DNA of 35,793 nt from Chitinophaga pinensis (GTDB taxonomy: Bacteria; Bacteroidota; Bacteroidia; NS11-12g; UBA9320). The position numbers were made by a program, and so were the translations under genes. The stretch's first letter is position 1; the number at the start of each line of letters is the position of its first letter. The notes under the pieces are model-generated. The model saw nothing but the letters and a program-made list of their open reading frames with translations. It ran no database searches and had not been told where the DNA came from. The stretch is from positions 1 through 35,793 of the forward strand of contig CAMDSC010000022.1 of assembly GCA_945907065.1 (NCBI GenBank), written 5' to 3'. Shown in pieces: positions 1 through 35,793 of the stretch.

Positions 1-807
1 TTGGCAAGTTTAATTTTTATAAATGCCGTAAACAAAACCTCCGGCGGACACCCCTCAAGCACCGGAGCTCCGGGCGAACTTACCTGTGCCCGAAGCGGCT
101 GTCATACTGATGCCAGCATTATTAAAGATAGCCCTGTAAATACCTTTACCTTTAGCGACCCTGCCAATACCTATAGTGTTGATGGCTCTTATAATCTTTC
201 GATAGAAGTAAATGTGCCTAATATTAAAAAATTCGGGTTTATGGTAGTGGCCATTGATAGTGCCACCAAAAAAAATGCCGGAACGTGGTGGGTTACTGAA
301 CCTCTCAAAACTCATATCATAGAAGGTGAAGCCCCGGTAACCGACCGCATGTATGTGACCCACACGGCAGATGGAACAGTACCCTTAGCTACAGGAAAAA
401 ACAAATGGAATTTTCGCTGGACAGCCCCCAAAACCAATATGGGAACGATTATTTTTTATTATGTAACCAATGCCACCAATATGAACGATGCCAGCACAGG
501 TGATAAACTGTATCAGTCCAGCTATAAAATTCGCTATTCGGCAAGCAGTGTGGCAGTAAAAAAGCCAGAAACACCAAAACCTTCTTTAAAAATTAACGAA
601 AATTCGGTTACTGTTTTTTCTGAACAACAAACCATTCAATCCTTAAAAATTTATAACTTGGAAGGCAAACTGGTTTACCAAAATACCTCTTTAAAAAATG
701 GAGATACCATTGGCAAAGACGAACTCAAAACCTTTGGAACTTCAATTTTGGTTTACCAATTGGTAACCGATAAAGGGAGTTATAGGGGTAAGGTGAGGGT
801 ATATTAG
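1..807 (+). CDS. Secreted CX4CH protein (choice-of-anchor V-like) with T9SS sorting domain, 5' partial
   Basis: Probably an exported protein of the T9SS cargo class. The N-terminus is cut by the window edge: the frame is open from base 1, and the leading hydrophobic residues look like the end of a signal peptide, so the TTG at base 1 need not be the start. After it comes a G-rich TGAPGE segment followed by Cys29-ARSG-Cys34-His35. This arrangement is typical of choice-of-anchor V/Reelin-like domains of Bacteroidota, and the Cys/His motif could bind heme with four-residue spacing. A beta-rich domain fills residues ~45-180. The last ~70 residues (from ~197) form a type A sorting domain: a short beta repeat with an IYNLEGKLVY core and an end in GKVRVY. 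SprA, the matching translocon, is encoded in the same window. No enzymatic role is visible. The family call is moderately sure; the sorting domain is surer. Confidence 0.7.
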   Translation: MASLIFINAVNKTSGGHPSSTGAPGELTCARSGCHTDASIIKDSPVNTFTFSDPANTYSVDGSYNLSIEVNVPNIKKFGFMVVAIDSATKKNAGTWWVTEPLKTHIIEGEAPVTDRMYVTHTADGTVPLATGKNKWNFRWTAPKTNMGTIIFYYVTNATNMNDASTGDKLYQSSYKIRYSASSVAVKKPETPKPSLKINENSVTVFSEQQTIQSLKIYNLEGKLVYQNTSLKNGDTIGKDELKTFGTSILVYQLVTDKGSYRGKVRVY

Positions 808-843
808 CACTTTGTGTTTTAGTAACTGAAAAAAGTATACTAA

Positions 844-881
844 AAGGTATACAAAGCCAACTCTTTGGATCCGTATACCTT
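844..881. repeat. Inverted repeat downstream of the first gene
   Basis: AAGGTATAC (844-852) is the exact complement of GTATACCTT (873-881). A shorter inner pair, AAAG/CTTT, lies in the loop. It could fold into a hairpin after the stop of the secreted protein and act as a weak terminator or mRNA end, but no T-run follows, so the role is uncertain. Confidence 0.35.
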
Positions 882-986
882 AAAGATAAATATTTAATGG
901 TTGTGCTAAAAAGTAGATTTAAGATAGCAATAGGATATATTCATAAATAAAATATTTCTTTTTAACCAAGTTTAAATTAATACGTC

Positions 987-1448
987 ATGAGTAATATGAA
1001 AAAAATAATAATTTGTACGTTCATTCTGTTAATATTATTTTCATGTAAAACTTTATCAAATCAATTAGGTCCTCCTTCAGCATCTCCCTCAGGCCCAAGA
1101 ACAATAATTCTCAATGGCAATAAAATATCAAAAGATAAAGTTGGAGGCTTTGTTTCTTGGTACTGTAAAGACTATGTTTATGGTGGAAAAGTCTTGGTCG
1201 AAGTAGGATATTTTGGGGATTTTAGTCAACCAAATTTAGGATTTATTCTTTACGATGGTGGATTCTCTGGGGAAAAATCACACTATGCAAGACAAGGCTT
1301 AAACCATCGATGGAATTGGGGTCCAAATGGGTCAGACTATGCCTTTATTGTAAAACCTGATGCCACGGGGCTATACTATGATTTTACGACTGTCCCTAAT
1401 GGTGAAAGCACAAAAGCAATGCAAGTTTATAAATGCTTTCAGAGATAA
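987..1448 (+). CDS. Small hypothetical lipoprotein
   Basis: I do not recognise the family. The protein has a lipoprotein signal: KK, a hydrophobic run, and the lipobox LILFSC, giving a lipidated Cys at residue 20. It would therefore be anchored in the outer or inner membrane. The mature part (~130 residues) is rich in Gly, Tyr and Trp, with patterns such as GGFVSWYCKDYVYGG and an NHRWNWGPNGSDYAF segment, suggesting a compact beta domain. Two mature cysteines (in WYCKDY and YKCFQ) could form a disulfide. ATG 987 is one start; ATG 996, just before the Lys-Lys, is equally plausible and gives 150 residues. It stands alone between two non-coding stretches, so context gives no role. Confidence 0.65.
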   Translation: MSNMKKIIICTFILLILFSCKTLSNQLGPPSASPSGPRTIILNGNKISKDKVGGFVSWYCKDYVYGGKVLVEVGYFGDFSQPNLGFILYDGGFSGEKSHYARQGLNHRWNWGPNGSDYAFIVKPDATGLYYDFTTVPNGESTKAMQVYKCFQR

Positions 1449-1455
1449 CCCCTTG

Positions 1456-1600
1456 CTGTCGCTTACCTGTTAGCTATCTTCCCTGTCGCTTGTCTTTACG
1501 CTGTCGCTCCGCCTCTGGGCGTGTGACATTTAATAATGCCTCAGGCATATATGGCAAGATACCTTTGTAATAATCGCTTGCCAGAGGCAGAGCGATAGCC
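1456..1600. repeat. Non-coding repeat cluster with a long imperfect hairpin
   Basis: This is part of a 331-base gene-free stretch. The octamer CTGTCGCT occurs three times (1456, 1483, 1501). The 19 bases at 1500-1518 and 1581-1599 are inverted copies matching at 17 of 19 positions, so the region can fold into a large stem. Inside lies a perfect short palindrome, ATGCCT-C-AGGCAT (1536-1548). It looks like an interspersed, non-coding repeat element (MITE- or REP-like) rather than a gene. No open frame here has protein-like composition. Confidence 0.5.
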
Positions 1601-1637
1601 GTGGAGTTTGATGATTGCTAAATAACATTCCTGTTTT

Positions 1638-1712
1638 TAGATGCCTCGTTCCTCGGCATGACAAGCCAACCGGAGATTGTCGTTCCGACGACAAGAGGAA
1701 TCTTTCGACAGA
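1638..1712. repeat. Dispersed Bacteroidota repeat, rearranged copy
   Basis: The stretch contains TAGATGCCTCGTTCCTCGG followed by CATGACAA, then GTCGTTCCGACGACAAGAGG followed by AATCTTTC. The first unit is a variant, in inverse orientation, of the left arm of the repeat at 15467-15531 (ATGCTAAGGAACGAAGCATC). The second resembles the other arm of such elements. It is therefore a partly rearranged copy of the same interspersed element, placed just upstream of lpd. Function unknown. Confidence 0.55.
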
Positions 1713-1764
1713 TAAAATTTCCAAATCTTCAAATTTTCAAATCTTTATAATTCGTAAATACAAT

Positions 1765-1772
1765 TATCTTTG
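1765..1772 (+). promoter_or_regulatory. Putative -7 promoter box of lpd
   Basis: TATCTTTG matches the Bacteroidota -7 consensus TAnnTTTG. Only seven bases separate it from ATG 1780, so the transcript would have almost no leader. The -33 element is weak. Confidence 0.5.
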
Positions 1773-1779
1773 CGGCATT

Positions 1780-3165
1780 ATGACGTTTGATTTAATAGTA
1801 ATAGGCAGCGGCCCGGGGGGCTATGTAGCAGCCATCCGTGCTTCGCAATTAGGACTTAAAGTAGCAGTAATAGAACGCACCGAAATAGGTGGTGTGTGCC
1901 TTAACTGGGGCTGCATACCAACCAAAGCGTTGTTAAAATCGGCTCAGGTTTTTGAATATATAAACCATGCCAAAGACTACGGAATATCCGTACCCGAAGC
2001 GACGGTTGATTTTGGAGCCGTGGTAACCCGCAGCCGCAATGTGGCCGGTGGAATGAGCAAAGGTGTTCAGTTTTTGATGAAAAAAAATAAGATAACCGTA
2101 ATTACCGGTTATGGAAAATTGGTAGCCAAAGGAAAAGTAGAAGTAGAAAACGAAGGCACCAAAGAAATACATGAAGCCAAACATATTATTTTAGCTACCG
2201 GAGCCAGAAGCCGCGAATTACCAAACATAAAAATTGATGGTAAAAAAGTGATTGGCTACCGCGAAGCCATGGTATTACCCGAAATGCCAAAAACCATGAT
2301 AGTAATAGGTTCGGGAGCCATAGGCAGTGAGTTTGCTTATTTTTATAATGCCATGGGCACCAAAGTAACGATGGTAGAATTTATGCCAAACATACTTCCG
2401 GTAGAAGATGAGGATGTGAGCAAAGCCATGGAAAAAATATTTAAAACCAAAGGTTTTGAAATTTTAACTTCTTCAACCGTAGAATCGGTAGATACAAGTG
2501 GTGCAGGTTGTGTAGTAAAAATTAAAACACCAAAAAGTGAAGAAACCCGCGAATGTGATATTGTACTTTCAGCAGCCGGGATCCAAACCAATCTTGAAAA
2601 TTTAGGATTAGAAACCCTCGGCATAAAAACTGATAAAGGCAAAGTTTTGGTAAATGAGTTCTACCAAACTAATGTTGAAGGGATTTATGCCATTGGCGAT
2701 ATCGTTCCGGGACAAGCCTTGGCTCACGTAGCCAGTGCCGAAGGAATTATTTGTGTTGAAAAAATTGCAGGTCATCACCCTGAGCCATTAGATTATAATA
2801 ACATCCCGGGATGTACTTATGCCTGGCCTGAAGTAGCCTCGGTAGGATACACCGAAAAACAAGCCCGCGAAAAAGGCTATGAATTAAAAATAGGTAAGTT
2901 TCCGTTCTCAGCATCAGGAAAAGCAAGTGCTGCCGGCGCTAAGGAAGGTTTTGTAAAAGTAATTTTTGATGCTAAGTATGGCGAATGGTTGGGCTGCCAC
3001 ATGGTAGGAGCCAATGTTACCGAAATGATAGCAGAAGCCGTAGTAGCCAGAAAATTAGAAACCACAGGTCATGAAATTATAAAATCGGTTCACCCTCACC
3101 CAACCATGAGCGAAGCGATAATGGAAGCAGCAGCAGCAGCCTACGGGGAGGTTATACACTTATAA
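1780..3165 (+). CDS. lpdA: Dihydrolipoamide dehydrogenase (E3)
   Basis: This FAD flavoenzyme reoxidises dihydrolipoamide on the E2 subunits of pyruvate and 2-oxoglutarate dehydrogenase, passing electrons to NAD+. The 461 residues contain an N-terminal FAD Rossmann motif (IGSGPGGYVAAIRA, from residue 8), the redox disulfide in GGVCLNWGCIPTK (Cys40 and Cys45), an NAD-binding IGSGAIGSEFAYF motif near residue 180, a second FAD segment (GIYAIGDI), and the C-terminal catalytic HPHPTMSE motif that acts from the partner subunit. Length is normal. The frame stays open upstream to 1615, but homologues begin at MTFDLIVIG and a -7 box lies just before ATG 1780, so the longer start is rejected. The E2 gene sucB is in the same window but ~27 kb away. 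Very sure of the family; the complex served is inferred. Confidence 0.96.
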   Translation: MTFDLIVIGSGPGGYVAAIRASQLGLKVAVIERTEIGGVCLNWGCIPTKALLKSAQVFEYINHAKDYGISVPEATVDFGAVVTRSRNVAGGMSKGVQFLMKKNKITVITGYGKLVAKGKVEVENEGTKEIHEAKHIILATGARSRELPNIKIDGKKVIGYREAMVLPEMPKTMIVIGSGAIGSEFAYFYNAMGTKVTMVEFMPNILPVEDEDVSKAMEKIFKTKGFEILTSSTVESVDTSGAGCVVKIKTPKSEETRECDIVLSAAGIQTNLENLGLETLGIKTDKGKVLVNEFYQTNVEGIYAIGDIVPGQALAHVASAEGIICVEKIAGHHPEPLDYNNIPGCTYAWPEVASVGYTEKQAREKGYELKIGKFPFSASGKASAAGAKEGFVKVIFDAKYGEWLGCHMVGANVTEMIAEAVVARKLETTGHEIIKSVHPHPTMSEAIMEAAAAAYGEVIHL

Positions 3166-3326
3166 TTTGAAAATGAATCAATTTGAAAATTGAAAACGTA
3201 AGTCTTAGCTGATACGCTTCCCAAAAGAGATGAGGGATGTGTGTTTTTAATATGTTCAATCATCAACTCTCAATTTACAATATTCAATAAATGAATAACA
3301 AATAACCGAATAACTCAATAACCAAC

Positions 3327-3977
3327 TTGCAAATCCAAAAATTTACCTTCAACTATTTTTCAGAAAACACGTATGTGTTGTATGATGAAACACTGGAATG
3401 TGCCATTATTGATCCGGGATGCTGCAACAGAGAGGAAGAAACTACACTCAAGAATTTTATAACTACTAACAACTTAAAGCCTGTAATTTTATTAAACACC
3501 CATTGCCATATCGATCATATTTTAGGAAATTCATTTGCGGCCGATACTTATAAACTGGATTTACATATCCACAAAAAAGATTTAGAAGTGCTAATTGCGG
3601 GAACTGTGGTAGCCGACCGTTATGGAATACCATATCATCCATCCCCATCACCTTCCGTTTTTTTAGAAGAAGGAGACACTATAAAATTTGGGAATACTGA
3701 ATTGGATATTGTTTTTACCCCCGGCCATTCTCCTGGTAGTATTTGTTTTATCAACCATAAAAATAAAAGTGTTATAGGTGGAGACGTTCTTTTTCAAGGC
3801 AGCATTGGCAGAACCGATTTACCCGGAGGAGATTTTGAAACCCTTGCCAATTCTATACGGACAAAACTATATACCTTGCCAGATGATTACCTTGTGTATC
3901 CAGGCCATGGCGATGAAACTCCTGTCGGTGTTGAAAAAATAAGCAATCCTTTTGTTAAAGCCAGTTTGTCATTTTAA
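3327..3977 (+). CDS. MBL-fold metallo-hydrolase (glyoxalase II-like)
   Basis: A cytoplasmic metallo-beta-lactamase-fold hydrolase of 216 residues, of the small glyoxalase II / YcbL type. The zinc motif THCHIDH sits at residues 58-64 (His59, His61, Asp63, His64). Further metal ligands come from PGHSPGS (third His), GGDVLF (bridging Asp) and the C-terminal PGHGDET (last His). The C-terminal substrate domain of true glyoxalase II is absent, so the substrate is open: a thioester or other small ester is likely. The start is TTG at 3327. It gives the family's usual opening (QI.KFTFN.FSENTYVLYDE), and an in-frame TAA at 3303 with no ATG in between leaves no better choice. It lies between lpd and ruvA on the same strand, 160 bases after lpd, with no visible functional link. 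Confidence 0.9.
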   Translation: MQIQKFTFNYFSENTYVLYDETLECAIIDPGCCNREEETTLKNFITTNNLKPVILLNTHCHIDHILGNSFAADTYKLDLHIHKKDLEVLIAGTVVADRYGIPYHPSPSPSVFLEEGDTIKFGNTELDIVFTPGHSPGSICFINHKNKSVIGGDVLFQGSIGRTDLPGGDFETLANSIRTKLYTLPDDYLVYPGHGDETPVGVEKISNPFVKASLSF

Positions 3978-4045
3978 ACGCAAACAATAAGGTTTGTTTT
4001 TTTAACTAATAATAATACCCTAACCTTGTTGAATAACATTAAAAC

Positions 4046-4630
4046 ATGTACGACTTTATTGAAGGCAAAATTGAAAAACTAACTCCAGCTTATGCTGTAT
4101 TAAACTGTAGCGGCCTTGGTTTTCATATAAATATATCTGTTTACACTTTTGAAAAACTAAAGGGATTGAGCAATGGCCGCCTCCAAGTTCATCAGGTAAT
4201 ATCGGAAGACAGTCATTCCTTATTTGGTTTTTTTACAGAAAAAGAACGTGAAGTTTTTCGTCATTTAATTTCGGTTAGTGGAGTTGGTGCCAATACAGCC
4301 AGAGTACTTTTGTCATCTTTAAATGAAGATGCATTGATTAATGCAATAATACGGAAAGATGCCCCGTTATTACAATCAGTGAAAGGTATTGGCCCAAAAG
4401 CAGCGCAACGACTTATTTTAGAACTTCATGATAAGTTGGGCAAAATTGGAGGAAGCACCGGAACACTACCAGGCATGGTGAGTAGCGCATTTGACGAAGC
4501 ATTACAAGCCATGCAGGCATTGGGTTTTGTAAGGGCTATTGCAGAAAAGGCATTAATGAGGGTGAGTAAAGAACAAGGAGACAGTGCCACCACTGAAAGC
4601 CTTGTAAAAGATGCCTTTAAATACCTTTAA
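4046..4630 (+). CDS. ruvA: Holliday junction branch migration protein RuvA
   Basis: RuvA binds four-way junctions as a tetramer and loads the RuvB helicase for branch migration in recombinational repair. The 194 residues show the three expected parts: an N-terminal OB-fold (MYDFIEGKIEKLTPAYAVL), a double helix-hairpin-helix domain with VSGVGANTARVLL and VKGIGPKAAQRLILEL (residues ~77-130), and a C-terminal RuvB-binding three-helix domain (~145-194) after a Gly/Ser linker. Length and motifs are normal. ATG 4046 gives the family's canonical first residues. The gene sits directly upstream of sprA, an order often seen in Bacteroidota, though a promoter-like box between them suggests sprA can be transcribed separately. 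Confidence 0.97.
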   Translation: MYDFIEGKIEKLTPAYAVLNCSGLGFHINISVYTFEKLKGLSNGRLQVHQVISEDSHSLFGFFTEKEREVFRHLISVSGVGANTARVLLSSLNEDALINAIIRKDAPLLQSVKGIGPKAAQRLILELHDKLGKIGGSTGTLPGMVSSAFDEALQAMQALGFVRAIAEKALMRVSKEQGDSATTESLVKDAFKYL

Positions 4631-4635
4631 TTGTA

Positions 4636-4643
4636 TATTTTTG
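4636..4643 (+). promoter_or_regulatory. Putative -7 promoter box of sprA
   Basis: TATTTTTG fits TAnnTTTG and lies six bases after the ruvA stop. It implies a leader of roughly 50 bases before the TTG start of sprA. Confidence 0.4.
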
Positions 4644-4698
4644 CAAATCATTAAAAAAAGTAAGCTATAAGGAAACTTTACTAAAATATAATTAGAAG

Positions 4699-7600
4699 TT
4701 GAAAACCACCCTTACCCGCATATTACTGGTCGCTACGGCGGCCTTTGGTATTTCATTTATCTCCTCGGGCACCAACGATTTTTTGGTGTACGATTCTAAA
4801 TTATCTACAGATGATGATACCACAAAAAATGACACCTCAAAACTTAAATATCCATTAAGAGATAAAAAACCTTACGACTATAATTTCAAAAAAAGTCGTT
4901 TTGACCTTAAAGATCCTGATGTATTAAAGAAAAACACAGAATATGACCCCGGAAGCAATTCCTACATTGAGCATGAAAAATTAGGAAACCGTGATTTAAC
5001 ACCTCCTAAATCTAAGTCATTTTCTGATTATCTAAAAGAGCTAGAAGATAAGGAACAACAAGATTATTTCAAATCCAAAAGTAAAGCTACCAATTTTGTT
5101 CGTAGTTCAGGTTTAGTGCCCAGTACTGTAAATGTTCCTGATGTAGTTGATAAATTATTTGGTCCCGGATTAATAGATATTAAACCTTCAGGATCGGCTG
5201 AGGCCACATTTGGCGGCAGTTATAATGTTGTAAAAAACCCTGCAATCCCAGTAAGACAGCAAAAAACTGGAACTCCTGATTTTAAAATAAAAATGCAAGT
5301 GAGTGTGGCCGGACAAATTGGTGATAAGCTAAAAATAAATACTAATTACGATACCGATGCCACCTTCGAATTTGAAAACCAAATTAAACTTAATTGGGAA
5401 GGTCAGGAAGATGATATTCTTAAAAAGATTGAACTTGGAAATGTTAGTTTACCCCTCAATGGTAGCCTAATTCAGGCCGGACAAAGTTTATTCGGATTAA
5501 AAGCGCAAATGCAGTTTGGCAAATTAAAGGTTACCACCATTGCCACACAGCAAAGAGGACAAACTACCGAAACAGAAGTAAGTGGTGGAGCCCAAGTTAC
5601 AAAATTTGACATTCAGGCAAATAACTATGAAGCGAACAAACATTTTTTTGTTGGCCAATTTTTTAAAAACCAATATGACAATGCCTTAAGTTTACTTCCA
5701 ATAGTTCAATCTGGTGCATTTATCAATTATATTGAAGTTTGGGTAACCAATCGTAACAAATCATTTAATGACAACAGAAATTTGGTTCCTTTTGTAGATT
5801 TAGGTGAAACTGATCCATACAATCCTAAACTTAAAGATTCACCAGGAACGCCTGAACAAACTCATAATGAAGCAAATATTTTATGGAGTAAAATAATTTC
5901 AGACCCTTCACTAAATAGTAGTACTACAGTTATAGACGCTTTAAAAACGAAATATGCCAATTTGGATATGAAAGTTGGTATTGATTATAATATTTTGACC
6001 AATGCACGAAAGCTCACAGAACAGGAATACACTATTAATAAACAACTAGGTTACATTTCACTCAATCAGTCATTAAATAATGATGAAATATTGGCAGTTG
6101 CTTATGAATACACCTTTAATGGAAGGGTTTTCAAAGTTGGTCAATTATCGCGAGATAATCCTCCCGGACCAAGCGGAAGTGGAAATGATTTGGTGGTTAA
6201 AATGTTAAAATCTACCATTACAAATACTCGTTGGCCGCTGTGGGATTTGATGATGAAAAACATCTATTCGCTAAATACTTATAATGTACAAACACAAGAT
6301 TTTAGCCTTAATGTGGTTTATGCCGATGATAAATCTGCTGACTTAAATTACCTTCCTGTAAACCCTACTGAAACTAATATTTCCGAAAAACAACTTATTA
6401 CGGTTTTGAACCTTGATAGAATGAATAAACAAACGGAAGCCAAACCTGACGGGGTTTTTGACCTAATTGATGGAATAACTGTGAACATGATGAATGGTCG
6501 AATTATCTTTCCTGTAAGAGAACCTTTCGGACCATTTTTAAGAAGTAAATTTAAAGACCCTAACGGAAAAGATGCCAATTTTTATGCTTACGATGCGTTA
6601 TATGACTCCACTAAATGGTGGGCAGAACAGGATGTAACCCATAACAAATTTTTTCTGAGAGGAAGTTACCGAGGTAGCGCCACCAATGAAATTTCGTTAA
6701 ATGCTATTAACGTGCCACAAGGTTCTGTAAAAGTAACGGCCAACGGCGCTGCACTTACCGAAAATGTGGATTATACTGTAGATTATAACCTAGGAAGAGT
6801 TAGAATTCTTAATGAAGGAATTATTAATTCTGGTGCTGTTATTAAGGTTTCATCTGAAAGTAACTCTCTTTTTACATTGCAGCAAAAAACTCTTGTTGGG
6901 TCAAGATTTGATTACACACACTCCCGAAATTTATTACTGGGTGGTACCATAATGCACATGCGTGAACGACCCTTGACACCTAAGGTAGATATTGGGCAGG
7001 AACCAATATTAAATACGATAATTGGATTGGATGGAACCTGGAACAAAGAGTCAAGATTTATAACCAAACTGTTAGATAAGCTTCCATTTATTGAAACCAA
7101 AGAAAAATCAAGCGTGATGATAAGTGGTGAAGTTGCTAAAATATTTCCTCATAATGCTAAAACTATTGGTAATACAAAAGGTACTTCATTTTTAGATGAC
7201 TTTGAAGGGGCTGAAACCCCAATTGATTTAAAATATGTACTTAATTGGAAATTTGCACCGACGCCACAAGGGCAGAAAGATTTATTTCCCGAAACCGCAT
7301 CGGATTCTACCAATGCTTTCAAGCGGGCTAAAATTAATTTTCATACCATAGATCAAACTTTTTCGGGAAGTAATAAAAAATATATTCCTGATTATATAAC
7401 CGGAAACGACCAATCCCATCCATTTGTAAGAACTTGGGGTTTGAAGGAAGTTTTTCCTCAGTTAAATATTCAGATGCAGCAAATAAACCAATTGACCACT
7501 TTGGATTTGGTTTATAATCCTAAAAAACGAGGTATTTATAACTACAATCCTTCGGCTAGTGATTTTAATCCTGACGGAACATTTAGCCGGCCAAAAGAAT

Positions 7601-10600
7601 CGTGGGGAGGAATAGCCAGAAAAATTGAAACCAACGATTTTGAAGCCGCCAATATTGATTATATCGAATTTTGGATGATGGATCCCTATTGTTTATTAAC
7701 AGATAGAACCTCATCCAATAAGGGGCAACTTTATATAAATGTAGGCAGTATTTCTGAAGACCTAAATGCTGATAACCGCAGGGCTGTAGAAAATGGATTA
7801 CCCAAAGATGGCTCCTATTCAGGACTCGATACAACTCGGTATGGACTTATACCTCAGGTAGCACCTCAGATTCAAGCTTTTGATAACGATCCTAACTCAA
7901 GACCCAATCAAGACAAAGGATTGGACGGATTAAATGACAATGAGGAACGTACTTTTTACAAGGGATATTTAGAGACTTTAAAAACCAATTATGGCGCTGG
8001 CAGTACCATTTATAATAATGCATTAAACGACCCAAGTTCAGATAACTTTCAGCACTATTTTGATGCAGGATATGATGGAATTAAACAAAGTATTTTAGGA
8101 AGATATGAAGCCTATAACGGTATGGAAGGTAATTCTAATTTAGGAACTTTATCTACAGGACAACCAAAGTCGGCAAGCATATTTCCAGATGATGAAGATT
8201 TAAACAGGGATCAAACAATGAACTTTAACGAAGAGTATTTTCAATATAAAATTGATATATCAAAAAATGCTTTTAATGTGGGTTCTAATTTTGTGACAGA
8301 CTCAATTGTTACAGTGCCCAACTATATTGATGGAAGTAATTTCCCTAAAACCATTACTTGGTATCAGTTTAAAGTACCAATCAGACAATACGAGAAAAAA
8401 GTAGGAGGCATTCAGGATTTTAAATCCATACGTTTTATGCGATTGTTTTTAAAAGGATTTGATGACAGTTTAGTTTGCCGATTTGGACAAATGCAATTGG
8501 TTAGAGCCGATTGGAGACGTTATCTAAAAAATCTTAATTTTCCTCCGGGAGTTGGCCCTAATGTTGACCCTAATGATCAAACAGAATTTACAGTATCGGC
8601 CGTAAATATTGAAAAAAATAGTCAAAGAGTTCCAGTACCTTATATTGTTCCTCCTGGCATAGTTCGCGAAACCGATCCTACCCAGCAAAATAATGTTCAA
8701 ATGAATGAACAGGCACTTTCTTTAAGAGTTTGTAAACTTAAAAAAGGAGATTCAAGAGCTGCTTATAAAACCTTAAATTTTGATATACGGAACTATAAAA
8801 AAATGAAAATGTTTATACATGCTGAAGGTAATGATGTGGCAGATGATGATGTAAGAGCATTTATAAGAATAGGGACCGACCTTGAACGAAACTATTATCA
8901 ATTAGAAATACCTTTAAAAATAACACAACCCGGCACCCGAGATCCTTGGGCAGTTTGGCCTCAGGCCAATGAGATGAATATCAATTTAGAAGACTTTCAA
9001 GCAGTTAAATTGGAAAGAAATAAATATACTACGGATATTACAGCATATTTTGAAAAAACATTAGACAATGGAAATGTAATTTCAGTGGTTGGCCAACCCG
9101 ATTTAAGCAATGTGAGAACGATAATGCTGGGCATAAAAAATCCTCTCGAAAAAAACAATAACGAAATTTGCCCAGAGGTATGGTTTAACGAACTTCGACT
9201 TGAAGATTTTGTAAATAATGGTGGCTATGCTGCCAATGCACGAATTGTTGCAAATTTGGCTGATTTTGGCAAGCTAAATATCACAGGAAGCTATTCTTCA
9301 ATTGGGTTTGGTGGGGTAGATAAGAGACTTAATCAACGAAGTTTGAATGAAACTATTACTTACGATATTCAATCCAGTTTTGAGTTAGGTAAATTTTTCC
9401 CAATTCGAACAGGCATAACAATTCCATTTTTCATTGGGTATAATGAAAATATTATTAACCCTAAATATTACCCTCTTAACCCGGATGTTTTATTAAAAAC
9501 AGCGATAAAATCAGCACAATCAAAAGCTGAAGAAAAAACTATTAAAGAAAATGCCCAAGATTTTACCTCGCGATATAGCTATAATTTTACCAATGTTAAA
9601 AAGAATAAAGTAGGGGGAGGTAAAGCTCATATTTATGATATTGAAAATTTTAATGTTAGTTATAGTTATCAAAAAATATTTAGGCGAAACCAAATCATTC
9701 AAGAAAATTTAGCCGAAACCTATAGGGCTAGCGTTGGTTATAATTTTAGTCAGGCACCCAAACCATGGAAACCTTTCAAAAAAATTAAGACCAAAGCATT
9801 AACCCCAATTACAGGTTTTGGATTGTTCTTTGTTCCCCAAAGCATAACCATGCGATTTGATGTGGACCGACGGTATTCTGAATTACAAAACCGAAATAAT
9901 GATGATTTTAAATCCATTGTTCCAAGATTGTATGATAAAACATTTCTGCTTACAAGAGTATATGGGGTAAACTATAATCTTACCAATAATATTAAACTTG
10001 ATTATAATGCTACACTTAATGCACGAGTTGAAGAACCTACAAATGCCTTAAATACCCAAGAAAAAAAGGATACCATGTGGAATAATTTTAAAGCTATGGG
10101 TAAGCCAAATGATTTCAATCAGGTGATTAATGTTACTTATAATATGCCTTTAAGTAAAATTAAACTGTTAAATTGGATTGTTATTTCAGGCCGATATACC
10201 GGTAGTTATAATTGGCGAACCGCACCACTTGCCGCCCCGGTAATGGGAAATACCATTCAAAATTCGCAAACTATCGGTGGAAATGGTCAGTTTAATTTTT
10301 CCTCTTTCTATAATAAATTTCCTCTTCTTAAAAAAGCCAATATGCCCAAAGTACCAGGCTCTGCCAAAAAGAAAAAGTATGACGAGGAGGAAACTACTCC
10401 AAAAAGCAAAGAAGATAAAAAGAAAAAAGACTTTGAAATTTCTAAACCTTCAAGAGTTTCTCTTAAGTTTATTACCATGCTAAAGCAGATTTCGATAGAC
10501 TTGAGTTCGACCAATGGAACTACTTTACCAGGCTATAAACGTGGTTTGGATTATTTAGGAATAAACGATAAATACAAAACCCCAGGTCTACCTTTTATTG

Positions 10601-11835
10601 CAGGATTTCAAGATCCAAAGGTTAGATATAAGCTAGCTGAAGGTGGTCATTTATCTCAAAATCCATTACAAATTAACCGTTACATACAATTAGAAGGACT
10701 TGAAATAAAAGGAACCGGAACCTTAGAGCCATTTGATGGCTTTAGGATAAATCTTAATTTTGAACGACGTTTTTCTTTAACTACGTCAAGCACATTTCGA
10801 TTTGATACACTCACCAATAGTTTTATGGACCAAGGATATATGGAAGCCGGAATGTTCAGTATGTCTACCATTACTTGGAAAACTGCTTTTGAAAAATATG
10901 ATGATAAATTCCAATCGGATGCTTATGACCAATTTCAAAAAAACAGACGAGTGATGGCTGAAAAAGTGCAGGTAGAAGAATTAAATAAAGATATTTGGAA
11001 ATCTAAAAACTATGCTAACTATATTGGTTTGCTCGACCCAACATCAAGATACCCTCTAGGAATTGACAGCAACCATCAGGATGTATTAATGTTTGCTTTC
11101 ATGGCAGCCTATCAAGGCAAAGATGCCAAGAATTACAAACTTGATAGATTCCCGTTAATACCACTTCCTTCATGGCGCATTTCATGGAATGGATTGAGCA
11201 ATTTGGAACTTGTGAAAAAAGTATTTTCAAATATTACTATAAGTCATGCTTACAGTTCAAGCACATCCATTGGTAATTTTAATACAAGTGCCAATTATGG
11301 ATTGGATACTTTAACAAAAGGGAAAAATCTTACACCTCAATACCAGTTTACTACCTTGACTATTATGGAACGGCTAAGTCCATTAATAAAAATTGATATG
11401 ACTTTTAAAAGTGGTTTAACTTTAAACTTTGAAATAAAAACCGATCGTTCTTTAAATTTAACAACCAGTTATAAAATTAATGAAATTCATAATAAGGAAT
11501 ATGTATTAGGAACGGGATATCGTAAGTCAGGAGTTATTCTTCCGTTTAAAATAAACGGGAGAAAACCAATGTTCAAAAACGATTTGGATTTCAGAATGGA
11601 CTTTTCAATACGCGATGGATATACCATTACACGAGATATAAATTCAAATATTACTCCATCGGCTAATGCCGGAATGAGATCAATATCTATTCGACCTACA
11701 CTTAATTACAATATTACCGATAATCTTAATTTTAGAGCTTTTTATAACCGCAACGTTAATAAACCTAAAACCACTCTATCTTTTCCTACTGCACTTACAA
11801 ATTTTGGAATTTCATTAAGATATACGCTTCAATAA
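4699..11835 (+). CDS. sprA: T9SS outer-membrane translocon SprA (Sov)
   Basis: SprA is the giant beta-barrel that forms the protein-conducting channel of the type IX secretion system and, in gliding species, is needed for motility. At 2378 residues it has the family's usual size. Visible features are an N-terminal signal sequence (residues ~1-22), an early plug/periplasmic region with SGSAEATFGGSYN, family segments such as TSFLDDFEGAETPIDL and KGLDGLNDNEE, and long alternating beta-strand repeats to the C-terminal aromatic end (SLRYTLQ), as in a barrel. A Lys/Glu-rich stretch near residues 1888-1916 looks like a surface loop. The start is TTG 4699: an in-frame TAG at 4693 excludes anything longer. 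It follows ruvA by 68 bases. Its substrates are probably the sorting-domain proteins elsewhere in this window. Family certain; motility cannot be judged from this gene alone. Confidence 0.97.
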   Translation: MKTTLTRILLVATAAFGISFISSGTNDFLVYDSKLSTDDDTTKNDTSKLKYPLRDKKPYDYNFKKSRFDLKDPDVLKKNTEYDPGSNSYIEHEKLGNRDLTPPKSKSFSDYLKELEDKEQQDYFKSKSKATNFVRSSGLVPSTVNVPDVVDKLFGPGLIDIKPSGSAEATFGGSYNVVKNPAIPVRQQKTGTPDFKIKMQVSVAGQIGDKLKINTNYDTDATFEFENQIKLNWEGQEDDILKKIELGNVSLPLNGSLIQAGQSLFGLKAQMQFGKLKVTTIATQQRGQTTETEVSGGAQVTKFDIQANNYEANKHFFVGQFFKNQYDNALSLLPIVQSGAFINYIEVWVTNRNKSFNDNRNLVPFVDLGETDPYNPKLKDSPGTPEQTHNEANILWSKIISDPSLNSSTTVIDALKTKYANLDMKVGIDYNILTNARKLTEQEYTINKQLGYISLNQSLNNDEILAVAYEYTFNGRVFKVGQLSRDNPPGPSGSGNDLVVKMLKSTITNTRWPLWDLMMKNIYSLNTYNVQTQDFSLNVVYADDKSADLNYLPVNPTETNISEKQLITVLNLDRMNKQTEAKPDGVFDLIDGITVNMMNGRIIFPVREPFGPFLRSKFKDPNGKDANFYAYDALYDSTKWWAEQDVTHNKFFLRGSYRGSATNEISLNAINVPQGSVKVTANGAALTENVDYTVDYNLGRVRILNEGIINSGAVIKVSSESNSLFTLQQKTLVGSRFDYTHSRNLLLGGTIMHMRERPLTPKVDIGQEPILNTIIGLDGTWNKESRFITKLLDKLPFIETKEKSSVMISGEVAKIFPHNAKTIGNTKGTSFLDDFEGAETPIDLKYVLNWKFAPTPQGQKDLFPETASDSTNAFKRAKINFHTIDQTFSGSNKKYIPDYITGNDQSHPFVRTWGLKEVFPQLNIQMQQINQLTTLDLVYNPKKRGIYNYNPSASDFNPDGTFSRPKESWGGIARKIETNDFEAANIDYIEFWMMDPYCLLTDRTSSNKGQLYINVGSISEDLNADNRRAVENGLPKDGSYSGLDTTRYGLIPQVAPQIQAFDNDPNSRPNQDKGLDGLNDNEERTFYKGYLETLKTNYGAGSTIYNNALNDPSSDNFQHYFDAGYDGIKQSILGRYEAYNGMEGNSNLGTLSTGQPKSASIFPDDEDLNRDQTMNFNEEYFQYKIDISKNAFNVGSNFVTDSIVTVPNYIDGSNFPKTITWYQFKVPIRQYEKKVGGIQDFKSIRFMRLFLKGFDDSLVCRFGQMQLVRADWRRYLKNLNFPPGVGPNVDPNDQTEFTVSAVNIEKNSQRVPVPYIVPPGIVRETDPTQQNNVQMNEQALSLRVCKLKKGDSRAAYKTLNFDIRNYKKMKMFIHAEGNDVADDDVRAFIRIGTDLERNYYQLEIPLKITQPGTRDPWAVWPQANEMNINLEDFQAVKLERNKYTTDITAYFEKTLDNGNVISVVGQPDLSNVRTIMLGIKNPLEKNNNEICPEVWFNELRLEDFVNNGGYAANARIVANLADFGKLNITGSYSSIGFGGVDKRLNQRSLNETITYDIQSSFELGKFFPIRTGITIPFFIGYNENIINPKYYPLNPDVLLKTAIKSAQSKAEEKTIKENAQDFTSRYSYNFTNVKKNKVGGGKAHIYDIENFNVSYSYQKIFRRNQIIQENLAETYRASVGYNFSQAPKPWKPFKKIKTKALTPITGFGLFFVPQSITMRFDVDRRYSELQNRNNDDFKSIVPRLYDKTFLLTRVYGVNYNLTNNIKLDYNATLNARVEEPTNALNTQEKKDTMWNNFKAMGKPNDFNQVINVTYNMPLSKIKLLNWIVISGRYTGSYNWRTAPLAAPVMGNTIQNSQTIGGNGQFNFSSFYNKFPLLKKANMPKVPGSAKKKKYDEEETTPKSKEDKKKKDFEISKPSRVSLKFITMLKQISIDLSSTNGTTLPGYKRGLDYLGINDKYKTPGLPFIAGFQDPKVRYKLAEGGHLSQNPLQINRYIQLEGLEIKGTGTLEPFDGFRINLNFERRFSLTTSSTFRFDTLTNSFMDQGYMEAGMFSMSTITWKTAFEKYDDKFQSDAYDQFQKNRRVMAEKVQVEELNKDIWKSKNYANYIGLLDPTSRYPLGIDSNHQDVLMFAFMAAYQGKDAKNYKLDRFPLIPLPSWRISWNGLSNLELVKKVFSNITISHAYSSSTSIGNFNTSANYGLDTLTKGKNLTPQYQFTTLTIMERLSPLIKIDMTFKSGLTLNFEIKTDRSLNLTTSYKINEIHNKEYVLGTGYRKSGVILPFKINGRKPMFKNDLDFRMDFSIRDGYTITRDINSNITPSANAGMRSISIRPTLNYNITDNLNFRAFYNRNVNKPKTTLSFPTALTNFGISLRYTLQ

Positions 11836-11869
11836 TATAATTAGGGTTTTAATAAAATAACAGATTCGA

Positions 11870-13021
11870 ATGAAACGGTTTTTTACTTTTCTTAAATGGA
11901 TATTTATTATTTCCATACTTTTTGTAGGCCATGCCTATATCACTGGCAATACCCATATTTTTAAAACCTTAAGAAGCACTATTTTAAAAGGTAAAATGGG
12001 GCCATCAGTTGATACTAGAAAAATGTTCAATACTCGAAAAGTAAATATTGGCACACCACAACCATGGCTTGAGGATTCGCTTTTTGGAAAACTTCATTTT
12101 TCAGATGCCGATAATAACCAATTAAATAAATACCAAACTCTTGCTTTTTTAATAGCAAAGCATGGTAAAATAGTACATGAAGAATATTGGGCCGGCTATA
12201 ATTCTGCTTCCAGCACCAATTCATGGAGCATGGCAAAATCAATATTATCGTTACTAACAGGATGTGCCATCAAAGAAGGAAAAATTAAAAGTGTGGAACA
12301 GGAAGTTGGTGATTTTTTGCCGGAATACAAAAAAACCGGGTTAAAAATAAAACATCTTTTAACTATGAGTTCAGGCATAAATTTTAAGGAACAATATATA
12401 AATCCTTACGGTTATACCGCCAAAGCCCTTTATGGAAATGATTTGGCGAGCCTGAATAAGAAATATCGTGTTAATAATATTCCTGGCAAGCATTTTATTT
12501 ATTTAAGCGGAAACAGTCAAGTACTTTCCTTTGTATTGCACAAAGCTACCGGTAAAACAGTGAGTGAATATGCTTCAGAAAAAATATGGCGTAAAATAGG
12601 TGCTGAACATCCTGCCTACTGGAGTCTTGACAAAGTAAAAGGGGACGAAAAAGGATTTTGTTGCTTTCATAGTAATGCCCGCGATTTCGCTAAAATTGGG
12701 CAGCTAATGTTACAAAAAGGTGTTTGGGGAACGGATACTATTATTCCATACTTCTATTATAAAAAATCGATAAGCCTTGCTCCCACTCTATTGCTGGATG
12801 GTAAACCAAACAATCAATATGGCTATAGTTGGTGGATTGTAAAATATAGAGGTATGGATATTTTTTATGCCCGTGGCATAGATGGACAATATATTATTGA
12901 TATTCCTGCAAAAGATATGGTGGTAGTGCGGCTGGGCCGAAAACGAAACGATACCAAAATAAACGGACACCCAAAAGATTTCTATATTTATACCGATGCT
13001 GCTTTGGCTTTGATGAAATAA
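11870..13021 (+). CDS. Membrane-anchored serine hydrolase, beta-lactamase class C family
   Basis: A penicillin-binding-protein/esterase-like serine hydrolase of 383 residues, close to the 6-aminohexanoate-dimer hydrolase (NylB) branch. An N-terminal hydrophobic segment (residues ~8-25, after MKRFFTFLK) suggests a signal anchor, with the enzyme facing the periplasm. The nucleophile motif SxxK is Ser120-Met-Ala-Lys123 in NSWSMAKSI. The second motif, Tyr211 in FIYLSGNSQ, supplies the general base, and the third is likely ARGIDGQYI near the C-terminus in place of KTG. True beta-lactamase activity is not implied: this family includes amidases, esterases and D-peptidases. It starts 34 bases after sprA with no evident promoter, so read-through from sprA is possible. 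Family sure; substrate unknown. Confidence 0.85.
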   Translation: MKRFFTFLKWIFIISILFVGHAYITGNTHIFKTLRSTILKGKMGPSVDTRKMFNTRKVNIGTPQPWLEDSLFGKLHFSDADNNQLNKYQTLAFLIAKHGKIVHEEYWAGYNSASSTNSWSMAKSILSLLTGCAIKEGKIKSVEQEVGDFLPEYKKTGLKIKHLLTMSSGINFKEQYINPYGYTAKALYGNDLASLNKKYRVNNIPGKHFIYLSGNSQVLSFVLHKATGKTVSEYASEKIWRKIGAEHPAYWSLDKVKGDEKGFCCFHSNARDFAKIGQLMLQKGVWGTDTIIPYFYYKKSISLAPTLLLDGKPNNQYGYSWWIVKYRGMDIFYARGIDGQYIIDIPAKDMVVVRLGRKRNDTKINGHPKDFYIYTDAALALMK

Positions 13022-13054
13022 ATTATCGCACAGATGCTCAGAAGTTTATACACT

Positions 13055-13738
13055 TTATTTATTTTCAGTACCCTCCTTGTTTCTGCGGTAAGCCCCTTTG
13101 CCAGCATCTGTCATATCCTTAAACCATTGTTTACTAACATTGGCAAGCACTAAATCTAATACCGTTTTACAAGCTACAAGTACAACCAAATACCCCATAA
13201 CACTTTTACTAAACATGGCAAACCCTCCGCCTAGAATAACCATAAACTGCTGAACAAAAATGCGGGGATAGGGTTCAAAAAAAACATCATCGGGCAATTT
13301 GGTTTCCACCTCGGGGTCCCAAAATAATTCGGAAATAAGCATGGTAAGTTTGGTTATAAAAATTATTGCCAAGGCATATTTATAATTTCCGGTAAACAAC
13401 AGGCCGAAGGATTCAAAAATATTAGCCCCTGTAAAACCTCCAAAAACCATCATTTGTATGAAAACAAAAAAACCAAAGTGAAATATAAAAAAAGGAATAA
13501 GCCCTAATCCTTTTACACCAGTATTAGTTCTCTCAACAGCTAGTGCCATCGGATTCCTATGATTCATAATGTACAAAGCCGCCATTTTAAAAACATGAAG
13601 AATGCCAACCAAAATTGTTTCGGCTACATAAAACACGATTATTATCATGGCTTGCCATTCTAAAAACAACACCCCGTAAAGTGGCACTAAATTTATAAGA
13701 AGTAAGGCAAGGTTTTTGGAGGTGATGTATTTATTCAT
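13055..13738 (-). CDS. DUF6498 family integral membrane protein
   Basis: A 227-residue polytopic membrane protein with about six hydrophobic segments. It opens with KNLALLLINLVPLYGVLFLEWQ and VFYVAETILVGILHVFKM, a pattern I associate with DUF6498 proteins (short membrane proteins of unknown role). A cluster of acidic residues and prolines (WDPEVETKLPDDVFFEPYPR) forms a loop before the last two helices, and the C-terminus is charged and probably cytoplasmic. The frame opens with a GTG at 13744, but ATG 13738, two codons in, is the more likely start. It is convergent with the serine hydrolase upstream and divergent from the SDR gene, so it is a single-gene unit. No function can be assigned. Confidence 0.75.
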   Translation of the reverse strand: MNKYITSKNLALLLINLVPLYGVLFLEWQAMIIIVFYVAETILVGILHVFKMAALYIMNHRNPMALAVERTNTGVKGLGLIPFFIFHFGFFVFIQMMVFGGFTGANIFESFGLLFTGNYKYALAIIFITKLTMLISELFWDPEVETKLPDDVFFEPYPRIFVQQFMVILGGGFAMFSKSVMGYLVVLVACKTVLDLVLANVSKQWFKDMTDAGKGAYRRNKEGTENK

Positions 13739-13867
13739 TACCACAAAAGAAGTGAATTTTGGTCTTGTTTACTTCTTTGGGACAGCAACCGATACGTTAA
13801 TAAAAAAAAGGCGCAACAAAACAGTAGTCTATTTGTTAGTAATCTTGAACAAATAAAATTGATACGA

Positions 13868-14566
13868 ATGGAAAACTATTTAATAATCGGGGCTTCTTCT
13901 GGCATAGGTAAAGCACTTGCCTTTCAATTAGCCGCTATGGGCCATCAGGTATTTGGGACTTATAATAAGAATGAAATAAATTTAGAACATACTCAAATAA
14001 AATACCATCCATTAAATGTATTGGATGAAACCATTTTACTTGAATTTATACCTGAAACCTTATCAGGTGTCATATACTGTCCTGGCAGTATCAACCTTCG
14101 ACCCTTTGAAAGAATTAAACCAGCCGATTTTATAAATGATTATAATTTACAGGTTGTGGGAGCAATAAAAACTATACAAGCCGTTGCATCAAAATTAAAA
14201 AACAGCGAAAATGCCTGCATTATTTTATTTTCTACTGTTGCTGTTCAGATTGGGTTACCCTTTCATTCACAAGTATCTGCATCTAAAGGAGCTATTGAAG
14301 GATTAACAAAAGCGTTGGCTGCTGAGTATGCACCAAAAATAAGAGTAAATTGTATTGCACCTTCGCTAACGGATACCCCTTTGGCAGCTACTTTATTAAA
14401 TACCGAACAGAAAAAGGAAGCAAACTCAAATCGACATCCGCTAAAAAGAATTGGTACAACTGATGACATCGTTAATATGGTTGAATTTTTACTTTCGACT
14501 AAAGCAAGTTGGATAACAGGGCAGATTTTGCATGTGGATGGAGGTATTTCTACTTTAAAAATATAA
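13868..14566 (+). CDS. SDR-family protein lacking the catalytic tyrosine
   Basis: A short-chain dehydrogenase/reductase-fold protein of 232 residues. The cofactor motif GASSGIG (residues 8-14) is intact, as are the active-site Ser122 (FSTVAVQIG) and Lys140, but the Tyr of YxxxK is replaced by Val136 (QVSASKG). The C-terminal segment (APSLTDTPLA, HPLKRIGTTDDI, ILHVDGG) is ordinary SDR sequence, so the gene is not decayed. Standard hydride-transfer chemistry would be impaired; it may work on an unusual substrate or serve as a binding protein. I recall related SDRs with A/V at this site, so this may be a subfamily trait. Start: TTG 13859 is possible, but ATG 13868 places the Rossmann fold at the normal distance. 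It sits apart from its neighbours, convergent with menB. Confidence 0.85.
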   Translation: MENYLIIGASSGIGKALAFQLAAMGHQVFGTYNKNEINLEHTQIKYHPLNVLDETILLEFIPETLSGVIYCPGSINLRPFERIKPADFINDYNLQVVGAIKTIQAVASKLKNSENACIILFSTVAVQIGLPFHSQVSASKGAIEGLTKALAAEYAPKIRVNCIAPSLTDTPLAATLLNTEQKKEANSNRHPLKRIGTTDDIVNMVEFLLSTKASWITGQILHVDGGISTLKI

Positions 14567-14610
14567 AATTATTTGTTATGATTTGGTTTTAATCCAAACT
14601 ATAAATCCAA

Positions 14611-15435
14611 TTACGGAAACCTCGGAAACTTCTTAAAATCCGGATCGCGTTTTTCAAGGAATGCATTTTTACCTTCTTGGGCTTCTTCCATTAGGTAAAA
14701 CATAAGGGTGGCATCGCCGGCAAATTCCATTAAACCCCGCTGTCCGTCAAGTTCGGCATTCAATCCGCGTTTTATCATACGTAACGCCATCGGGCTGCGT
14801 TGCATCATTATTTGGCACCATTCCACGGTTACATCTTCTAGTTGTTCCAAAGGAACTACTTTGTTTACCATGCCCATATCGTCGGCTTCTTTGGCGGTGT
14901 ATTGTTTGCACAAAAACCAAATCTCCCGGGCTTTTTTCTGCCCTACATGGCGGGCTAAATAACTGCTACCAAAGCCTGCATCAAAACTACCAACCTTAGG
15001 GCCGGTTTGCCCAAACATGGCATTTTCACTGGCAATGGTAAGGTCGCAAACCACGTGTAGCACATGGCCGCCGCCAATAGCATACCCATTTACCATGGCT
15101 ATTACCGGTTTAGGTATTTCACGGATTTTTTTATGCAAATCTAAAATGTTCAAACGTGGAACCCCGTCTTCACCAATATAGCCACCAATGCCTTTTACAT
15201 TTTGGTCGCCACCGCTGCAAAAGGCTTTATCGCCAACTCCGGTAAATACCACAACAAACACATCTTGTGCCTCGCGGCAATACTCGATGGCTTCAATCAT
15301 TTGTTTGGTGGTTTCAGGCCTGAAGGCATTATACACCTCAGGGCGATTGATGCTGATTTTTGCTATTCCTTCAAAAAATTCAAATTTTATATCGGAATAG
15401 TCTTTTATGGTTTTCCAGGTTCTGGTATTTGACAT
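14611..15435 (-). CDS. menB: 1,4-dihydroxy-2-naphthoyl-CoA synthase
   Basis: MenB closes the naphthoquinone ring by Dieckmann-type cyclisation of o-succinylbenzoyl-CoA in menaquinone synthesis. The 274-residue crotonase-fold protein has the substrate and oxyanion-hole segments FCSGGDQ (near residue 73) and [15 protein letters not shown], plus the MenB-diagnostic [18 protein letters not shown] and [10 protein letters not shown] stretches that distinguish it from enoyl-CoA hydratases. The C-terminus ([20 protein letters not shown]) is typical. Length is normal and ATG 15435 gives the family start. It lies about 100 bases downstream of menD on the same strand, with a dispersed palindromic repeat in the gap, so cotranscription with ald-menD is possible but not certain. 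Confidence 0.95.
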
Positions 15436-15466
15436 TTCTATATTTTTTAGTACTCTATTTTAGCGT

Positions 15467-15531
15467 TTGTCATGCTAAGGAACGAAGCATCTCTAATTTG
15501 AGAAAAGATTCCTCGTGCCTCGGAATGACAA
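15467..15531. repeat. Dispersed palindromic repeat between menD and menB
   Basis: The 65 bases have imperfect inverted ends: the left 27 bases, beginning TTGTCATGCTAAGGAACG, match the complement of the right 27 (ending CCTCGGAATGACAA) at 20 of 27 positions. It is the kind of GTCAT...AATGAC element that recurs between genes in many Bacteroidota genomes, and a rearranged relative is at 1638-1712. As RNA it would fold into a strong hairpin, which could attenuate or protect the men transcript. Confidence 0.65.
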
Positions 15532-15538
15532 CGTGTGA

Positions 15539-17179
15539 TTATATTTTTAAATCTTTAAACTTTTTGTAAAACTCAATCGTATTTTCAGGGTTGGTAAAAA
15601 TCTCTAAAATCCCAGGTTTGGTTTTATCGTTACAAAAGGATTCAAATTGCATTTGCAAAGAAACAAAATCATTGGCTTTATAATAACTAAATCCAAATTC
15701 TTCCGCCATTCGTTGGCAGTTGCGGGTGGATTGGGTTGCAAAATAATCTTCCCTTTCCGGCAAATCATGCGGACCGTCAATCAACCTGAAAATTCCTCCT
15801 CCCCCATTATTTAATACAATTATTTTAAAATTTGGTTTTAAATATTGGTTCCACAAACCGTTGATATCATAAAAAAACGATAAGTCGCCTGTGAGCAGAA
15901 ACGTTGGTTGATTACTCATCATCGATGTACCTGCAGCCGTAGATATACTGCCTTCAATCCCGCTTGTACCGCGATTTCCGTATATTTTTATACCATTTAA
16001 TTTATCAGCCAAAAAGCTAACAAAACGCACAGGCATAGAGTTGGCCACATGCAAAAAACTATTTTTTGGAAGATTTTCTAAAATTAGGTTGGTTGCAGAA
16101 AACTCATTAAACGTTGATGTTTTAAAAAGTGATTCTGTAGACGCATTCAATTTTTCAGAAACTTGCAGCCACGATGTATTGTAAGAATTATCAAGGTGGT
16201 CAGCAGATTTCATAAGCCATTCTAAAAAAACGGCTTCATCGGCTTCTATTTCTGTTGGGTTGGTTTCAAACGGATTGGCAATGGTATGATTGTTGGTTAC
16301 ATGCCAATGTTCCTTTGATTTATGGCTTCTTATAAATTTTTTAAAGCTTTTAGAAACCGTAAATTTTCCGATGGTAATAAGTAAATCGGGTTTTAAGATT
16401 TGCTTTAAGCTATCATCGGCCACTGTGCAAATGACATCCCAGTTGGGTACAGATTGCGAAGCGTGCAAACCGCTGATTACATCAGCCAAAACCACAATTT
16501 TTCCCTTGGATTTTAATAACTCAAAACTTTCTTTAAACCTTTCGCCCCAAGCATCCGCCCCTGCCAATAGAATTATTTTTTTATGATTGGTTATGTTTCG
16601 GTTGGTAAGGACACCAACCGATAAATCTAAATGCTTAGGAACCGATGGTAATTTATCATAAACAAACTCTTCGTTTTTAGCTTCATACAAGGGTTCGGCT
16701 AACGGAACATTGATATGAACCGGTCCTTTTTTAGGAAAGGAACACAAGCCAATGGCTTCATTAAAATTAAAATCAGGATTTAAAGGATTAAACGTAAATG
16801 AACCAAGTATGTGTTGCGCAAAAATATTGGTTTGCCTAATGCATTGCCCGTCCCATTGGTCAATCCATTCAGTTGGTCGGTCGGCAGTTATTACCAATAA
16901 AGGGATTTGGGAATAATAGGCTTCGGTAATGGCAGGATATAAATTAAGGACTGCAGTGCCCGATGTACAAACAATGGCCACTGGTTTTCCTAAAGCCACC
17001 GCCATTCCTAAAGCTGTAAACCCAGCCGAACGTTCGTCTACAAGTGAGTAGCATTCAAACTGAGGATTACGAGAAAAAGAAAGAGTTAAAGGGGCATTTC
17101 GGCTTCCGGGACATAATATTACATGCCTTATGCCATTATTATAAACGTGGCTAACGAGTGTATTTACTGCTTTTTGCAA
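15539..17179 (-). CDS. menD: 2-succinyl-5-enolpyruvyl-6-hydroxy-3-cyclohexene-1-carboxylate synthase
   Basis: This ThDP-dependent enzyme joins isochorismate and 2-oxoglutarate in the first committed step of menaquinone synthesis. The 546 residues contain LCPGSRNAPLTL (residues 22-33), the ThDP-activating Glu49 in VDERSAGFTALGMA, the GTAVLNLYPAITEAYY segment, ADRPTEWIDQW, and the C-terminal ThDP/Mg motif LTGDLSFFYDINGL...VLNNGGGGIF. Length matches the family. The start is TTG 17179: an in-frame TGA lies five codons upstream and no ATG intervenes. The first residues fit the family, though the N-terminus is slightly short. It begins seven bases after the ald stop, so it almost certainly depends on the ald promoter; menB follows after the repeat. 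Confidence 0.95.
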   Translation of the reverse strand: MQKAVNTLVSHVYNNGIRHVILCPGSRNAPLTLSFSRNPQFECYSLVDERSAGFTALGMAVALGKPVAIVCTSGTAVLNLYPAITEAYYSQIPLLVITADRPTEWIDQWDGQCIRQTNIFAQHILGSFTFNPLNPDFNFNEAIGLCSFPKKGPVHINVPLAEPLYEAKNEEFVYDKLPSVPKHLDLSVGVLTNRNITNHKKIILLAGADAWGERFKESFELLKSKGKIVVLADVISGLHASQSVPNWDVICTVADDSLKQILKPDLLITIGKFTVSKSFKKFIRSHKSKEHWHVTNNHTIANPFETNPTEIEADEAVFLEWLMKSADHLDNSYNTSWLQVSEKLNASTESLFKTSTFNEFSATNLILENLPKNSFLHVANSMPVRFVSFLADKLNGIKIYGNRGTSGIEGSISTAAGTSMMSNQPTFLLTGDLSFFYDINGLWNQYLKPNFKIIVLNNGGGGIFRLIDGPHDLPEREDYFATQSTRNCQRMAEEFGFSYYKANDFVSLQMQFESFCNDKTKPGILEIFTNPENTIEFYKKFKDLKI

Positions 17180-17186
17180 GCAAGTA

Positions 17187-18302
17187 TTAATTCAAAAACT
17201 GTTCTACGTTGTGATACTCTAAACCAAAAGCATCACTCACTGCTTTGTAAACAACGTTTCCGTCAATTACGTTCAAACCAAGTTTTAATTCATTGTTTTC
17301 ATTACACGCCTTTTTCCAGCCTTTATCTGCCAATTGCAAAGCATAAGGAAGAGTAGCATTGGTAAGGGCAAGTGTGGAAGTATAAGGAACGGCTCCTGGC
17401 ATATTAGCCACACTATAATGAATTACTCCATCTATTATGTATGTTGGATCGGCATGAGTTGTAGGTCTGGTAGTTTCAAAACAACCGCCTTGATCCACAG
17501 CCACATCTACCATTACAGCCCCATCACGAATTGTTTTTAGCATATCACGGGTAATAAGATTTGGAGCTTTTGCACCCGGTATAAGCACAGCACCAATAAT
17601 CAAATCTGATTTTTGAATGGCTTCGCGAATATTATATTCATTTGAAAAAACGGTATCAACATTGGCTGGCATGATATCATCTAACTGACGTAATCGAGGT
17701 ATTGAAATATCCATAATGGTAACTCTTGCACCAAATCCTGCAGCCATTTTAGCGGCTTGAGTTCCTACTATTCCTCCGCCCAAAACCAATACTTTGGCTG
17801 GTTTTACTCCAGGTACGCCACCTAACAAAATACCTCTTCCACCCATTGGTTTTTCAAGATATTTAGCACCTTGTTGAATACTCATTCTTCCGGCTACTTC
17901 GCTCATTGGCACCAATAATGGAAGACTTCTGTCAGCTTTTTCTACAGTTTCGTAGGCCAAGCAGGTTGCTCCACTTTTAATCATGGCATGAGTTAATGGT
18001 TCATGGCTGGCAAAATGAAAATAGGTGAACAATAATTGATTAGGTTTGATAAGACTATATTCTGATTCAATTGGTTCTTTCACTTTTACAATCATTTCTG
18101 CAATTGCATAAGTTTCTTCAATAGTAGGAAGTATTGAAGCACCAGCTTTTACATATTCCTCATCCGTAAATCCGCTACCAACACCGGCCGTAGATTGTAT
18201 ATAAATGGTATGACCGTGTTTTTTGAACTCTGCAACGCCGGCCGGGGTTAATGCCACACGGTTTTCGTTATTTTTAATTTCTTTTGGAACGCCTATAATC
18301 AT
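17187..18302 (-). CDS. ald: Alanine dehydrogenase
   Basis: The enzyme catalyses reversible NAD+-dependent oxidative deamination of L-alanine to pyruvate and ammonia. At 371 residues it has the standard length. Visible hallmarks are MIIGVPKEIKNNENRVALTP with the substrate-binding Arg15, Lys75 in VKVKEP, catalytic His96 in YFHFASHEPLT, the NAD motif VLGGGIVGTQAAKMA, and DQGGCFETTRPTTH with the C-terminal NMPGAVPYTST segment. The start at ATG 18302 is clear, with a promoter-like box 28 bases upstream. menD starts seven bases downstream, so carbon/nitrogen metabolism and quinone synthesis share a transcript here, which looks like convenience of position rather than pathway logic. Confidence 0.96.
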   Translation of the reverse strand: MIIGVPKEIKNNENRVALTPAGVAEFKKHGHTIYIQSTAGVGSGFTDEEYVKAGASILPTIEETYAIAEMIVKVKEPIESEYSLIKPNQLLFTYFHFASHEPLTHAMIKSGATCLAYETVEKADRSLPLLVPMSEVAGRMSIQQGAKYLEKPMGGRGILLGGVPGVKPAKVLVLGGGIVGTQAAKMAAGFGARVTIMDISIPRLRQLDDIMPANVDTVFSNEYNIREAIQKSDLIIGAVLIPGAKAPNLITRDMLKTIRDGAVMVDVAVDQGGCFETTRPTTHADPTYIIDGVIHYSVANMPGAVPYTSTLALTNATLPYALQLADKGWKKACNENNELKLGLNVIDGNVVYKAVSDAFGLEYHNVEQFLN

Positions 18303-18330
18303 GGTAATTTTTGCTTTAAATATTGGGCTG

Positions 18331-18338
18331 CAAAAGTA
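18331..18338 (-). promoter_or_regulatory. Putative -7 promoter box of ald (and menD)
   Basis: On the minus strand the bases read TACTTTTG, an exact TAnnTTTG match, with the G 28 bases before the ald ATG. It is the only good match upstream of the ald-menD pair. Confidence 0.5.
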
Positions 18339-18532
18339 GATAAATTATTAGGAAAGGTAATGCAAAAATTCGTTGATTTTTTAGATAAAGCTTCTACAAA
18401 AAAATCTCATGGTGTATATTGCGGCCTTAAATAAATACATTTTATAAAAAATAAATTGTGATGATAAATACCAGCGTTGACACTGTGAATTTTAATATTA
18501 AATATTGGTTAAAATTTTCAATACTGAATTGA

Positions 18533-19714
18533 TTGATTGTTGGCTCTCTGGGTGTTTTGATGCGTTATAAAATTGGATTTGAGTTTCCGTATTTTAATCA
18601 AAAATATATTCAGGAAGCCCATTCGCATTTTGCATTTGCAGGTTGGATAACTCATACTCTTTATATTTTATTAATTAATTTTATTCTGCATAAAATACCT
18701 ACCGGATATTATAAACAATACCGAGCTTTAATTATTACAAATTTAGTATGTGCTTATGGTATGCTTCTATCATTTTTAATTGGAGGATATGGCATTATTT
18801 CAATTACATTTTCAGCTATCACAATTATTGTAGCATGTTTTTATGCCTACTACTTTATTAACGATTTAAAAAAATTAACTTCATATAACCCAAGTACAGC
18901 TTGGTTTAAAGCTGCTCTTTGGTTTAATATTATTTCATCACTTGGAACATTTTATTTAGCCTACATAATGACCTCCGGAAATTTTAATGAATATTGGTAT
19001 TTAGCATCGGCCTATTTCTATTTGCATTTTCAGTACAACGGATTTTTTATTTTTACATGCATGGGGCTTGTTTACAGTAAAATTCAAACAATACTTCCAA
19101 ATTTTAAGCACGATAAAACCTTTTTTAATTTATTCTTTATATCCTTTGTGCCGGCCTATTTTCTGTCAGTACTTTGGGCAAAAATACCAATATCGCTCTA
19201 TGTAATTGTTGTTATTGCTGCCTTTTTACAGGTCATTGCTTGGGTTAAATTTATTGGCAGAGTTAGAAAAAATTTAACTTCAAATATTAATTTACCTAAA
19301 CTTATTCAATATATGTTTTTATTTGTTGCTGCTGCATTTTCAGTAAAATTATTATTACAATTGGGCTCTACAATTCCTGAAATCAGCAAACTTGCCTTTG
19401 GATTTAGACCTATAGTAATTGCTTATCTGCATTTAGTATTATTGGCCGTTATATCTGTTTTTTTAATTTTATATATGCAATCGCTAAAATTAATACATCA
19501 AAACAAATTAAGTATTGCAGGAATTATCATCTTTGTAATTGGGGTATTTCTAAATGAATTATTTTTAGCCATTCAAGGCATAGCTTCATTTAGTTATTAT
19601 TCGGTACCAATGATGAATGAATCATTATTTGTAGTTTCTTTGGTATTATTAATAGCACTAATTTTATTGGTTTTATCTCAAACCAGATTTTCTGTTAATG
19701 AAAAACTAAATTAA
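18533..19714 (+). CDS. Polytopic membrane protein, heme-copper-oxidase-like, N-terminus interrupted by TGA
   Basis: A 393-residue, very hydrophobic protein with about eleven membrane segments. EAHSHFAFAGWITH near residue 25, YFYLHFQYNGFFIF near 165 and AYLHLVLLAV near 300 place histidines inside helices, resembling oxidase subunit I / NnrS-like heme proteins; heme binding is inference. The TTG at 18533 directly follows an in-frame TGA (18530-18532). Upstream, the same frame is open back to ATG 18461 and encodes IKYWLKFSILN, which together with LIVGSLGVLMRYKIG after the stop would make a complete first helix. The true gene therefore probably starts at 18461 and is broken by one nonsense codon, a sequencing error, or is read through. 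The next gene, ppk2, has the same kind of lesion. A role in respiration or NO handling is speculative. Confidence 0.7.
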   Translation: MIVGSLGVLMRYKIGFEFPYFNQKYIQEAHSHFAFAGWITHTLYILLINFILHKIPTGYYKQYRALIITNLVCAYGMLLSFLIGGYGIISITFSAITIIVACFYAYYFINDLKKLTSYNPSTAWFKAALWFNIISSLGTFYLAYIMTSGNFNEYWYLASAYFYLHFQYNGFFIFTCMGLVYSKIQTILPNFKHDKTFFNLFFISFVPAYFLSVLWAKIPISLYVIVVIAAFLQVIAWVKFIGRVRKNLTSNINLPKLIQYMFLFVAAAFSVKLLLQLGSTIPEISKLAFGFRPIVIAYLHLVLLAVISVFLILYMQSLKLIHQNKLSIAGIIIFVIGVFLNELFLAIQGIASFSYYSVPMMNESLFVVSLVLLIALILLVLSQTRFSVNEKLN

Positions 19715-19772
19715 GTTTTTATTAAACTATTTATCCCGAACAATTAGAACGTGATTCTTTATCAAAAAAAAT

Positions 19773-19780
19773 TACTTTTG
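19773..19780 (+). promoter_or_regulatory. Putative -7 promoter box of ppk2
   Basis: TACTTTTG matches TAnnTTTG exactly and ends seven bases before ATG 19788, the same tight spacing as at lpd. Confidence 0.45.
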
Positions 19781-19787
19781 AATTGTT

Positions 19788-20684
19788 ATGCAGCGTACGG
19801 AAAACTTTAGTAAAGATGAAAAAATCGCAATTTATACTGGTAAAAAATTTAAACTCAATACCCTAAAAACCAATTATACCGGAGGTTTTAAATCAGAGAA
19901 AGCAGCCGAACAAAAACTAAAGGCAGATATTGAAAATCTATCCAATCTTCAAGAAAAACTTTTTGCAAGTGATAATCACGGTGTTCTTATAATTATTCAG
20001 GCAATGGATGCCGCAGGTAAGGACAGTACTATTGAGCATGTGCTTAAAGGCATAAATCCTCAAGGGTGCAACATCACTTCTTTCAAGCGGCCTTCTGATA
20101 AAGAATTAAGTCACGATTTTTTATGGCGTACCTCCAATGCACTTCCTGAGAGAGGAATGATTGGAATTTTCAACCGTTCGTAGTATGAAGAGGTATTAGT
20201 AACCAAAGTTCATCCTGAAATAATACTTCAACAATCCATACCTGGAATTAATAAATTAAAACATATTGATTCTGATTTTTGGAAAAAACGCTATCAGTCT
20301 ATTAGAGAACACGAAAAACACCTTGTTGAAAATGGCTATATAATCCTTAAATTTTTCTTAAACGTTTCAAAAGAAGAACAAAAAAAACGCTTTTTGGAAC
20401 GAATCAACAATCCTTCAAAAAACTGGAAATTTCAATTTGGAGATATAAAAGAACGTGGGTTTTGGGATAAATATATGCAAGCCTATGAAAAAGCAATTGC
20501 GGAAACTTGCACACCAAAATCGCCATGGTTTGTAATTCCGGCTGATAATAAATGGTTTATGCAAACGGTAGTCTGTGATATTATACTAAACACCTTGCAA
20601 GAAATGAATTTAAAATTTCCTGAGCCAACTGCTGAAGCAATGCAACAATTAGCAGAGGCTAAAAATATTTTGTTAACCTCATAA
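19788..20684 (+). pseudogene. ppk2: Polyphosphate kinase 2 family, interrupted by an in-frame TAG
   Basis: PPK2 enzymes transfer phosphate between polyphosphate and nucleotides. The frame codes for 298 codons: an N-terminal helix region, a P-loop in QAMDAAGKDST (residues 71-81), SFKRPSDKELSHDFLWR, the Walker B segment GIFNRS, then, after a TAG at codon 132 (20181-20183), the remaining lid and C-terminal parts (YEEVLVTKVHPE, WKFQFGDIKERGFWDKY, IPADNKWFM). Family members read NRSYYEEVL here, so the TAG replaces a Tyr codon by one base change. Everything downstream stays in frame and conserved. The lesion is thus recent, an assembly error, or suppressed; taken at face value, the 131-residue product would lack half the fold. 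An outer-membrane barrel gene follows after 18 bases. Confidence 0.88.
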
Positions 20685-20702
20685 TTAAACCTTTTAAATA
20701 AA

Positions 20703-21632
20703 ATGAAAGCATTTTTTATCATAGTAACCTCAATGTGCATTGCATATAATGTTCAGGGGCAAGGCTGCAGCGATGCCGGATTTTGCACCGCAGGAACTAT
20801 TAAACCTTCTGCTAATAACGATTCGATCAAAAACAGTATTGGTTTTTCGGTTAATTATAGTATTGGAGAGCAAGGAACCACCATAATTTCCCCTCAACTT
20901 GAATCTGCCATAAAAACATCTGATAAAAGTATGGTTCAAATTAAAATCCCTTTTACTTTTATTAATGGCGATTTAGGCAAGATTAGCGGAATTGGTGATG
21001 TGATTTTAAGTTATAACTATGAGTTAGATTCTTTATGGAAATATCCAATAATGATAATATTAGGAACACGAATAGCTACCGGAAGTTCTTCGTTAAAAAG
21101 CAATAATATTTCTTTACCAATGCCGTATCAGCCCAGCTTAGGAACTACTGATATTATTTTAGGTGCCAAAATGAAATTAAAAAATGGTTTCAGTATTTCT
21201 ATAGGTTTTCAAAATCCTATTTTTAACAGAAACCAAAATGGATTTGACTCTTCAGCATATAAAACCCTAACGAAAACACAACAGATAAATAACAATGATA
21301 ATTATTTCATATCCTCATACCTTCAGCGTAAAGGAGATATTATGTTGCGGTTAGACAAAACCTTTACATTTAAAAAAACTCTGGCAAGTATAGGATTATT
21401 ACCTATTTACCACCTTGGTAATGCTAAGGCAAAAATTAACAAGGCCACAACGATAGAATTGAAAAATTCGAAAGGATTGACCTTAAATATTAATGCCGGT
21501 TTTGTTTATAAAATTAATAATAATCTAGAATTCTCAGCAATAGCAGCAGTTCCATTAATTGTAAGAGATAGCCGACCAGATGGCCTTACTCGCTCGTTGG
21601 TCTTAGTACCTAGTATTAGGTATTTTTTTTAG
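20703..21632 (+). CDS. Outer-membrane beta-barrel protein (transporter-like)
   Basis: A 309-residue exported protein with signal peptide ~1-19 (ending VQGQ), followed by a short Cys motif, GCSDAGFCTAGTIKP, that I know from Bacteroidota proteins annotated as transporters. The rest consists of alternating amphipathic strands: FSVNYSIGEQG, SGIGDVILSYNYELDS, TDIILGAKMKLKNGFSISIGFQNP, and a last strand VPSIRYFF ending in Phe, as required for barrel insertion. It resembles the FadL/MetA-pathway type of narrow barrel by pattern only. It starts 18 bases after the ppk2 stop and precedes the heme lipoprotein genes, which have their own promoter, so it could belong to either unit. Cargo unknown. Confidence 0.7.
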   Translation: MKAFFIIVTSMCIAYNVQGQGCSDAGFCTAGTIKPSANNDSIKNSIGFSVNYSIGEQGTTIISPQLESAIKTSDKSMVQIKIPFTFINGDLGKISGIGDVILSYNYELDSLWKYPIMIILGTRIATGSSSLKSNNISLPMPYQPSLGTTDIILGAKMKLKNGFSISIGFQNPIFNRNQNGFDSSAYKTLTKTQQINNNDNYFISSYLQRKGDIMLRLDKTFTFKKTLASIGLLPIYHLGNAKAKINKATTIELKNSKGLTLNINAGFVYKINNNLEFSAIAAVPLIVRDSRPDGLTRSLVLVPSIRYFF

Positions 21633-21657
21633 TCATTGGGTAGTAATACTTTTTTTT
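21612..21657 (+). terminator. Possible weak terminator after the barrel gene
   Basis: AGTATTA (21612-21618) pairs with TAATACT (21644-21650), followed directly by a run of T (21650-21657). The stem is short and the loop about 25 bases, so this is a tentative call, supported by the strong promoter of the next gene starting soon after. Confidence 0.3.
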
Positions 21658-21705
21658 AAATGATTCTAAACTACATACCTCAAAAAGCTTCATCTGTTTA
21701 AGTAT

Positions 21706-21713
21706 TATATTTG
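21706..21713 (+). promoter_or_regulatory. Putative -7 promoter box of the heme-lipoprotein operon
   Basis: TATATTTG is an exact TAnnTTTG match ending only four bases before ATG 21718. The predicted transcript start falls on or next to the ATG, suggesting a leaderless mRNA. Confidence 0.55.
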
Positions 21714-21717
21714 CATA

Positions 21718-22434
21718 ATGAAAAATATAAGTTTTCTATTTCTTTGGGCTTTCGTTGTTTTTCTAACTATACAATCCTGCCGCCACTATCCGGCGGATAT
21801 AATACCATTGCCTAATGACACCACAAATAATGACACTTCCAATGTAAAAAAACATCCATGTAGCGCTGATACAGTGTATTATGCTCGCGACATACAACCT
21901 TTATTTAATGCATATTGTATAGGGGCAGGATGTCATAATCCACCAAGCCCTAAAGAAGAATTAAACCTTACTTCATATTCTACAGCATTATCTAGTGGAA
22001 AAATCATTCCTTTTAATGGTGCAGGATCAAAGGTTTATAAATCTATGAACGGAACCGGTGGCGATATTATGCCCCCAACCGGAAAACTTTCGGCAGACAA
22101 AATTGCTTTAATGAAAAAATGGATGGATCAGGGAGCAAAAGACCTTTGGTGTGATGATATGGTAGGTCCATGCGATACTGCAGCTGTAAAATATTCCACT
22201 ACTATTGCTCCAATATTTACTAATAATTGTGCAGGTTGTCATGGTACGAGTGGCGGAGTAACACTTACCAACTATGCTGGAGTAAAAACAGTAGTAACTA
22301 ATGGCAAGCTTTGGAATGCAATTAATCATTTGTCAGGTGTAACTAAGGCCATGCCTAATAGTACTACTAAATTAAGTGCTTGCAACTTACGGCAAATAAA
22401 AATTTGGATTGATGCAGGTTCTCCTCAAAATTAA
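21718..22434 (+). CDS. Di-heme c-type cytochrome-like lipoprotein
   Basis: An envelope electron-transfer protein by motif. The 238 residues begin with a lipoprotein signal (lipobox TIQSC, lipidated Cys21). Two tandem domains follow, each with a heme-type motif and a downstream Met. Domain 1 has Cys67-IGAG-Cys72-His73, a four-residue spacing rather than the normal two, with Met118 in GDIMPP. Domain 2 has normal Cys171-AG-Cys174-His175 with Met212 in KAMPN. Both fit the planctomycete-type cytochrome domain common in Bacteroidota lipoproteins. The end of domain 2 (NGKLWNAINHLSG) reappears in the next gene, showing a shared origin. It heads a tightly spaced set of five genes (gaps 11-35 bases). 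Heme loading at the CX4CH site is unproven. Confidence 0.8.
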   Translation: MKNISFLFLWAFVVFLTIQSCRHYPADIIPLPNDTTNNDTSNVKKHPCSADTVYYARDIQPLFNAYCIGAGCHNPPSPKEELNLTSYSTALSSGKIIPFNGAGSKVYKSMNGTGGDIMPPTGKLSADKIALMKKWMDQGAKDLWCDDMVGPCDTAAVKYSTTIAPIFTNNCAGCHGTSGGVTLTNYAGVKTVVTNGKLWNAINHLSGVTKAMPNSTTKLSACNLRQIKIWIDAGSPQN

Positions 22435-22469
22435 AAATATTTGGTATTAAAATTGTTTATTATCATTCG

Positions 22470-22853
22470 ATGAAAATCACAAAAATTCTTTTTATTTTAT
22501 TTCTGGCACTAGCAGGATTTCAATCGTGTTATTACGATGTTGAAGAAAAACTTTATCCTAATAGCGGCGGCTGTGATACAACTAATGCAACCCTCCTAAC
22601 TAAAGTGAAACCAAAATTAACCGGATATTGTTACAGTTGTCATTCAACTGCTAATACAGCTAGTTCAGGAGCGGGAATTAATCTTGAAATATATTCCAAC
22701 CTAAAAATATTAGTTGATAATGGAAAGTTAATGAATTCTATTAATCATGTTTCAGGAACATCACCAATGCCAAAAGGTTTAACCTCTAAAATAGATGCTT
22801 GTGATATTAGAATAATTGAAAAATGGGTGGCAAATGGGGCTAAAGATAATTAA
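22470..22853 (+). CDS. Mono-heme c-type cytochrome-like lipoprotein
   Basis: A 127-residue lipoprotein with lipobox AGFQSC (lipidated Cys20) and a single canonical heme motif, Cys54-YS-Cys57-His58, with probable axial Met100 in SPMPKG. Its second half (NGKLMNSINHVSG, then DACDIRIIEKWVANGA) parallels domain 2 of the preceding protein, so the two arose by duplication. Two additional cysteines (Cys35, and one in DACD) may form a disulfide that closes the domain; the same late Cys is in the paralogue (SACNLRQIKIW). It lies 35 bases after the di-heme gene and 11 before the OB-fold gene. Expected at the periplasmic face of a membrane as an electron carrier; partners unknown. Confidence 0.8.
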   Translation: MKITKILFILFLALAGFQSCYYDVEEKLYPNSGGCDTTNATLLTKVKPKLTGYCYSCHSTANTASSGAGINLEIYSNLKILVDNGKLMNSINHVSGTSPMPKGLTSKIDACDIRIIEKWVANGAKDN

Positions 22854-22864
22854 TAAATAAAACA

Positions 22865-23281
22865 ATGTTAAAGCGAATAATTTTATTCATCCTAGTAATC
22901 GGTATTATTGCATCTATAGCATTTTATATGTGGAACAAACCTCATAAGGATATTGCCGCCGCTAAAGAAGATTTCATACTTACTTCGACTGATTTTTATA
23001 AAGAATATGTAGCCAATGAAACAACGGCAAACACCAAATATCTAGACAAAGTTATCGCCGTTGAAGGAACTATTTCTGCAATAGAACTTGAAAACGCAGA
23101 TGAACCAACCGTTGCTCTTACTACTGGAACTGCAGATATGACTGTAAGTTGTGGTTTCAAAAAAGAACTATTGAATGAGATAAAAAAGCTAAAACAGAAT
23201 GATAAAATAAAAATTAAGGGCAAGTGCGATGGTATGGGAATGTTTGGAGTAGTAATTACACAATGTAGCTTAATTAAATAA
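22865..23281 (+). CDS. tRNA_anti-like OB-fold protein, membrane-anchored
   Basis: A 138-residue protein with an N-terminal membrane anchor (residues ~4-22, RIILFILVIGIIASIAFYMW), a short helical linker, and an OB-fold domain of the tRNA_anti-like type: KYLDKVIAVEGTISAIELEN, TADMTVSCGF, and LKQNDKIKIKGKCDGMGMFGVVITQCSLIK. Such domains occur outside translation in Bacteroidota, usually periplasmic and of unknown ligand. The anchor followed by a likely periplasmic OB domain puts it in the same compartment as the flanking cytochrome lipoproteins and YceI protein. CSLIK at the end and VSCGF in the middle give two cysteines. The first ATG is used; the gap to the preceding stop is 11 bases, indicating cotranscription. 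Confidence 0.8.
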   Translation: MLKRIILFILVIGIIASIAFYMWNKPHKDIAAAKEDFILTSTDFYKEYVANETTANTKYLDKVIAVEGTISAIELENADEPTVALTTGTADMTVSCGFKKELLNEIKKLKQNDKIKIKGKCDGMGMFGVVITQCSLIK

Positions 23282-23308
23282 TCACAAAAAAGAAATAAAT
23301 ACAAAATC

Positions 23309-23872
23309 ATGAAAACAAAAATTATAATTTTAATTGGCCTATTCACATTTACCACGGCATTTACATTAAAAATGGAAAGTGGAAAGTATTTGACAAAAAA
23401 TGGTAAAATGTCATTTTTTTCAAGTACTGGTATTGAAGACATAACTGCTGAAAACAACAAGGTTTCAAGTGTGTTAGATTCAAAAACAGGTAAAATAGTT
23501 ATTGAAGTTTTAATAAAATCGTTTCGCTTTAAAAAGGCATTAATGGAAGAACATTTTAATGAAAATTACATGGAATCAACCAAGTATCCAAAATCAAAAT
23601 TTGATGGAAAAATAGACAATTTAAGTGCTGTAAACTTTAGTAAAGATGGCACTATCAAAACAACAATAAGTGGAAACTTAACAATAAAAGATAAAACCAA
23701 TCCTATAAAAACTGATGCTACAATAACAGTTAAAGGAGGTAAATTAAATGGCAACACAAAATTTAAAATAGTGTTAGCAGATTATAACATTACCATTCCA
23801 AGTGTAGTAAAAGATAAAATAAAGAAAGAAATGGAAATTACAGCAGATTTGGATTATGAACCAATGAAATAA
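23309..23872 (+). CDS. YceI-family periplasmic lipid-binding protein
   Basis: YceI proteins are eight-stranded barrels that bind polyisoprenoid or similar lipids in the periplasm. The 187 residues start with a signal peptide (MKTKIIILIGLFTFTTAFT) and show the family pattern: SGKYLTKNGKMSFFSSTGIEDITAENNKVSSVLD, VLIKSFRFKKALMEEHFNENYMESTKYPKSKFDGKI, then GNLTIKDKTNPIKTDATITVKGGKLNGNTKFKIVLADYNI. The FRFKKALMEEHFNENYMES segment is the most diagnostic. Length is normal. It sits between the OB-fold gene (27-base gap) and the DUF5777 gene (34-base gap). Quinone-like lipids are plausible ligands given the cytochromes beside it, but this is inference. Confidence 0.88.
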   Translation: MKTKIIILIGLFTFTTAFTLKMESGKYLTKNGKMSFFSSTGIEDITAENNKVSSVLDSKTGKIVIEVLIKSFRFKKALMEEHFNENYMESTKYPKSKFDGKIDNLSAVNFSKDGTIKTTISGNLTIKDKTNPIKTDATITVKGGKLNGNTKFKIVLADYNITIPSVVKDKIKKEMEITADLDYEPMK

Positions 23873-23906
23873 GATTTTTTTAAAACAACAATTAATTTCC
23901 AAAAAA

Positions 23907-24794
23907 GTGAAAATACACCAATTTATTTTTGTCGCACTGGCACTAATACCCAGTTTACTTAAAGCACAAACCGATACTACCGATTTATTTGGATTACTGG
24001 GCAATTCAGATGAAACAAATTATACGACTGCCACTTTCAAAACTACACGATTAATGAACGGGCATAGTATTGAAAACCAGGCAGCCGGTGTTTTAGATTT
24101 TAGAATAAATCATCGTTTTGGAAATTTAAATGGTGGAGCCTATGAATGGTTTGGCTTAGACCAATCTAATGTTAAGATAGGTTTTGATTACGGTGTTTTA
24201 CCTTGGCTAATGGTTGGGGTAGGCCATACCAACGTAGATAAAACGTATGACGGTTTTGTAAAAGCAAAGTTATTAAGACAGAGCACCGGAAAAAAAAGAA
24301 TGCCTATTACCATGACATATGTTGCTTCATCTGCAGTTACTACTCTTAAATGGACTAATCCCAATAGAAATAACTATATAAGTTCACGGTATGCCTATAC
24401 TAATCAATTGCTTATTGCACGCAAATTTAGTAACGCTACTTCCATCCAAATTATGCCTACTTTGGTTCATCAAAATTTGATAGATTCATTAAAATATAAA
24501 AATGATGTGTTTGTTATCGGAATCGGTGGAAGACAAAAGCTAACTCAAAGAATGTCAATTAATGCCGAGTATTATTATGTATTGCCCAACCAGATAAAGC
24601 CAATCTATGATAATAGTTTTTCGTTAGGGTTTGATATTGAAACTGGTGGCCACGTTTTTCAGATAACTTGTACCAACTCTCGCGGAATGACAGATCCTCA
24701 GTTTCTTACCCAAACAGTTGGAAAATGGTTGAAAGGGGACATTCGATTGGGATTTAATATTTCAAGGGTATTTACTGTTAGGGAAAGAAAATAA
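23907..24794 (+). CDS. DUF5777 beta-barrel family protein
   Basis: A 295-residue exported protein with a signal peptide (cleavage near LLKA-QTD) and a GTG start at 23907. The body is family-typical: LFGLLGNSDETNYTTATFKTTRLMNGHSIE, then LDFRINHRFGNLNGGAYEWFGLDQSNVKIGFDYG, alternating strands, and a final strand with Phe near the end. DUF5777 members are predicted outer-membrane barrels that I have seen near cytochrome and YceI genes in Bacteroidota. As the last gene of a five-gene set (gap 34 bases), it may offer the outer-membrane end of the envelope relay. No catalytic residues are recognisable. Family call sure; role unknown. Confidence 0.85.
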   Translation: MKIHQFIFVALALIPSLLKAQTDTTDLFGLLGNSDETNYTTATFKTTRLMNGHSIENQAAGVLDFRINHRFGNLNGGAYEWFGLDQSNVKIGFDYGVLPWLMVGVGHTNVDKTYDGFVKAKLLRQSTGKKRMPITMTYVASSAVTTLKWTNPNRNNYISSRYAYTNQLLIARKFSNATSIQIMPTLVHQNLIDSLKYKNDVFVIGIGGRQKLTQRMSINAEYYYVLPNQIKPIYDNSFSLGFDIETGGHVFQITCTNSRGMTDPQFLTQTVGKWLKGDIRLGFNISRVFTVRERK

Positions 24795-24866
24795 ATTCTT
24801 TAAATAATCAGGTTTTCTTTTTCGGTAATAATAATTTCACTTACCAATTATTAATCGAACAAAGTA

Positions 24867-24874
24867 TATATTTG
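24867..24874 (+). promoter_or_regulatory. Putative -7 promoter box of the tail-tube gene
   Basis: TATATTTG matches TAnnTTTG and ends 13 bases before ATG 24888. It supports ATG 24888, and with it the N-terminal membrane segment, as the real start instead of the internal ATG at 24987. Confidence 0.5.
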
Positions 24875-24887
24875 TTATTATTTTACA

Positions 24888-25415
24888 ATGTTTCATCTAT
24901 TCATAATATTAGTAGTTTGTATATTTCTAATACTATTTGGAATATTAGTAATCCTTATTTTTCTCATCTATAAACACTATAAAAACATGTCAAATTATCC
25001 ATTAGCAGCTTTCCATTTTAAAGTAGAATGGGGCGGCACTCGTATCGGTTTTACCGAAGTTTCAGGTTTAGATATTTTTTTTGAACCTATTCAATATAGG
25101 GAAGGAAACTCACCAGAATATACCTCCCAAAAAATGCCAGGAATTGTAAAATTTAATAATATTATTTTAAAAAGAGGAATTTTGGTAGGTGACAATGATT
25201 TTTTTAAATGGATGAATACAATAAAATTAAACACTGTTGAACGCAGGGATATCACTATTAATTTGCTAAATGAAAATCATGAACCGGTTTTGACATGGAA
25301 GGTAAAAAATGCCTTTCCAGTTCGGTATTCAGGCCCAATATTAAATGCAAACTCAAATAGAGCCGCTATAGAGGAACTTGAAATTGCTCATGAAGGTTTT
25401 AGTGTAGCTGATTAG
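24888..25415 (+). CDS. Contractile-injection tail-tube (gp19-like) protein with N-terminal membrane helix
   Basis: Residues 34-175 are a complete tail-tube protein of the T4 gp19 / extracellular contractile injection system (eCIS) type: MSNYPLAAFHFKVEWGG, FTEVSGLDIFFEPIQYREG, NNIILKRGIL, RRDITINLLNENHEPVLTWK, NAFPVRYSGP, and AIEELEIAHEGF. Normally such proteins stack as rings forming the inner tube and begin at the equivalent of Met34. Here 33 residues precede it, 28 of them an almost purely hydrophobic helix followed by YKHYKN, i.e. a membrane anchor predicted to leave the tube domain on the cytoplasmic side. A promoter box sits before ATG 24888, so the extension is likely expressed. No sheath, baseplate, spike or other tube genes are nearby; only a degenerate eCIS-type AAA+ gene, convergent and seven bases away. 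Either a remnant or a repurposed pair. Confidence 0.85.
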   Translation: MFHLFIILVVCIFLILFGILVILIFLIYKHYKNMSNYPLAAFHFKVEWGGTRIGFTEVSGLDIFFEPIQYREGNSPEYTSQKMPGIVKFNNIILKRGILVGDNDFFKWMNTIKLNTVERRDITINLLNENHEPVLTWKVKNAFPVRYSGPILNANSNRAAIEELEIAHEGFSVAD

Positions 25416-25421
25416 TAATTT

Positions 25422-25946
25422 TTAACTTTTTATAATTACCTCCTCTTTTGGAAATCGAATTATTATATCAAATTTATTGAGGATATGTTCCGAAATTGTT
25501 GACTTATTATTAAACCTAAAAATAATTAAACCTTGGTAGGTTTGGACTTTTTGTAAAAGATAAGACACTTCCTGATTGGCATATTTATCATGGGCATCTT
25601 TAATTTCTGTTCTTTTGCCAAACAAAGCATCCGCTTCATCAAAAAATAAAATCCAACCTTTATTTTCAGATTTTTTAAAAACCTTTTCCAGATTTTTTTC
25701 GGTTTCGCCAATATACTTTGACACCACTTGCGAAAGGTCAATTCTATAAACTTCGCGGTGATGTTCTTTACCTAATAAAGTTGCTACTTTATTAGACGTT
25801 TGTTTTCCTTGCTCATAAAAAAGACTGATAAAAACTGATTTTTGTTTTGTTATATCTTTCTTACTAACCTTTTTTTCTAACCAATTATTTATTTGAACAA
25901 TCCCGTTTTGGGCAACCTTTGTTAAGCTTAAACCTTTAGTTACCAT
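25422..25946 (-). CDS. Degenerate eCIS-type AAA+ protein (Walker A and arginine fingers lost)
   Basis: A 174-residue AAA+ core of the type that accompanies contractile injection systems: YRIDLSQVVSKYIGETEKNLEKVF, intact Walker B ILFFDEADALFG (residues 99-110, Asp103/Glu104), KRTEIKDAHDKYANQEVSYLL, and NNKS at sensor 1. Where relatives have GPPGTGKT, this protein has LFYEQGKQTSNK (residues 42-53): the P-loop Lys/Thr are gone. Where they end with two arginine fingers (FTRRF), it has ILNKFD. It lacks the long N-terminal region of eCIS ATPases. ATP binding and hydrolysis are therefore unlikely, yet the frame is intact and the rest well conserved, which argues for a scaffold-like pseudoenzyme over decay. 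Its stop faces that of the tail-tube gene with six bases between. Confidence 0.8.
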   Translation of the reverse strand: MVTKGLSLTKVAQNGIVQINNWLEKKVSKKDITKQKSVFISLFYEQGKQTSNKVATLLGKEHHREVYRIDLSQVVSKYIGETEKNLEKVFKKSENKGWILFFDEADALFGKRTEIKDAHDKYANQEVSYLLQKVQTYQGLIIFRFNNKSTISEHILNKFDIIIRFPKEEVIIKS

Positions 25947-25987
25947 AACAATATAAAAAAATCTTTAATAATTAATTGTAATAATTC

Positions 25988-27673
25988 TTAGTGCATTACT
26001 TCAAGCTTTTTAACAATTTTATTCTTATTAATGGAAATAAAATAAAGACCATTTTTTACATCAGATAAATTCAAAGTATAATTTTTGGACTTCAAATTTT
26101 TAGCCTCCATCACAATTTCACCGGTTATTGAATACAAAACCAAAGAATTTATTTCAATCAAACCTTTACTAATTTCAATATCAAGCAAATTATTTACAGG
26201 GTTTGGAAACACCTTTATACTTTCTGAGTTTTCTAATTTATTAATGTCTGCGACTGGAAGTTCACAGAAAAAAGTATCGGGATTAAGTTCCATAAAACCC
26301 TTAGGAGATAAATTTTTTCCTGAAAAAGCTGGATGATTGAAAGCATACCTGTTTACCCGAAACGTATTGTTTTCTGAAGGATTTAAACTAGTGTCCCCTT
26401 GTTTTACCTTAACGCCCAATTTTAAAGGAGTAACATATTCCCAAACTATTTCCTCGGTAGGGGTAATTTCAAATGTATAGCCTTTTTGTGCTGAACAAAT
26501 TAGTGTATTTCCATTATCCAAACGCTGAACACTAGACAATCCTGATGAATACATGGAAGTAGAATCTGGACGTTTGTAAGTCCATGAAAAATTATTTGGT
26601 AAAAATTTATTTCCACTCTTTTGAAATGCCCACATGTAGGTATCAAATGCCGGCTGAAAAATATTGACTGTAGAATAGTTTGAACCAACACGATTATTAA
26701 AAACCATTAATTTTCCAAAATCTCTATCCCCCCAATTTTTGCCCATCCAATGTATATCGTGGGGGAAAAATAATTTTTGGTCAGCCACTGTTCCTGAATT
26801 ATATGCAGCCGGATTGCCCCATCGGTAAATCAAGTCTCCTCCCTTTTTACCAAAACCCCCATTTCCTGTTGCCGCTTGAGCCGTTGTTGTGCTATGATCT
26901 ATAACCCAAATTTCATTAAAACTTGGCGAACTAACTACTATTTGGTCAAATCCATAATTATAACTTATAGCATTTAAAAAAGCCCAGTTTTTTGCACTCG
27001 ATAAATTAGCATAATTTAAATCAACCTTTCCCGGAAAATCTTTAGGATTGCCATATCCTGGTTTTGTAGAATCATAATTTTGAACCACGTGGTCCCAAAG
27101 ATGCCATTCCCAAACAATAATAAATTTATCGGTTCCTACAGGTTTTACTTCAATTATTTTATCAGGCCAAATTTCATTGTTGGCTAAATAGGCCGGATTT
27201 CGACCTATACTAATAGCTTGCGCTTTGGTCTTTTTTTCCCAGCTAATCATCAAAATATTTCCATTAGGCATTGGCTCAATGTCATGATGAAGCCTATTGA
27301 ACGAGTCATTTAAAGTAAAAGTCCACAATAATTTATTGTCCCAATCTCGTTTTTCAACAGTACCTCCTCCTCCACCTGACCATATTGGACTGCCGGTTAC
27401 TTTTGCTGACCGTTTTGTTTTTAAAATAGAGCCATCATCTAATAAATAAACTGTATTCCCAGGTCTTAAATCGGCCGTATCTGCCCAGGTATGAACAATT
27501 CTACCACAATTGTCAAGTAAATAAACGTTGGGTTGCTCGTGAGGGTATAGTAAATTATAACCATTAAAGGTTTTGGAATTATCAGCAGATATAAGGCCTA
27601 CCGTGTGCTTTTGTGCCCAACTAAATTGGGTAAAAGCCGAAACTATTAGAGTGAGTATAAATTTATTATTCAT
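25988..27673 (-). CDS. Arylsulfotransferase-like beta-propeller with T9SS sorting domain
   Basis: A 561-residue secreted protein. The signal peptide (residues 1-20, ending FSWA) is followed by an ASST-type beta-propeller domain: YLLDNCGRIVHTW, RDWDNKLLWTFT, HHDIEPMPNGNIL (His129/His130), WEWHLWDHVVQ, NEIWVIDHSTT, IYRWGNP, and RLDNGNTLICSAQKG. Histidines in these motifs are where the family's catalytic and substrate-contacting residues lie, so sulfate transfer between phenols is possible but unproven. The last ~75 residues are a type A T9SS sorting domain (KVFPNPVNNLLDI, then NGLYFISI and a basic tail). The upstream gene is a longer paralogue 106 bases away, with the same domain order plus an Ig-like insert. 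Exported through SprA by inference. Confidence 0.85.
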   Translation of the reverse strand: MNNKFILTLIVSAFTQFSWAQKHTVGLISADNSKTFNGYNLLYPHEQPNVYLLDNCGRIVHTWADTADLRPGNTVYLLDDGSILKTKRSAKVTGSPIWSGGGGGTVEKRDWDNKLLWTFTLNDSFNRLHHDIEPMPNGNILMISWEKKTKAQAISIGRNPAYLANNEIWPDKIIEVKPVGTDKFIIVWEWHLWDHVVQNYDSTKPGYGNPKDFPGKVDLNYANLSSAKNWAFLNAISYNYGFDQIVVSSPSFNEIWVIDHSTTTAQAATGNGGFGKKGGDLIYRWGNPAAYNSGTVADQKLFFPHDIHWMGKNWGDRDFGKLMVFNNRVGSNYSTVNIFQPAFDTYMWAFQKSGNKFLPNNFSWTYKRPDSTSMYSSGLSSVQRLDNGNTLICSAQKGYTFEITPTEEIVWEYVTPLKLGVKVKQGDTSLNPSENNTFRVNRYAFNHPAFSGKNLSPKGFMELNPDTFFCELPVADINKLENSESIKVFPNPVNNLLDIEISKGLIEINSLVLYSITGEIVMEAKNLKSKNYTLNLSDVKNGLYFISINKNKIVKKLEVMH

Positions 27674-27779
27674 TGATTTTTAAGTTGACTATTTTAATAA
27701 ATAACTAGGTGAAAGAAACAGTATTTAATCAGACAGTTGACATAATTAATATTACCAATGAGATATAGCTGCATCAATT

Positions 27780-29810
27780 TTACTCCTTAACGATAAATTG
27801 AGAAAATTGTCCGTTTAATAATATTGAATAAATACCATCGGCAAATTCTGATAAGTCAATTTCTAATTCCTTATTGGTTTTTAATTTGGCAACACAATTA
27901 ATAATTTGACCTATACTGTTCAAAATCTGAACTTTTGGCTCTGTATTATCAAAAGGAATTTGAATAAAATCGTTAGTTGGGTTGGGATAAATCCCCTTTA
28001 ATTTAGGAGCATTCATATCAATTGAATTAAATGCTTTTACTGTATTAAACGCCCAATTTAATGAATCAAACGCAACCATTTCATTCCCAGTAGAATCTTT
28101 AAAACAACCTTTGTCAATTGAAATAGATATTCTGGAATTGTTAGAATAATTATTGGCCGGAGTTATTGAAACTATCTTTCCATTAACACTTATTTTAGAA
28201 TCACTTATCAAAATAGCTTCTTTAAACTGATTTTTTTCATAAATGGAAACATATCCTTTAGTTCCTTTAAATACTTTTTCGCTAAAGGTTACTGCAGTTG
28301 AAGCATTTATTGCCACATTGCCTGAACGATGAACAGGAAGAAAAGCTATAGGTTTAGGTGCAGTAATATCCGGAGATGTTAGAGAACATGAATAACTGTA
28401 AGAGTTTTTTTCAATTGGACTAGATGGGGTCATATTTTTGCCTTTAAAAGCATTGTATGATTCAGCATAGTATGTAATTCTAAAAACGCTGTTTCCACCA
28501 GCCTCGCCATCTGTACCTATTTCATCCTCGGCTGCCACAGGATTAATATATTCCCAAACCACGTTGTTTTTATCATCTAGTTCAAAAAACTTGCCAGGCA
28601 AACCAACACATACCAAAGTATTTCCATTTGATAATCTGCTGGCTCCTGATATAAAACCTGAAAAAAAGTTTTCAGGAATAGGATCTTTATAAATCCATTT
28701 CTGTGAAGATGGACCGTAAGGTAGTGTAGAGTTATAAACTCCTGCACTCATTATTGTTGGTGTTATAATTTCAACTGAAGAATGTGCTGGAAACCTACCA
28801 AGTCCGTTGTTAAAAATCATTATATCTCCTCCATCTTTATACCCTTTGGGAATCCAATAGGCATTGTGAGGAAGAAAAAATTTTTGATCCATTTTTGCCC
28901 CTTTATTGTAGGCTGCAGGATTGCCCCAACGGTATAAAATATCACCACCTTTACCGTATTTTCCACCTGAATGAGTGGCCGCTTCTTTTATGGTAGTACT
29001 ATGATCAAGTATCCAAACTTCACTTAAATTGTGACACGTAATTAATATTTGATCCAGTTCTTTATTATAATCTATGGCATTAATATGAATCCAATCGGCT
29101 GACTGGCTTGGTGCATAATTTATATTCATCAATTCTGGATGATTGCCTATAACGTTATAATCAGGTTTGGAAAAACTTGCATCCTGAATTATATGATCCC
29201 ACAAAGTCCATTGCCAAATAATTTGTGCTTCATTTGTTCCAATAGGTTTTATTTCGATTATCCGTTCACTATACAATTTTGTTCCTCCCATGGTGCCAGA
29301 TTTGCGACCCTTTGCTATTGCTTCACTCTCTGATTTTACATGTCTGGCTATCACAAGAATATTTCCATTATCCATAGGATAAATATCATGATGCTGCCCC
29401 AATGAATCATTTGAAATTATATAAGACCACACTACATTCCCGTCCCAATCAATTTTTTCAATAATTCCTCCATTTGCACCCGACCGAAAAAAAGTATCTT
29501 CAGAAATTCCTGTTCTTAATAAATTGCCATCAGGCAATAAATAAACTGACAGACCCGGACTATAATTGCTTTTCCAGCTATGCACCTGTTTCCCGCATTT
29601 ATCAATAAGGTAAGTTGTTTTGCAATACATGGGTGCAAATAAAATATAACCGGTTTCGGTACTTCCGGCCAAATGCTTGGTAACACCCAAGGTTTTTTGC
29701 TGGCCATAAAGCGCTGAATCAAATATATGAGAAACAAATAGTAAAGTTAAAAAGTAACGCAGAATAAAAGGAAGGGATAAATTAGATTTGATAGAAAAAG
29801 AATAATTCAT
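27780..29810 (-). CDS. Arylsulfotransferase-like propeller with Ig-like and T9SS sorting domains
   Basis: Paralogue of the following gene, 676 residues. Signal peptide ~1-36 (basic, then LPFILRYFLTLLFVSHIFDSALYG). The ASST propeller covers ~40-480: YLIDKCGKQVHSW, IDWDGNVVWSYI, GQHHDIYPMDNGNIL, WQWTLWDHIIQ, SEVWILDHSTT, YRWGNPAAYNKG and RLSNGNTLVC. Next comes an SbsA-type Ig-like domain (~488-600: SPDITAPKPIAFLPVHRSG, STAVTFSEKVFKG, ISISIDKGCFKDSTGNEM), then a type A sorting domain (KGIYPNPTNDFIQIPF to the end). The Ig-like domain is absent from the paralogue and probably extends the enzyme from the surface. Substrate not known. The divergent space to sucB is about 170 bases and holds no gene that I can see. 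Confidence 0.85.
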   Translation of the reverse strand: MNYSFSIKSNLSLPFILRYFLTLLFVSHIFDSALYGQQKTLGVTKHLAGSTETGYILFAPMYCKTTYLIDKCGKQVHSWKSNYSPGLSVYLLPDGNLLRTGISEDTFFRSGANGGIIEKIDWDGNVVWSYIISNDSLGQHHDIYPMDNGNILVIARHVKSESEAIAKGRKSGTMGGTKLYSERIIEIKPIGTNEAQIIWQWTLWDHIIQDASFSKPDYNVIGNHPELMNINYAPSQSADWIHINAIDYNKELDQILITCHNLSEVWILDHSTTIKEAATHSGGKYGKGGDILYRWGNPAAYNKGAKMDQKFFLPHNAYWIPKGYKDGGDIMIFNNGLGRFPAHSSVEIITPTIMSAGVYNSTLPYGPSSQKWIYKDPIPENFFSGFISGASRLSNGNTLVCVGLPGKFFELDDKNNVVWEYINPVAAEDEIGTDGEAGGNSVFRITYYAESYNAFKGKNMTPSSPIEKNSYSYSCSLTSPDITAPKPIAFLPVHRSGNVAINASTAVTFSEKVFKGTKGYVSIYEKNQFKEAILISDSKISVNGKIVSITPANNYSNNSRISISIDKGCFKDSTGNEMVAFDSLNWAFNTVKAFNSIDMNAPKLKGIYPNPTNDFIQIPFDNTEPKVQILNSIGQIINCVAKLKTNKELEIDLSEFADGIYSILLNGQFSQFIVKE

Positions 29811-29982
29811 TACATCGATTATAATATTGAACTTCGAATTTCGCTAAATTTAAAGACATTATTATCCTTTTCACAATAACATGTCTATCAAATTACAAAA
29901 TGACAAACCAATATTTGGAAGCCTTTAAAGAGATTTCAACGATTAACTAGTTGAAAACAAAAAAAATAACTTTTAAATTAAT

Positions 29983-31221
29983 TTACATACCCATCAAAGC
30001 ATCCAGCGGATCTTTTCCAGTGAGCATGAGTTGTGGATTTTCGAGTAGTTGTTTTACCGTTACCAAAAAACCTACCGATTCTTTACCATCAATTATGCGG
30101 TGATCATAAGATAAGGCCACATACATCATTGGGCGAATTACTACCTGACCTTTATCAGCAATTGGGCGTTCTATAATATTATGCATTCCTAAAATAGCCG
30201 ATTGAGGGGGATTAATAATTGGAGTGCTTAGCATTGAACCAAATACACCACCATTTGAAATTGTAAAGGTTCCTCCAGTCATTTCTTCAATAGATAATTT
30301 ATTATCGCGAGCTTTAACGGCTAATGAGGCTACTTGTTTTTCAATATCCCAAAGGGTAAACGATTCGGTATTTCGCATCACCGGCACCATAAGTCCTTTT
30401 GGACCTGAAACGGCAATGGATATATCACAAAAATCATTGTAGATAATATCAGTACCATCAATATAGGCATTCACAGCAGGATATTTTTGCAAAGCCAAAA
30501 CACAAGCACGAGTAAAAAACGACATGAAACCCAAACCAACACCGTGTTTTTCCTTAAATTTTTCTTTGTATTTGTTACGGATATCCATAATCGGCTGCAT
30601 ATTCACCTCGTTAAAGGTGGTTAGCATTGCAGTTTCATTTTTGGCGGCTACCAATCGTTTGGCAACTGCTTTTCGCAGGTTACTCATTTTTTCACGGCGC
30701 TGCTCACGAGTTGCATTTACAGTTCCATATCCGGCACTAGTTATTGTATTTGCAATTATTTCAGGTTTAGCTGAAGCATTGGCAGCATCGTCTTTGGTTA
30801 TTCGTCCATCTTTTCCGGTTCCGTTTACTTCGGTGGGATTTATCCCTTTTTCTGTTAAAATTTTTGCAGCAGCAGGGGATGGCGTTCCTGTGGCATAATT
30901 AGCAGATGAAGCTGCGGTTGCAGGTTTGGCAACTAATGGCTCTGTCTTGGTTTCAACTTTTGCAGTTGCTTTTTCTGGTGCCTTGGCATCAGTGTCAATT
31001 GTTGCAGCTATGGCTCCAATTTTTATATCATTACCTTCGGGGGATAATATTTTTAAAGTTCCGGCACTGGTAGCATTCAGTTCTACAGTGGCTTTGTCCG
31101 ATTCTATTTCAGCCACGGCTTCGTCCATTTCTACATAGTCACCATCTTTTTTTAACCATTTTGAAATCGTTACTTCGGATATAGATTCACCAACGGCTGG
31201 AATTTTTAGTTCAATATTCAT
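29983..31221 (-). CDS. sucB: 2-oxoglutarate dehydrogenase E2, dihydrolipoyl succinyltransferase
   Basis: E2 core of the 2-oxoglutarate dehydrogenase complex in the TCA cycle: transfers the succinyl group from lipoyl-lysine to CoA. The 412 residues show a lipoyl domain (residues 1-78, lipoyl-Lys43 in [10 protein letters not shown]), an Ala/Lys/Thr-rich linker, a peripheral-subunit-binding domain ([14 protein letters not shown] to DGRITKDDA, ~113-146), and a C-terminal acyltransferase domain with [19 protein letters not shown], and catalytic His374 and Asp378 in YDHRIIDG. The [13 protein letters not shown] lipoyl sequence and single lipoyl domain favour succinyl- over acetyltransferase. sucA is not next to it. 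A promoter box lies 26 bases before ATG 31221. The E3 partner is probably the Lpd at the start of this window. Confidence 0.95.
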
Positions 31222-31247
31222 TAATTAAATAGGTTGAAAACCTACCG

Positions 31248-31255
31248 CAAAAGTA
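31248..31255 (-). promoter_or_regulatory. Putative -7 promoter box of sucB
   Basis: The minus strand reads TACTTTTG, an exact TAnnTTTG match, identical to those at ald and ppk2, 26 bases upstream of the sucB ATG. Confidence 0.5.
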
Positions 31256-31260
31256 AATCA

Positions 31261-31288
31261 ATTTACGATTTTAGATTTACGATTTTAG
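31261..31288. repeat. Tandem 14-base direct repeat
   Basis: ATTTACGATTTTAG occurs twice without a gap, directly upstream of the sucB -7 box on the minus strand, where the -33 element would lie, and before the divergent lipoprotein gene. It could be an operator or just an AT-rich slip duplication. Confidence 0.5.
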
Positions 31289-31342
31289 ATTTTTATGTTC
31301 CACAGACAAACAATTTAATTATACAACATTCCTTACTTATTG

Positions 31343-31350
31343 TAAATTTG
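31343..31350 (+). promoter_or_regulatory. Putative -7 promoter box of the lipocalin-like lipoprotein gene
   Basis: TAAATTTG fits TAnnTTTG and ends eight bases before ATG 31359, again leaving almost no leader. Confidence 0.45.
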
Positions 31351-31358
31351 AAACTCTT

Positions 31359-31775
31359 ATGAAAAACATTCTTACCATTTTAGCACTTACCTTTCTTTTT
31401 TCGGCTTGTAAATACGAAGACGGACCCAAACTTAGTATCCGAACCAAAAAGCACAGGGCAGTAAATTCATGGTCAATTGATAAAGTATTGGAAGATGGAG
31501 TAGATAAAACCGATGCTTATAAAAATGCTTACGTCAATTATCAGGTTACTTTGCAAAAAGATAAGTCCTACGAAATAAAGTACCGACCTTTTAATATCAG
31601 TGATTATATAGAAACCGGAACTTGGGATTTTAGCAGTGATAAACTCTATATCAATTTTACCCCAAAAGATTCTAAAAGCCCTAGTAAATGGAAAATTTTA
31701 AGACTAACAGAAAATGAAACTTGGGTAATTCAAAATATCAATGGAAAAGATGTGGAATTGCGAATGAAAGATTAG
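31359..31775 (+). CDS. Small lipoprotein, lipocalin-like
   Basis: A 138-residue lipoprotein with a clear signal (MKNILTILALTFLFSAC, lipidated Cys17). The mature domain has the short beta-strand rhythm of Bacteroidota lipocalin-like proteins: VNSWSIDKVLEDGVDKTD, NYQVTLQKDKSYEIKYR, ETGTWDFSSDKLYINF, WKILRLTENETWVI and DVELRMKD at the end. The W-x-I-x-K opening and TWDF strand are typical of domains that compare residual against baseline in 'lipocalin family' annotations, but no ligand is known. It is divergent from sucB and convergent with namZ; the stop codons of the two face each other with three bases between, so transcription units must overlap at their ends. Confidence 0.75.
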   Translation: MKNILTILALTFLFSACKYEDGPKLSIRTKKHRAVNSWSIDKVLEDGVDKTDAYKNAYVNYQVTLQKDKSYEIKYRPFNISDYIETGTWDFSSDKLYINFTPKDSKSPSKWKILRLTENETWVIQNINGKDVELRMKD

Positions 31776-31778
31776 CAA

Positions 31779-33017
31779 CTATAACTCATACAATAAATAT
31801 TTCCTTCGCATTGCTTCATAGTTTTGCAAATCCATTTTCCAAGATTCGCGTATTTGAGCAGTGGTTTTACCTTCCATAATTTGCAATCTTAATTTATCTG
31901 ACCCAGCTAATCTATCAAAGGATGAAGTTTTAAAAAACTCTCCGTTTTCGGGCAAATTACTCTTATAAAACAACAGTAACCAATCAACATAAACCTGTTT
32001 GGAATCCAACAAATAATGATTGCAAAATTCAGTTAATAATATCCCCTTGCATTCTTTGCCTTCATATGGTGGGTCGTCAGCCACTCCGGGTATTTTTTTG
32101 GGGGTAAATGCAGTACTGCCATTTTTCAATCCCGGACGGCCTAGCCATTCAAAAGGTTTTGGTGTGCCACGACCTACACTCACATTGGTTCCTTCAAATA
32201 AACCCAAAGATGGGTACAAATACACTGATTCCATTGATGCCAAATTAGGTGATGGCCGAATTGGTAATTTATACATTGTGTGATGGGTGTAGCCTTTTAA
32301 TTTAACGACTGTCAATTGGCATTTTTTACCTTCACCTAACCAGTTTTCGCCTTGTATCATTTGCGCAAATTCGCCAACAGTCATACCATGAACCAATGGA
32401 ACAGTGTGCATTCCAATGAATGATTTAAACTTAATATCCAGCACCGGACCATCTACATAAAACCCATTGGGATTAGGCCTGTCAAGCACAATAAAAGGAA
32501 TATTGCTTTCAGCACAACTTTCCATAACATAATGCATTGTAGATATATAAGTGTAAAATCTTACTCCAACATCTTGTATATCAAAAATTACGTAATCTAT
32601 TCCTGCTAAATCCTCTTTTGCAGGCTTTTTATTTTTACCGTAGAGAGAGGTTATTTTAATTCCAGTTTTGGGGTCAATGGCTGAATTAACTTTTGCTCCG
32701 GCACTGTGATCGCCTCTAAAACCATGCTCAGGTGCAAAAATGGTTTTCACCTTTATGCCTAAACTAATTAATGAATCTACCAAGTGCGTTTTACCAATTA
32801 CCGAAGTTTGATTGACAACCAAAGCAACGGTTTTTCCCTTTATTATTGGCAAATATTGTTTGGTTTGCTCCGCTCCTGTTATCACAATTGTATCGGATGC
32901 TTTATAATTTAAGTTTCGTGGTTTAAGTCTTAAAGTATCGGTACCTTTCAGTGTAGTATTTGCTTTGTTTTGGAATGAAAACAAACCTATTGAAACTATA
33001 AGAAATAAATATCGCAT
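31779..33017 (-). CDS. namZ: DUF1343 exo-beta-N-acetylmuramidase (NamZ-like)
   Basis: NamZ enzymes remove non-reducing terminal N-acetylmuramic acid from peptidoglycan fragments, in cell-wall turnover or MurNAc salvage. The 412-residue protein has a signal peptide (MRYLFLIVSIGLFSFQNKA) and the DUF1343 hallmarks: VALVVNQTSVIGKTHLVDSL, the highly conserved APEHGFRGDHSAGAKV, SLYGKNKKPAKEDL, DIQDVGVRFYTYISTM, LDRPNPNGFYVDGPVL, and PNLASMESVYLYPSLGLFEGTNVSVGRGT. Start: the frame is open to 33113, but the first 32 residues are unlike an export signal, while ATG 33017 begins a normal one, so 33017 is chosen. Placement in the periplasm follows from the signal. Next to it are an unrelated lipoprotein and a permease gene; no other MurNAc genes are visible. 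Confidence 0.92.
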   Translation of the reverse strand: MRYLFLIVSIGLFSFQNKANTTLKGTDTLRLKPRNLNYKASDTIVITGAEQTKQYLPIIKGKTVALVVNQTSVIGKTHLVDSLISLGIKVKTIFAPEHGFRGDHSAGAKVNSAIDPKTGIKITSLYGKNKKPAKEDLAGIDYVIFDIQDVGVRFYTYISTMHYVMESCAESNIPFIVLDRPNPNGFYVDGPVLDIKFKSFIGMHTVPLVHGMTVGEFAQMIQGENWLGEGKKCQLTVVKLKGYTHHTMYKLPIRPSPNLASMESVYLYPSLGLFEGTNVSVGRGTPKPFEWLGRPGLKNGSTAFTPKKIPGVADDPPYEGKECKGILLTEFCNHYLLDSKQVYVDWLLLFYKSNLPENGEFFKTSSFDRLAGSDKLRLQIMEGKTTAQIRESWKMDLQNYEAMRRKYLLYEL

Positions 33018-33137
33018 TTTTGTTGATTGGAAAAGGATTTCAATATTATACAAAGCAATCCACTTGCAAAAGTGGTTGTTTATAAGAAGTGTAATTTGTA
33101 GAAATTGTTGCATAAAAAAATATAAAAATTTGAAACA

Positions 33138-34358
33138 TTGAACCTCAGTTTATACATAGCACGCAAATTAACTGCCGAATCGGGTCATTCATTTACCGAA
33201 CGCATTATCCGAATTGCATCGGCAAGTGTGGCTATAAGTATTGCTGTAATGCTTTTGTCTATTGGTATTGTTAAAGGTTTTCAAAAGGAAATAAAAGAAA
33301 AGGTAATTGGATTTAACGGTCATGTAATAATTAAAAATTTAGACCTTAACCATTCGGGTGAGTTAGTATTATTTCCTAAATCTCAATCATTTTTAAAAAA
33401 AATAAAACAACTTCCATATGTAAAATCTATAGTTCCATTTTGCCAAAAACCTGGCATACTGCGCACAGCTACTGATGCCGAAGGGATTCAATGCAAAGGA
33501 GTGGTACCCGGCTACGGCAGTATTTTTATTAATAAACAAATAACAAAAGGTAGAGGTCTTGAAAATAATGACTCCACAGATTTAAATGAAATACTAATTT
33601 CGGAAACTACTGCCAACCGACTAAAATTAGATACCGGCCAACGGGTGGAGCTTTACTTTATACATGAAGGTCAAATACGAAGACGAAAACCAAAGATTTG
33701 TGGAATATATAATACCGGAATTAATGAAATTGACAAAAACTGGGTGCTGGCTGATATACGAATGATTCAGCGAATTTATACCCAAGGCTACGATAGTATT
33801 AATGGATTTGAGGTATATTTATCGTCGTTGGATAATTTAAAAGACAAAACAAAAGCTATTGACGAAGAATTAGGGACTAGTCTTACTGCACAATCCGTTA
33901 ACGAAACTTATTTTCAAATTTTTCAATGGTTGAGTTTACTTGATATGAATGTGCTTGTCATTATTTTCCTAATGGTAATTGTATCTGTAGTAAATATGAT
34001 GACAGCTTTATTGGTTTTAATAATAGACCGAACTCCAATGATTGGCCTTTTAAAAGCTATGGGTAGCAGGAATAAATTGATACGTCAATTATTTTTATAC
34101 AACGGGGCCAAGTACCTTTTTAGAGGATTAATTTTAGGAAATATTATAGGGTTGGGATTGGGGTTTATACAAAATCAATGGGGTTTGATAAAACTCAATG
34201 AACAAACCTATTATCTAAATAAAGTACCGTTTTTTATTTCTCTACAAGATATTTTAATGATTAATGGATTAACTTTTGTAGTTTGTATTCTGCTGCTCAC
34301 CATTCCTGCCATGTATGTGGCACGAATTCAACCGGTGAAAGCCATCGGATTTAACTAA
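33138..34358 (+). CDS. LolC/E-like ABC transporter permease (FtsX family)
   Basis: A 406-residue inner-membrane permease of the lipoprotein-release / MacB-FtsX family. Topology is standard: one helix near residues 25-47 (IASASVAISIAVMLLSIGIVKGF), a ~220-residue periplasmic domain (MacB-type core), then three helices at ~268-292, ~315-338 and ~370-395, ending with the family's RIQPVKAIGFN. The N-terminus NLSLYIARKL is typical. The start is TTG 33138, with an in-frame TAA at 33123 and no ATG in between. It would pair with a LolD-like ATPase encoded elsewhere, extracting lipoproteins from the inner membrane; this window has many lipoproteins. Whether it is LolC/E or a general permease cannot be told from the sequence. 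Confidence 0.87.
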   Translation: MNLSLYIARKLTAESGHSFTERIIRIASASVAISIAVMLLSIGIVKGFQKEIKEKVIGFNGHVIIKNLDLNHSGELVLFPKSQSFLKKIKQLPYVKSIVPFCQKPGILRTATDAEGIQCKGVVPGYGSIFINKQITKGRGLENNDSTDLNEILISETTANRLKLDTGQRVELYFIHEGQIRRRKPKICGIYNTGINEIDKNWVLADIRMIQRIYTQGYDSINGFEVYLSSLDNLKDKTKAIDEELGTSLTAQSVNETYFQIFQWLSLLDMNVLVIIFLMVIVSVVNMMTALLVLIIDRTPMIGLLKAMGSRNKLIRQLFLYNGAKYLFRGLILGNIIGLGLGFIQNQWGLIKLNEQTYYLNKVPFFISLQDILMINGLTFVVCILLLTIPAMYVARIQPVKAIGFN

Positions 34359-34411
34359 AACTCTAGAATTTAATTTGTGATTAGTTTTTCCAAAATTGTT
34401 TTCTAAATAAT

Positions 34412-34419
34412 TATCTTCG
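34412..34419 (+). promoter_or_regulatory. Putative -7 box of tRNA-Ser
   Basis: TATCTTCG differs from TAnnTTTG at one position and lies 15 bases before the tRNA, a normal distance for a Bacteroidota stable-RNA promoter. Confidence 0.4.
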
Positions 34420-34434
34420 CAAACTCAAAAAAAT

Positions 34435-34524
34435 GGAGACTTGTCCGAGTGGTTTAAGGAGCAAGCCTGGAAAGTTTGTATACGGGTAACTGTATCGAGA
34501 GTTCGAATCTCTCAGTCTCCGCCA
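34435..34524 (+). tRNA. tRNA-Ser (anticodon GGA)
   Basis: A complete type II tRNA. The acceptor stem GGAGACT (34435-34441) pairs with AGTCTCC (34514-34520), followed by discriminator G and an encoded CCA (34522-34524). The anticodon stem CAAGC/GTTTG closes the loop CTGGAAA with anticodon GGA. The long variable arm (ATAC...GTAT) and the T arm (GAGAG-TTCGAAT-CTCTC) are typical of tRNA-Ser, which reads UCC/UCU. The recombinase-like chimera on the other strand runs into this gene. Confidence 0.95.
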
Positions 34525-35215
34525 AAAGGGACGAATCCAGTTTATTATGGGTTTGTCCCTTTTCTTTTGTAGTGTAATTGCCCGTCAATTGGGAGATAAG
34601 CTGAAATACAGGATGAACGGTTTCCGTTCGAAACGTTCCATTTTCACGGATATAGAATAAACCATCAGGAAACAACAATTTTTGCAGTTTTTCTCTAATC
34701 GAAATTGTAGCTAAATCCCATATTGACGTAAGTTTGGAGCATATCTCTATGGCATATTTTATCCCTTGATCGAAGTTCGAACTCCCTGATGCGTTTCTTT
34801 CCAGTTCACTTACGATAAGCGATTTTTCTTGAGTGAACCTTACATTGAATTTTTTAAATGTTTCGGCTTCCATTTCATTCAGGGCAAAGTACTTTTCTTC
34901 AATTGTATCAATCTTTTTATCAATCTCGACCAACTGCGATTTTAATATTTGTTCGTTGTTTTTTTGTTCAATTATCAATTCATTAAATGTATGCTTCAAT
35001 TGGTATTTAAGCGGCTCATGCAATTCAGGTTTTATTTCAAATTGACTTAATAAACCATGAAACGCATCATGAACCTTTATTACAAGGTGGGCTGCAGTTT
35101 TTAACCCCTCAGTGTATTTACCCTCTAAACTTGAATAATAGGTGGATAGTGGTTGACTTTTAGATTGAAGGAGATTTGCAAACAGAAGTAGAAAAAGTAC
35201 AATTACTTTTTTCAT
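34454..35215 (-). pseudogene. Chimera: endonuclease I N-terminus fused to serine recombinase C-terminus, running into tRNA-Ser
   Basis: Three unrelated parts share one frame. Residues 1-~50 (signal peptide, then YYSSLEGKYTEGLKTAAHLVIKVH) match the opening of secreted endonuclease I of Bacteroidota, whose pattern is YYxSxxGKxxxxLKTxxxxIIKxH. Residues ~52-230 match the C-terminal half of a large serine recombinase: LLSQFEIKPEL, a coiled coil (ILKSQLVEIDKKIDTIEEKYFALNE), and REKLQKLLFPDG, then NGTFRTETVHPVFQLI. The last ~24 residues (LLAETERFELS...) are merely the antisense reading of tRNA-Ser. The nuclease active site and the recombinase catalytic domain are both missing, so neither activity is expected. 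It records a deletion or illegitimate joining at a mobile-element boundary, or an assembly join. The fold assignments rest on pattern memory. Confidence 0.65.
34524..34567 (+). terminator. Rho-independent terminator of tRNA-Ser
   Basis: AAAAGGGAC (34524-34532) and GTCCCTTTT (34555-34563) are perfect nine-base inverted repeats, with an additional AATCC/GGGTT pairing inside. T-rich sequence follows. It starts at the last base of the CCA end. Confidence 0.75.
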
Positions 35216-35236
35216 AATTTAAAACCACCAACTTGG

Positions 35237-35563
35237 TTATCTATCATATTCTTTACCATCAGTTGAATATAAATATAGCTGTTTAGAATAACCAAATCTA
35301 ATAATTTCTTTTTCTTTTATTGTTTCAGCAAATTTGGCTAACATCATTCCTCTACCTAATAAGGAAACTCCAGTACCTGATTCTTCAAGTAAACCATCTG
35401 CTGAACAAATAAATGGCAAATTTAAACCTGCACGCCAATAGACTACTGTAGCACCTTTAGGTATCAAGCCTATTGGCTGAATAACAAAAAAGCCACAAAA
35501 GCATCTAAAAAATAATACAAATAGCAATAAAGCTATTCCGATGTAAATAATTTTTTTCTTCAT
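35237..35563 (-). CDS. Small membrane-anchored hypothetical protein
   Basis: A 108-residue protein I do not recognise. The N-terminus has a strong hydrophobic segment (residues ~4-20, IIYIGIALLLFVLFF) followed by RCFCGFFVIQPIG, so it is either a membrane-anchored protein or an exported one with an uncleaved signal. The rest (GATVVYWRAGLNLPFICSADGLLEESGTGVSLLGRGM) is weakly polar, and the C-terminus (IIRFGYSKQLYLYSTDGKEYDR) looks like a beta hairpin. Three to four cysteines are present. Its ATG overlaps the TGA of the sorting-domain gene upstream (ATGA), so the two are translationally coupled. Confidence 0.6.
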   Translation of the reverse strand: MKKKIIYIGIALLLFVLFFRCFCGFFVIQPIGLIPKGATVVYWRAGLNLPFICSADGLLEESGTGVSLLGRGMMLAKFAETIKEKEIIRFGYSKQLYLYSTDGKEYDR

Positions 35564-35793
35564 TTTATTAGGTGGATTAAGCCTTTATAAAGGTCATATT
35601 TATTGTTCTTCCTGTTAAATTGAATTATAACCATGTATACATCCATTTGTGATGGAACACCTTTATAAACTCCATCCCAACCGTATTTATTAGGTTCAAG
35701 GTTATCCATTTTTAAAAGTAATTCACCCCATCTATTATAAATTCTCATATCAAAAGAGTAAATCTCAGGATCATAAATTATTGGGAAAAACAA
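35560..35793 (-). CDS. T9SS type-B sorting domain (gliding-motility-associated C-terminal domain), partial
   Basis: Only the C-terminal 77 residues fall in the window; the gene continues beyond the right edge, so the first codon is not its start. Residues 16-77 form the CHU_C / gliding-motility-associated C-terminal domain: MRIYNRWGELLLKMDNLEPN, KYGWDGVYKGVPSQMDVYMVII, and LYKGLIHLIK at the end. The IYNRWG and WDG motifs are diagnostic for type-B T9SS cargo. Such proteins are usually large secreted adhesins or repeat proteins. SprA in this window is the likely exporter. The TGA overlaps the ATG of the following small gene. Confidence 0.85.
   Translation of the reverse strand: MFFPIIYDPEIYSFDMRIYNRWGELLLKMDNLEPNKYGWDGVYKGVPSQMDVYMVIIQFNRKNNKYDLYKGLIHLIK

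Follow-up and report, generated by a model that had tools for sequence, protein, structure and literature searches.

A lone gene in the window, which is the whole stretch of 35,793 nucleotides analysed here and corresponds to the complete contig C22 of genome G000 (2.7 Mb, 99.9% complete; a freshwater member of the Bacteroidota), encodes an eCIS-type inner-tube protein with a conserved hydrophobic helix ahead of the tube core. This extension is a translated segment under purifying selection and is neither a UTR nor a product of chance. We infer, as the probable explanation on balance, that the protein is a domesticated inner-tube subunit, which would be anchored in the cytoplasmic membrane with its tube domain in the cytoplasm and would serve a non-injector that is free of baseplate and spike. 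In phage tails, T6SS, and eCIS, the tube is understood to be a needle that is built from soluble subunits and ejected.

The open reading frame encodes 175 aa and begins at an ATG, which is the first ATG/GTG/TTG past the preceding in-frame stop. PF06841 matches residues 41-171 (E=1e-46, 158.5 bits against a curated cut-off of 28.2) over profile positions 2-133 of 134. The solved tubes All3324 of the thylakoid CIS and Alg1 of AlgoCIS align with residues 34-173 and 36-173, respectively (E about 1e-56). An earlier note on this DNA had described the core from Met34 on as complete and conserved, and these end-to-end alignments agree with it. Judged by sequence, the protein belongs to the gp19 tube family (PF06841) and its core fold is secure; the AlphaFold2 model of the core is of low confidence (mean pLDDT 64, from a three-row alignment). 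The usual PF06841 architecture is a soluble subunit beginning at the N-loop, whereas here a conserved hydrophobic extension precedes the core; the soluble start is a trait of the known members and no condition of family membership. Forty-eight of the 58 positions conserved in soluble eCIS tubes (n=19) are unchanged in all three anchored tubes of the genus. Glu64, which is present in 19/19 soluble tubes, is replaced by Phe in all three, and the pattern near residues 156-158 is also altered. Most of the subunit interface has therefore probably been preserved, with changes at specific positions.

Table 1. Features of the tube locus and lone tube genes of genus g20. Coordinates without a locus prefix refer to the window.
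Feature	Position	Strand	Basis or remark
Motif TATATTTG, similar to a Bacteroidota -7 box, close upstream of the long start	24867..24874	+	also upstream of the G006 gene; weak
Putative membrane-anchored eCIS-type inner-tube protein, lone gene, 175 aa	24888..25415	+	ORF; PF06841; two congeners with the same architecture
N-terminal extension, residues 1-33: predicted hydrophobic TM helix at about residues 2-29, then basic/aromatic YKHYKN	24888..24986	+	selection tests; shuffles; AlphaFold2 helix
Tube core, gp19/Hcp-like fold, from the ancestral start Met34 (MSNYPL...)	24987..25412	+	PF06841; solved tubes; conserved positions
eCIS AAA ATPase fragment, 174 aa, neighbour of the tube gene	25422..25946	-	Walker A lost; Walker B (FFDEADALFG) kept; C-terminal lid region absent
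Lone tube of g20, genome G066	L050:9377-9961	+	hydrophobic N-terminus
Lone tube of g20, genome G079	L052:12016-12609	-	hydrophobic N-terminus
Lone tube of g20, genome G100	L017:1444-2058	+	hydrophobic N-terminus

The extension reads MFHLFIILVVCIFLILFGILVILIFLIYKHYKN. The almost purely hydrophobic run and the basic/aromatic residues behind it are as the earlier note had reported, and AlphaFold2 places a single helix over residues 2-32 (block pLDDT of 94, 97, and 82 over residues 1-30). The suggestion that such an open stretch is not expected by chance also holds. When the 99 nucleotides of the extension were subjected to 20,000 dinucleotide shuffles, 7% remained open and none was both open and equally hydrophobic, with the threshold set at a 19-residue Kyte-Doolittle mean of at least 3.5 (the observed extension reaches 3.73). 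Nowhere else in the window does a reading frame attain this threshold.

Relatives with the same extension, whose absence the earlier note had named as a refutation, were found in two congeners. The G006 protein is 82% identical over residues 1-174 and the G004 protein about 65-66% over residues 2-173. Since the same architecture occurs in two MAGs of other species, an assembly artefact is ruled out. The extension contains no stop and no internal indel in the three diverged species and evolves as a translated protein segment. Its dN and dS are 0.11 and 0.66 (Fisher p 1e-3), against 0.10 and 0.77 in the core. In codon alignments of the extension, pN and pS are 0.10 and 0.44 between G000 and G006 (Fisher p 1e-3) and 0.25 and 0.74 between G000 and G004 (p 2e-5), ratios close to those of the core. 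A chance or UTR origin is ruled out by these values together with the shuffles. Synonymous sites are near saturation against the third species. Despite this, the stretch F13-I19 and most of L23-K29 are invariant, and residues C11, F13-I19, V21, and L23-K29 of the putative TM helix show identity or near-identity across the three species. This conservation exceeds the needs of a generic anchor and suggests helix-helix or partner contacts.

The true start could instead be Met34, with the upstream hydrophobic frame being a T-rich leader. The soluble relatives in G055, Alg1, and All3324 begin at the equivalent Met, the ATG at 24987 has the A-rich upstream sequence usual for Bacteroidota starts, and Met34 is invariant in the three species of the genus with an anchored tube. 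However, non-synonymous differences per site in the extension are about 3 to 4 times fewer than synonymous ones, and neither its open frame in three diverged species nor the shuffles fit a leader. A start at Met34 only is strongly disfavoured, and we give this explanation hardly any weight. Met34, kept in all three species, may possibly act as a second start alongside Met1. The promoter box that had been placed upstream of the long start is present there and in G006. However, TAnnTTTG has 21 matches on the + strand of the window, so the box is weak evidence.

No charged residue precedes the helix, and K29, H30, and K32 follow it. According to the positive-inside rule, basic residues found only after the helix predict an N-out/C-in orientation with the tube core on the cytoplasmic face; this answers the call of the earlier note for a topology prediction. 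An extension acting as a cleaved signal peptide or a lipoprotein signal would instead export the tube domain to the periplasm. The N-terminus is indeed hydrophobic, and Cys11 is conserved and preceded by Val or Ala. However, the basic residues lie on the wrong side of the helix for such a signal, the hydrophobic run goes on for about 17 residues beyond Cys11, and no AxA-type site follows it, which makes export very unlikely.

The AAA fragment is the sole CIS-like neighbour of the tube gene. It is 50% identical to the eCIS AAA protein of G055, a genome of the same order, and has SLFYEQGKQTSNK where the FGPPGTGKT motif (Walker A) is expected. A truncated copy lies at the syntenic place in G004, after DUF5777, and the G004 tube gene is elsewhere; G006 has the tube and no AAA gene at the corresponding place. 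The genes upstream of the tube (DUF5777, YceI, and an OB-fold-like protein) are not CIS genes. Elsewhere in the window, two ORFs (19788-20183 and 20394-20684, + strand) are the halves of a split PPK2-like gene; in G006 the gene is intact, as one ORF of 298 aa at the same place (L046:4627-5523). A 2378-aa ORF (4699-11835, + strand) presumably encodes a T9SS/gliding protein resembling SprA. Downstream, two tandem related secreted ORFs of 561 and 676 aa occupy 25988-29810 (- strand) and have what we take to be an arylsulfotransferase-type look with a C-terminal sorting domain; G006 carries four ORFs of this kind at the same place (L046).

The other parts of an injection machine are scattered or were not found. 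In an eCIS gene cluster the sheath lies next to the tube, whereas the one sheath gene of G000, full-length with 449 aa, stands alone on contig C16 (C16:11525-12874). The lone sheath gene of G004 (L053:9347-10701, - strand, on C34) is broken by the loss of one nucleotide from a T6 run, and this may be a real frameshift, a slippage site, or an assembly error. No sheath was found in G006 with the G000 sheath or PF17482 as query, so that G000 and G004 have the tube, a sheath, and an AAA remnant, and G006 has the tube only. The gp25 baseplate protein (PF04965) had no match in G000, and the G055 homologue as query matched nothing in the genus. The VgrG-like spike (PF04717, Phage_base_V) had no match in any genome of the genus; it is present in 11 of the 108 genomes of the order, including G055. 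A concatenated query of the G055 cluster against the seven genus genomes matched AAA domains only, with no match for PAAR, VgrG, the CIS_tube initiator, or the Pvc16 cap. These searches for CIS parts were profile-based, and very divergent spike or baseplate proteins may escape them. Since sheath linkage, spike, and baseplate were looked for and not found, the protein, on its sequence context, is not part of an eCIS as defined. Among the searched parts of a T6SS-like docked CIS, baseplate (gp25) and spike were likewise not found. The earlier proposal of a membrane-anchored CIS tube with a new role, such as a ring or docking piece, thus stands as to the tube identity and the real extension. Its use for docking or as a ring in a functioning CIS, however, is not supported, given the missing gp25, spike, PAAR, CIS_tube, and Pvc16 matches and the sheath-less G006.

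The main rival explanation is a minimal device that is still contractile, in which an anchored tube ring docks a sheath-tube module in the manner of T6SS, from scattered genes and with a spike and baseplate that escape recognition. The G000 sheath is intact and 78% identical to that of G004, with a dN/dS of about 0.2, which indicates purifying selection. Such selection would be surprising for a sheath without a function, and it counts against domestication. Genus g20 belongs to another family of the order, and its genomes likewise combine a hydrophobic-N tube with lone sheath genes elsewhere, an AAA-domain protein, and no recognised spike (PF04717 had no match in them). However, neither spike, gp25, nor tube initiator was found in our genus, and G006 and the more distant G377 have an anchored tube and no sheath. 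The G004 sheath carries the deletion, the AAA copies lack the P-loop, and the G004 copy is truncated. Furthermore, the present gene is the only gp19-type tube gene in the 99.9% complete genome, so the anchor would sit on every tube subunit. We therefore regard a contractile device as unlikely, although it retains some real weight.

Alternatively, an eCIS may have decayed and left behind these genes, which would now be functionless. The scattering of the parts, the frameshifted sheath and truncated AAA of G004, and the P-loop-less AAA of G000 would fit decay, and G001, G002, G003, and G005 have neither tube nor sheath. However, the tube ORF is intact in three species, and dN is well under dS in extension and core alike. 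The sheath-less G006 branch is not clearly relaxed (N17:S14, against N12:S15 on the G000 branch), and a new, conserved anchor is unexpected of a fossil. This explanation is accordingly a distinctly unlikely one, below the contractile device.

Because no puncturing parts are recognised and G006 has no sheath, we favour a ring that is tethered to the membrane and has a role other than injection; the membrane ring of a dismantled, domesticated system is the most natural guess. In this view, a signal-anchor helix would have been added to a tube protein ahead of the ancestral start codon. Judging from hydrophobicity and charges, this helix may keep the protein inserted in the cytoplasmic membrane so that the N-terminus lies outside and the tube domain faces the cytoplasm. 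The conserved core suggests that the usual ring is still formed, and the likely product would then be a ring of tube subunits tethered by their helices to the inner face of the membrane. Because their N-terminal segment lies where one ring meets the next, tube subunits tethered in this way would be too constrained to extend into a long tube for ejection. The N-terminus contributes to ring-ring contacts in the tail tube of T5, and the N-loop of Afp1 contacts the cap (PMC8718954). If each subunit carries a helix at this site, one ring resting on the membrane would be a fitting arrangement. Neither a baseplate nor a spike is recognised as a partner of this product, and at least one species also has no sheath. 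Its role is therefore probably that of a membrane platform, a pore collar, or a decoy derived from an injection device, rather than that of an injector.

Known tubes share the core with this protein and differ from it in setting. Alg1 and All3324 (Cis1 of the Anabaena thylakoid CIS) have the same core end to end, and most conserved tube positions are kept here. However, both are soluble, start at the Met34 equivalent, and lie in full gene clusters, whereas the present protein has a predicted TM helix, the change of E64 to F, and a lone gene. G055 has a complete eCIS cluster, whose first tube lacks an extension and shares 62% identity with the core. That cluster holds two tubes, two sheaths, CIS_tube, a VgrG-like spike, PAAR, a gp25-like protein, a tape measure, AAA, and Pvc16 together. 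Phage-tail-like parts are also brought to a membrane by a hydrophobic segment or an accessory membrane protein in other systems. The anchor is Cis12/Cis13 in the thylakoid CIS (PMC8894136), CisA in the Streptomyces CIS (PMC12237407), and the separate membrane anchor Hbor_38620 in the haloarchaeal T6SS (PMC11566945). In these systems, however, a baseplate, tail-fibre, or separate membrane protein serves as the anchor and the rest of the machine is present, whereas here it would be the tube subunit itself. No description of a membrane-anchored, TM-bearing CIS tube was found in the open-access literature searched, an absence that is no proof. If the explanation is correct, a conserved integral-membrane tube protein that is sheath-less in one species would mean that parts of injection machines are convertible to resident membrane structures. 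One gene with no cluster would also be a simple test case for what a tube ring alone can do.

Similar proteins occur beyond the genus. Tube proteins turned up in 58 of 395 genomes in a class-wide PF06841 search, of the kind proposed in the earlier note. We examined 106 distinct tube reading frames, taken from the loci of the best matches and from the rows in which a long frame is open; seven of them carry a strongly hydrophobic segment at the N-terminus: three from this genus, three from g20, and one from G377. The lone g20 tube lies between enolase and truA in all three genomes of that genus. The G377 case is a single sequence, from a lone tube gene in a genome with no detectable sheath. In all seven, the start Met of the soluble relatives is retained directly after the helix. 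The selection test on the g20 extension was significant in one of three pairs and is suggestive of selection. In a tree of modest resolution (147 columns), the seven anchored tubes need at least three label changes, so independent gains of the hydrophobic N-terminus are likely; one gain with losses is a possible alternative. As a more tentative proposal, Bacteroidota may have turned CIS tubes into membrane-tethered rings on at least three occasions, with no baseplate and for a role other than injection, and perhaps with an additional soluble form that starts at the retained internal Met. A scan of genome contigs with extension-derived patterns matched only G006 and G004 and is not informative on the wider distribution, for which the class-wide PF06841 search is the basis. 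A close phage origin was rejected, as the best phage matches are 33% identical tubes of Streptomyces phages over residues 33-171 and none has the extension. Plasmid relatives were rejected as a source as well; they match the core only, the best at about 48% identity.

Lone tube genes with other N-termini were also seen. Further lone soluble tubes lie in genomes with no detectable sheath, near position 10000 of L174 (G160) and at L175:10403-10870 on the - strand (G377). The lone tube of G215 (L168:9206-9685, - strand) has a basic, amphipathic-looking N-terminal extension, MGLLKTILHCVKKTINRLMGNYPLS, which could be a peripheral membrane-binding helix.
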